From an uncultured Halieaceae bacterium (GTDB lineage Bacteria > Pseudomonadota > Gammaproteobacteria > Pseudomonadales > Halieaceae): DNA of 48,114 bases. A program made the position numbers and the translations under genes. The stretch is from assembly GCA_913031575.1 (NCBI GenBank), contig CAJWEV010000012.1, positions 1 through 48,114 on the forward strand. Direction: 5' to 3'. Under the pieces are notes generated by a model. It was not told where the DNA came from and did no database searches. It saw only the letters and a program-made list of their open reading frames with translations. Shown one piece after another: positions 1-48,114 of the stretch; position 1 is the stretch's first letter; every line of letters begins with the position of its first letter.

Positions 1-345
1 ATCTCGCACGTAGGGAGAAATGAAGCTCGATAGCACTAACACCCCCGAGTCGACAAAGAGCTTCGAGATCTCGCCAACACGACGAATGTTTTCCGCGCGG
101 TCATCCTCACTAAAACCTAGGTTTTTGTTAATACCGAAGCGCACGTTGTCGCCATCCAACCGGTAACACAGCAATCCCATATCGTGAAGGACGCCCTCTA
201 GCGCCACGGCAACGGTGCTCTTTCCAGAACCCGATAGTCCCGTGAACCACAATGTTGCGCCACCATGACCTAAGAGTTCACCTCGCTCCTTACGCGTGAT
301 GTCACCTTCGTGCCAATGAATATTGGTTGCTTTTTGCTCAGCCAT
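1..345 (-). CDS. cysC: Adenylylsulfate kinase (APS kinase), 3' part outside window
   Basis: Phosphorylates adenylylsulfate to PAPS in assimilatory sulfate activation, in the cytoplasm. Only the first 115 codons lie in the window and the gene runs off the left edge. The reading starts [12 protein letters not shown] and shows the P-loop GLSGSGKST near residues 38-46, then DGDNVR and a segment with [15 protein letters not shown], all typical of CysC. The ATG at 345-343 directly precedes the conserved N-terminal region, so it is a stand-alone kinase at this end and not the tail of a CysN-CysC fusion. It is divergent from the LysR gene across about 125 bp. The call is firm; completeness cannot be judged. 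Confidence 0.93.
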
Positions 346-409
346 AATCTCCCCCTCGAGTAGGCCGGAAACTGTATTCGATTTAACTTACTAAAAAAAA
401 TGGTTTAAT

Positions 410-422
410 TTGTTAATATCAA
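410..422. promoter_or_regulatory. Candidate LysR-type T-N11-A operator
   Basis: The 13-mer TTGTTAATATCAA is a near-palindrome with the T-N11-A form that many LysR-type regulators bind. It lies about 50 nt before the LysR start codon, in the AT-rich cysC/lysR divergent region, where autoregulation is common. Only the motif is seen; binding is inferred. Confidence 0.35.
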
Positions 423-470
423 TCGACTAAATGGGTAGATTGTGAGTATCGAGAGAGTGGGTACGCCGCC

Positions 471-1355
471 ATGCAATTCACGTTAAAACAGCTACGTGTC
501 GTTCGGGCCATCGATGAACTCGGCTCGACAACGGCCGCGGGTCAGGCTCTCGCGTTGTCACAGTCAGCCATCAGCTCCTCATTACAGCAGCTCGAAGAGA
601 ATGTTGGACAGCGGCTTTTTGAGCGCGTTGGCCGTCAGTTGGTACTGAACCGGTTCGGACAGTCGCTCCTACCCAATATTGTGTCACTGCTTGATCAAGC
701 GGCAGAGCTTGATCAGCAGTTCATGGGCAATGCCATCGGCGGTGTTATTGAAATTGGCGCGAGCTTTACGATCGCTAACCACGTCATCGTAGACCCTATG
801 GTCGATTTTCAAAAACAATACCCCAGTGTCGAAATAAGAATTACGAGTGATAACTCGCCCGGCATCACAGATCGACTTAACAGTGGTGACCTAGACTTTG
901 GGTTGATTGAATCCCCAATCACTGATCCCACCATATGTTGCGAACCGTGGCTCGAGGACGAACTCGTCGTATTTGCAAGCCCAGATCATCCACTCGCGGC
1001 AAAAACCAAAGTATCGATGACTGATCTCGTAACTACACCTTGGGTGCTCCGGGAGAGGGGATCAGGCGCCAGGAACATGTTCAACAGCACCTTTTCAAAG
1101 CACTTGAGCAATATTGATATCGCCATGGAGTTTCGTCACAACGAGCCCATCAAACGGGCCGTAGCGAGGGCCGTTGGCATTGGCTGCCTATCGCGACGTG
1201 TGGTAGAGCGAGAATTAGCCGACGCTACGTTGATCGAGATCAACACCCCACGACCCACAAGGATGGCGCGTCGCTTTTACCTAATCAGACGGCACGCGTT
1301 TCAACTTCCGCCTGCGGGGCTGGCGTTTTGGCAGCAGTGTCTAGCCATGCATTAG
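471..1355 (+). CDS. LysR family transcriptional regulator
   Basis: DNA-binding regulator of 294 residues, the usual LTTR length. Residues 1-60 form the winged helix-turn-helix (LKQLRVVRAI, TAAGQALALSQSAISSSLQQLE), followed by a linker helix and a periplasmic-binding-protein-like effector domain from about residue 90 that includes DFGLIESP. The effector is unknown. Parts of the family (CysB/CbbR-like forms included) share this architecture, so adjacency to cysC allows but does not prove a sulfur role. The next gene, a flavin reductase-like protein, lies 46 bp downstream on the same strand and may be co-transcribed. The start ATG follows a weak GAGAGAG. Confidence 0.9.
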   Translation: MQFTLKQLRVVRAIDELGSTTAAGQALALSQSAISSSLQQLEENVGQRLFERVGRQLVLNRFGQSLLPNIVSLLDQAAELDQQFMGNAIGGVIEIGASFTIANHVIVDPMVDFQKQYPSVEIRITSDNSPGITDRLNSGDLDFGLIESPITDPTICCEPWLEDELVVFASPDHPLAAKTKVSMTDLVTTPWVLRERGSGARNMFNSTFSKHLSNIDIAMEFRHNEPIKRAVARAVGIGCLSRRVVERELADATLIEINTPRPTRMARRFYLIRRHAFQLPPAGLAFWQQCLAMH

Positions 1356-1401
1356 TGGCGTCAGTATCATCTTCGACCCTACCAGCTAGCGAGAACCTCT
1401 C

Positions 1402-2010
1402 ATGCAGATTGCTATCATTGTCGGAAGCCACCGGAAAGACTCTCAGAGCGCTAAGGTAGCCCGCTTCCTTGCGAGTCAGCTGAGGGGCCTTGGAGATCAT
1501 AGCTGCTGGATTTGTGACCTTGGAAAAGATCCCTTGCCGCTGTGGGACGAGGAGATTGGCAGCGATGCGCCCCAATGGAGTGATCTAAAGGCTCTCGCAG
1601 AAAAAATTGATGCCGCCGATGCATTTATCATGGTTGCGCCCGAGTGGCATGGAATGGTTCCAGCCGCTCTCAAAAACTTTTTTTTGGTCTGCGGTGGTGC
1701 ATCCTTCGCCCACAAACCTGCGCTTCCCGTGGGGGTGTCCGCTGGCCCTGGCGGAACCTATCCCATTAATGAGCTTCGTACGAGCAGCTACAAGAACAAT
1801 CGCCTCTGTTACCTACCAGAGCATCTGATCGTGAGAAACTGCACAGTTGTCATGAACGATGATAAGGCACAAAACGACGAGGGCGAGCACAGCTACATTT
1901 CGGAACGCAGCTTGTACTGCATGAATCAACTCATTGCCTATGCCGATGCGCTAGCGCAGGTCCGTGCATCGGGAGCTGCCGACTTAACGCCCTACCCTAA
2001 CGGGATGTGA
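1402..2010 (+). CDS. NADPH-dependent FMN reductase family protein
   Basis: Flavodoxin-like fold protein of 202 residues. The N-terminus MQIAIIVGSHRKDSQSAK is the phosphate-binding loop of the NADPH-dependent FMN reductase family (PF03358), and DAFIMVAPEWHGMVPAALKN near residue 75 matches the conserved P-E-(Y/W)-x-x-x-x-P-x-x-L-K-N isoalloxazine-contacting segment. Members reduce FMN, quinones, chromate or azo dyes with NAD(P)H; the physiological acceptor here is unknown. It follows the LysR gene and converges, one base apart, on the flavin reductase on the other strand. SsuE- or ChrR-like function is possible. Confidence 0.85.
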   Translation: MQIAIIVGSHRKDSQSAKVARFLASQLRGLGDHSCWICDLGKDPLPLWDEEIGSDAPQWSDLKALAEKIDAADAFIMVAPEWHGMVPAALKNFFLVCGGASFAHKPALPVGVSAGPGGTYPINELRTSSYKNNRLCYLPEHLIVRNCTVVMNDDKAQNDEGEHSYISERSLYCMNQLIAYADALAQVRASGAADLTPYPNGM

Positions 2011-2011
2011 G

Positions 2012-2479
2012 TCACCCCAAACGGCTGTAGGCGCCACCGAAAAAGACGAGTGGGTCACCTGGGTGGCTTTCAAAGTCGACGACCTCACCAACGATAATGT
2101 GATGATCGCCGCCCGGGTGAAGCGCCGACATCTTGCACGAGAATGTGGCAAGCGCCCCCTGAATCAAGGGCACTCCGCGTGAGTCAACAAAGCAGTCACC
2201 ATGGTCAACTATGTGCTCTAGAGGGCGCGCGTAGCGGTTTGACAACGCTTCCTGCGAGTGTTGCAACACCGATATTCCATACCGATCACACTCGGTAAAT
2301 TCTTTGAAGCACTCAGAGGTGTTCTGGATGCTCCAGAGTACCAACGCAGGCTCAAGGGATACTGCAGCAAAAGAATTAACCGTCATCCCAATCACACCAC
2401 GATCGGAATCGTTTGTGGTCAAAATGCACACCCCAGTGGCGAACTTTCCCAGCGTATTTCGAAGCGCGTGTGTGTCCAA
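2012..2479 (-). CDS. Flavin reductase domain protein (FMN-binding split barrel)
   Basis: Small protein of 155 residues of the flavin reductase-like family (PF01613), which supplies reduced flavin to two-component monooxygenases. Visible signatures are LRNTLGKFATGVCILTT at residues 6-22, GMTVNSFAAVSLEPALVLWSI near 31-51, and the C-terminal HHIIVGEVVDF. An in-frame TAA two codons upstream leaves TTG at 2479-2477 as the only start that keeps the conserved N-terminus, and AGGGA lies about eight bases before it. No monooxygenase large subunit is adjacent, so the partner is encoded elsewhere or the protein acts alone. It ends next to the convergent FMN reductase. Confidence 0.88.
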   Translation of the reverse strand: MDTHALRNTLGKFATGVCILTTNDSDRGVIGMTVNSFAAVSLEPALVLWSIQNTSECFKEFTECDRYGISVLQHSQEALSNRYARPLEHIVDHGDCFVDSRGVPLIQGALATFSCKMSALHPGGDHHIIVGEVVDFESHPGDPLVFFGGAYSRLG

Positions 2480-2680
2480 AACTTATCCCTATATCGTTGA
2501 ACCCAGACTACTATTAGCGGTCTACGCACAGCGCGTCCCTTTGGGGTAATCACAGCATCGTCCAGACGGGCTGATAGCACCTACAAGAGCTTGCCAATAG
2601 TAAAGAGTTCAAACCAACAAAACGGCAGGGTCGCGGAGACTATCAGTTATACTGCAAACCTTCTACGGCGCACGACAACC

Positions 2681-2728
2681 AATGCGAAATAAAGAGTGTC
2701 GTACAATGTGAAATAACGAGTGTCGTAG
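2681..2728 (+). repeat. Tandem duplication of a 24-bp unit upstream of the isovaleryl-CoA dehydrogenase
   Basis: Two adjacent 24-bp units (2681-2704 and 2705-2728) agree at 21 of 24 positions, each with core GAAATAA-GAGTGTCGTA. The inverted element ACGACA at 2672-2677 mirrors TGTCGT in both units. The array ends 24 bp before the ATG of the dehydrogenase gene, so it lies in the leader or promoter and could be a repeated operator. Confidence 0.7.
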
Positions 2729-2752
2729 CTGAAAGTCTAAGGAGACATTGCC

Positions 2753-3922
2753 ATGACAAACCCGCTGAGGAGCTTGAACCATGGTTTGAGTGAAGAGCTC
2801 AACATGCTTCGCGAGATGACGCGCCAGTTTGTTGATAAAGAGCTCGCTCCCATTGCCGATGCTGTGGACCGCAACAACGATTTCCCTCATCACTTATGGC
2901 AGAAGATGGGTAATCTAGGCTTGTTGGGCATAACGATCGATGAACGTTACGGCGGCTCCGCCATGGGCTACCTGGCGCATATCATCGTGCTTGAGGAAAT
3001 CAGTAGAGCGTCAGCCTCGGTAGGACTATCCTATGGCGCGCACTCCAACCTCTGTCTCAATCAGATCCAGCGAAACGGATCGGAAAGTCAGAGAGAGAAA
3101 TACCTCCCCGATCTTTGCTCGGGCAAGAAGGTGGGCGCGTTGGCCATGAGTGAGCCAAATGCAGGTTCGGACGTTGTCAGCATGAAACTGCGCGCAGACC
3201 TCCATGGCGATCACTACGTTCTCAACGGCAATAAAATGTGGATTACCAACGGGCCTGACGCAGATACGTACGTGATTTACGCCAAAACAGCGCCCGACGC
3301 GGGCTCTCGAGGGATAACTGCATTCATCGTTGAGCGCGATTTCCCTGGGTTCACGCAAGGCAAAAAGCTCGACAAACTCGGTATGCGCGGCTCGAATACG
3401 GCAGAACTTATTTTCACGGACTGTCCCGTCCCCGTCGAGAACGTGCTCGGAGAGGTTAATTCGGGTGTCGCCGTGCTGATGTCGGGTCTAGATTACGAAC
3501 GAGCTGTTCTGTCGGCTGGTCCCGTGGGGATTATGCAAGCCTGCCTGGACGCCGTTGTTCCCTATGTCCACGAGCGAAAGCAGTTCGATCAACCTATTGG
3601 TGAATTTCAGCTTATCCAAGGTAAGTTGGCCGATATGTACGCGTCGACGGCCGCCTGCCGCGCCTACCTGTACGAGGTCGGTCGCGCGCTCGATCGTGGT
3701 GAAGACAGTCGCAAAGATGCCGCCGCAGTGATTCTCTACACCGCCGAGGCGGCGACTAAGGCTGCGCTGGATGCCATCCAGGTCTTGGGCGGCAACGGCT
3801 ACACTATGGATTATCCGACCGGACGTTTCCTACGCGATGCCAAGCTCTACGAAATCGGTGCCGGGACCTCAGAGGTTAGGCGCATGCTGATCGGCCGAGA
3901 AATTTTCCAAGAGACTGCTTAG
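2753..3922 (+). CDS. ivd: Isovaleryl-CoA dehydrogenase
   Basis: FAD-dependent acyl-CoA dehydrogenase that oxidises isovaleryl-CoA to 3-methylcrotonyl-CoA in leucine degradation (also called liuA). It has the full family length of 389 residues, with FAD-site motifs [12 protein letters not shown] (129-140) and [11 protein letters not shown] (161-171). The decisive feature is the catalytic base: E249 in LDYER, the position used by isovaleryl-CoA dehydrogenases, while the base position used by most other members reads GAGTSE with Ala instead of Glu. AAGGAGAC precedes the ATG. The usual liuBCD partners (methylcrotonyl-CoA carboxylase, methylglutaconyl-CoA hydratase, HMG-CoA lyase) do not follow; the next gene is glutaryl-CoA dehydrogenase. 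Confidence 0.94.
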
Positions 3923-3931
3923 CCACACTAG

Positions 3932-3947
3932 CCCCCTCGATAGGGGG
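3932..3947 (+). other. GC-rich hairpin between two acyl-CoA dehydrogenase genes
   Basis: CCCCCT and AGGGGG form a six-base-pair stem with a four-base loop, ten bases after the ivd stop codon. No T-run follows, so it is not a standard intrinsic terminator; it may stabilise the 3' end or attenuate read-through into the next gene. Confidence 0.45.
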
Positions 3948-4031
3948 ATTGCTGCCCCGCCTCAGGCCCTCTACTCTTGGGTATATAAATACTTCGTATC
4001 AAGGATACAGACAGCTAACTGGGGGAATACC

Positions 4032-5216
4032 ATGGGTGGCAACACTCGCTGGACAAAACTCAATTGGGAAGACCCTTTTGAGTTGGACGCAGAACTCACG
4101 GACACACAACGCATGGTGCAAGCATCGGCGCGAGAGTACGCGCAAGGAAAACTTGCTCCACGGGTGAATTCGGCTTTTGCAACTGAGCGCATGGATGCCG
4201 AAATTTTCGGCGAGATGGGTAGCGTTGGCTTATTGGGATCTACCATCTCGGGTTACGGCTGCCCCGGCGTTGACTACGTCTGCTATGGACTGGTTGCGCG
4301 AGAAATCGAGCGCGTCGATTCAGGGTACCGGTCCATGATGAGCGTTCAATCATCGCTCGTCATGTATCCGATCTATGCTTATGGAACAGAAGCGCAACGA
4401 GAAAAGTACCTACCTCGCCTGGCTACAGGCGAATTGATCGGCTGCTTCGGGCTCACAGAACCCGATCATGGCTCTGATCCCGGTGGTATGAAAACGCGAG
4501 CTAAAACCGTTGATGGCGGTTATCGACTGACTGGCTCCAAAATGTGGATTAGCAACAGTCCCATTGCTGATGTATTTGTCGTTTGGGCAAAGACTGACGA
4601 CGGCATTATTCGGGGCTTCATTTTAGAAAAAGGCATGAAAGGCCTAAGCGCACCCAAGATCGAAGGCAAGCTCGCGCTCCGAGCCTCAATCACCGGTGAA
4701 ATCGTAATGAACGATGTATTCGTGCCAGCTGAAAATTACCTTCCTAATGTCGAAGGGCTGAAGGGTCCGTTTGGGTGTCTTAACAACGCTCGCTACGGGA
4801 TCGCTTGGGGTGCGCTAGGGGCTGCGGAGACCTGTTGGCAAACGGCACGGCAGTACACACTGGATCGGCAGCAGTTTGATGTGCCGCTCGCGAGCAAGCA
4901 GTTGATACAACTCAAACTCGCCAACATGCAAACGGAAATTGGTATCGGCCTCCAGGCCTGTCATAGGGCAGGCGCCTTGATGAGCGACGGTGCAATATCA
5001 CCCGACCTTATCAGTCTGATTAAGCGAAATTCCTGTGGTAAGGCACTGCAAATTGCCCGGGATGCCAGAGACATGCTGGGTGGGAACGGTATCTCTGGCG
5101 ATTTTCCGGTCATACGACACATGTTGAACTTGGAAGTTGTGAATACCTATGAGGGTACTCATGACGTTCATGCGTTAATATTGGGACGCAGCCAAACCGG
5201 CATATCCGCATTCTGA
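4032..5216 (+). CDS. gcdH: Glutaryl-CoA dehydrogenase
   Basis: Decarboxylating acyl-CoA dehydrogenase that converts glutaryl-CoA to crotonyl-CoA in lysine/tryptophan catabolism. It has 394 residues, with the family N-terminal extension ([13 protein letters not shown] at 12-24), the glutarate-site segment [17 protein letters not shown] (94-110), FAD motifs LTEPDHGSD and KMWISNSP, and the catalytic base E374 in [14 protein letters not shown] lies six bases before the ATG. Glutaryl-CoA dehydrogenases lacking decarboxylation exist in anaerobes, but the aerobic context argues for the usual reaction. The DAHP synthase gene follows after nine bases, which suggests co-transcription. Confidence 0.95.
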
Positions 5217-5225
5217 GGAGTTGTT

Positions 5226-6272
5226 GTGTCCCCCACAGACGTGTCTGCCATCGACGATGTTCGAATCGATGGCATAAATGACCTTGTTGCCCCCAACGAA
5301 ATTATTAGTCGCTACCCTGTTTCTGAGGCAACAACTGCGCTAATCAGATCGACGCGGGCCAGGGTCGCAGCAATTATGCGGGGCGACGATAAGCGTCTCC
5401 TCGTGGTCATAGGCCCCTGCTCTATCCATGATTCCGAGGCGGCGCTCGAGTACGTGACGCGATTGATGCCTGTCCGTGAGAGATATGCTGACAAGCTCGA
5501 AATCGTCATGCGAACCTACTTTGAAAAGCCCAGAACGAGTCTGGGCTGGAAGGGATACATCAATGACCCTCATATTGATGGCAGCTTTGAGATCAACCAA
5601 GGCTTGGCGCTGGCCCGTGAGTTGCTACTCAGCATTAACAATATGGGCATGCCCACAGCCGGTGAATTTCTGGATACCATCACGCCCCAGTATTTGGCCG
5701 ATCTCATGTCGTGGGGCGCCATTGGCGCCCGAACCACTGAGAGCCAAAATCATCGGCAGCTAGCATCAGGTCTTTCCTGTCCTGTCGGATTTAAAAACGG
5801 TACCGAAGGCAATATTCAGATTGCTGTGGATGCGATTCGAGCGGCTGGCGCTAGCCATCACTTCCTGTCCGTAACAAAAACTGGCTCAGCGGCGATTGTT
5901 AAGACCACCGGAAATACGGATTGTCACCTCATTTTACGAGGTGGACTGAAACCCAACTACGATGCAGCAAGTGTTCGAGAAGCCGAGCTCTTACTGGAAA
6001 ATGCAGGTTTAAATACAGGCCTCATGGTCGACTGTAGCCACGCTAATAGCCAAAAAGACCATGCAAAGCAAATTGGTGTTTGCCAGAGCATCGTGGATCA
6101 GCGACGGGCAGGACAGTCAGCCATTCGCGGCGTCATGATTGAGAGTCATCTGGTTGGCGGCAACCAAGCCATCGCTTCGCGCAACGACCTTATCTATGGC
6201 AAGAGCATCACCGATGCCTGCCTCGGCTGGGCGGACAGTGAGATGCTTTTAACTGCGCTCGCCGACGGATAA
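5226..6272 (+). CDS. aroG: 3-deoxy-7-phosphoheptulonate synthase (DAHP synthase, class I)
   Basis: Condenses phosphoenolpyruvate and erythrose-4-phosphate in the first shikimate-pathway step. The 348 residues match the length of E. coli AroG/AroF/AroH. Signatures include LLVVIGPCSIHDSEAA (metal-binding Cys), MRTYFEKPRTSLGWKG, GARTTESQNHRQLASG, KNGTEGN and MVDCSHANSQKDH (metal-binding His). The GTG start is chosen because GAGGAG lies five bases upstream. Which aromatic amino acid inhibits it cannot be read from sequence by eye; the symbol denotes the family. Its position nine bases behind gcdH is unusual for an aromatic biosynthesis gene. Confidence 0.93.
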   Translation: MSPTDVSAIDDVRIDGINDLVAPNEIISRYPVSEATTALIRSTRARVAAIMRGDDKRLLVVIGPCSIHDSEAALEYVTRLMPVRERYADKLEIVMRTYFEKPRTSLGWKGYINDPHIDGSFEINQGLALARELLLSINNMGMPTAGEFLDTITPQYLADLMSWGAIGARTTESQNHRQLASGLSCPVGFKNGTEGNIQIAVDAIRAAGASHHFLSVTKTGSAAIVKTTGNTDCHLILRGGLKPNYDAASVREAELLLENAGLNTGLMVDCSHANSQKDHAKQIGVCQSIVDQRRAGQSAIRGVMIESHLVGGNQAIASRNDLIYGKSITDACLGWADSEMLLTALADG

Positions 6273-6312
6273 TCTGACGGACACCTGTCCTTGAGCCATT
6301 CTGGTACTTCAA

Positions 6313-6335
6313 AAGCTAGATGCAAAATCTAGGCT
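6313..6335 (+). other. Imperfect hairpin after the DAHP synthase gene
   Basis: AAGCTAGAT and ATCTAGGCTT pair with one bulged base around the loop GCAAA. It lies 40 bases after the stop codon. It lacks a downstream T-run, so I call it only a possible 3' processing or weak termination structure. Confidence 0.35.
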
Positions 6336-6427
6336 TCAGCCCACCAAATCAAAGATTGAGCTGGCGACGAATAGGTCGGCAAATTGAGTCGCGTGTCCAC
6401 CTCAACCATCAGAACCCCAAACAATCG

Positions 6428-7093
6428 TTAGCCATAGTCTGGAGCGACAATCGGACCATCGTTTTCGTCTGACTCGATAAGCTCAATAATGGGTTGATTA
6501 AAACCCCGCTTAAGTCCTGCCAGAGAGCGTCGATTCTTACCCATCATAGGTGCTGCTGTCGCTAGCCCCAGCGCCTCTAACTCCTCGAGCGCAGCGATCC
6601 CATCCACCACTTCAAGCTCAAGCGCCCGCTCGGCGGTCAAACGCTCGCCCGTCAGCAAGCTCGCCCTAATTGCTTTTGGACTTAATTTGCTACACACCAA
6701 TTCGTTCATGCGCACCGTCAGCGTCATATTGAGATCGACCTCTGGCAAACAGAAAAAACCTCGGTCAGACCTCATCACACGATAGTCGGAAGCAAGGACG
6801 ATCATCGCGCCAAGACCAAAAGCGTGCCCTGTCACTAGGGAGACAACCGGAAGGGGCGCGTCCAAAAGTCTTGCCAGCACTCGCATGCATGACTCAGTGA
6901 ACTGCTTATCTTCGCTCGCCATTAGATATTCGAGATCAAGCCCTTGACTGAAATTCTTGCCTTCACCCGACAGAAGTAAAACTTGGCATTCGTCATCCGC
7001 AATCGCCGCAGAGATAGCATCATCAAATTGACCCAATGTGACTGGATTGAAGCGGCCTTCGCCTTCAAACAAATGTCGGTGGATAGTCGGCAT
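6428..7093 (-). CDS. Enoyl-CoA hydratase/isomerase family protein (short form)
   Basis: Crotonase-superfamily protein of 221 residues, shorter than the usual 255-265. The oxyanion-hole segments are visible: LLLSGEGKNFSQGLDLEYL near residues 38-56 and GHAFGLGAMIVLASDYRVM near 89-107. FFCLPEVDLNMTL, where hydratases carry their catalytic Glu, keeps one Glu, and the style with LPEVDL recalls Delta3-Delta2-enoyl-CoA isomerases of the peroxisomal type. I therefore favour an isomerase of unsaturated fatty acid oxidation, without excluding another crotonase reaction. AGGGGA lies seven bases before the ATG. It is divergent from the transaldolase gene. Confidence 0.82.
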   Translation of the reverse strand: MPTIHRHLFEGEGRFNPVTLGQFDDAISAAIADDECQVLLLSGEGKNFSQGLDLEYLMASEDKQFTESCMRVLARLLDAPLPVVSLVTGHAFGLGAMIVLASDYRVMRSDRGFFCLPEVDLNMTLTVRMNELVCSKLSPKAIRASLLTGERLTAERALELEVVDGIAALEELEALGLATAAPMMGKNRRSLAGLKRGFNQPIIELIESDENDGPIVAPDYG

Positions 7094-7197
7094 CGTATGT
7101 CCCCTACAATGGCATCATGGTCACACATACTACAGGAGTTGGAGAGTAATAAGATAAACTGCGGCAGTGATTAGAGCTACGCCCGACTGGACTTAAA

Positions 7198-8103
7198 ATG
7201 ACTAAACTTGATCAACTCGCAGCGATGAGTACGGTAGTTGCTGACACAGGAGATATCGATGCGATCTCCCAACTCAAGCCCGTTGACGCGACGACGAACC
7301 CCTCGCTTCTTCTGAAAGCTGCAGGCCTTGAGCGGTTTGCTGATGATGTAAGTGCATTGAAGGGATCCCAAAACGCCACCGATGAATTCGCTGTTCGTGT
7401 TGGCTCTAAAATTGTTCAGCTAGTACCCGGCGTAGTCAGTACAGAGGTCGATGCTCGTCTCTCATTTGACACTAACCGGACGATTGCAAAAGCGGAGAGC
7501 TTGATCGACCAATACGCTAAGCTTGGCGTTGATTCCAGCCGCGTACTCATCAAAATTGCATCCACCTGGGAAGGTATTCGTGCCGCAGCCGAACTTGAGA
7601 AGCGTCGTATTCACTGTAACCTCACATTGCTCTTCGGCTTTGAGCAAGCGCAAGCCTGTGCCGATGCTGGGGTTTTCCTAATTTCCCCGTTTGTGGGACG
7701 TATCACAGACTGGTACAAATCGAACACCAACATCAGTATCCACAGCCCAGAGCAAGATCCGGGGGTCCAGTCCGTGCGACGCATTTACACTCATTACAAA
7801 ATTCATGGATACGAAACCGTCGTCATGGGTGCCAGCTTTCGCAACACCGCTCAAATTGAAGCGCTAGCAGGGTGTGATCGGCTGACCATCGCGCCTAACT
7901 TACTCAATGAGCTGGATCAAAGCGAGGGTGATTTACCAAGAGCCTTGGTGAGCGCCAAGGAACATATGGCGGCCCCTGCACCGATTGGAGAAGCTGAGTT
8001 CCGGTTTGAGCACAATGAAAGTGCAATGGCGAGTGAAAAACTAGCAGACGGTATTCGCAGGTTTGTAGTTGATCAGCGAAAACTTGAGGAAGCACTCGCT
8101 TAG
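7198..8103 (+). CDS. tal: Transaldolase
   Basis: Transfers a dihydroxyacetone unit between sugar phosphates in the non-oxidative pentose phosphate pathway. The 301 residues are slightly fewer than the 317 of E. coli TalB. The Schiff-base lysine is K119 in [12 protein letters not shown]16 lies in VVADTGD, and [13 protein letters not shown] (30-42) and [14 protein letters not shown] (near 140) are family signatures. [13 protein letters not shown] is also canonical. The Shine-Dalgarno site is weak. The gene is followed by a clear intrinsic terminator, so it is probably monocistronic. Confidence 0.96.
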
Positions 8104-8185
8104 ACAGTACCCCAGCCTTGCAGCTAGCTGTTTACGCGGCTCTACTAAACGGCGTCAATAAAACGCACAGAGACAAAACTTTTAA

Positions 8186-8212
8186 AAAAAGCGCCTTGGG
8201 GCGCTTTTTTTT
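8186..8212 (+). terminator. Rho-independent terminator after transaldolase
   Basis: GCGCC and GGCGC form a strong stem around a short TTG-containing loop, followed by eight Ts and preceded by an A-run, so it can also act on the minus strand for the crotonase that ends at 8225. Confidence 0.9.
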
Positions 8213-8224
8213 GTAAGTAGCTGA

Positions 8225-9007
8225 CTACTTGAAATTAGCTGCCCGTTTTTCAAAATAGGCGGCAACGGCTTCGAGTTGATTTGGCTTATAGATAATATCT
8301 GTTTGCTCAACGGATTCTGCTAGCAGCAGCTCAGCATCGGTCGCATCACCCATGCTGTTTGAGATGCGCTTGGCCGCACGGATTGCCTCCGGATTCTTAC
8401 CCGCTATCTCGTGCGCTAGTGCCATTGCGCGACTGAGCGGGTCCTCCTTGACTTCCGTCGCAAATCCGAAAGCCTGAGCCTCAACACCCGAGAACATTTC
8501 ATTGGTGTAGACGAGCCGGCGAAGAATATCGTCGCGAACATTCCCTCGCCACAGTGGATAACCAGACATATCGGGCACCAACCCCCATCGCATTTCCATG
8601 ACCGCACAACGGGTCTCTGGATGGATGATCTTAATATCTGAACCCGCCATGAGCTGCATCCCGCCGCCAAGACACACACCATGAACTGCCGCGATCACTG
8701 GGACAGGTAGCTGTCGCCAGCCCCATCCGAGGTGCTGAACCCCATTTGCCTTACCATGGGTCCGAGGCACCAAGTCGTTGGGGGCATCGTCACTGAGCCC
8801 AAAACTTCCAAGATCAAGACCTGCACAGAACGCCTTTCCCTCACCGCTCAAGACGATTACGCGGATACTCGTGTCATTTGCAAGCTCAGCAAGCACCGCT
8901 GTGAGGCCCTCGAACATAGCAGGATCAAGGGCATTCATCTTGTCAGGCCGATTCAAGCGGACATGACAAATACCTTCGTCGGTGAACATCGATACTCGGT
9001 CGTTCAT
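8225..9007 (-). CDS. Crotonase / enoyl-CoA hydratase family protein
   Basis: About 260 residues from the chosen start MNDRVSMFTDEG. The frame is open to an upstream start at 9058, but GAGAGG lies close before the ATG at 9007-9005 and the conserved N-terminal strand begins there. Visible motifs are HVRLNRPDKMNALD, the oxyanion hole VLSGEGKAFCAGLDLGSF and GVCLGGGMQLMAGSDIKI, and the active-site helix VMEMRWGLVPDM. It keeps one of the two glutamates expected in a hydratase, so hydratase, isomerase or another crotonase reaction is possible. It is divergent from the aldehyde dehydrogenase gene and shares a 215-bp intergenic region with it. Confidence 0.86.
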   Translation of the reverse strand: MNDRVSMFTDEGICHVRLNRPDKMNALDPAMFEGLTAVLAELANDTSIRVIVLSGEGKAFCAGLDLGSFGLSDDAPNDLVPRTHGKANGVQHLGWGWRQLPVPVIAAVHGVCLGGGMQLMAGSDIKIIHPETRCAVMEMRWGLVPDMSGYPLWRGNVRDDILRRLVYTNEMFSGVEAQAFGFATEVKEDPLSRAMALAHEIAGKNPEAIRAAKRISNSMGDATDAELLLAESVEQTDIIYKPNQLEAVAAYFEKRAANFK

Positions 9008-9222
9008 TCCAAAGCCCTCTCTTATAATTTGCCCTAAAGCATAACGACCTGTCCGCAACGCGGCAATCTCGTATGGACGACCAGCCCGGTCTACCCAGCA
9101 AAAGACTCTTAGAACCCTCTAAATTCGTGAACAACAGCCCGCAAGAGGCCCTCAAAAGTCCATTGCATTGGCGTCCTTACGGCGTTAATGTTTTTACATA
9201 CTTTAAAAATAACGGGGCCATT

Positions 9223-10692
9223 ATGAACTCGATAGCAGAAATTAATCCGTCGATCGCGGAATCCTTAGAGCAAGCAGAAGCTATCCGTACATCGATGCAG
9301 ATGAAACTAGACGAGATGCGTCGTGCCTATCATAAGGCACCAAATCCATCATTAGCCGAGCGTAAAGAACACCTAAAGCAGCTAAAGCGAATGATTGGGG
9401 ATAACACAGACGCCATATCGCGTGCAATTTCACTCGATTACGGCCACCGATCAGAGCACGAAACCATGTTCGCAGAGTTCATCGGTACCGGCGGAAGCAT
9501 CGACGACATCCTGAAAAATCTTAAGTCATGGATGAAGCCTGAAAAGCGCCACGTGGACGCCACAATGTTCCCGTTCGCAAGCAATACCGTTGTTCCGCAA
9601 CCACTCGGTGTCATGGGTCTGATTGTTCCATGGAACTTTCCGGTGTTCCTCGCGGTTTCTCAAATCGCGACCGCTTTCGCTGCGGGTAACCGAGCAATGG
9701 TAAAGATGTCCGAAAACAGCCGTAACATCACCCGATTGCTGCAAGAGCTATCACCTCAATACCTTCCAGAGGATAAGTTGTTCTTCATTGAAGAAACTGG
9801 TGGCGTTGGCATCGAATTCTCAAAGCTCGCCTTTGATCTCATCATTTTCACTGGCTCAGGCGCAACTGGTAAGAAGGTCATGGCGTCAGCGGCGGAGAAC
9901 TTAACTCCGGTGATCCTAGAGCTAGGTGGCAAGTCGCCTGCCATCATTGATCCCAATTACGACTTGTCAAAAGCGGTTGAGCGCATCATGTTTGCCAAGC
10001 AGTTCAATGCCGGGCAAATCTGCGTTAACGTTGATTATGTGATGGTACACAAATCACAGGTAGATGATTTCGTTGAGCTCTGCGGCCAATGGTTGAAAGC
10101 CAATGTCCCAACGATCGACAGCGACGACTACACGTCCATGATCGATCAGCGCGCCTACGATCGAATGATGGCTACGCTCGAGGACGCGAGAAGTTACGGC
10201 GCAAAGATCATCAATCCGACGGGCGAAGAACCCAATCCTCATACACGTAAGGTTCCGGTTCAGTTGGTAGTCGATACTTCGCCGGAGATGATCATCCGGA
10301 ACCGTGAAACGTTTGGTCCCCTCTTGATGGTCATCACTTATGAGACACCGGAGGAAGTTATTGAGCATGTGAATTCGGGAGACCGGCCCCTCGCTATGTA
10401 CCCGTTCACGCGAAATAAAAAGCTATCTGATCTTTACATCAACCACATAATGTCTGGCGGCGTATCGATTAATGATGCGCTACTTCACGTATCTCAACAC
10501 GACCTGCCGTTCGGTGGTGTGGGTGGCAGTGGAATGGGCCACTATCATAGCAAGGAAGGCTTCATCTCCCTGTCGAAAATGCGCCCCGTATTTCATCAGG
10601 CCAACTTCACGATGAATAAATTCCTGGCGCCGCCCTACACGGGCATGAAGGACAAAATTTATCGCGCGCTGACCAAGAAGAGTTTGAAGTGA
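9223..10692 (+). CDS. Coniferyl-aldehyde-dehydrogenase-type NAD(P)-dependent aldehyde dehydrogenase
   Basis: Oxidises an aldehyde to the acid. From ATG 9223 the protein has 489 residues, with PWNFPVFLAV, catalytic E233 in LELGGKSP and nucleophile C267 in FNAGQICVNVDYV. The 'NAGQ-C-x-x-x-DYV' form, and a C-terminus rich in Lys that ends after the HLPFGG-like segment, resemble the CalB (coniferyl aldehyde dehydrogenase) subgroup, which also accepts long-chain aldehydes. The frame is open to 9073, but the extra 50 residues look non-conserved and the family normally begins near the chosen Met. True substrate unknown. Confidence 0.87.
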   Translation: MNSIAEINPSIAESLEQAEAIRTSMQMKLDEMRRAYHKAPNPSLAERKEHLKQLKRMIGDNTDAISRAISLDYGHRSEHETMFAEFIGTGGSIDDILKNLKSWMKPEKRHVDATMFPFASNTVVPQPLGVMGLIVPWNFPVFLAVSQIATAFAAGNRAMVKMSENSRNITRLLQELSPQYLPEDKLFFIEETGGVGIEFSKLAFDLIIFTGSGATGKKVMASAAENLTPVILELGGKSPAIIDPNYDLSKAVERIMFAKQFNAGQICVNVDYVMVHKSQVDDFVELCGQWLKANVPTIDSDDYTSMIDQRAYDRMMATLEDARSYGAKIINPTGEEPNPHTRKVPVQLVVDTSPEMIIRNRETFGPLLMVITYETPEEVIEHVNSGDRPLAMYPFTRNKKLSDLYINHIMSGGVSINDALLHVSQHDLPFGGVGGSGMGHYHSKEGFISLSKMRPVFHQANFTMNKFLAPPYTGMKDKIYRALTKKSLK

Positions 10693-10720
10693 GGGTCATG
10701 CGAAGCAGAAAGGAAGACAC

Positions 10721-10748
10721 AAAAAGGCTCCATACGGGGCCTTTTTTT
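10721..10748. terminator. Bidirectional intrinsic terminator
   Basis: AGGCTC and GGGGCCT (with one G-T pair) form a stem around CATACG, followed by a run of seven Ts and preceded by five As. It sits between the convergent aldehyde dehydrogenase and symporter genes and can serve both. Confidence 0.85.
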
Positions 10749-10760
10749 ACGCTCTAATAT

Positions 10761-12341
10761 CTACCAAAACGCGGAATAGATCAGAGCCAAGATAAGCCCC
10801 ACAGCGATAGCAGCGACGTTAAAGCCCTGCGTCGTGGCAAACTCAATATCGCTGAGCAATACAGGCTGTCCCGCCTCGGGATTTCGCGTTAGCTTAGCAA
10901 CCAGAAGACCCAAAACAATGTTGGCGAGAAAAACGAGCCATATACGCAATACGAAGGGCATATCCGGCATCATCACCTTTAGCGCAAGACTCGCGATCAC
11001 CGAACCAATCAAAACAGCATAGGCGCTGACCTCATTGGCTCGCTGGTAGAAGAAGCCCAATAGAAAGATCGTCACCACACCCGGGGCAATAAAGCCCGTG
11101 TATTCCTGAATGGTTTGGAATGCGCTCTCCATGCCACCCAAAAACGGCCTAGCAAGCACAAGGGCGATCAACATGGCGGCGAATGCAACTACCCGTCCAA
11201 CCATCACGTAATGCGACTCATCATCTTCTCTACCCGCGTATTGACGGTAGATATCCATGGTAAAGATGGTGGCAATAGAGTTCATCATTGATGCTAGCGA
11301 GGACACAATCGCCGCTATCAAAGCCGCAAAGACAAGACCCCGCAAGCCGGATGGCGCCAGTTTCATTAGCTCACCGTAGGTACGATCTGATTTGTCATTT
11401 AAAACTTCTGCCGCCAGTGCGCCATCTTGTGCAAGCACAAGGGCCGCAATACCTGGTAAAACAACAATGACGGGGATCAACAATTTCAGAAACGCAGCAA
11501 ATGCCAAGCCCTTTTGTGCCTCGGCAAGGCTTTCCGCGCCCAGAGCGCGCTGAATGATGTACTGATTAAAGCCCCAGTAGGAGAAATGCAGCACCCAAAG
11601 ACCGCCCAAAAGCGTCCAAATACCCGGAAGATCGCCGTAGTTAGAGTGCGATTCATCAAGAATCATTATGAAGTGGCCCGGGACCTCTTTGCCGAGCCGA
11701 GCCAATCCTGACAGTGCCCCCTGGCCGGCCCCGACAGCATCCAGTGCAAGCCAAGTGATGGCAAAACCACCCAAGATGAGAATTACAACCTGAATAATGT
11801 CGGTTAAAGCAACGGCCTTTAGACCCCCGTAAACCGAATACAGCACTGCGAAAGCAGCAAGCCCAATCATGGCTGACATCACGCTAATGCCTGTCAAGCT
11901 CTCAATTGCGAGACCACCCAACCACAGTACTGCCGTCAGGTTGACCGCGGTGTAGAGCACGATCCAATAAAAAGACATCAAGGACTTGACCCCCGTGCCA
12001 TATCGGGTCTGCAGGAACTGCGGCATGGTGTAGATTTCGCGCTTTAAAAATATGGGCAAAAAGTACTTGGCAACAACCAGCAACACGATCGCCGCCTGCC
12101 ATTCATAGGCGGCGATAGCCAACCCGACCACATAGCCTTGACCCGACTGCCCGATAACCTGCTCTGCCGAGATATTGGCTGCTATCAACGAGGCACCGAT
12201 TGCCCACCACGGCAATGTTCTCCCTGCGAGAAAGTAGTCTTCAGTGGTTTTAGTGTGACCCAAATCACGAGATACCCACTGTGCCAAACCAAACAACCCT
12301 GCGGCGTACAGCACCACAATCATCACATCAACGGTCGTCAT
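10761..12341 (-). CDS. Sodium:solute symporter (SSS/SGLT family), probably for glucose or a related sugar
   Basis: Inner-membrane Na+-coupled symporter of 526 residues with about 13-14 hydrophobic segments. The N-terminus has EDYFLAGRTLPWWAIGASLIAANISAEQ, the SSS signature around TM1-TM2, and QSGQGYVVGLAIAAYEWQAA. Later segments such as GLRGLVFAALIAAIVSSLASMMNS and QEYTGFIAPGVVTIFLLGFF resemble vSGLT-type sugar transporters. It lies 30 bp behind the GH3 gene on the same strand, so import of the glucose that GH3 releases is the natural reading. The start is supported by AGGGAG six bases before the ATG. Confidence 0.9.
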   Translation of the reverse strand: MTTVDVMIVVLYAAGLFGLAQWVSRDLGHTKTTEDYFLAGRTLPWWAIGASLIAANISAEQVIGQSGQGYVVGLAIAAYEWQAAIVLLVVAKYFLPIFLKREIYTMPQFLQTRYGTGVKSLMSFYWIVLYTAVNLTAVLWLGGLAIESLTGISVMSAMIGLAAFAVLYSVYGGLKAVALTDIIQVVILILGGFAITWLALDAVGAGQGALSGLARLGKEVPGHFIMILDESHSNYGDLPGIWTLLGGLWVLHFSYWGFNQYIIQRALGAESLAEAQKGLAFAAFLKLLIPVIVVLPGIAALVLAQDGALAAEVLNDKSDRTYGELMKLAPSGLRGLVFAALIAAIVSSLASMMNSIATIFTMDIYRQYAGREDDESHYVMVGRVVAFAAMLIALVLARPFLGGMESAFQTIQEYTGFIAPGVVTIFLLGFFYQRANEVSAYAVLIGSVIASLALKVMMPDMPFVLRIWLVFLANIVLGLLVAKLTRNPEAGQPVLLSDIEFATTQGFNVAAIAVGLILALIYSAFW

Positions 12342-12371
12342 ATCGATCTCCCTGCAATTGTTCCGCTTCTG

Positions 12372-14873
12372 TCAATTCAACAACGCTGTGTCGTTGACTA
12401 GGTCTGCACACGATACGATCGAGTTAATCGCCGGCGTGGTGGTAAGTTTGATTTCCGAGATATCAAGGCTCATATCACCCTCGGTTGCGAGTACAAATGC
12501 TGTATTCACTCGAGCGAGTTGCAAACCCCCGTTGGCAAAACAGGCCGTCGGTACCGACTTCTGGGTCCACTCGCCCGTAGGGGCATTGAGCAACACCTTG
12601 GTGAATCGGACCGATCCAGAGCACGGGTATTTACAGTCCATTCGCAAATTCACTGGGGCTGTTGGCTTTTTCAACAATCTGAAATCGAGAACGAGTGCAC
12701 CGCCGGCCTCATCCAAGTCAGTGAGATCTGTCGGGTATTCAGACTGCATGTAGACAACTGATAGCCTTTTATCAGCATCAGCAGCGCCCGTAAAAGTCAC
12801 GCGTCGTGCATCCTCCTGAACCACCCGGTCGATGGCCTGAACGACAACACTTCCGGTCGATGATTGTGCCTCACTACCCGTGATTTCTACCGCCCAGTCG
12901 CTGGGATCACCAGCGAAGAGCTGCCAGTTTCCTCTCGGGCCACCCTTGAAAACCTCTTGGTCCAGGCTGTTATCTGCACCAATTAACTCTTCGGATAACT
13001 CCGACCAGGCCAACTCCTCTGCCACCGATAACCCATAACCGATCGGGAAAATAAATTCGTCAACAGGTAAATCGCGATCGAGCGCGTTCACGTCAACTGC
13101 AGGCCAGGGCATAGGCAGTTTGCCCACGAAATCAAACTGTAGGTTGTCCTGGGCGTCAGCAAGTAAGACATCGGCAACACCTTGCCCCTCGCTACCCGGC
13201 AGCCACGACACTACAAAGGCATCGCTGTCATTCAGGATGTCATTGACCCACATTGGACGTCCCGTCAAGAATACCGCCACAACAGGAATACCGCGTGCCT
13301 TTAGCGACTTTATTAAAGCTCGCTCACCTCTTTGGTCGGACCAAGCAAGCGAATAAATGTCTCCCTGCATTTCTGCGTAAGGAGACTCGCCAAAAACGAT
13401 GATAGCAATATCAGCGTCCGCTTCCGTGTCTGACGTCACCGATCCACCAGCAGCTTGGATCTGCGCAGTCAGTCCGGCTGCAATCGAAGTGCCGCCAGGA
13501 AAATCTTGATTGGTATTACCCGTTCCCTGCCAACTCACAGTCCAGCCACCACTCTGCTGCCCAATATCGTCGGCACCTGGACCGGCAATGATGAACTTCC
13601 CAGCGGGCGATGCTGGAAGAACGCCACCTTGATTTTTCAGCAACACCTGCGACTTTCTCACGGCTTCCCGAGCGATGGCACGATGATCCGCGTGGCCGAT
13701 TTGATCAGAGAAGTCCTCTGCGAATTCGGAGGGGCGTCCACGGTTGAATAGCCCAGCCCGCATTTTCATGACCAAAACGTGTCCAACCGCTTCGTTTAGT
13801 CGCGCGATAGAAATTTCTCCGGTCGAGACTTGATCGAGCATGTTGTAGTACAGGGACTTCCAGCTTCCTGGCGCCATCACCATATCGACACCGGCATTGA
13901 TCGCCTGAGCACAGTTATCGTTTGTGCAGCCAAGTACCTCACCAACACCATTCCAGTCACTGACGACCATGCCCTCAAAACCCATGTCGCCTCTTAGAAG
14001 ATCAGTCAAAATAGCCTTACTGCCGTGAATTTTCTCACCGTACCAGCTATTAAATGACGACATCACGCTCATCACGTCTTTGTCGATAGCTTCTGCGTAA
14101 CCCTGTCCATGAATAGCGACCAATTCCTTAAGCGGTATGCTGATATCGCCACGGTCATCACCACGCAACGTACCGCCGTCCCCAATAAAGTGCTTAGCCG
14201 TTGAGGCAACGCCCTCATCTTGCATCGCCTCAACGATAGGCGCTACGAAAGTAGCGGCAATATCTGGGTCGGAGCTGAAGGATTCATAGGTACGCCCCCA
14301 CCGCGCATCTTTTGCAACAGCAACGGTCGGAGCAAAGATCCAATCGATTCCAGTTGCCTTAACTTCCCTAGCGGTCGCACCGATGATCCTAGCCACCAGC
14401 TCTGGATCACGCGTCGCCCCCAGACCAATATTGTGCGGGAATAACGTCGCACCCATAACGTTATTGTGCCCGTGTACCGCATCAGTTCCCCAGATGATCG
14501 GTATGCCTGCGCTACCTGCAGAGGCGTCAATCGAGGCATTGTAATAGGTGTCGGCCAGATCAACCCAATCTTGAGGGGTGGCGTACTTGTCCCCTCCGGG
14601 AAAGCCTCCACCACCGTTCAGCACACTCCCTAGCCCATATTTTTTTACATCATCTGCCGTGAGGCCACGAATCTCACCTTGAATCATCTGCGCGACTTTC
14701 TGCTCGACCGACAGCTGCTCAATAATAGCTGCCGCGCAGGTAGCCATCGATTCCCGATCTGAAGCCACCGGTGCGCAGCTCAGGTCGATGTCATCATCGC
14801 CCCCCGGACCTTGGCACCCAGACGTGACCACAGTCGATAACAGTAGGCCCAACAATTTGTAGCGTGATCGCAC
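12372..14873 (-). CDS. Glycoside hydrolase family 3 exo-beta-glucosidase lipoprotein (ExoP-like)
   Basis: Protein of 833 residues that releases glucose from beta-glucans or oligosaccharides. A lipoprotein signal ends with lipobox TSGC (C20), and Gln at +2 suggests the outer membrane. The N-terminal TIM barrel (about 50-380) carries GTDAVHGHNN, the substrate-binding AKHFIGDGGT and the nucleophile D306 in VVSDWNG. A second alpha/beta domain follows (about 400-630, with VLLKNQGGVLPA), then a C-terminal jelly-roll resembling the ExoP C-terminal domain (about 650-815). The GTG start has GGAG nine bases upstream. Family members prefer beta-1,3/1,4-glucans or laminari-oligosaccharides. The gene is divergent from the TonB receptor. 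Confidence 0.93.
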   Translation of the reverse strand: MRSRYKLLGLLLSTVVTSGCQGPGGDDDIDLSCAPVASDRESMATCAAAIIEQLSVEQKVAQMIQGEIRGLTADDVKKYGLGSVLNGGGGFPGGDKYATPQDWVDLADTYYNASIDASAGSAGIPIIWGTDAVHGHNNVMGATLFPHNIGLGATRDPELVARIIGATAREVKATGIDWIFAPTVAVAKDARWGRTYESFSSDPDIAATFVAPIVEAMQDEGVASTAKHFIGDGGTLRGDDRGDISIPLKELVAIHGQGYAEAIDKDVMSVMSSFNSWYGEKIHGSKAILTDLLRGDMGFEGMVVSDWNGVGEVLGCTNDNCAQAINAGVDMVMAPGSWKSLYYNMLDQVSTGEISIARLNEAVGHVLVMKMRAGLFNRGRPSEFAEDFSDQIGHADHRAIAREAVRKSQVLLKNQGGVLPASPAGKFIIAGPGADDIGQQSGGWTVSWQGTGNTNQDFPGGTSIAAGLTAQIQAAGGSVTSDTEADADIAIIVFGESPYAEMQGDIYSLAWSDQRGERALIKSLKARGIPVVAVFLTGRPMWVNDILNDSDAFVVSWLPGSEGQGVADVLLADAQDNLQFDFVGKLPMPWPAVDVNALDRDLPVDEFIFPIGYGLSVAEELAWSELSEELIGADNSLDQEVFKGGPRGNWQLFAGDPSDWAVEITGSEAQSSTGSVVVQAIDRVVQEDARRVTFTGAADADKRLSVVYMQSEYPTDLTDLDEAGGALVLDFRLLKKPTAPVNLRMDCKYPCSGSVRFTKVLLNAPTGEWTQKSVPTACFANGGLQLARVNTAFVLATEGDMSLDISEIKLTTTPAINSIVSCADLVNDTALLN

Positions 14874-14895
14874 GTGACTTCTCCAGCCGTCTATT

Positions 14896-14927
14896 CTTAC
14901 GTTCTTCTTCTCTTGCGTTCTTCTTCA
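14896..14927 (-). repeat. Tandem 2 x 16-bp repeat in the GH3 5' leader
   Basis: CTTACGTTCTTCTTCT is followed directly by CTTGCGTTCTTCTTCA, with 14 of 16 positions identical. On the transcribed strand it is a purine-rich GAAGAAGAACG tract about 25-55 nt before the GTG start. It could be an operator, a translational enhancer-like element or replication slippage. Confidence 0.55.
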
Positions 14928-15327
14928 TTTAGTCTCTGATATCTGACAGCGTTAATCGATCTATCGCGCAAAAAATCACAGAGACGCACCCCGGGATTGC
15001 CAGAAAGCCCATGCGCCCTCGGGATAATTCAATCGAGTCAGTAAAATACTGCTTTGACCACCCCGCATGCACGACGTTTGCGACGGTAGGGTCGCCAGAA
15101 GGGGTCAAATGGATAACGCATCGGATAGCACTTGCCCCTGTTTTATGGCCCCTAAAATTTCAACTGTTTACGCGTAACGGAGCCGGTGTTGTGCCCCAAT
15201 ATTGCATACGGTGCAGGAGCTTCCCATTTACCGCACCGATATCCCGACTTGTCTCATGCCACCTGTCCTACCGCTAGCGCTCATGGGATGTTAGCGTCTG
15301 AAAAATATTTCTAACCAATAACTAGTC

Positions 15328-15337
15328 GGGGTTACTC
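15328..15337 (+). promoter_or_regulatory. Leader motif GGGGTTACTC before the TonB receptor start
   Basis: This ten-base motif ends five bases before the receptor ATG. The same ten bases directly precede the ATG of the GH16 laminarinase gene at 27047-27038 on the minus strand. The GGGG probably acts as the Shine-Dalgarno site. Confidence 0.45.
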
Positions 15338-15342
15338 CAAAC

Positions 15343-18294
15343 ATGGATCGTCACTTGTTTGCTAAGAAACGCGTATCGCTCGCGGTGTCAGTTGCGCTGG
15401 GCGCGGTTGCTGCTGCACCAGTCGCCGCGCAGCAAAGCGAAAACGCTAATGATCAGGTAATGGAAGAAGTCGTAGTCACAGGCATCCGGTCAAGCCTAAA
15501 GCGCGCGATGGACACCAAGCGAGACGCAACAGGTGTTGTGGATGCGATCACCGCCGAGGATATTGGTGACTTCCCCGATACGAACCTCGCAGAAGCACTG
15601 CAACGGATTACCGGTGTTGCTATCGATCGTGACCGCGGTGAAGGCGCTCGCGTAACCGTTCGTGGATTCGGGGCTGACTTTAACCTTGTAACGCTGAATG
15701 GCCGTCAGATGCCAACGCACAGTGGTTTCGGTCGTTCCTTCGATTTCGGTGATATCGCCTCAGAGAGCGTATCGGGCGTTGAAGTATACAAGACCGCTCA
15801 GGCAAGCATTCCGACGGGCGGTATTGGTGCCACCATTAACGTCCTGACCGCAAAGCCTCTCGACAACCCTGGGCTGCGCACATCAATTAGCGCCAAAGGT
15901 GTTAAAGATCAGAGCTCCTTCACGGGCGACGAGTGGACACCTGAAGTTGCATTCCTGGTTTCGCAGACGTTCATGGATGACACCGTTGGTATTTCGGTCA
16001 CCGGCAGCTTCCAAGAGCGTCAGTCAGGTCAGGCATCCGCGTCTAACGGTAACTGGCTGGAGCGTGATGGCATTGGCATCCCAGACAATGGACAGCAAAT
16101 CAATGGACCCTCAGAGGGCGATATTGTTGGCCTCCCCCAGCAGCAAACCTACTCGCTTGACGAGTGGGATCGTGAGCGAACAAACGCTCAGGTTACCTTG
16201 CAGTGGAGTCCTATTGAGACGCTGACAGCAACTCTCGACTACACCTATGCTGAGCTCGATCTGCGTCATACTGGAAACAGCATGTCGGTCTGGTTCAGCC
16301 CAACAGGTCAGTCAGGCAACTGGATAAATGAAGATGGTGTTATAAGCCCTTTGGTTTACACAGAGACGAATAACCAACCCGACTTTTCAATGGGTGCCTT
16401 TGTTGATGCATCGATCAATGAGCGAAAATCTACAGGCTTTAATCTTAAGTGGGATCCGACAGATCGATTAAGTCTCGAGCTTGATTACCACGATTCTGAA
16501 GCGACTCGAACACCCAACAGCCCGTTCGGTAGTTCAGGTCAGATCTCCATGTCTATTTTTGGGCGTGAACTGACTTCGGTTGATTACCGCAACGAATTAC
16601 CCATTCTGACGCTGGGTATGGCCGAGCCGATTTCACCGGACGATCTGCAAATCTCTGGCTCAGTCTTTGGTAATAGTTGGGCTGATATGGGTATCGAGCA
16701 GGTACAGTTCGATGGCAGCTTCCAGCTGACAGACACCCTGACGATCGACTTTGGCGCTGCTCAAACAGAAGTCGACAACTACACCGCAGGATCAAATGTT
16801 CAGCGAAACACCTGGGGCCAAAACCAGACGTCGGCATTTGGTAGCGTTGCGGACCTTGTTATTCCGGCCTCGCTGGCGGGTGTCTACAGTGAATTGGCTG
16901 GCGGTAATCAGGTAAACAACAACTTCTTCATGGCGAATATGGAAGATCTCGCGCGTCGTGCGGAGTTCCTCCAGAATCTGCCCGAAAGCGATCCCATGCA
17001 TCTTGCGCAAGCGAGTGACGGTGGTGACTGTGGGACTGGATTCTGCGCTAGTTCAACACCAGACAGCGAAGATTTCTTCGAAGAAGATAGTGTGGCCGCC
17101 TACTTGCAGCTCAACTTCACAGGGGAAATTCTCAATCGCCCCTTCAATGTTCGCGCAGGCGTTCGTCACGAGGAGACCGAAGTGGTTTCTAGTACCGCAG
17201 CGCAGGCGTATGACCGCGTTGAGTGGCGCTCAACCAACGAATTCGAAATCATTCGTGCCGAAGGAAGCGTACCTTCCGCCCTGGCAGGTGAATACGACTT
17301 CACTCTACCCTCGATAGACTTCGATATGGAGTTAACGGATGACCTCGTGCTACGCGCGTCTGCGAGCCAAACGATTGCACGCGCGGGTTATGGGTCGCTG
17401 GTTGGCACATTGAATCTGCCCACCATTACTCGTGTCGACCAGGGCATTCCCGGCGAGGCGATTGCATCTGTGGGTAACCCAGGTCTACTTCCTTACGAAT
17501 CTGACAACTTCGATCTCTCACTTGAGTACTACTACGGCGATGCAAGCTACATTTCTGCCGGCTACTTTGATAAGGAAGTCCGCAACTGGATCGCAGGTGG
17601 TGTTTTAGAAGATGTCATCCTGAATGACCAGCTAGCGAGTCCAGGTCTCGGTCCATTGTATCAGGAAGCGGCTGCGGCACTTCAGGCACAAAACGGCGAG
17701 TACCCTGGCAATGCTGAGATCCGCGAGTACATCTTCGCAAACTTCGCGGATCAGCCAGGTGTTGATGCGGCAAACCAGGTTATTACTGGTGTGGTTGGCC
17801 GAGATGATCCTGTCCCCTTCAACGTCAACACGCTCACTAACAGTGACCGTGATGAAAGTATCGACGGATGGGAGCTGGCTTGGCAGCACAATTTCTGGGA
17901 TACCGGTGTTGGCTTTATCGCTAATATGACTATCGCTGACGGCTCTGCGACTTACGTCAACGAGCAAACCGGTAGCCAGTTTGCACTTTCAGGCCTATCT
18001 GATACGCGAAACTTCGTACTCTTCTATGATAAATACGGAATCCAAGCCCGTGTGGCGTACAACTGGCGTGATGGCTACTACACTGGGGGCGATATAAAGC
18101 CTGGCTACCAGACAGAATACGAGCAGTGGGACGGTAATATTACCTACGAGGTCTCTGATGGTCTGGTGGTTTTTGTGGAAGGTATCAACATCACAAACGA
18201 AACGTTCCGTTCACACGGTCGTAGCGTCTATCAGACGTATGGCGTCGGACAGATTGGTGCACGCTATAATGTCGGCTTCCGTTACAACCTCTAA
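15343..18294 (+). CDS. TonB-dependent receptor, probable glycan oligosaccharide transporter
   Basis: Outer-membrane transporter of 983 residues powered by TonB/ExbBD. A cleavable signal peptide ends near A29 (VAA|QQ). The TonB box lies at 41-47 (EEVVVTG), followed by the plug domain with GIRSSLKRAMDTKRDA, DFPDTNLAEALQRITGV and VTVRGFGADFNLVTLNGRQ, then a long 22-strand-type barrel that ends in the terminal aromatic motif (YNVGFRYNL). This is the Caulobacter/Xanthomonas-type TonB receptor class linked to carbohydrate uptake. It is divergent from GH3 and followed by a terminator and the halogenase operon. The substrate is inferred to be beta-1,3-glucan oligomers from the GH16 and GH3 neighbours. 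Confidence 0.94.
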   Translation: MDRHLFAKKRVSLAVSVALGAVAAAPVAAQQSENANDQVMEEVVVTGIRSSLKRAMDTKRDATGVVDAITAEDIGDFPDTNLAEALQRITGVAIDRDRGEGARVTVRGFGADFNLVTLNGRQMPTHSGFGRSFDFGDIASESVSGVEVYKTAQASIPTGGIGATINVLTAKPLDNPGLRTSISAKGVKDQSSFTGDEWTPEVAFLVSQTFMDDTVGISVTGSFQERQSGQASASNGNWLERDGIGIPDNGQQINGPSEGDIVGLPQQQTYSLDEWDRERTNAQVTLQWSPIETLTATLDYTYAELDLRHTGNSMSVWFSPTGQSGNWINEDGVISPLVYTETNNQPDFSMGAFVDASINERKSTGFNLKWDPTDRLSLELDYHDSEATRTPNSPFGSSGQISMSIFGRELTSVDYRNELPILTLGMAEPISPDDLQISGSVFGNSWADMGIEQVQFDGSFQLTDTLTIDFGAAQTEVDNYTAGSNVQRNTWGQNQTSAFGSVADLVIPASLAGVYSELAGGNQVNNNFFMANMEDLARRAEFLQNLPESDPMHLAQASDGGDCGTGFCASSTPDSEDFFEEDSVAAYLQLNFTGEILNRPFNVRAGVRHEETEVVSSTAAQAYDRVEWRSTNEFEIIRAEGSVPSALAGEYDFTLPSIDFDMELTDDLVLRASASQTIARAGYGSLVGTLNLPTITRVDQGIPGEAIASVGNPGLLPYESDNFDLSLEYYYGDASYISAGYFDKEVRNWIAGGVLEDVILNDQLASPGLGPLYQEAAAALQAQNGEYPGNAEIREYIFANFADQPGVDAANQVITGVVGRDDPVPFNVNTLTNSDRDESIDGWELAWQHNFWDTGVGFIANMTIADGSATYVNEQTGSQFALSGLSDTRNFVLFYDKYGIQARVAYNWRDGYYTGGDIKPGYQTEYEQWDGNITYEVSDGLVVFVEGINITNETFRSHGRSVYQTYGVGQIGARYNVGFRYNL

Positions 18295-18319
18295 CATCGA
18301 GCGAATGTTGCTCTTAGAA

Positions 18320-18349
18320 AGCCGCCCTCGGGGCGGTTTTTTGTTTTTG
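18320..18349 (+). terminator. Intrinsic terminator after the TonB receptor
   Basis: CCGCCC and GGGCGG pair around a TCG loop, followed by TTTTTTGTTTTT. It separates the receptor from the halogenase operon, whose transcription then needs read-through or its own promoter in the 52 bp that follow. Confidence 0.9.
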
Positions 18350-18401
18350 TAGAAACAACAAAGTCTTACACTCGATATCGAAACCAAAGCAGCCATTTCA
18401 T

Positions 18402-19964
18402 ATGAGCGAGCGAATGCAAAAAGTTATTATTGTGGGGGGCGGGTCGGCCGGTTGGCTAGCAGCCAACATCCTTGCTGCGCGTTTTCAGGCAGGCGGCAGT
18501 GGCATCGCCATCACCTTGGTCGAATCACCCAACGTACCAACAGTGGGTGTGGGTGAAGGCACATGGCCTTCAATGAGAACAACGCTTAAGAATATCGGTA
18601 TCGACGAAGCAGACTTCATCAGGCAATGCGACGCCTCAATGAAGCAGGGTACGTGGTTCAAGGACTGGATCAACCAAGACGACCAGCCCTATTACCACCC
18701 CTTCTCGCTGCCCGAGGGCTTTGACACGGTAAACCTCGCTGAACATTGGCTGAACGGTGAAGCCGGAAATATATCGTTCGCAGAAGCGGTAACGCCGCAA
18801 CATGCGGTCTGCGAGCTGGGACGTGCACCCAAACAAATTGGCGTTCCGGGCTATGCATATACCGTCAATTATGGATATCACCTCGATGCGGGAAAGTTCG
18901 CTGCCCTACTAACTGAGAACGCCGTGTCGAAGCTTGGTGTTACTCACATCGAAGCCGATGTAATTGGAGTACTCTGCGATGCTGATGGGTATATCAGTGC
19001 GATAAAAACTGAGCAAGCCGGCCACATCACGGGCGATCTTTTCATCGACTGCACCGGCTTCAAAAGCATGCTGCTAGGCGAACACTATGGTGTTTCGTTG
19101 AAGTCCCAGCGCCAATACCTCTTCAATAACGCCGCCTTAGCCTTGCAAGTACCCTACGAAGATGACGACGCTCCAATCGCTGCAACAACGCACTCCACAG
19201 CGCAGCGGAATGGGTGGGTTTGGGATATTGGACTCCAGCATCGCCGAGGTGTGGGTCATGTGTTTTCAAGCGACTATCAGTCAGTCGGCGAAACCGAAGA
19301 AGTTCTTGATCAGTACCTAAAGTCTACCGGGCGAGCAACGGGACTAGATGGATTAGCTCCCCGGCTACTCAACTTTGAACCAGGCTATCGCGAACGTTTT
19401 TGGGTCAAGAATTGTGTGGGCGTCGGCTTATCAGCAGGCTTTATTGAGCCGCTAGAAGCCTCAGCGCTGGTACTGATCGAACTCAGCGCATCGGCGATAG
19501 CAGAGCAGTTACCTCATGATAGAGCAACAATGGCGGTCGTGGCTAAGCGCTTTAATCGTGAGTTTTCCAGTCGCTGGGAGCAAATTATTGACTTCCTAAA
19601 GCTTCACTATGCGCTGTCTCAACGAACCGACTCACAGTATTGGCGAGATAACCGGGACGCTGAATCTATGCCGGAGACATTGGCGGAGAATCTTCTTCTG
19701 TGGCGATCACGGGCGCCTTGGTATTATGACGACAGACGAAATGATGAAATGTTCCCGTCTGCAAGTTACCAATACGTGCTTTACGGTATGGGCTTTGAAT
19801 CAGCGGTAAATGCCTCGCAGCTAAGGAATAACCAACACCAGAGCGAAACGGCGCTACGGTTCTTTGCCGAGGTAAAGAAGAAAGCACAGCGATATGGCCA
19901 GCACCTTCCTCCTAATCGATTTCTAATGCATCAAGTGCAAGAAAAGAACTTCGCGGCGATTTAA
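18402..19964 (+). CDS. Flavin-dependent tryptophan-halogenase family protein, divergent form
   Basis: Member (520 residues) of the flavin-dependent halogenase family (PF04820), which uses FADH2, O2 and halide to halogenate electron-rich aromatics. Visible are the FAD loop GGGSAGWLA (12-20), GVGEGTWPSM (49-58), the lysine that carries the active halogen species (K81 in ASMKQGTWF) and the glutamate E352 in FIEPLEAS. The family motif WxWxIP is present only as W272-V-W274-D-I-G277, with Gly replacing Pro. Natural substrate unknown; it may be a peptide, protein or small molecule rather than free tryptophan. It is the first gene of the four-gene operon with SapC, cupin and a second halogenase. Confidence 0.9.
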   Translation: MSERMQKVIIVGGGSAGWLAANILAARFQAGGSGIAITLVESPNVPTVGVGEGTWPSMRTTLKNIGIDEADFIRQCDASMKQGTWFKDWINQDDQPYYHPFSLPEGFDTVNLAEHWLNGEAGNISFAEAVTPQHAVCELGRAPKQIGVPGYAYTVNYGYHLDAGKFAALLTENAVSKLGVTHIEADVIGVLCDADGYISAIKTEQAGHITGDLFIDCTGFKSMLLGEHYGVSLKSQRQYLFNNAALALQVPYEDDDAPIAATTHSTAQRNGWVWDIGLQHRRGVGHVFSSDYQSVGETEEVLDQYLKSTGRATGLDGLAPRLLNFEPGYRERFWVKNCVGVGLSAGFIEPLEASALVLIELSASAIAEQLPHDRATMAVVAKRFNREFSSRWEQIIDFLKLHYALSQRTDSQYWRDNRDAESMPETLAENLLLWRSRAPWYYDDRRNDEMFPSASYQYVLYGMGFESAVNASQLRNNQHQSETALRFFAEVKKKAQRYGQHLPPNRFLMHQVQEKNFAAI

Positions 19965-19974
19965 GGGACAGACA

Positions 19975-20691
19975 TTGAGTAATATTCAAAAGTTAAACAA
20001 TGTGCAGCACGCGCAGGTACGCATAAAACAATCCCCCTGCGTCTCCGATGAAATCATGTTCTCGCCTGTTTACACCAGCGAAATGCGCGCGTTGCAAAGT
20101 AACTTCCCGCTCATGTTTTACAAAAATCCGCAGGAGAACACGTTTCAGCCCATTGCCCTATTCGGGTTCGAGCAGGGAGAGAATCTCTTTATTGACGATG
20201 AGCAGTGGCACTGCCAGTACATCCCCATGCTGGTTCAGCGGGGCCCCCTCATGATAGCCGTTGATGGTCAGACCGACACGGGAGAGCCCGCCCGAGTGGT
20301 GGCCATTGACATGGACCACCCCAACATTAGTGAAACTGAGGGAGAGCCACTTTTCCTCGAGTTTGGTGGAAACACGGAATATCTTGATCGCTTGGCGACG
20401 ATGCTCGAAGGGATTCACTTAGGGCATACGACGACGCCCCAGTTCGCTGAGGCTTTGGCGCAGCACGGTCTAATCACATCAATTACGCTAAAGATCACTC
20501 TACGCAACGGACAGGATCATGCCCTAGAGGGATTTTATGCAGTGGATGATGAAAAACTACAGGTACTCAACGATGAAGCCACTACAGACTTACATCGCCG
20601 TGGCCATTTGCTACCCGCGTATATGATGATTGCCTCTCAATCGCAGCTCAAGCGCCTGATCGACCTCAAAAATCAAAAGGTTATGGGTTAA
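19975..20691 (+). CDS. SapC family protein
   Basis: Protein of 238 residues that I recognise as a SapC-like family member (PF07277), named after a Campylobacter surface-array-linked gene. Family traits include the basic start with HAQVRIKQSP, SPVYTSEMRALQSNFPLMFYKNP (near 35-55), a central GFEQGENLFIDD and the C-terminal LLPAYMMIASQSQLKRLIDLKNQ. No catalytic motif, signal peptide or membrane helix is evident. No biochemical function is established to my knowledge; genes of this family are often found with TonB receptors and halogenase homologues. The TTG start has AAGGGA six bases upstream and lies ten bases behind halogenase 1. Confidence 0.85.
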   Translation: MSNIQKLNNVQHAQVRIKQSPCVSDEIMFSPVYTSEMRALQSNFPLMFYKNPQENTFQPIALFGFEQGENLFIDDEQWHCQYIPMLVQRGPLMIAVDGQTDTGEPARVVAIDMDHPNISETEGEPLFLEFGGNTEYLDRLATMLEGIHLGHTTTPQFAEALAQHGLITSITLKITLRNGQDHALEGFYAVDDEKLQVLNDEATTDLHRRGHLLPAYMMIASQSQLKRLIDLKNQKVMG

Positions 20692-20697
20692 CGCCTC

Positions 20698-21717
20698 ATG
20701 CCCGCCTGTAACGAAGCGACACTGATTACCGAAGTAGACCTGCCAGCCGGATCGCCGCCCCCAGATGTCTTACTAACTTCCGATACGCCCTGGGTTGCGC
20801 GAGGCTATCTGAATGAATGGCCCATTGTTCAACACGCTGCAGACAGCACTGAAAAAGCACTCGACTATCTAGCTAGTTTCTATCAGGGCAGGCCCATCAA
20901 TGCCTTTCTTGCAGATCCGGAGTCCAAGGGACGCTTTTTTTATAACGAAGATGTCACCGGTTTTAATTTCGTACAGGTGAATACCCGACTAGATCAGGTC
21001 TTTAGCAAGCTCCTATCACTTAAGGACGAATCAAACCCACCATCACTTTATGTTGGGTCAACACAGACCAATGTCTGGCTACCTGGCTTCAACGAAGCAC
21101 ATGCACTGCCGATGGCCCTTCCAGGCGTCATGATCAGTCTGTGGATTGGTAATCAATCTAAAGTTGCCGCGCATTTTGACTTCCCGCGCAATATTGCAGG
21201 CTGTGTCATCGGGCAGCGCAGATTCACCCTATTTCCACCTGATCAGGTGGCCAACTTGTACGTCGGTCCATGGGATCTTACCCCCGCAGGCCAACCCATC
21301 AGCATGGTGGACTTTGACAACCCGGATTACGAGCGATTCCCGCGATTTGCAGAGGCTGAGCGTAACGCTCTTGTTACCACGCTAGATCCAGGTGATGCCA
21401 TCTACATTCCCAACATGTGGTGGCATCAGGTCGAATCTTTGTCAGCCATTAATGGACTGGTGAATTTCTGGTGGCAGGAAACGCCCGGAGTTTACGGCTC
21501 ACCGACCGAGGCCCTGAAGCATGCTTTTCTAAGCATCCGCTCTCTGCCACTTCATCAGCGCAACGCGCTAAAATCATTGTTTGATCACTATGTATTTGCC
21601 GAGGACACTCAACACCTCGAACATCTGCCAGAGGCGAGCTGGGGTCGGCTAAATACGGTCTCAGATTCACTAGCCCGTCAATTGCGGGCGGAACTGACAA
21701 ATTCATTGAAACGGTAA
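20698..21717 (+). CDS. Cupin-like (JmjC-type) 2-oxoglutarate/Fe(II) oxygenase family protein
   Basis: Protein of 339 residues with the cupin-8/JmjC fold. The iron-binding facial triad is readable: H159 and D161 in AAHFDFPRN, and H243 in PNMWWHQVES. LYVGSTQ near 118 and CVIGQRRFTLFPPDQ near 169 match the family layout of factor-inhibiting-HIF-like hydroxylases, many of which hydroxylate protein or peptide side chains. The substrate is unknown. It sits six bases after SapC and seven before halogenase 2, so all four are probably co-translated as one pathway. A non-catalytic role is unlikely because the triad is intact. Confidence 0.88.
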   Translation: MPACNEATLITEVDLPAGSPPPDVLLTSDTPWVARGYLNEWPIVQHAADSTEKALDYLASFYQGRPINAFLADPESKGRFFYNEDVTGFNFVQVNTRLDQVFSKLLSLKDESNPPSLYVGSTQTNVWLPGFNEAHALPMALPGVMISLWIGNQSKVAAHFDFPRNIAGCVIGQRRFTLFPPDQVANLYVGPWDLTPAGQPISMVDFDNPDYERFPRFAEAERNALVTTLDPGDAIYIPNMWWHQVESLSAINGLVNFWWQETPGVYGSPTEALKHAFLSIRSLPLHQRNALKSLFDHYVFAEDTQHLEHLPEASWGRLNTVSDSLARQLRAELTNSLKR

Positions 21718-21724
21718 GAGTGGA

Positions 21725-23215
21725 ATGTCTGAACGGAAAGTGGAACGCGTAGTCATTGCCGGTGGTGGGACGGCTGGCTGGATGGCAGCCGCTGCCCTAT
21801 CGCGTCTCGTTGGTCGAGAGCTCTCCGTTACCCTGGTGGAGTCTGAAGAGATTGGCACTGTCGGGGTTGGTGAGGCGACCATTCCCAGCATACTGACGAT
21901 CAATCGATTGCTTCAAATACCCGAACCCGATTTCATCAAGCTGACCAGCGGCACCTTCAAGTTGGGTATTCGCTTTGAGAACTGGCGAACAGAGGGCGAA
22001 GACTACTTCCATTCATTTGGTGATACCGGGAAAGGTTCATGGGCGGCAGGGTTTCATCACTTCTGGCTTCGCGCACAAGAACTGGGGCTTGCCGAGCAGT
22101 ACGGCGAATACTGTCCCGAGCTGAAAGCTGCCGAGGCGGAGCGCTTTGCTATCACCAGTGAAAACAGGCTCAACTACGCCTATCACCTCGATGCGTCAAA
22201 ATATGGCATGTACCTGCGCAAAATGGCGGAGACCTCTGGCGTTACTCGCGTTGAGGGAAAGATCAACCAAGTCGACACCTGCCCCCACGATGGTTTTATC
22301 GAGGCACTGGTGCTCGACAATGGTCATCGCATTGAGGGCGATCTCTTTATCGACTGTACGGGATTCAGAGCGTTGCTGTCCGAGGGTACATTGAGAACGG
22401 GCTTCGATGATTGGAGCCACTGGTTACCTGCGAATCGCGCATGGGCAGTCCAAAGTGAACTGTCAGAGCACCCCAAGCCTTACACCAGAGCAATTGCCCA
22501 TAAAGTGGGCTGGCAGTGGCGGATACCGTTGCAGCACCGTGCCGGTAATGGTCTGGTCTACTGTAACGACTTCATGGATGAAGAGACGGCCCGGGAGCTA
22601 CTGCTCGAGAACGTGCCGGAGAAAACTCTCGTTGAGCCACGTCCGATACGCTTTATAACGGGCCAAAGAAAGCAGTATTGGAATAAAAACTGCATCGCCA
22701 TTGGCTTGTCGAGTGGCTTCATCGAACCTTTGGAGTCGACCAGCATCCATTTTATTCAGAACGGCATTATGTGGCTGTTGCTCATGTTTCCCGATCTTTT
22801 TATCGAAGAGAGTACGGTGCGCGAGTACAACACGAAAATGCGATCTGAAGCCGAGCACATTAGAGATTTTATTGTTCTGCATTATGCGCTCAATGAACGA
22901 CAAGGTGATCCCTTCTGGGATCACTGTCGAAACATGGAGTTGCCGGACTCGCTTAAACACCGGATGAAGCTGTTTGAGCGTTCAGCCCGTGTCTTCAAGC
23001 CGCAAGACGACGTCTTTGCAGAGAACTCCTGGGTGCAGGTCATGATGGGCCAAGGGCTCACACCGCAGGGATACCACAACATTGCACAAGCGATGTCCGC
23101 CGAGCAAATGACTGCATTCTTGAAAGGCATTCAACACGAAGTCGCTCAAACCGTTGCGAAACTGCCGCAGCATGGGGCGTTTGTAAATACGTTGATACAG
23201 CACGCGAAAGTCTGA
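21725..23215 (+). CDS. Flavin-dependent tryptophan-halogenase family protein, canonical motifs
   Basis: Second halogenase of the operon, 496 residues. Motifs are complete: FAD loop GGGTAGWMAA (13-22), GVGEATIPSI (47-56), catalytic K79 in SGTFKLGIRFENW (the same residue number as in PrnA), W263-x-W265-R-I-P268 and E337 in FIEPLESTS. It is thus more conventional than halogenase 1, whose motif ends in IG. The paralogues share the start MSER and overall plan but differ in the central region. It is probably a non-tryptophan-specific (BrvH-like, TonB-receptor-associated) member. It needs a flavin reductase partner; none lies in this operon, though two flavin reductase-like genes lie at 1.4-2.5 kb. 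Confidence 0.92.
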   Translation: MSERKVERVVIAGGGTAGWMAAAALSRLVGRELSVTLVESEEIGTVGVGEATIPSILTINRLLQIPEPDFIKLTSGTFKLGIRFENWRTEGEDYFHSFGDTGKGSWAAGFHHFWLRAQELGLAEQYGEYCPELKAAEAERFAITSENRLNYAYHLDASKYGMYLRKMAETSGVTRVEGKINQVDTCPHDGFIEALVLDNGHRIEGDLFIDCTGFRALLSEGTLRTGFDDWSHWLPANRAWAVQSELSEHPKPYTRAIAHKVGWQWRIPLQHRAGNGLVYCNDFMDEETARELLLENVPEKTLVEPRPIRFITGQRKQYWNKNCIAIGLSSGFIEPLESTSIHFIQNGIMWLLLMFPDLFIEESTVREYNTKMRSEAEHIRDFIVLHYALNERQGDPFWDHCRNMELPDSLKHRMKLFERSARVFKPQDDVFAENSWVQVMMGQGLTPQGYHNIAQAMSAEQMTAFLKGIQHEVAQTVAKLPQHGAFVNTLIQHAKV

Positions 23216-23358
23216 TCCGCTCTCCTTATTTCAACTTTTATCTTTGCATGGCGTCTGCGGTGTTAGACAAGATGCTCTGTCGTACACCCATTGTTCGCTG
23301 CGCCCATCTGAGGCCTTAAGGAAAATCCCGGCGCGATGCTTTGGTGTAAATTGCCAAG

Positions 23359-23387
23359 CAAAAAAAAGCCGAGCAATTGCCCGGCTT
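23359..23387 (-). terminator. Intrinsic terminator of the GH16 gene
   Basis: On the minus strand AGCCGGGC and GCTCGGCT pair around AATT and are followed by eight Ts. It lies 18 bases after the GH16 stop. No T-run exists in the plus direction. Confidence 0.88.
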
Positions 23388-23404
23388 CTCAGTCAGTCTG
23401 CGGT

Positions 23405-24877
23405 TTAGCGTGTCAGTAGGTAGTTCCACCAAACGCCGTCACCTGCTTCAACAGTTACCGACATTGTGCCGTCTTCGTTGAGGTAGGCGTTGTAGGTGAT
23501 GCTAGCTGGCACATCCGCTGCAGATCCGATCTCAGCACCGTTAATCGCCTTTGGAAGGCCGATGTACGCACCAGCACCATTGAGCGTCAGAGTTTTTGCA
23601 TCGCCATCATAGACGAAGGTCGCGTCAGCAGAACCATCGTGCGGTGCCGCTGGAGCGCCACAGCCTTCGGTCTCTACACCCTGCCACGGCTCAAGCCATG
23701 TCTCATCGCCTTGCACGTTTTCGAATGAGCCGCTGTCACCAAACACGTAAGCGTCATCGAAGTAACAGGCACGCAGCGTTGTTACCCCTGCATCGTTACT
23801 CCACCATGAGACATCAAACTCAGCAGGACCTACACCTAAGGACCCGTCAGAATCCGCCATGTACCAAGTACCAGCAATCGGTGACGGACCTGCAGGTTCC
23901 GCGATCTTGATGATCTTGTAGTTCCACCACACGCCAGCACCTGCTTCGACGGTGACGTACATAGAACCGTCTTCCTGTGGGTGCGCGTTGTAGGTAATGC
24001 TCGCTGGCACATCGGCAATGGAGCTGATTTCTGCACCATTAATCGCCTTAGGCAGCCCTACAAATGAACCCTCGCCAGAAATCTTCAGCGTACCCGCGTC
24101 TTGATCATGGGTCCACGAACCAGGCACGGAGCTGTCATGCGGTGCTACTGGCGCGCCACACTCCTCACCGCCGCCCGACTGCCAAGGCTCGAGCCAAGTC
24201 TCACCTTGGTACTCGATACGGAAGCTGCCATCTGGGTTGAAGATGTACTCGTCATCGTAGTAGCAATCTCGCAGTGCAATCACACCGTCATCACCGCTCC
24301 ACCAGGAGACATCGAACTCAGCAGGACCGACACCCAAGGAACCTGCTTCGGGGGCAATCACCCAGGTACCCTGGAATGGCGATGGGGGTGGTGGCTCAGC
24401 CGTCTTGATGAACTTGTAGTTCCACCAAACGCCCGCACCTGCTTCAACAGTTACCAGCAGGGAACCATCTTCTTGCTCGTAAGCATTGTAGACAATGCTG
24501 CCAGGGGCATCACCCAGTGAGGATATTTCAGCACCGTTGATAGCCTTTGGTAAGCCCATGTAAGACCCTTGACCATTGATGGTCAGCGTTTGAGCGGCTT
24601 CATCGTATTCAAACGTCGCAGGGATAGAAGCATCGTAGGGTGCGACAGGCGCGCCGCATTCTTCACCACCGCCCGACTGCCAGGGCTCCAACCAGGTTTC
24701 GTCACCCAAGACATTGCGGAAAGATCCATCACGGCCGAAGACGTACTCGTCGTCGTAGTAACACGCACGCAACGCGATTACTCCGTCGTCACCGCTCCAC
24801 CATGAAACATCAAATTCCGCAGGGCCTACGCCAAGTGAACCAGCCTCGGGTGCCAGCATCCAGGTCCCTAGGATGCC
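23405..24877 (-). repeat. Three tandem ~500-bp coding repeats in the GH16 gene
   Basis: Repeat units run 24877-24380, 24379-23882 and 23881-23405. Each encodes the invariant strings SLGVGPAEFDVSWWS, ETWLEPWQ, GLPKAINGAEI and VEAG-GVWWNY. Each also has two conserved Cys (CYYDD/CYFDD and CGAP). The linkers between repeats are Pro-rich (EPPPPS, EPAGPS). Twenty-two tryptophans fall in 490 residues. I do not recognise a named domain; glycan binding is a guess. Confidence 0.9.
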
Positions 24878-27037
24878 AGTATCTTCAACTTCCTCACCAG
24901 CCAGCCGCTCTAGTCGGATATTTGCCACTTTCAGCGACTTACCGCCCTGTTCACCGTTTGGTGACAGTACTAGGAACGCTTTGACAGCACCCAAGTTCAA
25001 ACGTCCACCTGGAGGGTTGTTCTGTTCTGCATTAGTGGAAAGCAGGAGATCCGAAATCGGGATCTCGAAGCTCTTCCAAGTACCAGCAGCGTAGCCACTC
25101 AGGTCAAGCTCTATCGGGCCAGTACCCTGCGGATAATCATTCTCTACCTTGTAGATAATGCCATCGGCGACCGTCTCTGCAGATAAATTAATGTCGAACT
25201 TCAATTTACCGCCAGCAGAATCACTCAGATCAAGACCTTGGTCGTCCTTGATAAACCATGCGCCACCAACACCGTCACCGAAGTTCACTTGCACCGCGTT
25301 AGGACCGATGGCGTCATCACCTGTTGGAACAACTGACCAAGTCACTTGGTTTGATGTGTTGCCGTCACAGTAGTCTGAAGCAAATGCGTTCTCGGCCGAT
25401 ACCGCACAGATACCGGGCGACCACGCAGAGCCCGCCTCACCATTTTCATCTAGTACCGTGATCACAAGATCATCAGTTGCGCGTGCTGGAGCAGAAATGC
25501 CGCAATCGCCGTCTGGCGTACCACACACTAACCGGATATTGTCCAACTGCAGGTGGGCAGCAGCACTCGGCTCGATGACCACAAGATTCTGAACAGCACC
25601 CAAAGCAAGCGTTCGCTCACCACGGTTAGCAAGGATCTGATTGATCGATGCACTGTACGAGAACCACTCGTTCTTAGGCATGGCCGAGACATCAAGTGTC
25701 ACACTGCCAAGCGCAGGATACCCACTATCCATTTTGATCGAGATTGTGCTGTTGGGTGCAGTCATTGAGCTGTCGATGTACATATCAAACTTCAGCTCGC
25801 CGCCACCACGGTGACCGTATACGTCAATGATTTTGCCATCGGCCGCGTTGATCACGACGTTACCGCCGCCATCACTCATAACATCGAGCACGTTACCTCG
25901 GCCTTCAACAGCCACTTCCGAAACACTGATATCAATTGCGCCTTCGTTGTTCCAGCCAACAGCCGCCTGTAAGTCGCGTGTCACGTCGCCTGTGAGGAAG
26001 GTCCACGCCAGAGGACCAACAGAATCAGTGTAGATGTCTGTCGTAACGACCTCAGGGCTCTGTGCATTGGGAGACTCGACCGAGCGGTCAGCAAGGCTGT
26101 TACAGCCGACGCCGTTCGATGTCGCGTAGGAGCACTCATAGACACGGATGTAGTCGACAACCATTTCGCCGGGAACAGCTGTTGGGTCGAGTTCAACGCC
26201 TGGACCAATACCACCCACTGCAAGGTTCACTATGAGGTGAAATTCTCGATCGAAGGGTGCAGAGGGGTCACTCGCCAACTGATAACCGTTCGTAGCGTCC
26301 TTGAAGTAATAGCTGTAGTAAACGTCTTTGTTTACGGTTCTGAGGTGCTCGCCGTCAACGAACCAACGCAGATAATCACCTGACCATTCAAGCGAGTAAG
26401 TATGCCAGTCGCTACCATCGTCGACATCGGCGCCTTCACTCGTAATTTGGTTGAGAGGCCACTCGAAACCGTAGTGAGCAGCCATGAATACGCCCTGATT
26501 ATCAGTGCCCGCATTCACCACTTCCATAATATCGATCTCACCACCGGCAGCCCATGTGCCATAAGTCGTGTCCGTCGGCATCATCCACACAGCTGACCAC
26601 ATACCATCACCCGGGGCAGCTTTGGCACGAATGTCGACACGGCCGTATTTGAAATCAAACTTACTAAGCGAACGCATGCGCGCTGAGGTGTACGCACTGT
26701 TACCCGCATCTTCCTGACGAGCCTCAATCACAAGCGCAGTTGTATCGTCGACTTCCTGGATAGATGCATTTTCAGCTTGGTAATACTGCAGTTCATAGTT
26801 ACCCCAACCTGGCAGCCCATTATCGCTACCGTCTCCCAGTTGGAACGTCCAGTTACCAGAATCCACCGCGCTGCCGTCGAATTCATCAGACCAAACCAGC
26901 CTCCACTCTTCTTCTTCCTCAAGGTAAAACGGCTCGACGTCAGGAGCAGTTGCACTACCCCCGCCACAGGCGTTTAGGAGAGCTGCCGCAAGGCCGATGC
27001 CAACGAGACGGCCATGACGATACAAGCGATCAAACAT
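23405..27037 (-). CDS. GH16 endo-beta-1,3-glucanase (laminarinase) lipoprotein with two CBM-like domains and three C-terminal repeats
   Basis: Surface lipoprotein of 1210 residues. ATG 27037 is preferred over TTG 27049 because GGGG lies just upstream of it. The signal has lipobox LNAC (C24). The GH16 catalytic domain spans about 45-304, with catalytic residues E167, D169 and E172 in GGEIDIMEVV and laminarinase-type KFDFKYGRVDIRAKA and WPAxxWM-like GMWSAVWMMP. Two beta-sandwich modules resembling the ExoP C-terminal/CBM type follow (about 330-515 and 525-715), then three repeats of about 160 residues (721-886, 887-1052, 1053-1210). It cleaves laminarin or related beta-glucan at the cell surface. 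The LytS/LytTR pair lies upstream, the halogenase operon converges on it. Confidence 0.93.
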   Translation of the reverse strand: MFDRLYRHGRLVGIGLAAALLNACGGGSATAPDVEPFYLEEEEEWRLVWSDEFDGSAVDSGNWTFQLGDGSDNGLPGWGNYELQYYQAENASIQEVDDTTALVIEARQEDAGNSAYTSARMRSLSKFDFKYGRVDIRAKAAPGDGMWSAVWMMPTDTTYGTWAAGGEIDIMEVVNAGTDNQGVFMAAHYGFEWPLNQITSEGADVDDGSDWHTYSLEWSGDYLRWFVDGEHLRTVNKDVYYSYYFKDATNGYQLASDPSAPFDREFHLIVNLAVGGIGPGVELDPTAVPGEMVVDYIRVYECSYATSNGVGCNSLADRSVESPNAQSPEVVTTDIYTDSVGPLAWTFLTGDVTRDLQAAVGWNNEGAIDISVSEVAVEGRGNVLDVMSDGGGNVVINAADGKIIDVYGHRGGGELKFDMYIDSSMTAPNSTISIKMDSGYPALGSVTLDVSAMPKNEWFSYSASINQILANRGERTLALGAVQNLVVIEPSAAAHLQLDNIRLVCGTPDGDCGISAPARATDDLVITVLDENGEAGSAWSPGICAVSAENAFASDYCDGNTSNQVTWSVVPTGDDAIGPNAVQVNFGDGVGGAWFIKDDQGLDLSDSAGGKLKFDINLSAETVADGIIYKVENDYPQGTGPIELDLSGYAAGTWKSFEIPISDLLLSTNAEQNNPPGGRLNLGAVKAFLVLSPNGEQGGKSLKVANIRLERLAGEEVEDTGILGTWMLAPEAGSLGVGPAEFDVSWWSGDDGVIALRACYYDDEYVFGRDGSFRNVLGDETWLEPWQSGGGEECGAPVAPYDASIPATFEYDEAAQTLTINGQGSYMGLPKAINGAEISSLGDAPGSIVYNAYEQEDGSLLVTVEAGAGVWWNYKFIKTAEPPPPSPFQGTWVIAPEAGSLGVGPAEFDVSWWSGDDGVIALRDCYYDDEYIFNPDGSFRIEYQGETWLEPWQSGGGEECGAPVAPHDSSVPGSWTHDQDAGTLKISGEGSFVGLPKAINGAEISSIADVPASITYNAHPQEDGSMYVTVEAGAGVWWNYKIIKIAEPAGPSPIAGTWYMADSDGSLGVGPAEFDVSWWSNDAGVTTLRACYFDDAYVFGDSGSFENVQGDETWLEPWQGVETEGCGAPAAPHDGSADATFVYDGDAKTLTLNGAGAYIGLPKAINGAEIGSAADVPASITYNAYLNEDGTMSVTVEAGDGVWWNYLLTR

Positions 27038-27047
27038 GAGTAACCCC
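27038..27047 (-). promoter_or_regulatory. Leader motif GGGGTTACTC before the GH16 start
   Basis: Identical to the ten bases before the TonB receptor start at 15328-15337. Here it abuts the ATG, giving a GGGG Shine-Dalgarno site six bases from the start codon. Confidence 0.45.
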
Positions 27048-27153
27048 AATTAATTGAATATTTATTTAGATTTAGCAGAGTGCTTTATCCCACATCAAAG
27101 AACAGCACTTAATACAAACACGACGATAGGGACTTACAGCAAGACAAGTGGGA

Positions 27154-27161
27154 AAGCGCTT
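27154..27161. promoter_or_regulatory. Palindrome AAGCGCTT upstream of GH16, candidate operator
   Basis: AAGCGCTT has the central-CG symmetry of many LacI-family operators and lies 117 bp before the GH16 start codon, in the 133-bp gap after the LytTR gene. A second inverted pair, AGTGCT (27079-27084) and AGCACT (27104-27109), lies between it and the gene. No LacI-type gene is in the window, so this is suggestive only. Confidence 0.35.
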
Positions 27162-27170
27162 AAATACGCC

Positions 27171-27956
27171 CTATCCCATGAGGTCTTGGACAGCAGATCG
27201 GTAGTTTCGACTGACTTTCAGACTAACGTCATCATCAAGGTGGAGAAGGCACTCGCCCTTAGGAATAGCATCGACCGAGCGAACCTTCTTAAGATGCACA
27301 ATGGTAGATCGGTGAATTCTTACAAAATCTGACGTGAGCTTTTTTTCAAGCTCTTTCATAGTAGACCGGAGGATGTAGGTCTCATTGCCAGCATGAACGC
27401 ACATATAGTCCCCGGCGGCATCGATCCAGTCGATCGTCTCGAGTTCAACTAGATGGGTGTGCGGTCCGTCTTTGATCGGTAACCGCTTGGGTCGCTCCTG
27501 GATATCACCAGCAAGCAGCTCACTTCCACCTTCAAGACCGGCAATGGCTGCTACTGCCGCCTCCTTTCCGCTCTGCAGCGCCACAGAAAGCAAACGGTCT
27601 CGCGCGCGCAGGACGGCCTCACGAACGCGCTCCGCCTCAAATGGTTTCAATAAATAATCAACCGCGTTGGCTTCAAAGGCTCGAACTGCATATTCATCAT
27701 AAGCAGTGGCAAAAACCACTACGGGCATGACGTCACTTTGACAGCGCTTAACCACATCTAGCCCGTTGAGGCCCGGCATCTGGATATCTAAAAACATGAG
27801 GTCGACAGCCTGCTTTTGGAGCTCAGCCAACGCCTCTCGACCACTGCGGCAGCGTCCTACCAGCTGCACATTGGGGACTGACGCCAATAGTGTCTCCATA
27901 TAGTCGAGTGCCAGTGGCTCGTCATCGACGATTAAGACTCGCAGCGCTTCTCTCAT
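27171..27956 (-). CDS. LytTR-family response regulator
   Basis: DNA-binding response regulator of 261 residues. The receiver domain (residues 5-125) shows acidic DDEP at 11-14, phospho-acceptor D57 in FLDIQMPG, conserved T/A at FATAYDEYAV and K in LLKPF. The LytTR DNA-binding domain occupies about 150-261, with WIDAAGDYMCVHAG, SDFVRIHRSTIVHL and SRNYRSAV. The start ATG overlaps the stop of the upstream kinase gene as ATGA. Position directly upstream of the GH16 laminarinase gene suggests control of the glycan island, though no paired LytTR direct repeats were confidently seen. Confidence 0.94.
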   Translation of the reverse strand: MREALRVLIVDDEPLALDYMETLLASVPNVQLVGRCRSGREALAELQKQAVDLMFLDIQMPGLNGLDVVKRCQSDVMPVVVFATAYDEYAVRAFEANAVDYLLKPFEAERVREAVLRARDRLLSVALQSGKEAAVAAIAGLEGGSELLAGDIQERPKRLPIKDGPHTHLVELETIDWIDAAGDYMCVHAGNETYILRSTMKELEKKLTSDFVRIHRSTIVHLKKVRSVDAIPKGECLLHLDDDVSLKVSRNYRSAVQDLMG

Positions 27957-29107
27957 TTTTGCTCACCTCTAATCGGCAAGTGTAACGCAAGTTTTAAACC
28001 ACCTAATCGCGAGGTCGATGCGTTGAAGCTGAAGCCATCACCGTATATGTTTTCTAGACGCTCTGCCGTACTGCGCAGTCCAAACCCCGGTGTCTCGAAT
28101 AAATCCGAGAGTTCCGGTTGTTTTTCATCTTCTCCTGAGCCGCTGTCTTCAACACTTAATACTAACGCTTGGTCCGTTAATTTTGCCGTGATGAGAATAT
28201 GCCCCCCCTCTTCGGCCCGGCCAATGGCGTGCTTGATCGCATTCTCCACCAGCGGTTGAAGCAGTAGGCTGGGGACCCGTATGGGAAGTGCACGAGGATC
28301 AATCTCTTGCTCAACGAGCAAGCGGTCAGAAAAGCGCACCTGCTCTATCCTCAGATACAGATCGAGCGCCTCGATTTCATCCCTGAGCGGGATTGTAATG
28401 TTCCTGTCGGATTCAAGAGAGAACCGAAGAAAAGTAGACAACTCATTAATCATGCTCTGCGCATCCTGGCTGCGCTGAGTGCTTACTAGCGATGCAATCG
28501 AATTAAGGGTGTTGAATAGAAAATGTGGGTTCAATTGATAGCGGAGCAATTTCAATTGTGCTTCTCGTGCTGCTGACTCAGCTGAGACCAGCTTGAAGGC
28601 TTCTTTTCGTCGACCCGCTTCGAGTACTAGCAGCGTCTCTTTCTCTCCCTGAAGTAGCTGTGCAAATTTTACGAGGTGGTATAGCAGAACCCACGCGAGA
28701 AAAACGAAAAGTGATGCGAAAAACCAGCCACCGAAATCGCCCCACAAGCCTGTCTCATCTGTCAGCAGCATCAGTAACTGCAAGCGGAAAGCGGTCCACA
28801 GGGCTGCGCCAACAATTGTGAGTAAACTCGCGATAAGCACCCTGTTCCCGGGGCTCCATGACCATGACTGCTTTATGGCTGTCCTCAACGGCGCGCACAG
28901 CAGAAAACCACCGACAGACTGTATGAGGTTATGTGCAATGTAAGCGAATTCCAACTGATCATAGGGGAGAGATAGACTTACCAGCGTGACCACCGAGAGG
29001 CCAATCCATCCACCCGCATTCAGAAGCCAGAATAAACGATCCGAGTCTGCCACCGTTCGTGAGAAGAACTGGGTGAAAGAACCGGTTTCATTCTGCACTT
29101 TACTCAC
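27953..29107 (-). CDS. LytS/AlgZ-type sensor histidine kinase
   Basis: Membrane sensor kinase of 384 residues with about four hydrophobic segments (near 27-47, 56-75, 88-115 and 127-150) and no extracytoplasmic sensor domain. A short coiled linker leads to the His_kinase domain with phospho-accepting H195 in LNPHFLFNTLNS, then the ATPase lid region: LQPLVENAIKHAIG (N box) and a GFGLRSTAERL (G2) box. The kinase and regulator overlap by four bases, so they are translationally coupled partners. The start is GTG at 29107 with a poor Shine-Dalgarno site. The signal sensed is unknown; laminarin-derived sugar or a membrane cue is only inferred from location. Confidence 0.92.
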   Translation of the reverse strand: MSKVQNETGSFTQFFSRTVADSDRLFWLLNAGGWIGLSVVTLVSLSLPYDQLEFAYIAHNLIQSVGGFLLCAPLRTAIKQSWSWSPGNRVLIASLLTIVGAALWTAFRLQLLMLLTDETGLWGDFGGWFFASLFVFLAWVLLYHLVKFAQLLQGEKETLLVLEAGRRKEAFKLVSAESAAREAQLKLLRYQLNPHFLFNTLNSIASLVSTQRSQDAQSMINELSTFLRFSLESDRNITIPLRDEIEALDLYLRIEQVRFSDRLLVEQEIDPRALPIRVPSLLLQPLVENAIKHAIGRAEEGGHILITAKLTDQALVLSVEDSGSGEDEKQPELSDLFETPGFGLRSTAERLENIYGDGFSFNASTSRLGGLKLALHLPIRGEQK

Positions 29108-29140
29108 GGTATGGCTAACTGAGGGCGTATGGCGCTGTGC

Positions 29141-30430
29141 CTAAACCTTTAATCCACCCGTATCGATATCGACGAACCGACCACCTGTGGATACGAGCTC
29201 TTCGAGTAACGGTGATACACGAATTGACTCATCACTAGCGGCAAGAGTTTTCATGACAGCAAGCACTTTCTGGGCGCCCAATATATCGGCGTAATACATG
29301 ACGCCTCCCTTGTCCAAAGGCCAGCCATATCCATTGATCCAGACGACATCAATGTCGCTGGGCCGCTGCGCTTTGTTTTCTTCCAGAATAGCGAGCGCCT
29401 CATTGATCATGGGTATCACACAGCGATCAATTATTGCTTCGGATGACAGGGTTGCATCGGCTGCGCCTGTGATCTCACGAATGATCCCTGCGGTGACTTC
29501 AGAGGGCACATTTTTTCGATTCTCGTCATAATCATAATAGCCAGCGCCGGTCTTCTGACCACGTCGATCAAGCTCACAGAGCGCATCGCGAATGGGGTTA
29601 GCTGTGGTCGCGCCTTTCTTCCAGCCAATGTCCAAACCGGCTAGATCGGACATCTGGAAAGGTCCCATTTTAAATCCAAACTCGTTGAAAGCAGCGTCAA
29701 TATCCCATGGCATGATGCCCTGGTAGATCAGCGCGTTTGCCTGATATTGACGGGCAAACAAGATCCGATTGCCAACGAAACCTGGGCACACCCCTACCAA
29801 GGCAGCCACTTTCCCAATGTGACGGGCGAGGTCCACCGAGGTCGCAACGACATCATCTGCGGTCCTCTCAGCTCGAACAATCTCGAGTAGTCGCATTACG
29901 TTTGCTGGAGAAAAGAAGTGAAGGCCAATCACGTCCTCGGGTCTCGTCGTGACCGAAGCAATTTCATCGATATTCAGGGCTGACGTATTGGTGGCAAGTA
30001 TGGCTCCGGGTCTAGCAATCTTATCGAGTTGACTGAAGACAGACTTTTTAATCTCCATATCTTCAAATACCGCCTCAATAATCAGATCGCAATCAGCCAA
30101 AGCGGACAGGTCCAGCGAGGGGGAATAGCAGTTCATGCATATATCGACCTCTTCTTGAGGGAAGCGTCCGCGATCAGCACTGCGCTGATAATTCTTGCGT
30201 ATCGTTGTCAGCCCGCGGTCAAGAGCTTCCTGCTTCGTCTCAACGATGGTCACAGGAAGGCCGGCCGATGCGAAGTTCATTGAAATCCCGCCGCCCATCG
30301 TGCCAGCACCAATAATGCCGACTCGCTCGACTTTGCGACGAGGAAGGTCATCCCCTATTCCCTGAATATTCCATGCTTCCTGAGCGGCCTGCTGTAAGTA
30401 AGCGGCGACGCGAGCGTCTGAATCCGTCAT
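29141..30430 (-). CDS. 3-hydroxyacyl-CoA dehydrogenase (single-function, FadB-like)
   Basis: Oxidises 3-hydroxyacyl-CoA to 3-ketoacyl-CoA with NAD+. The 429 residues correspond to the dehydrogenase half of FadB/FadJ without the crotonase part. Features are the Rossmann motif G41-A-G-T-M-G ([11 protein letters not shown]), the active-site region with H171 in [16 protein letters not shown], the conserved [12 protein letters not shown] and a second C-terminal helical repeat ending [14 protein letters not shown] Glu-rich N-terminal extension of about 35 residues precedes the Rossmann fold. AGAGG lies eight bases before the ATG. It starts divergently from nothing obvious and lies 34 bp upstream of the kinase gene on the same strand. 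Confidence 0.92.
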
Positions 30431-30750
30431 TGATATAACCTCTTATTGTTGGCTTGTATTGGTGGTTCGACCCTTCACTAGGCCCTTTAACATGAACTCA
30501 AACGATCGCAAAACTCCTAGCGCTTGTTACCGCATCATACCGCCACTACTTTCCAATGCCACCGGGTTTCTGATGCCACCGGGGTGAAAGTCCCTATGTC
30601 TGGCTTCTTCTCAACTGGGCCGCGGATCTCTAACGTGAACGCGAGCATTGCAACCTGGGCTTGCTACCAAAACGGGACACCTATTCACATCGACAAAGTA
30701 CGATTCGCAGTAGAGTAACCCGAGGGAGAAGTCGATTGATCGGTGCGCTC
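30431..30750. other. 320-bp intergenic region with an 11-bp direct repeat
   Basis: No gene is supported. It presumably holds the promoter of the 3-hydroxyacyl-CoA dehydrogenase gene and the 3' end of the succinate-semialdehyde dehydrogenase transcript. ATGCCACCGGG occurs at 30556-30566 and 30573-30583, 17 bases apart. A plus-strand frame ending at 30718 looks weakly protein-like but has no Shine-Dalgarno site and no family I know. Confidence 0.5.
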
Positions 30751-32235
30751 TTATGCTAGTCCACCCATCAAAACGTATTTGATCTCAAGGTAGTCCTCAA
30801 TCCCGTACTTGGAGCCCTCGCGACCGGAACCAGATTCTTTTACCCCACCAAAGGGCGCCATTTCGTTTGAAATGATGCCTTCGTTGACGCCTACAATACC
30901 GTAGTCAAGCGCTTCGCTGACTCGCCATACGCGACCAATATCACGAGTATAAAAATAACTCGCCAATCCGAACTCCGTGTCATTGGCGAGAGTAATCGCC
31001 TCGTCCTCCGTATGGAAAACAGTAACGGGCGCGACAGGGCCAAAAATCTCATTCCGAAAGACGGCCATGTCAGGCGTCACATGGGTAAGAATTGTAGGCT
31101 GATAGAAATTGCCACCCAATTCACTGGGCGCCCCACCTAGCGCGACCCTAGCGCCGGCCTCTACCGTCGCCTTAACCAGCGCATCGACGTCGCGCACCGC
31201 TCCATTATTGACCAATGGTCCCAAATCGACACCATCAGTCAAACCATTGCCGAGACTCAGCATCGACGTTGCAGAGACCAGTTTTTCAACAAACGCGTCT
31301 GCAACAGACGCCTGTACCAAAATCCGGTTGGAACATACACAGGTCTGACCACTGTTCCGGTATTTAGAAATAAGAGCGCCCTGAACCGCCGAATCGAGAT
31401 CCGCATCATCAAAGACAATGAACGGCGCGTTTCCTCCTAACTCCATCGATGTTTTCTTCAAAGTTGGGACGCACTGAGTCTCAAGTAATTTCCCAACTTC
31501 GGTTGACCCAGTGAACGAGAGTTTTCGAACAATAGGATTTGAAGTCAGCTCACCGCCAATGTCGCCGGAGCTGCCTGCAACAACGTTCAATACACCGTCG
31601 GGAATACCCGCTCGCTTCGCAAGTTCAGCCAGGGCTAAAGCGGATAAGGGCGTTTCGCTCGCTGGCTTAATGACGATCGAACATCCCGCCGCCAGCGCAG
31701 GCGCTGCCTTGCGGGTAATCATTGCATTTGGGAAATTCCAGGGTGTAATTGCGGCGCAGACACCCACGGGCTGCTTGATGCACACAATACGCTTATCTGA
31801 GCTGGGACCAGGTATCACGTCACCATCGATTCGCTTCGCCTGCTCGGCAAACCACTCGATATAAGAGGCGCCATAAGCCACCTCACCGCGACTCTCAGCA
31901 ATGACCTTACCCTGCTCAAGGGTCATGATCCTCGCGAGGTCTTCCTGATGCGCCATGATGATATTGAACCAGTCTCGGAGAATATTCGAGCGTGCCTTGG
32001 CAGGCAAATTACGCCAGCTCTCCATGGCCTTTTCCGCGGCCTCGATAGCATACGCAGTTTCAGCAGCTCCGACTTTAGCGACACTGGCGAGGACCTCACC
32101 CGTCGCGGGATTCGTTACGTCGATAGTTTTGCCATCATGGGCATCGACCCAACGACCGTTGATGAAGGCCTGTGTCTGTAAAAGACCCTGATCCGAAAGT
32201 TGTTCCTTCAATGGAATCCCCCCAAAAGCGGACAA
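30751..32235 (-). CDS. gabD: NAD(P)-dependent succinate-semialdehyde dehydrogenase
   Basis: Oxidises succinate semialdehyde to succinate, the last step of GABA degradation. The 494 residues show the GabD pattern: FINGRWVDA at 24-32, ITPWNFPNAMITRK (163-176), FTGSTEVGK (241-249), general base E265 in ELGGNAPF and nucleophile C299 in NSGQTCVCSNR, with the second Cys that regulates GabD-type enzymes by disulfide formation. FGGVKESGSGREG near the C-terminus is also typical. TTG 32235 has GAGG upstream, while an internal TTG nine codons later has GGGGGG, so the start is uncertain. The CaiB-type gene ends its partner side 17 bp upstream. Confidence 0.92.
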   Translation of the reverse strand: MSAFGGIPLKEQLSDQGLLQTQAFINGRWVDAHDGKTIDVTNPATGEVLASVAKVGAAETAYAIEAAEKAMESWRNLPAKARSNILRDWFNIIMAHQEDLARIMTLEQGKVIAESRGEVAYGASYIEWFAEQAKRIDGDVIPGPSSDKRIVCIKQPVGVCAAITPWNFPNAMITRKAAPALAAGCSIVIKPASETPLSALALAELAKRAGIPDGVLNVVAGSSGDIGGELTSNPIVRKLSFTGSTEVGKLLETQCVPTLKKTSMELGGNAPFIVFDDADLDSAVQGALISKYRNSGQTCVCSNRILVQASVADAFVEKLVSATSMLSLGNGLTDGVDLGPLVNNGAVRDVDALVKATVEAGARVALGGAPSELGGNFYQPTILTHVTPDMAVFRNEIFGPVAPVTVFHTEDEAITLANDTEFGLASYFYTRDIGRVWRVSEALDYGIVGVNEGIISNEMAPFGGVKESGSGREGSKYGIEDYLEIKYVLMGGLA

Positions 32236-32252
32236 ATTCCGCCTCTTTCTTA

Positions 32253-33386
32253 TTAACCGATCAATCGCTTCAGTGTCTCAGAATCAAGATCCAAAGCCTC
32301 CAACACTTCAGCGGTATGCGTACCAGGTGTCGGTACTGTGCCTGCAGCGCCTGGCGTTGCGCTGAGCTTCGGTGCGGGGCTTGATTGGGCAATCCCGTCT
32401 CGAGTAAAAAAGGTCTCTCGAGCGATGTTATGTGGATGTTCGAGGGCTTCTGAAAAATTAAGAACTGGTGCGAAACAAACATCGGTTCCTTCAAATTGTT
32501 CACACCACTCGTGACGAGTCTTAGCGGCAAAAATACGACGGAACTTTTCCTTGCCTGCCTGCCATTGCTCTTTATCCCACTGGTTGGCAAACATCGGATC
32601 ACCATTGAGATCTAAGCCATCAATAAGCAATGCATAAAATTGGGGTTCCAGCGCACACACGGTGATGTATTCACCATCCGAGCACAGGTAGGTATCGTGC
32701 CAAGGCGAACCAAAGTCAGCCCATCCAGAACCCGGAACATCCGTCATTTGCCCGGAGTTGTACATCCCCCACAAAAGGGTCGAAATATAAGCGGAACCAT
32801 CGGTAATAGCTGCGTCCACCACCTGACCTTCGCCGGTTTTTTGCGCGTGAATAATGGCGCTCAAGACACCAAATAAGAGCATCATGGTGCCACCACCCAG
32901 ATCACCGATAAGGGTCAGTGGCGCTGTCGGTTTGTGTTCGTGACTACCCCCCGCCCACAGTGCACCGGAGAGGGCAATGTAATTTGGGTCGTGTCCTGCC
33001 GCATGCGATAGTGGGCCTGTCTGTCCCCACCCCGTCATGCGGCCGAAGACCAACTTGGGATTTCGTGCGCAACACACCTCGGGACCGAGCCCGAGCCGCT
33101 CCATAACACCAGGACGAAAACCCTCAATCAGCACGTCTGCGGTATCGATTAATTTAAGAACGGCATCGACGGCATCCGCATCCTTTAAATTCAATGCAAC
33201 CGACCTTTTACCCCGGTTGAAAATGGTATATTTCGCAAAAGCTGTTGCCGACTCTGGGTCGGCTACTGGACGGTCTATGACCGTTACTTCTGCACCCATA
33301 TCCGCCAACATCATTCCCGCACAGGGACCTGGCCCAATCCCTGCTATTTCCACAACTTTGATACCGTTTAACGCACCCTTGGCCAT
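32253..33386 (-). CDS. CaiB/BaiF family protein, alpha-methylacyl-CoA racemase-like
   Basis: Protein of 377 residues of the family III CoA-transferase fold. The active-site pair of racemases is present: H132 in GHDPNYIALSG and D162 in LIGDLGGGTM, the same spacing as H126/D156 in the mycobacterial racemase MCR. The N-terminus has VVEIAGIGPGPCAGMMLADMGAEV, FNRGKRSVALNLK is the CoA-binding region, and the C-terminus ends with a T-P-G region near FTRDG. It probably epimerises 2-methylacyl-CoA for branched-chain or sterol side-chain oxidation. AAGGGG lies six bases before the ATG. It is 17 bp upstream of gabD on the same strand. Confidence 0.9.
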   Translation of the reverse strand: MAKGALNGIKVVEIAGIGPGPCAGMMLADMGAEVTVIDRPVADPESATAFAKYTIFNRGKRSVALNLKDADAVDAVLKLIDTADVLIEGFRPGVMERLGLGPEVCCARNPKLVFGRMTGWGQTGPLSHAAGHDPNYIALSGALWAGGSHEHKPTAPLTLIGDLGGGTMMLLFGVLSAIIHAQKTGEGQVVDAAITDGSAYISTLLWGMYNSGQMTDVPGSGWADFGSPWHDTYLCSDGEYITVCALEPQFYALLIDGLDLNGDPMFANQWDKEQWQAGKEKFRRIFAAKTRHEWCEQFEGTDVCFAPVLNFSEALEHPHNIARETFFTRDGIAQSSPAPKLSATPGAAGTVPTPGTHTAEVLEALDLDSETLKRLIG

Positions 33387-33753
33387 TACTTACCCCTTAT
33401 TTGCGAAGGTAACGATGCTCGCACCAAGAGTGGCTTGATGCAATCCGTAAACAGCGTATGCGGATAGCTTGATCACTAGACCGAATCTCATAAAGTCGGG
33501 CTTAATTGAAACTCAAATGAAGCACATCAGTTGGGAACAGAAACGCCATTGGCTCTAAGCCCTAGCGATGACCAACGTTGTGTACTGATGGTGACGAGGC
33601 AGTTTCGTGTTGTGGCATGCGGATTTAGCTACTCGGCGACAAATAAAGCGCCTCACGAGAATAAAAAATCGTCATTAGCTTAATCGTTAATCTCGCTGAG
33701 ACATATCCCAAGCATGCGACGGAGGCGCTCACTGACACTATCGTCGCCTGCGT
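33387..33753. other. 367-bp intergenic region
   Basis: No gene is supported. It includes the promoter side of the CaiB-type gene and the 3' end of the phosphatidylserine synthase gene. On the minus strand, a short run ATTTTTTATT near 33665-33675 follows an imperfect hairpin around ATTAGCTTAAT and could be a weak terminator. I see no repeat or RNA gene. Confidence 0.45.
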
Positions 33754-34509
33754 TCAGTCTGCTTCGGTAAATGAGCGATGACGAATCGCGAAAATGGGCA
33801 AGCAACCGAGATAAAGCAGACTCATCACCGTGAGCGTCTCCCACGGGTAAATTAGCAGACTTGCCATGTGCATAATCATCATAGGGACGACGATAAACAT
33901 GTACGCGGAGGGGATCTTGAAAGATTTGAGTGAAACCGTCGGTACCTGCGACACGGCGAGGAAACCACAAAAAATGAGATAGGCGGATATCAAGCCCGGT
34001 GACTGCGTTACGAAATTGAAATCAAGCAGGTAGAGATAAACGGGCATGAGAGTCAGCAAGGCGAGTGTTGGTGCAGGAACCCCCTCAAACATTTTGGCTG
34101 GATCGTTGCCCTCGTTGGCATTGAACCGTGCCAATCGGTAAGCACAACAGGCAGCGACGACCATAATCGCGACCCAAGTAAAATCAACTCGGGTCGAGTC
34201 ACTGAACAGAGCCAAATGCAGTATCAGACCCGGTGCGATGCCAAAATTGAAAAAGTCTGCCAACGTGTCCAACTCCTTCCCAATGCGCGAAGTGGAATTG
34301 AGGGCGCGCGCAAGACGGCCATCAAGACCATCGAGAATCATGGCGACCACGAGAGCAATCACCGCCATATCGATTCGACCATCCAGTGCGAAGCGCACCG
34401 AAGTCAGACCCACGCAAACCGCTCCCAATGTCATAAAGTTGGGTAACAGCGCCAAGGGCCGAACACGGCCCTTGGCTTGCGTCAGATCACGGTCAAGTGG
34501 TTCGGTCAC
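33754..34509 (-). CDS. pssA: CDP-diacylglycerol-serine O-phosphatidyltransferase (type II)
   Basis: Inner-membrane enzyme of 251 residues that makes phosphatidylserine from CDP-diacylglycerol and serine. The CDP-alcohol phosphotransferase signature is readable at about residues 61-86: [20 protein letters not shown] followed by LDTLAD. Several hydrophobic segments and the conserved [11 protein letters not shown] and [19 protein letters not shown] follow. It is the integral-membrane type II enzyme, not the phospholipase-D-like type of E. coli. Its GTG start overlaps the TGA of psd (GTGA), and GGAG lies seven bases upstream. The C-terminal part has extra hydrophobic stretches. Confidence 0.92.
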
Positions 34510-35195
34510 TTAGCAACTCCGAGGCGAGCCTGAGGTTCGTCTAACTGCGCCAAAATGGTTTCACCCGCCACAGTTTTCTGTCCCAGGCACACAGCTGGGC
34601 CAACGCCTTTAGGTAAATAAATATCCAGTCGGCTACCAAATCGAATCAGTCCAAAGCGATCACCTGCACTTAATCGGGAACCTTCCTCGACAAAACAGAC
34701 GATTCGTCGAGCAACCAGACCCGCAATTTGTGTAATACCAATCTTAAGGCCGTCATCTCTGGAAATCGTGATCGAATTACGCTCGTTATGCTCCGATGCC
34801 TTATCTAGAGAAGCGTTTAAAAATTTGCCGTGGTTATAAGTCACGTTGGTCACCGTACCGTCGATACTTGCCCGGTTTACGTGACAATTGAATACATTCA
34901 TAAATACTGAAACGCGGATCAGTGATCCGTCTTCTAAGCCCATCTCAGCGGGTGGTGTAACTTCTTGAATGAGTGATACCACTCCATCAGCGGGCGAGAT
35001 AATGAAATTCTCGCCTTGGGGCACTACCCGCTCAGGATCTCGGAAAAAGTAATAACACCAGATCGTTATACCCAGCCCCACCCAAAACAGGGGGTCCCAG
35101 ACCTGACCCAGAACGAAAGAAATCACGGCAAAAATTGCGACAAATTTCCGCCCTTCGGGGTGCATCGGCAGAATGACTGCGTCCATCATGTTCAT
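34506..35195 (-). CDS. psd: Phosphatidylserine decarboxylase, short archaeal-type proenzyme
   Basis: Pyruvoyl-dependent decarboxylase of 229 residues that converts phosphatidylserine to phosphatidylethanolamine. It shows [10 protein letters not shown] (51-60), SPADGVV (67-73), [13 protein letters not shown] (98-110, cis-regulatory His) and the self-cleavage pair G187-S188 in [12 protein letters not shown], the RFGSR form of the short PSD-A class. One or two N-terminal hydrophobic stretches anchor it. The short class is common in Alphaproteobacteria and Bacteroidetes; E. coli Psd is about 320 residues. It is translationally coupled to pssA, its substrate-forming enzyme, so the two genes form one phospholipid operon. 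Confidence 0.93.
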
Positions 35196-35580
35196 TGCTT
35201 CGTTTACCTTTCTGTTCTCTGCTATTTCAACGCGTCGTGCGCAATTCAGGGCTTTGTCAATTGATAAGAAGGCTTGCTTGTCACTTCTTGTTTAACAACT
35301 GGCGTATGGCTGACCGACTTATTTGTAATTCCACGCCCTATATCCGCTTCATTGGCATATTAAACTTAGTGCCCAGACTCGCCGGTGCGAAAGTATAAGA
35401 TGAATCAACACGGTGTCGAGTTTAACCGAATGGAAACGCGGCGAAACGTTAGGATCTCGCCTTCCAATAGCCTAATTGATTCGTTTCTGCTCCGCGCCGC
35501 AAGCCTCGGCATCCTTTATTGACACTATTTATGCCATAACCTATGGTCGAGACTCGCTCGAGTAAACCGTAAACCTCTCT
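35196..35580. promoter_or_regulatory. 385-bp divergent region, with a likely promoter for the DUF2855 gene
   Basis: No gene is supported. It must contain the psd promoter on the minus strand. On the plus strand a near-consensus sigma-70 promoter is visible and listed separately. Nothing else stands out. Confidence 0.5.
35519..35547 (+). promoter_or_regulatory. Sigma-70 promoter for the DUF2855 gene
   Basis: TTGACA at 35519-35524 is followed after 17 bases by TATGGT at 35542-35547, a four-of-six -10 element. The predicted transcript starts near 35554, about 27 bases before the ATG. Confidence 0.6.
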
Positions 35581-36684
35581 ATGACTGACTCAGCTTACAC
35601 GCTCGCTCTCGATATCGACGATTTCCGGCAGTCTCGTGTGGAAACGCAGCCCCAACTCACTAATGACTTAGCCAAAGATGAGATCCGCGTTCGAATCGAT
35701 AAACTTGCGATGACGGCGAATTCCATCAGCTACGGCTTTGCGGGCAAGTCAGGATTGATCCGTTATCTCGATATTTATCCCGCCAGCGACGGCTACGCGA
35801 ACCTGCCCTGCTGGGGATACGGAGATATCGTTCAGTCGAGCCATCCTGATATCACTGCCGGTGACCGAATCTATGGATTCCTCCCCATTGCCTCCCATGT
35901 AACGATGATCCCCGGCGAAGTCAGTCACGGTGGATTTACTGATACCCGTGCATGTCGGGCAGTTGTGCCGCCGTTCTATAACGAATATGCCTTCACCAAA
36001 ACTGAGCCAGGCTATAGCGCCCAGTTTGAAGAGGCTACCATGCTCTTCAGGCCCTTATTTGGTACCTCATTCCTGATGCAAAGCTACTGCGAGGATCATA
36101 ACTTTTACGGCGCAAAGCGCATTATTGTTACCTCTGCGTCGGCAAAAACAGCCATGGGCTTTGGGTATCTAATGCGTAAGAACTTCCCGGGAACAATCGA
36201 GACAATTGGTCTTACGTCATCGAAGAACAAGGCGTTTGTGGAGGGCCTGGACTGCTACGACACGGTTCTCACCTACGATGAAGTACCCCTCATATCCGTG
36301 GGAACCGAGACCCTCATTTTTGATGTCGCTGGTAACGCCGACGTGGTCGCCGCACTGCACACACGACTGGGCGAGACGATCCCCTACTCGGGCGCCGTAG
36401 GTAAAACGCACTGGAACGCGGGCGCCTTTGGAGCAAACCGCGATCTACCCGGCGCGAAACCGGTATTCTGGTCAGCACCCGATCAAATAGCTGTTTTGCG
36501 CGAACGCATCGGTTCGGGCGCAATGATGCGCCAGATGGGGGCTGCCATGATTGACTTCATGATAGCCGCAAGTGGTTGGATTCGTATGTCGGAGTCGCAT
36601 GGACCCAAAGCCATGACAGAAAAAATCCGTGACATGCTTGACGGTAATGTAGGTGCCGAGGAAGGCATCATCCTGCGACCCTAA
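35581..36684 (+). CDS. DUF2855 family protein (MDR-like fold)
   Basis: Protein of 367 residues that I recognise as DUF2855 (PF11017), a family related in fold to medium-chain dehydrogenases/reductases. It has an N-terminal GroES-like part with IRVRIDKLAMTANSISYGF (50-68) and GDRIYGFLPIASHV, and a nucleotide-binding-like part with IIVTSASAKTAMGFGYLMRK and LIFDVAGNADVVAALH. A YSGAVGKTHWNAG segment follows. Function is not established; acyl-CoA or quinone reductase-like activity is a guess. No clear Shine-Dalgarno site precedes the ATG. The membrane-anchored protein starts about 28 bp later and may be co-transcribed. Confidence 0.78.
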   Translation: MTDSAYTLALDIDDFRQSRVETQPQLTNDLAKDEIRVRIDKLAMTANSISYGFAGKSGLIRYLDIYPASDGYANLPCWGYGDIVQSSHPDITAGDRIYGFLPIASHVTMIPGEVSHGGFTDTRACRAVVPPFYNEYAFTKTEPGYSAQFEEATMLFRPLFGTSFLMQSYCEDHNFYGAKRIIVTSASAKTAMGFGYLMRKNFPGTIETIGLTSSKNKAFVEGLDCYDTVLTYDEVPLISVGTETLIFDVAGNADVVAALHTRLGETIPYSGAVGKTHWNAGAFGANRDLPGAKPVFWSAPDQIAVLRERIGSGAMMRQMGAAMIDFMIAASGWIRMSESHGPKAMTEKIRDMLDGNVGAEEGIILRP

Positions 36685-36711
36685 CAGCCTGACACCTCAG
36701 GAGGTAGTCAC

Positions 36712-37401
36712 CTGATTTTTCGCATCCTCAAATACGCACTCGGTGGCTCTTTGCTTCTTGTTGCGGGTCTTTTCTGGCTTGCCTACTTGTCATCGCGCCC
36801 ACCGCTAACGATCGACCCTGCCACCTTGGCGGGTGACGGCTCAGGGATCAATTACTGCGACTTCCCGTTGCTAGATGGCGGTGGTTTGACTGCGAGCGAC
36901 ATTCCCAAAGGCAATACCCCAGGCTGTGGCTACTCACAGTTCCCGCTACCCGTTCTCAGGGACTGCACGGAACCACTGTCAGAGGGTGCGGATGATCTCC
37001 GTGGACTGTGGCGAGCAATAGAGGGCGCGAGAACAGGGCATATCGAGCGCGTCGAGCAGTGTGGCGAGCGTGTCGTCGTCACTGCCGCTGGACTCATTCA
37101 TGACTATGGGCCAAACAGCACCGGTGGGCTAAATACTAATGACACAGAGGGCTGGGCACTGTTTACGGCCGGCGGTAAAGACTTTTGCATGCGGACCTCT
37201 GCGTCGATGATTTGGGAGGAGAAGATTCTGAATTTTTATGTGTTTGGTTGGGGACCTAGAGTTGTACGGCGCTACCGCGATGGTGAGTTCCTCATTTGGG
37301 AATACGCGGACGGCAGCATCAATAAAATGGAACGCTTGTGCCATTTACCCGAGACACACATTGCCCCCAAGCCACGCGGCCCGCGGTACAAGCTCTTTTA
37401 G
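36712..37401 (+). CDS. Membrane-anchored protein of unknown function, apparent CTG or ATT start
   Basis: No known family recognised. Beginning at CTG 36712 the protein has about 229 residues: a basic then hydrophobic N-terminus (IFRILKYALGGSLLLVAGLFWLAYL) forms a signal anchor, and the rest is extracytoplasmic, with Cys-containing segments (YCDFPLL, GCGYSQFPLPVLRDC, FCMRTSAS, RLCHLPE). The start is odd: AGGAGG at 36699-36704 lies seven bases from CTG and ten from ATT, an in-frame TAA at 36682 blocks upstream starts, and the only ordinary candidate in frame, TTG 36751, would remove the anchor. It follows the DUF2855 gene by 28 bp and converges on the HCCA-isomerase gene. Confidence 0.7.
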   Translation: MIFRILKYALGGSLLLVAGLFWLAYLSSRPPLTIDPATLAGDGSGINYCDFPLLDGGGLTASDIPKGNTPGCGYSQFPLPVLRDCTEPLSEGADDLRGLWRAIEGARTGHIERVEQCGERVVVTAAGLIHDYGPNSTGGLNTNDTEGWALFTAGGKDFCMRTSASMIWEEKILNFYVFGWGPRVVRRYRDGEFLIWEYADGSINKMERLCHLPETHIAPKPRGPRYKLF

Positions 37402-37412
37402 GCTGATCTGTC

Positions 37413-38018
37413 TCACCCAGCAAGCGCCTGACGCACCAGCGGCAATTGATCGTTACCAAAATAAAGCTGCGCATCGTTGACGATCATGGTTGGCGAGCCA
37501 TACGCGCCCTTTGCTATGGCCTCTTCTGTGTTGGCTCGCAAGCGGGCCTTGATCGCAGGCTCAACCGCCCTACTCAATAGCGCTTCACTATCGAGACCAA
37601 GGCTCTGAGCCACATCAGCCATAACAAGCGGATCATCAATATTCCGACCATCAGCAAAGTAGGCGTCAAATGCAGTTTGCGTGAAAGCTTGCAACACTTC
37701 CTGGTCGTCCTCAAGCGCACAGCACATACGCATCGGTAGTACAGATTTCACTGGGTGGTGCTCCGTCGGGAAGTCCAGCGGCAAGTCAGCGAGACGAGCC
37801 CACTCGTGTAGCCAGGTGAAGTTATGGATGACCTTAGGGTCGCTTGGGTTGGAACGCGCCGCGTACACACTTTGGTTGACGGCATTGAACACACCTCCCA
37901 CCAAAAAGGGGCGCCACGATACGGTGGCCTGCGTGTCAAAAATGACCCCTTGTACATTATTGAACGCAAGGTAGGTCCAAGGTGAGGAAAGGTCATAGAA
38001 GAATGTGAGCTGCGCCAC
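37413..38018 (-). CDS. 2-hydroxychromene-2-carboxylate isomerase family protein (DsbA-like)
   Basis: Glutathione-dependent thioredoxin-fold protein of 201 residues (DsbA/kappa-GST type). The N-terminal FFYDLSSPWTYLAF (6-19) carries the Ser-Pro motif that binds glutathione in NahD-type isomerases, LPLDFP is the typical insert, and the C-terminus keeps AKGAYGSPTMIVND plus FGNDQLPLV. In aromatic degradation the family isomerises hydroxychromene carboxylates, but no naphthalene genes are present, so another substrate is likely. It converges on the unknown membrane protein with 11 bp between stops and is divergent from the GST gene. Confidence 0.85.
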   Translation of the reverse strand: MAQLTFFYDLSSPWTYLAFNNVQGVIFDTQATVSWRPFLVGGVFNAVNQSVYAARSNPSDPKVIHNFTWLHEWARLADLPLDFPTEHHPVKSVLPMRMCCALEDDQEVLQAFTQTAFDAYFADGRNIDDPLVMADVAQSLGLDSEALLSRAVEPAIKARLRANTEEAIAKGAYGSPTMIVNDAQLYFGNDQLPLVRQALAG

Positions 38019-38179
38019 GTGAAAACCCTCAGAAAAATTTATTAACCGACTCGATACACATCATGCTCGCCACTACATCGAATCAATGCAAGCCCTGACG
38101 CATCTTTATCGGCTCATCAAACGTGCTACATTCTGACGGCTGACAGACCATCAGCAATAACAAAAAAAATGGGGTATTC

Positions 38180-38821
38180 ATGTTAAAAGTCCACGGCGTT
38201 CACGGCTCTCCGTTTGTAAGAAAGGTATTGATTACCCTTGAGTTCAAAGGCCTTGGCTATGAAATGGTCACGCAAATGCCTTTTTCCGGTGATGAGGACT
38301 ACAAAAAGCTCAATCCGCTGGGAAAAATCCCAACACTGGTAGACGGCAATCTAACACTTGGCGATTCCAAAGTGATCTGCCGCTACCTCGAGTCCGCCTA
38401 CCCGGAAGTCCCTTTTTACCCTGCCGATCAGGCAGAGAAGGCTATGGCCGATTGGTACGATGATTTTGCATCCGGACCTGTCGCCGAACTTGCTGCGGGA
38501 ATCTTTTTTCAGCGTTTTATGCGCCCTCGCGCCTTCCAGCAAGAACCCGACGAGGTACTGATTGCCAACATCATTGATAAGAAACTGCCCCCCCTTCTGA
38601 GGTACATCGAAGGACAGTTACCAAGTGAGGCTTACCTATTTGGTGTTTTTTCTATTGCCGACTTGACACTGGTAACGCCCTTCGTGAATGCAAGCTATGC
38701 CGGCTACGACGTTTGCAGTGACGCATACCCAAAGTTTGCTGCACTCATTGAGGCCGTACGCGGAGAGCCTGCCGTTGCAAATATTTTGGCAAACGAGGCG
38801 AAGGCGTTAGGCTTCGGCTGA
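38180..38821 (+). CDS. Glutathione S-transferase family protein
   Basis: Cytosolic GST of 213 residues. The thioredoxin-like domain (1-80) begins MLKVHGVHGSPFVRKVLITLE and contains NPLGKIPTLVDGNLTLGDSKVICRYLE, with the cis-Pro (P51 region) and the glutathione gamma-glutamyl-binding D-S pair (GDSKVI). The helical C-terminal domain (90-210) carries the N-capping motif FSIADLTL. Ser in GSPFV is the probable catalytic residue. GGGG lies six bases before the ATG. Together with the flanking HCCA-isomerase-like and double DsbA-like genes it forms a small glutathione-linked group; substrate unknown. Confidence 0.9.
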   Translation: MLKVHGVHGSPFVRKVLITLEFKGLGYEMVTQMPFSGDEDYKKLNPLGKIPTLVDGNLTLGDSKVICRYLESAYPEVPFYPADQAEKAMADWYDDFASGPVAELAAGIFFQRFMRPRAFQQEPDEVLIANIIDKKLPPLLRYIEGQLPSEAYLFGVFSIADLTLVTPFVNASYAGYDVCSDAYPKFAALIEAVRGEPAVANILANEAKALGFG

Positions 38822-38899
38822 CTCAACCATCGGGTTACGCTGCTCTATCAGTGAGTTACGGTCAACGAAGCCTCGTGCATCGATGCAGCCTTTTACGCA

Positions 38900-40270
38900 C
38901 TAGGTCGCGCTATAAAGGCGTCGAATCTCCCTGGCCACTAGCCACAGCCGGTCTTGGCCCCAAATTTCTAGGTGAGTTTGTCCTTGGGCATCGATTAGTC
39001 GATAGCTGGGCACGCCCCATAAACCACCGTCGTACATCGAGAGTCGATTTGTTTCGAGTAACGTCTCCCACTCTGTCTCGCCTAGATGTATTTTTGCCTC
39101 ACTCCAGCTTAAATCTGCCGACTCGACAACCCGCTTGAGGCCTCGGTTGTTATTCGTGTTAACACCCAGCGCAAACGCGTGCTTTAAGAAGCTGGATAAG
39201 AGCGCATTCCCCTTACCTTGACTCTCCGCCCAAGGATACAGCGAGTAGCACCGCCTCACCGGGTTACCGATGGGGTCATACATCTTTCCGTAGGCAACGC
39301 CGCGCCTACGGGCCTCTCGGGCGGTATCGGAGAAGATATACATACCCTTTTCACGGGTAGCGGGCACACCGCGCATCACCATGGGTAGGACAGGTCGCGT
39401 AACTAACTTGACACCTGCCTTGTTCGCGAGCTCGACTGTTTCATCAAACACAATCGAGGTATACGGACTGCGTAACGAGGGAAAAAACTCGAGTGTAAGA
39501 TCGGACGCATTGTCCACGCCCTCTACAGTCACCTCGGGACATTGCGTAATGTAAGGCTTGCCCGACTGACGGTCTGCACCGAGCTCGCCTAAGCGTGCCT
39601 CTAGGTAGTGAAGTCTATCGACCCCCCAATACCACTCACCTTCGTAATGAAACATAGCACCGGAATAATGTTTGAGTTGTGCGCGCAATGCCGTGGCCAC
39701 AGTCAATCGCTCCTCGGTATGCTCGAGCGAGGCACAGCCATACTGATCAATCAGCGCAGCGAGTGCCGCCTCATCACCCCGCCATAGCGCATCGCCAACT
39801 ATTGCCATCAGCGCTGGGAGCTCGGCTGGAGATACGTTTGCTAACAGCGCATTGACCTTAAGCACGGCATCTGGATTGAGGGGGTTACTGTCTTTCGGAA
39901 AATTAAGGCCATACTCCTCAGCAATTAAAGCCGAATCGTAACGCGAGAGCTTAAGCAGCAAAGCAGCGTCCGGCGCATTCTTACCTTCAGGCCCACGAAC
40001 GATGTGGCAACGCAATTCAATGCCATAGCGCTCAGAAAACTGTCCTAGCACCTGGCTCGCTAAATGACTGTAACCATCTTCCACTTGATGGAAGTAATCA
40101 ACGACATGGGATCGACCCGATTTTTGTCGCGCCTTCTCTGCACGCAGACGGCGTTTTATCAACTTTTTTTCGCTGTTTAGGTAACTGGCAACGTTTGAGG
40201 TAAGACGACGCGCCAACGGCGATGGGTCCATGGTTGCCGCTCCGCCTTGCTCCTTAAATTGCTTTGACAT
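38900..40270 (-). CDS. Duplicated DsbA/HCCA-isomerase-like thioredoxin-fold protein
   Basis: Protein of 456 residues with two thioredoxin-fold halves. After a basic N-terminus (K/R-rich at 25-50), the first half begins HVVDYFHQVEDGYSHLA (55-71) and the second DLTLEFFPSLRSPYTSIVFDET (about 257-278), the latter with the Ser-Pro-Tyr motif. The second half keeps a helical insert and the cis-Pro region LWGVPSYRLID. No CxxC pair is visible, so redox isomerase activity of the DsbA kind is unlikely; glutathione-dependent isomerase or transferase activity is inferred. The two-domain arrangement is about twice the length of family members. It lies 169 bp behind fdhD. Confidence 0.75.
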   Translation of the reverse strand: MSKQFKEQGGAATMDPSPLARRLTSNVASYLNSEKKLIKRRLRAEKARQKSGRSHVVDYFHQVEDGYSHLASQVLGQFSERYGIELRCHIVRGPEGKNAPDAALLLKLSRYDSALIAEEYGLNFPKDSNPLNPDAVLKVNALLANVSPAELPALMAIVGDALWRGDEAALAALIDQYGCASLEHTEERLTVATALRAQLKHYSGAMFHYEGEWYWGVDRLHYLEARLGELGADRQSGKPYITQCPEVTVEGVDNASDLTLEFFPSLRSPYTSIVFDETVELANKAGVKLVTRPVLPMVMRGVPATREKGMYIFSDTAREARRRGVAYGKMYDPIGNPVRRCYSLYPWAESQGKGNALLSSFLKHAFALGVNTNNNRGLKRVVESADLSWSEAKIHLGETEWETLLETNRLSMYDGGLWGVPSYRLIDAQGQTHLEIWGQDRLWLVAREIRRLYSAT

Positions 40271-40439
40271 GACGTCCCCGGGGTAGTGTTGTTTTTGGTT
40301 TCAGTGCGGCTAGACACACTATGTGAACCATCCCGAAAAAGATATGGAACATATTTTCTTTTAAAAAACTGTGCCAACACTCCCCGAAATCCGCTCCAAG
40401 ACAGGTTCAGTTCAGGGATAGGCACCTATATCAATCGGT

Positions 40440-41243
40440 CTATGAATACAGGGCATGCCGGCCACTTGATGCAAAGGCAATGAGCTTGAGGTTAGCCTCC
40501 TTCGCAGTCTCTATTGCCATAGAAGTCGGTGCCGATACTGCCGCCAAGACACCAATACCTGCCGTTGCGGCTTTTGCCACCATCTCATAGCTCGCACGGC
40601 TACTCACCAGCACAAATCCATTAGCCGCTTTCAAACTATGCCAGCCGATGAGTTTATCGAGCGCATTATGCCGCCCAACATCCTCCCTCAGCGAGACGAT
40701 ATTGCCATCCGTATCGCACCACATCGCCGCGTGTGCACCCGATGTGGACTGAGAAACCACTTGTTTTCGTCGCATATCGCTTAATGCTTTATCGAGTGCA
40801 GCCTGACTGGGTAAACTCTCAGGCTGCACTCGCGATATATCTCTTGTCATGTGCTCAATCGACTCAATGCCGCAAAGACCACAACCACTCGGTCCGGCCA
40901 TAGACCGGCGCCGAGATTTCAATCGATGCGCGGTTTCGTTAGAAACGGTGGCATTCACGGCGACGCCGACATCACCAAGCTTTATCTCAATATCAAATAT
41001 TGCTCGAGCGCCATCAACGATACCCTCGCCAATGGCGAATCCACGAATGAAATCTTCTAGGTCCGCAGGCGTGGCCATCATTACTGCATACGAAATAGCG
41101 TTGAATGAAATGGCAACGGGTACTTCATTGACAACCGCATCAAAGTTTTCAACAAAGCCGCCATCCTCGTGTAGGCGGCGACTTACCGATACTACTGAGG
41201 GATCCACTTCGCTCACATCACTGCGCACACCCTTAGCCAACAA
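40440..41243 (-). CDS. fdhD: Formate dehydrogenase accessory sulfurtransferase FdhD
   Basis: Delivers sulfur to the molybdenum cofactor of formate dehydrogenase, in the cytoplasm. The 267 residues carry the essential cysteine pair C121 and C124 in GCGLCGIES. The family segment VALREDVGRHNALDKLIG is present as VSLREDVGRHNALDKL, and SSRASYEMVAKA near 205 also matches. It begins at TTG 41243 (or the next TTG codon), overlapping the fdsA stop by 11 bp, with GGGAG upstream, so translation is coupled. The numbering of the Cys pair agrees with E. coli FdhD. It is the last gene of the operon. Confidence 0.94.
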   Translation of the reverse strand: MLAKGVRSDVSEVDPSVVSVSRRLHEDGGFVENFDAVVNEVPVAISFNAISYAVMMATPADLEDFIRGFAIGEGIVDGARAIFDIEIKLGDVGVAVNATVSNETAHRLKSRRRSMAGPSGCGLCGIESIEHMTRDISRVQPESLPSQAALDKALSDMRRKQVVSQSTSGAHAAMWCDTDGNIVSLREDVGRHNALDKLIGWHSLKAANGFVLVSSRASYEMVAKAATAGIGVLAAVSAPTSMAIETAKEANLKLIAFASSGRHALYS

Positions 41244-44091
41244 CAGGCTCCCTCGCCAAGCGCTGCTGTTTCAAGTCAAAGTTCTTCTGACGCTCTTGCC
41301 AGTCAGACGGCTGAGTAACGCGAGTCACCTGCACAGCAGTCACCTTGTACTCTGGACAGTTGGTCGCCCAATCAGAGCTATCGGTTGTAATGACGTTTGC
41401 ACCCGAGACAGGATGATGGAAGGTCGTATAGACGACACCGGGCCGGACACGGTGCGACAATCGAGCATGTAAAACGGTATCGCCCATACGACTCGATATG
41501 CCGACCCAGTCTCCCTCACAAATACCACGTTCTTGCGCATCTTCGGGGTGAATTTCCAGAACATCCTCCTCGTGCCAAGCGGAATTTTCAGTACGGCGAG
41601 TCTGCGCACCCACGTTGTACTGACTCAGTATGCGTCCTGTTGTCATAATAAGCGGGAAACGACGTGAGCATCGCTCATCAGTTGGTACGTACTCTGTGAC
41701 AATGAATTGCCCCAAACCACGCGTAAAGGACTCCTCATGCATTGTGGGTGTACCCTCGGAATCCTCGTCCCAGCAGGGCCACTGGATGCTGCCCAAGCGC
41801 TCAATTTTCTCGTAAGTGACACCCGCGAAGGTGGGTGTCAGTGCAGATATCTCGCGCATAATCTGCTCGGGACTCTCGTAATCCCAATCGCAGCCAAGCG
41901 CTTGAGCCAGACCCAGTGTCGACTGCCAATCGGCTTTGCCAGCGAGAGGCTCCATCGCCTTTCTAACACGTGAAATACGACGTTCTGCATTGGTAAATGT
42001 GCCGTCTTTCTCCAAAAACGAAGAGCCGGGTAAGAAGACATGCGCGAACTTAGCGGTTTCATTTAGGAAAATGTCCTGAACGATCAGACATTCCATCGAC
42101 TCAAGTGCGGCTTCGACATGCTGTGTGTTGGGATCCGACTGTGCAATGTCCTCGCCTTGGCAATACAAGCCTTTAAAAGCGCCAGACACGGCTTCTTCGA
42201 ACATGTTGGGTATGCGATGCCCCGGTTCAGGGTCCAATGTGACGCCCCAGGCGACCTCAAAACTTCCGCGAACCGTATCATCGCTCACCGGTCGATAGCC
42301 CGGCAATTCGTGTGGAAATGAGCCCATATCGCAGGAACCCTGAACGTTGTTTTGCCCGCGAAGTGGATTCACACCTACACCGCGGCGACCTATATTACCA
42401 GTCAGCATAGCCAAGTTAGCGATAGCCATGACCGTTGTCGAACCCTGACTGTGCTCGGTAACGCCCAATCCGTAATAGATAGCAGCGTTGCCGCCCGTTG
42501 CATAAAGACGGGCAGCTACACGCACATCATCTGCATGCACGCCCGTATGAGCCTCCATCGCCTCTGGCGAGTTCTCCGGTTGTTGGATAAAAGTCAGCCA
42601 GTTGCTGAATGCAACCTTTTCACAACGTGAATCTACAAAGCTTTGGTCGATTAAGCCCTCATCTGCGATGGTGTGCGCTATGGCATTCAAGAGAGCCACG
42701 TTCGCACCGGGACGGACCGGTAAGTGAAGATCGGATCGCACGTGCGGGGCACCAACGATTTCAATCCGACGAGGATCAATAACGATAAGGTGAGCACCCT
42801 CTCGCAGTCGTTTCTTTAAGCGCGACCCAAAAACCGGGTGCGCCTCTGTAGGGTTGGCTCCCATCACAACAATCACGTCAGCATCGGCAACGGATGCGAA
42901 ATCCTGTGTTCCAGCTGACTCACCCAAGGTCTGCTTCAGACCATACCCAGTCGGCGAATGGCAGACGCGAGCGCAGGTATCTACGTTGTTATTGCCAAAT
43001 CCGGTCCTCACCATTTTCTGGACCAGCCACACTTCCTCATTCGTGCAACGCGAAGAGGAAATAGCGCCAATGCTCTTGGTGCCGTATTTGTCTTGAATCG
43101 CCCGCAACCGACTGGCTGCAAATGTCAGAGCCTCATCCCAGCTGACGCGCTTCCAAGGATCATCAATCGAATCTCGAATCATCGGCTCGGTCATGCGATC
43201 TTTGTGAGTCGCGTAGCCAAAGGCAAAACGGCCTTTTACACAGGCATGCCCCTCGTTAGCTTTGCCATCTTTCCACGGCGTCATACGAATCACTTCTTGA
43301 CCTCGCATTTCAGCCTTGAAGCCACAGCCAACACCGCAGTAAGCGCAGGTTGTTGTCACCGAATGCTCCGGTATCCCACTCTCAATGATGCTGTTTTCGG
43401 TCAACGTGGCCGTAGGACAGGCTGCGACACAGGCACCGCAACTGACACAGTCTGAATCTAAAAAGTTCGTCTCAGGCCCTACGCTAACGCGAGAATCAAA
43501 GCCGCGCCCCGAAATAGTTAGCGCAAAAGTTCCTTGAGTTTCTTCACAGGCGCGCACGCAACGCGAGCAAACAATACATTTGGACGAATCGAAGGTGAAA
43601 TACGGACTACTCTCGTCTTTCTCAAGCTCGGTGTGATTTTCGCCCGCGAACCCATAACGTACGTCGCGCAGGCCCACCTCACCTGCCGTCGACTGTAGCT
43701 CACAGTCGCCATTGGTCGGACAAGTGAGGCAATCCAGTGGATGATCGCTGATGTAGAGCTCCATCACACCGCGTCGAATTTTTGCCAACTGATCGCTCTG
43801 AGTAGTGACGGTCATACCGGCTTCTACCGGCGTGGTACAAGACGAGGGGTAGCCCCGTTTCCCCTCAATCTCAACCAAGCACACTCGACAGGATCCAAAA
43901 GACTCAACCGTATCGGTAGCACACAGTTTCGGGACCTTAATGCCAGCCTCAAAGGCAGCACGCATAACTGAGGTGCCCGCAGGTACAGAAACGTCCCGCC
44001 CGTCAATGGATAAGGTCACAAGCTCAGTGGACTTTGAACTGGGTGTGCCGAAGTCTGCTTGTGGCTGATAAAATTCGACCATACTGTTCAC
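41233..44091 (-). CDS. fdsA: NAD-dependent formate dehydrogenase, alpha (molybdopterin) subunit
   Basis: Catalytic subunit of 952 residues that oxidises formate to CO2 at a bis-MGD molybdenum (or tungsten) site. Iron-sulfur ligands are readable: [2Fe-2S] C57, C68, C71, C85; His-ligated [4Fe-4S] H117, C121, C124, C130; two ferredoxin-like clusters at C172/175/178/182 and C215/218/221/225; proximal cluster C249, C252, C256, C284. The Mo ligand is C377 followed by H378 in ARVCHSP, so the enzyme uses Cys, not selenocysteine. The C-terminal MopB domain ends near 930. It overlaps fdsB by four bases (ATGA). Confidence 0.95.
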   Translation of the reverse strand: MNSMVEFYQPQADFGTPSSKSTELVTLSIDGRDVSVPAGTSVMRAAFEAGIKVPKLCATDTVESFGSCRVCLVEIEGKRGYPSSCTTPVEAGMTVTTQSDQLAKIRRGVMELYISDHPLDCLTCPTNGDCELQSTAGEVGLRDVRYGFAGENHTELEKDESSPYFTFDSSKCIVCSRCVRACEETQGTFALTISGRGFDSRVSVGPETNFLDSDCVSCGACVAACPTATLTENSIIESGIPEHSVTTTCAYCGVGCGFKAEMRGQEVIRMTPWKDGKANEGHACVKGRFAFGYATHKDRMTEPMIRDSIDDPWKRVSWDEALTFAASRLRAIQDKYGTKSIGAISSSRCTNEEVWLVQKMVRTGFGNNNVDTCARVCHSPTGYGLKQTLGESAGTQDFASVADADVIVVMGANPTEAHPVFGSRLKKRLREGAHLIVIDPRRIEIVGAPHVRSDLHLPVRPGANVALLNAIAHTIADEGLIDQSFVDSRCEKVAFSNWLTFIQQPENSPEAMEAHTGVHADDVRVAARLYATGGNAAIYYGLGVTEHSQGSTTVMAIANLAMLTGNIGRRGVGVNPLRGQNNVQGSCDMGSFPHELPGYRPVSDDTVRGSFEVAWGVTLDPEPGHRIPNMFEEAVSGAFKGLYCQGEDIAQSDPNTQHVEAALESMECLIVQDIFLNETAKFAHVFLPGSSFLEKDGTFTNAERRISRVRKAMEPLAGKADWQSTLGLAQALGCDWDYESPEQIMREISALTPTFAGVTYEKIERLGSIQWPCWDEDSEGTPTMHEESFTRGLGQFIVTEYVPTDERCSRRFPLIMTTGRILSQYNVGAQTRRTENSAWHEEDVLEIHPEDAQERGICEGDWVGISSRMGDTVLHARLSHRVRPGVVYTTFHHPVSGANVITTDSSDWATNCPEYKVTAVQVTRVTQPSDWQERQKNFDLKQQRLAREPVVG

Positions 44092-45653
44092 ACGGCCACC
44101 TCATACTGATTGTATGTAACCCAGAAGTCCTCAGGGAAGTTATCCATAGCACTCTTCACTGGCAAAGGCGTCAAACCACCCATGGCGCAGAGCGATGCTT
44201 GCTCCATCGTCTCGCACAGATCACGCAATAAAATTAAGTCGTTCGATGACGCCCTATTGTCGACCACGCGGTCCAGTACCTCTCTACCACGGACTGCTCC
44301 AATCCGGCACGGCGTGCACTTTCCGCAGGACTCTTTTGCGCAAAAATCCATTGCGAAGTGAGCCTGTTTAGCCATATCGACGGTGTCGTCAAAAACAACA
44401 ATGCCGCCATGCCCAAGCATTCCGCCAAGCTCGGCCAGAGCCTCGTAGGTCAGGGGTACGTCTAGCTGATCGCTAGAAAGGTAAGCACCGAGTGGGCCAC
44501 CTACCTGCACCGCACGGACCGGACGCCCTGAGCGCGTTCCACCGCCCCATTCATGGATAACCTCATTGAGCGAGACGCCAAAAGGAACCTCAATCAGACC
44601 ACCGTTTCTGATGTTGCCAGCGAGCTGTAACGGCATTGTTCCCTTTGAGCGATCAACACCGTGCCGCGCGTACTCAGCGCCGCCGTCGGCCAAAATCGAG
44701 CTAACAGACGCCAGGGTCAGGACATTATTCACCACCGTGGGCTTACCAAAGAGGCCTTCAATGGCAGGCAAAGGTGGCTTTGCTCTCACAACCCCACGTT
44801 TCCCCTCGAGGCTATTGAGCAAGGCCGTTTCCTCACCGCAAATGTAAGAGCCCGCGCCCATTCGGACCTCTAACTCAAATCGTTGTCCGCTACCACAGAG
44901 GTCTGCTCCCAAGTAGCCCTCTGCCATTGCAACATCGATCGCTTTCTCCAGCATTTTCTGTGCACGCGGGTATTCAGATCGTAGATAGATAAACCCCTTG
45001 GTGGCACCAACCGCCAACCCCGAGATCGTCATTCCCTCAATGAGCTGGTGCGGGTCCGCTTCCATCAGTAATCGATCAGCGAAGGTGCCGGAGTCGCCCT
45101 CATCGGCATTACAAACAATGTATTTTTGTTCGCCCTCGGCATCGAGAACTGTCTGCCACTTAATGCCCGTTGGAAACGCGGCGCCACCTCGTCCCCGAAG
45201 GCCCGACACTTTAATCTCATCGACAATGGCTTGCGGCGAAAGTGTTAGCGCACGCTCAAGGCCACGGTATCCGTCCAGTGCGCGGTAGTTACCGAGGTCA
45301 GCTGGATCACCCTCGCCACAGCGCTTGAACGTAATGCGTGTTTGGTTTTCCAACCAGGGAATATCGTTCACCCGGCCCAAGTAATTTGAATGACACTCGC
45401 ACTCACCGTCGGTAATCGCAGTAACAAGTGAAGGAACGTCAGCCACAGAGACAGGACCAAAAGCCAATCGCCCTTGCTCACCCATTTCGATCTCGACCAG
45501 GGGCTCCAAACCAAAGGCACCGCGCGATCCATTTCTCACCAGCGTGTAACTTAACTCTGCGTCGAGCGCCGCCTGAACGAAGGCTGTCACGACACGCTCC
45601 GCACCGACGGAGACCGCTGTCGTATCTTGCGAGATATAAACCGTGATCGTCAT
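44088..45653 (-). CDS. fdsB: NAD-dependent formate dehydrogenase, beta subunit (NuoF-like)
   Basis: Flavin and NAD+-binding subunit of 521 residues. An N-terminal thioredoxin-like domain (about 1-110, starting MTITVYISQDT) precedes the NuoF-like region with the NADH/FMN motif GLRGRGGAAFPTG, MGAGSYICGEETALLNSLEG and the [4Fe-4S] motif ESCGKCTPCRIGAVRG near 425, with the fourth Cys further downstream. It passes electrons from FdsA to NAD+. Overlaps of four bases with fdsG and fdsA indicate strict translational coupling. Long length reflects the fused N-terminal domain, as in Rhodobacter and Cupriavidus FdsB. Confidence 0.94.
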   Translation of the reverse strand: MTITVYISQDTTAVSVGAERVVTAFVQAALDAELSYTLVRNGSRGAFGLEPLVEIEMGEQGRLAFGPVSVADVPSLVTAITDGECECHSNYLGRVNDIPWLENQTRITFKRCGEGDPADLGNYRALDGYRGLERALTLSPQAIVDEIKVSGLRGRGGAAFPTGIKWQTVLDAEGEQKYIVCNADEGDSGTFADRLLMEADPHQLIEGMTISGLAVGATKGFIYLRSEYPRAQKMLEKAIDVAMAEGYLGADLCGSGQRFELEVRMGAGSYICGEETALLNSLEGKRGVVRAKPPLPAIEGLFGKPTVVNNVLTLASVSSILADGGAEYARHGVDRSKGTMPLQLAGNIRNGGLIEVPFGVSLNEVIHEWGGGTRSGRPVRAVQVGGPLGAYLSSDQLDVPLTYEALAELGGMLGHGGIVVFDDTVDMAKQAHFAMDFCAKESCGKCTPCRIGAVRGREVLDRVVDNRASSNDLILLRDLCETMEQASLCAMGGLTPLPVKSAMDNFPEDFWVTYNQYEVAV

Positions 45654-46162
45654 GACTGCACCGCCTCACTCACTAGCTGAGGTAGGCTTGCGAGATCAAC
45701 ACGCCCGTAAACGTCGTCATTGATGCGCACTGAGGGGCCGCAGGCACAATTACCCAGACAATAGACTCGCTCGAGGCGGTAGTTATCCGTTGGGTGCGTT
45801 TCATCAAACTCAACACCCAAAACACCAGCAACGCCAGCCTCCAATTCGCGTGATCCGGATGCCTGGCAGGCTTCAGCACAGCAAATCTGGATACTCTGCT
45901 GAGCAGATGGCGATGTTCTAAAATCATGATAAAAACTGACGACGCCATGGACCTCCGCCGTCGAGAGTGAAAACGCGCTGGCGATATTTTTCAAGTAATC
46001 GTTGGGGATGTAACCCAGCTCCGCTTGAATTTCATGCAGGCACGGCAGTAAACCACCTTGCGATGTGGCGTGCTTGGCTGCAGTTTGTTCTACTGCTTGT
46101 TCTGTTGTTTTCTCAAAAGAGGCTTTCATCGCTGTGATCGGTAATGAGTGCCTGCTCTGCAC
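45650..46162 (-). CDS. fdsG: NAD-dependent formate dehydrogenase, gamma subunit (NuoE-like)
   Basis: [2Fe-2S] subunit of about 170 residues, resembling NuoE. The cluster ligands are C (CCAEACQ) in the first pair and VYCLGNCACGP in the second. LPCLHEIQAELGYIP and VHGVVSFYHDF are family signatures. GTG 46162 is chosen because GGGGGA lies seven bases upstream and the predicted promoter start would leave a 36-base leader; the frame is open to TTG 46189, and ATG 46129 is another option. First gene of the fdsGBA-fdhD operon. Confidence 0.92.
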   Translation of the reverse strand: MQSRHSLPITAMKASFEKTTEQAVEQTAAKHATSQGGLLPCLHEIQAELGYIPNDYLKNIASAFSLSTAEVHGVVSFYHDFRTSPSAQQSIQICCAEACQASGSRELEAGVAGVLGVEFDETHPTDNYRLERVYCLGNCACGPSVRINDDVYGRVDLASLPQLVSEAVQS

Positions 46163-46204
46163 CGATTTTCCCCCTTTTTTTTCTGCCAACTTAAAAGCTC
46201 GGCT

Positions 46205-46233
46205 GTTATTAATTATTGGCAGGATGGTATCAA
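46205..46233 (-). promoter_or_regulatory. Promoter of the formate dehydrogenase operon
   Basis: On the minus strand TTGATA (46233-46228) and AATAAC (46210-46205) are separated by 17 bases. Transcription would begin near 46198, upstream of all fdsG start options except that TTG 46189 would have a very short leader. Confidence 0.5.
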
Positions 46234-46397
46234 CCCTAAACCCCCGCTACCACAACGTTTTTATGGTAGTTCTCCCTGAAATTTAGAGCGCCTGCGGGCT
46301 ACTATCTTGACCACCTCGAGTCAGCACTTCACGGAAGGTGACGAAATGCCGAGTTGAGCTAAAAAGCTGCACCAAAAAATTGCGCTAAAACGTCCCA

Positions 46398-47009
46398 CTA
46401 AAACAGTGCGCCCTGCTCGGGCTCACTGCCAGATTCTTCAAGCGGGCGAGCAAGCTCCGGATCATCCACCTTGGTATCATTGACTGCCGAACTGACCCGA
46501 TGAAAATCGAAGGTGATATCCGTCATACAGTCGCCCGCAGGTGCTCCGTTTAACCACTGGTCAGACGCATCTGCAGACAATAGGAGCGGCTGTCGGTGGT
46601 GGATGTGGGTAATCTCGGCCTGAGCACCCATCGTCACAATGGCGCAGCCACTCGTTGGCTCGTAAACACCGGCAAATCGCAGAAGCTCGCCGTCAGCGTG
46701 GTGATACCAAGGTCGGCTGGGAGATACCACCCGCTGCCACTCATACCAACCGTCAGCGATAAACACGCAGCGCTGAGCGCCCTTAAATGATGGCTTTTCA
46801 GTCAAGGTCTCAGCTCTAGCATTGAAAAGATTCATGGGCGTTTTGGCCCAAGCGGGTGAGAAAGACCATGACATGACGGTAAATTCTGCTTGGGCTGTCT
46901 CCACCAACACATCGGCCTGTGGCGCGATATTGTAACGATCAGGAATGTCCAGACTCAGGTGCGCCAAATCGGGCTTATTTGAAGGTGTTAACGTGTACCG
47001 CCCGCACAT
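46398..47009 (-). CDS. SOS response-associated peptidase family protein (YedK/HMCES-like)
   Basis: DNA-protein crosslink sensor of 203 residues that binds abasic sites in single-stranded DNA. The catalytic Cys is C2 directly after the initiator Met (MCGRYT), and N63/R65/E67 lie in FNARAET. E90 (GWYEW) and H137 (HIHHRQP) complete the site. In the last motif Gln replaces the usual Met (R-M-P to R-Q-P). RYNIAPQ matches the family. The C-terminus is slightly extended and acidic. The gene lies downstream of the dienelactone hydrolase-like gene with 45 bp between them, on the same strand. Confidence 0.93.
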   Translation of the reverse strand: MCGRYTLTPSNKPDLAHLSLDIPDRYNIAPQADVLVETAQAEFTVMSWSFSPAWAKTPMNLFNARAETLTEKPSFKGAQRCVFIADGWYEWQRVVSPSRPWYHHADGELLRFAGVYEPTSGCAIVTMGAQAEITHIHHRQPLLLSADASDQWLNGAPAGDCMTDITFDFHRVSSAVNDTKVDDPELARPLEESGSEPEQGALF

Positions 47010-47054
47010 CGCTAGGCGAACTCGATCTGTCTCGTTATTAGCTTCGTGTTGTTT

Positions 47055-47921
47055 CTAAAGCGCACGATCGAATAATGCGAGCGTTTTAGACCAAGCAACC
47101 TCAGCCTGTGCTTCGTTATACACGCGGGAATCCAAGACACACCAACCATGCAACGCACCCTCAAAGACGGTGACCTCAGCCGACAACTCGTTGGCGGCAA
47201 AAGCCTGCCGCAACACATGTTTATCATCCGGGTTTTGTTCATCGTCATTCTCAGCTAGCGCAATTAAGCACGCTGCCTTGATTTTGGGAATGAGTGAATG
47301 CGGGCTGTCTTCCTGCTCGGTTGCCAGCGATACGGGATGATAAGCGCAAGCCGCACCTATTCGATCTGCTCGCTCGGCGGCCGCGCGCATAACCATGGGG
47401 CCACCCATGCAATAACCCATGGTACCAATGGGACGACTTTTATCGACCGCAGATTGGGTATCAATCCAATCGACGAAGGCACGTGCATCACGCACGTGTG
47501 TTTGAGGCGAGAGGTTCTGATAAAGGGGATAAATCTTTTTGCGCGTCCCATCGTCCCTGAAGCTTTCTCCCGTCTCTACCACGGGCGATCGCGCGTCTCG
47601 GTAGTAGGGGTTGATGCACAGCACGGCATAACCGCTCTCCGCTAGCCGCGTCGCCATAGCACGAAACGAGGGTCTCAATGCGAGAATATCGGGCCATATC
47701 AGTACCGCGGGGTGGGTACCCTCGGCTGGATGCACGTACAACGCATCGCAGACTCCATCTGTCGTGGGGATGTCGACATCCTGAGCTACCGTTTTTAATG
47801 GATTAGCCAGCGCAGGAAACGAAAACGCCACGGAAGCGCCGGCAGCAAGCGTGTTGAACTCGCGCCTCGTCAGATTGCTGGACTGATCTTGCTCATCTTT
47901 GATGGTGTGCTCGTCACACAT
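47055..47921 (-). CDS. Tat-exported dienelactone hydrolase family protein
   Basis: Alpha/beta hydrolase of 288 residues. A twin-arginine signal (NLTRREFNTLAAGASVAFSFPALA, broken here: RRxF with a hydrophobic stretch) predicts export by Tat. The nucleophile is a Cys in GYCMGG (residue 171 from the ATG), with acidic and His partners in AENDDEQNPDD and EGALHGWC, as in DLH-type enzymes. DLH opens dienelactones in chlorocatechol degradation, but exported family members often have unknown esters. ATG 47921 is preferred to GTG 47927 because AGG lies eight bases upstream of it. No chlorocatechol genes are nearby. Confidence 0.86.
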   Translation of the reverse strand: MCDEHTIKDEQDQSSNLTRREFNTLAAGASVAFSFPALANPLKTVAQDVDIPTTDGVCDALYVHPAEGTHPAVLIWPDILALRPSFRAMATRLAESGYAVLCINPYYRDARSPVVETGESFRDDGTRKKIYPLYQNLSPQTHVRDARAFVDWIDTQSAVDKSRPIGTMGYCMGGPMVMRAAAERADRIGAACAYHPVSLATEQEDSPHSLIPKIKAACLIALAENDDEQNPDDKHVLRQAFAANELSAEVTVFEGALHGWCVLDSRVYNEAQAEVAWSKTLALFDRAL

Positions 47922-47927
47922 GGCCAC

Positions 47928-48114
47928 TACCTAAGCTATTAAAGAGGCTTTTAGTAGACACCATGGCGAGTTGTCGATTCAAGAGCACTCTACGAGACGC
48001 TTACGCCCCCGCCTAACTGCGGTTGATTCGAGGCCGGGAGTTCTACCCCCTTACAGGCCCCACGTAGCAAAACGCCCGCTAACAGAGGCGCTTTAATGTA
48101 TGGCCCGCCCGGAG
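47928..48114. other. Right-edge region without a gene
   Basis: I see no gene start or RNA gene here. CGCC and GGCG around 48068-48092 could pair, but no T-run follows. The edge cuts whatever lies beyond. Confidence 0.4.

Follow-up and report, generated by a model that had tools for sequence, protein, structure and literature searches.

What two flavin-dependent halogenase-like proteins (FDH1 and FDH2), a SapC protein and a JmjC-type cupin might do behind a TonB-dependent receptor (TBDR) is the question raised by a locus of an uncultured Halieaceae bacterium. The window, i.e. the whole stretch of DNA analysed here, comprises 48,114 nucleotides. An earlier reading of its letters without database searches (the sequence-only reading) had described a receptor followed by four tightly spaced plus-strand genes between GH3 and GH16 genes, and our coordinates and gaps agree with this layout (Table 1).

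Table 1. Positions and properties of the receptor, the quartet and the neighbouring features in the window
Feature	Position	Strand	Remarks
Sodium/solute symporter, possible inner-membrane partner	10761-12341	-	homologues in 6/80 related loci (best 80 of at least 583)
GH3 glycoside hydrolase with Exop_C domain	12372-14873	-	divergent from receptor
TBDR, TIGR01782 type, 983 aa	15343-18294	+	gene call and profile score; N-terminal signal-like sequence by eye
Terminator-like hairpin (13 pairs), then T-run	18315-18343	+	in the gap between receptor and quartet
FDH1, flavin-dependent halogenase-like, 520 aa	18402-19964	+	K81 kept; WVWDIG in place of WxWxIP
SapC (PF07277), 238 aa, TTG start	19975-20691	+	no signal-like N-terminus by eye
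Cupin_8 / FIH-like (JmjC-type) oxygenase, 339 aa	20698-21717	+	H159-D161-H243 triad, R174
FDH2, flavin-dependent halogenase, 496 aa	21725-23215	+	K79 and WQWRIP intact
Terminator-like hairpin, minus-strand reading	23363-23390	-	between FDH2 and GH16
GH16 glycoside hydrolase, 1214 aa	23405-27049	-	convergent with FDH2
LytTR response regulator and histidine kinase, possible regulators	27171-29107	-	homologues in 7/80 and 6/80 related loci (best 80 of at least 583)

Gene order behind the TonB receptor

The quartet FDH1-SapC-cupin-FDH2 has inner gaps of 10, 6 and 7 bp, and all encoded proteins were recognised by curated profiles (bits versus cut-off: receptor 596.5 versus 310 for TIGR01782; FDH1 403.3 and FDH2 614.6 versus 21 for PF04820; SapC 216.4 versus 28.9 for PF07277; cupin 220.6 versus 27.4 for PF13621). 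The cytoplasmic location of the quartet proteins is a by-eye judgement of their N-termini.

Of 80 named loci anchored on the cupin, which are the best 80 of at least 583 confirmed relatives and thus lean to close kin, 64 contain the quartet in its exact order. In 54 of those 64 loci the receptor lies directly upstream, a TBDR match is present in 70 of the same 80 loci, and one or more members of the quartet are missing in 16. The gene order is fixed across distant genera, where the median gaps amount to 29, 6 and 20 bp, and cultured bearers of the quartet include isolates of Shewanella, Massilia and Gilvimarinus. All 18 high-scoring cupins from 95 genomes of the same taxonomic order are located within 3 kb of SapC or FDH genes (15 SapC, 15 FDH) versus none of 11 lower-scoring Cupin_8 matches, 13 still weaker matches being omitted from this comparison, and at the genome level the cupin co-occurs with SapC in 11/11 and with FDH in 11/11 cases. 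The search for co-occurrence of the four families near TonB receptors, as proposed in the sequence-only reading, thus returned an association far beyond chance (64/80 loci; 18/18 versus 0/11 cupins).

The 16 incomplete loci could be taken to indicate chance neighbours or hitch-hiking genes without a joint function. However, the fixed order and short gaps in distant genera, the 64 ordered quartets and the genome-level co-occurrence refute this in the main and leave it exceedingly improbable. The genes FDH1-SapC-cupin-FDH2 behind the TonB receptor are inherited together in this order, and their products keep the predicted catalytic residues. Recurring with an unchanged arrangement in other bacteria, the set has the appearance of a genuine conserved machinery.

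The layout can be refined in one respect, as a terminator-like hairpin seems to separate the receptor from the quartet. A hairpin preceding four T was found in 42 of 67 relatives' receptor-quartet gaps versus 10 to 21 in 20 run-block shuffles, and in 0/67, 2/77 and 0/74 of the inner quartet junctions.

Predicted activities of the quartet proteins

The catalytic lysine is conserved in all 141 quartet FDHs (FDH1 68/68, FDH2 73/73). The FAD motif reads GGGTAGW in 73/73 FDH2 and GGGxAGW in 67/68 FDH1 sequences, the remaining one being gapped there, and a FIEPLE-like stretch, compared as a stretch and without residue-wise alignment to PrnA E346, is kept in both sets. The two proteins differ in the WxWxIP motif, which is completely retained in 73/73 FDH2 sequences including its proline, while this position in FDH1 (n=68) is occupied by glycine (64), alanine (3) or serine (1) and never by proline. 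The sequence-only reading had treated both as equivalent halogenases, which does not hold given the loss of the proline in 68/68 FDH1 sequences; judged by its motifs, FDH1 is no ordinary halogenase and is predicted to be a flavin enzyme. Its closest solved relatives are 2pyx, 9ltb and 9lu2, labelled "tryptophan halogenase", of which 2pyx and 9ltb likewise lack the proline after WDI in the alignments (WDIGL, WDIAL).

As the WxWxIP motif was suggested to prevent monooxygenase activity in the main text on BrvH (PMC5945002), FDH1 and FDH2 might be plain monooxygenases without halogenation, or else oxygen- or flavin-dependent sensors controlling the receptor locus. The degenerate paralogue without the lysine in two solitary FDH loci points in the same direction as the missing proline of FDH1, but both FDHs keep the lysine and the FIEPLE stretch, and FDH2 keeps its whole motif throughout, so that we regard these roles as improbable.

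The closest solved relatives of FDH2 are Xcc4156 of Xanthomonas campestris (PDB 6y1w, E 3.7e-182), 9luq and BrvH (6frl), to which FDH2 aligns over its full length (E 4.7e-126) including the lysine and WxWxIP. According to the main texts BrvH is active on free indole, its natural substrate being unknown (PMC5945002), and Xcc4156 is known by its structure and indole-type substrates, its native substrate being unknown (PMC7336383); no genomic context of Xcc4156 was found in the latter main text. The brvH gene is preceded by a second FHal gene of 42.7% identity (PMC5945002), as in the FDH pair of the window, whereas, unlike in our locus, TonB, SapC, a cupin and an operon are all unnamed in that main text. 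The BrvH-type link between halogenases and TonB receptors named in the sequence-only reading is thus absent from the main text on BrvH, while the link itself is confirmed by our counts (see below). As regards a possible phage origin, FDH2 relatives were detected in 78 phage records, mostly of cyanophages, but SapC and the cupin only in a single unannotated faecal record.

The Fe(II) triad H159, D161 and H243 noticed in the sequence-only reading proved invariant in 19 aligned cupins and is conserved to at least 95% in 89. The closest solved relatives of the cupin are FIH and JMJD5, which share the HxD..H region, FPPDQ and the VDFDNPDYERFP stretch with it, a match that spans only about 115 residues. 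FIH and JMJD5 modify proteins, FIH acting on ankyrin proteins. The position of a lysine that binds 2-oxoglutarate in human FIH is occupied by Arg174 in the cupin; this arginine is invariant in the 19 cupins and may nonetheless be able to bind the cosubstrate.

A DUF6445 protein, absent from the locus in the window, is encoded after FDH2 in 16/80 loci (best 80 of at least 583). Its residues H119, D121, H211 and R229 (HxD..H..R) are invariant in 17 sequences, and its modelled fold, a double-stranded beta-helix, matched OGFOD1 in Foldseek (E 3.9e-4, probability 1.00, TM 0.47) and also resembles PHD2. As far as the model goes, DUF6445 is a 2-oxoglutarate-oxygenase-like fold.

For SapC a confident structure model was obtained, for which no fold match was found in the PDB using Foldseek. 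Within the family the module proteins form a branch of their own, corresponding to one change on a tree that comprises 78 copies from modules and 40 stand-alone ones. Stand-alone SapC loci often contain an ORF of at least 1200 aa: 14/20 in a first draw, reduced to 13 by a composition check since the 1249-aa ORF of locus L033 differs in composition, and 6/20 in a second draw, which contradicts the assumption that SapC always resides beside giant proteins. Altogether, giant-protein neighbours were found in 19/40 stand-alone SapC loci versus 5/75 module or FDH-only loci. In Methylobacterium (with one small gene in between) and on Agrobacterium plasmids, SapC immediately follows giant genes with autotransporter repeats, and TpsB/POTRA, HlyD/OEP or SecA genes occur near some stand-alone copies. 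The other neighbours are diverse (RF3, EF-Tu, type VI, sigma factor, sulfotransferase, methyltransferase).

Glycan setting and receptor

With a TIGR01782 receptor, GH3, GH16, a symporter and a regulator the locus in the window resembles TonB-receptor carbohydrate-utilisation loci, of which the oxygenase quartet is, to our knowledge, not a usual part. Of 55 related loci of at least 19 kb, drawn from the best 80 of at least 583 cupin relatives, 41 encode GH16, GH3, GH17 or GH1 and 14 none of them, versus 3/20 FDH loci without quartet that encode one. In line with the beta-glucanase setting described in the sequence-only reading, the locus in the window thus looks like one for beta-glucan, as do most of its relatives, and the full module shows a strong preference for beta-glucan loci with exceptions. 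One module copy of Sphingomonas resides beside type VI secretion genes and another by xylan genes.

The more specific term "laminarin" derives from the combination of GH3 and GH16, both of which scored above the Pfam cut-offs yet reached no NCBIfam substrate equivalog; at sequence level the assignment would extend no further than beta-glucan. Furthermore, FDHs are paired with receptors in loci for alpha-glucan (alpha-amylase), xylan and galactosides too. The pair is thus not laminarin-specific as implied before, a laminarin-only function is rejected for it, and its occurrence across many glycans argues against a glycan-specific substrate.

The receptors of the quartet loci form a nearly single clade. 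For 26/54 FDHs a same-strand TIGR01782 receptor is encoded no more than 1.5 kb away, versus 1.2 expected by random placement, and for 45/54 a receptor lies within 6 kb. Conversely, of 78 such receptors from 13 genomes 47 lack an FDH at a distance of up to 6 kb, and so these receptors do not need one. In an alignment of 71 module-locus, 15 FDH-linked and 40 of the 47 FDH-less receptors no clear FDH-specific residues were found beyond Y149 and D381; residues restricted to the module receptors are many (e.g. W317, H383, W628), as expected of one clade anyway. A sequence signature marking the receptor as target is not supported by this alignment.

The main rival to a protein target is a small aromatic compound that would be imported by the receptor, with or without a glycan, and then be halogenated and hydroxylated by the quartet in the cytoplasm for detoxification, degradation or reuse. 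It would suit the presence of the receptor as one partner in nearly all loci and the affiliation of FDH2 to the BrvH/Xanthomonas group, which according to the main texts takes indole derivatives and not free tryptophan (PMC5945002, PMC7336383). Taking into account, however, the carbohydrate genes in the neighbourhood, the pairing of FDHs and receptors across unrelated glycans, the giant proteins as the other context of SapC and the lack of recurrent aromatic-catabolic families save RPE65, AMP-binding and nitronate monooxygenase homologues (6 loci each in the best 80 of at least 583), this import seems rather unlikely.

The enzymes would also be fit to tailor a small aromatic made from a cell metabolite into a diffusible product (a signal or scavenging ligand) that the adjoining receptor takes back, and two-component or LacI regulators are close to some loci. 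Such a product has a low probability in our view, as NRPS, PKS, ligase and exporter genes are non-recurrent in the 18 neighbour clusters (at least 4 loci each; 17 Pfam-scanned) and the quartet-clade receptors are tied to glucan loci.

Proposed function

We tentatively propose that the quartet forms an oxidative tailoring module of the cytoplasm, which would modify a surface protein, possibly the receptor encoded next to it, and in which SapC would serve as carrier. The four proteins would act in the cytoplasm on one substrate belonging to the receptor locus, which SapC may bind in an unfolded or extended state and then present. FDH2 would halogenate an aromatic ring or, by way of HOX, oxidise it. 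FDH1, which lacks the motif proline, would perform a related flavin oxidation, which may be a hydroxylation, and the FIH-like cupin (plus DUF6445 in some loci) would hydroxylate side chains. The likeliest substrate class would be a surface protein prior to its export with the adjacent receptor as first candidate, and readthrough of the terminator would provide few enzyme copies per receptor.

The sequence-only reading had already suggested that the quartet modifies a single common target, possibly a surface protein. In favour of our proposal we count the 64 ordered quartets, the pairing of FDHs with receptors, the conserved catalytic residues, the protein-modifying relatives of the cupin, the DUF6445 fold and the spread of the FDH-receptor pair over many glycans. 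The giant proteins and secretion genes near stand-alone SapC in many loci likewise speak for it, but the receptors offer no clear FDH-linked residues beyond the two positions named above. We also count against a protein target the low share of giant neighbours in the second SapC draw, the receptors without nearby FDH, the activity of BrvH on free indole, and the 28/55 FDHs in the 95 genomes of the taxonomic order that lie near neither SapC nor cupin, which implies that FDHs can work without them. On the other side, no biosynthetic core gene or small conserved precursor ORF accompanying the module was found around the related loci, which we count for a protein target. A RiPP-like precursor encoded by an uncalled ORF of 20-110 aa was rejected: among 769 small intergenic ORFs compared, the 15 largest groups comprised two loci each, mostly of near-identical relatives.

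A dedicated protein halogenation and hydroxylation appears doubtful. Here the cargo of SapC would be the newly synthesised outer-membrane receptor or a surface protein that partners it. Prior to export, FDH2 would brominate and FDH1 oxidise aromatic residues, and the FIH-like oxygenase would hydroxylate others, thereby altering the receptor surface. If true, this alteration could serve the grip on the glycan or the escape from phages or rivals' antibodies that use the receptor, and it would supply the missing natural substrate of BrvH-type halogenases.

In the open-access journal literature searched, no description of the quartet was found. With its strict order and its combination of a receptor, an oxygenase of the FIH type, the SapC protein without fold match and in some loci an enzyme resembling prolyl hydroxylases, the module narrows the question of the halogenase substrate to one operon, in which SapC represents a well-bounded structural puzzle. 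If proteins are the target, the module would constitute a dedicated bacterial route of protein halogenation; if a small molecule is the target, glycan loci would gain a chemistry so far unrecognised in them.

Organisation and conservation of the quartet

The four genes FDH1-SapC-cupin-FDH2 lie behind a TonB-dependent receptor (TBDR) and are separated by 10, 6 and 7 bp. FDH1 and FDH2 are the only full-length genes for flavin-dependent halogenase-like enzymes (FDH, PF04820) in the source genome (2.14 Mb, 79% complete, 88 contigs, with the window as contig C12), the third PF04820 match on contig C69 being weak (36.6 bits). Among the matches listed, a Halieaceae MAG (L101) is the nearest named relative, its cupin being 90% identical and its gene order the same.

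Genes of the window locus
Feature	Position	Strand	Evidence
TonB-dependent receptor, TIGR01782	15343-18294	+	family profile match
FDH1	18402-19964	+	family profile match
SapC	19975-20691	+	family profile match
Cupin_8 protein	20698-21717	+	family profile match
FDH2	21725-23215	+	family profile match
GH3 and sodium/solute symporter	upstream of receptor	opposite	
GH16 and LytTR/histidine-kinase pair	downstream of FDH2	opposite	

The quartet is conserved. Scanning species genomes with 19 aligned cupins (alignment A1) confirmed at least 583 cupin relatives, the best 80 of which were analysed. The uninterrupted array TBDR-FDH1-SapC-cupin-FDH2 was detected in 54 of these 80 loci, bearing out the co-occurrence of the four families near TonB receptors for which the sequence-only reading had proposed a search. 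Ten more of the 80 carry the quartet itself; in two of them (L149, L176) receptor and FDH1 are separated by a called ORF, and contig ends truncate some of the others. The remainder are TBDR-SapC-cupin-FDH2 (4), TBDR-SapC-cupin (5), arrays without FDH2 (2) or without SapC (2), receptor-cupin (1) and other arrangements (2). Median gaps in the best 80 are 121 bp for receptor-FDH1, 29 bp for FDH1-SapC, 6 bp for SapC-cupin and 20 bp for cupin-FDH2.

Hosts of the full quartet among the matches listed are Gammaproteobacteria and Burkholderiales (Duganella, Massilia, Rubrivivax and others). A shorter TBDR-SapC-cupin-FDH array occurs on annotated alphaproteobacterial plasmids, where PGAP labels its parts with family names only; six annotated plasmid loci were chosen among 20 listed of 42 records. 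Adjoining SapC, cupin and FDH matches were also found in a faecal "Bacteriophage sp." record (MT835646.1, 12021-15203), which is probably a bacterial contig mislabelled as phage.

An unbiased draw of 143 genomes from the class contained SapC in 21 and Cupin_8 in 11 (E 0.001); PF04820 was matched in 51 at the same threshold (37 over the cut-off), mostly weakly and to other flavoproteins. One further genome of this draw (G012) carries two TBDR-SapC-cupin-FDH2 arrays. Among 95 genomes of the order, 30 encode SapC, 27 Cupin_8 and 14 a strong FDH. All 18 high-scoring cupins have SapC or FDH within 3 kb (15 SapC, 15 FDH) versus none of the 11 lower-scoring ones, and at the genome level the cupin is accompanied by SapC in 11/11 and by FDH in 11/11 cases. 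The parts of the module also exist apart, as 22 of 40 SapC and 28 of 55 FDHs have neither partner nearby. The order draw yielded the exact quartet in seven further loci, each with GH16 or GH3 nearby. One of its genomes also contains five tandem Cupin_8 matches distant from any SapC or FDH (G176:C1:4546059-4550638).

Receptor and glycan context

The FDH-receptor link is a general one. Of 54 FDHs in 13 genomes, 26 lie within 1.5 kb of a TIGR01782 receptor on the same strand, where random placement expects 1.2, and 45 lie within 6 kb of one; 47 of the 78 receptors lack an FDH inside 6 kb. Receptors of module loci come close to forming a single clade: a tree of 126 receptors needs 3 changes, versus at least 35 in 100 shuffles.

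Homologues of GH16, GH3, GH17 or GH1 were found in 41/55 loci anchored on the cupin and 19 kb or longer versus 3/20 quartet-less FDH loci (Fisher p 7e-6), and GH16 alone in 22/55 versus 0/20, the control being imperfect as the two sets stem from different genomes and a receptor was matched in just 14 of the 20 control loci. A Pfam scan of 85 longer neighbours from 18 of the 20 FDH-only loci revealed alpha-amylase (11), MFS (5), CBM48 (3), GH10 (2) and GH95 (2). On plasmids, receptor-FDH-SapC lies amid galactosidase genes in Pseudoalteromonas, and receptor-FDH and SapC-cupin amid xylan genes in Sphingomonas. An MFS_2 sugar transporter fused to a GH17-like domain was noted at L172:11577-13931; its cluster occurs in 17 of 81 loci examined, with the GH17 part matched in only 4.

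In the window a 13-pair hairpin with a T-run separates receptor and quartet. Hairpins of -9 kcal/mol or below before four T were detected in 42 of 67 equivalent receptor-FDH1 gaps versus 10-21 in 20 shuffles permuting base runs; the same simple scan gave 0/67, 2/77 and 0/74 at the inner quartet junctions. This putative terminator suggests that receptor and quartet may form separate transcripts or be transcribed unevenly.

The enzymes of the module

Alignment of 168 FDHs shows the catalytic Lys in 141/141 module-locus enzymes and 25/27 others. The proline of the WxWxIP motif, suggested to stop an FDH from behaving as a monooxygenase (PMC5945002), is kept in 73/73 FDH2 and 24/27 other FDHs, and is replaced by Gly, Ala or Ser in 68/68 FDH1, which form one clade (one change). 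Judged from this motif, FDH2 therefore looks like a true halogenase, with FDH1 perhaps acting as a monooxygenase or as an altered halogenase. For the solved relatives of FDH2, BrvH (PDB 6frl) and Xcc4156 (PDB 6y1w), native substrates are given as unknown in PMC5945002 and PMC7336383; a second FHal gene described in PMC5945002 upstream of the BrvH gene fits the FDH pairs seen here. Two loci (ORF starts L180:10386 and L190:8762) encode paralogues without WxWxIP in which Ser or Gly replaces the catalytic Lys; they adjoin an intact FDH and resemble pseudo-enzyme partners.

The cupin is FIH-like by sequence: approximately 115 residues match human FIH (factor inhibiting HIF; E 2e-22), JMJD5 was also matched, the Fe triad is invariant, and Arg174 stands where FIH carries Lys. 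Six loci (L106, L117, L119, L128, L129, L164) have a second, convergent cupin gene immediately downstream of FDH2. DUF6445 (PF20043) was found in 18 of the 80 loci analysed, in 16 of them directly behind FDH2 on the same strand. Its 17 aligned copies share HxD..H..R, and its predicted fold (pLDDT 94.1) matches those of several 2-oxoglutarate oxygenases, OGFOD1 and PHD2 among them (best E 3.9e-4, highest TM 0.50). The window quartet lacks DUF6445, FDH2 being followed by the GH16 gene on the opposite strand.

SapC and the proposed function

Ten SapC residues (H12, E36, N70, W78, P84, P91, F92, G123, G131, S221) are at least 90% kept in each of the two sets, 78 module and 40 stand-alone copies. 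Within 20-kb loci an ORF of at least 1200 aa occurs at 14/20 stand-alone SapC versus 5/75 module and FDH-only loci (p 1.5e-8); 13 of those 14 encode Gly/Asn/Thr/Asp-rich, Cys-poor giants. In a second stand-alone draw such ORFs occur in 6/20, some again being such giants. Stand-alone loci of the first draw contain TpsB-type ShlB/POTRA genes (five), OEP and HlyD (one) and a SecA-like gene (another); the last, at L033:6870-8852 and close to SapC, encodes 661 aa with SecA DEAD, preprotein cross-linking and P-loop domains. On plasmids of Methylobacterium (L309) and Agrobacterium (L310) SapC is located close behind giant autotransporter-repeat genes of approximately 20 and 16 kb, and in Rhodospirillum it adjoins ABC transporter genes. 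Since both settings share a large exported protein, either receptor or giant, SapC is presumably a partner of exported proteins.

Taking the observed gene order, conservation, motifs and folds of the module together, the proposed function considered most likely is that SapC would hold an exported protein in the cytoplasm, where the flavin enzymes and the iron oxygenase would modify it before its export; location, substrate, halogenation and complex are all part of this proposal. The adjacent receptor would be the first candidate for the modified protein, since it is the sole non-enzyme partner travelling with the module. The same receptor figures in the main rival explanation, in which a small aromatic compound enters through it and serves as the module's substrate.

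No description of the quartet was found in the open literature; it may be described elsewhere, as the search took in no preprints and few subscription journals. Each component belongs to a known family; the module and its function are undescribed as far as this search reached. The window SapC model is confident (pLDDT 95.7, pTM 0.89); a Foldseek search against 350,542 PDB chains gave nothing at E 0.001 or below (best 0.21), and the single sequence match in the PDB was at chance level. With a confident predicted fold and no PDB match at E 0.001, SapC merits structural study for its own sake, within what is overall rated a receptor-bearing glycan locus equipped with tailoring enzymes.
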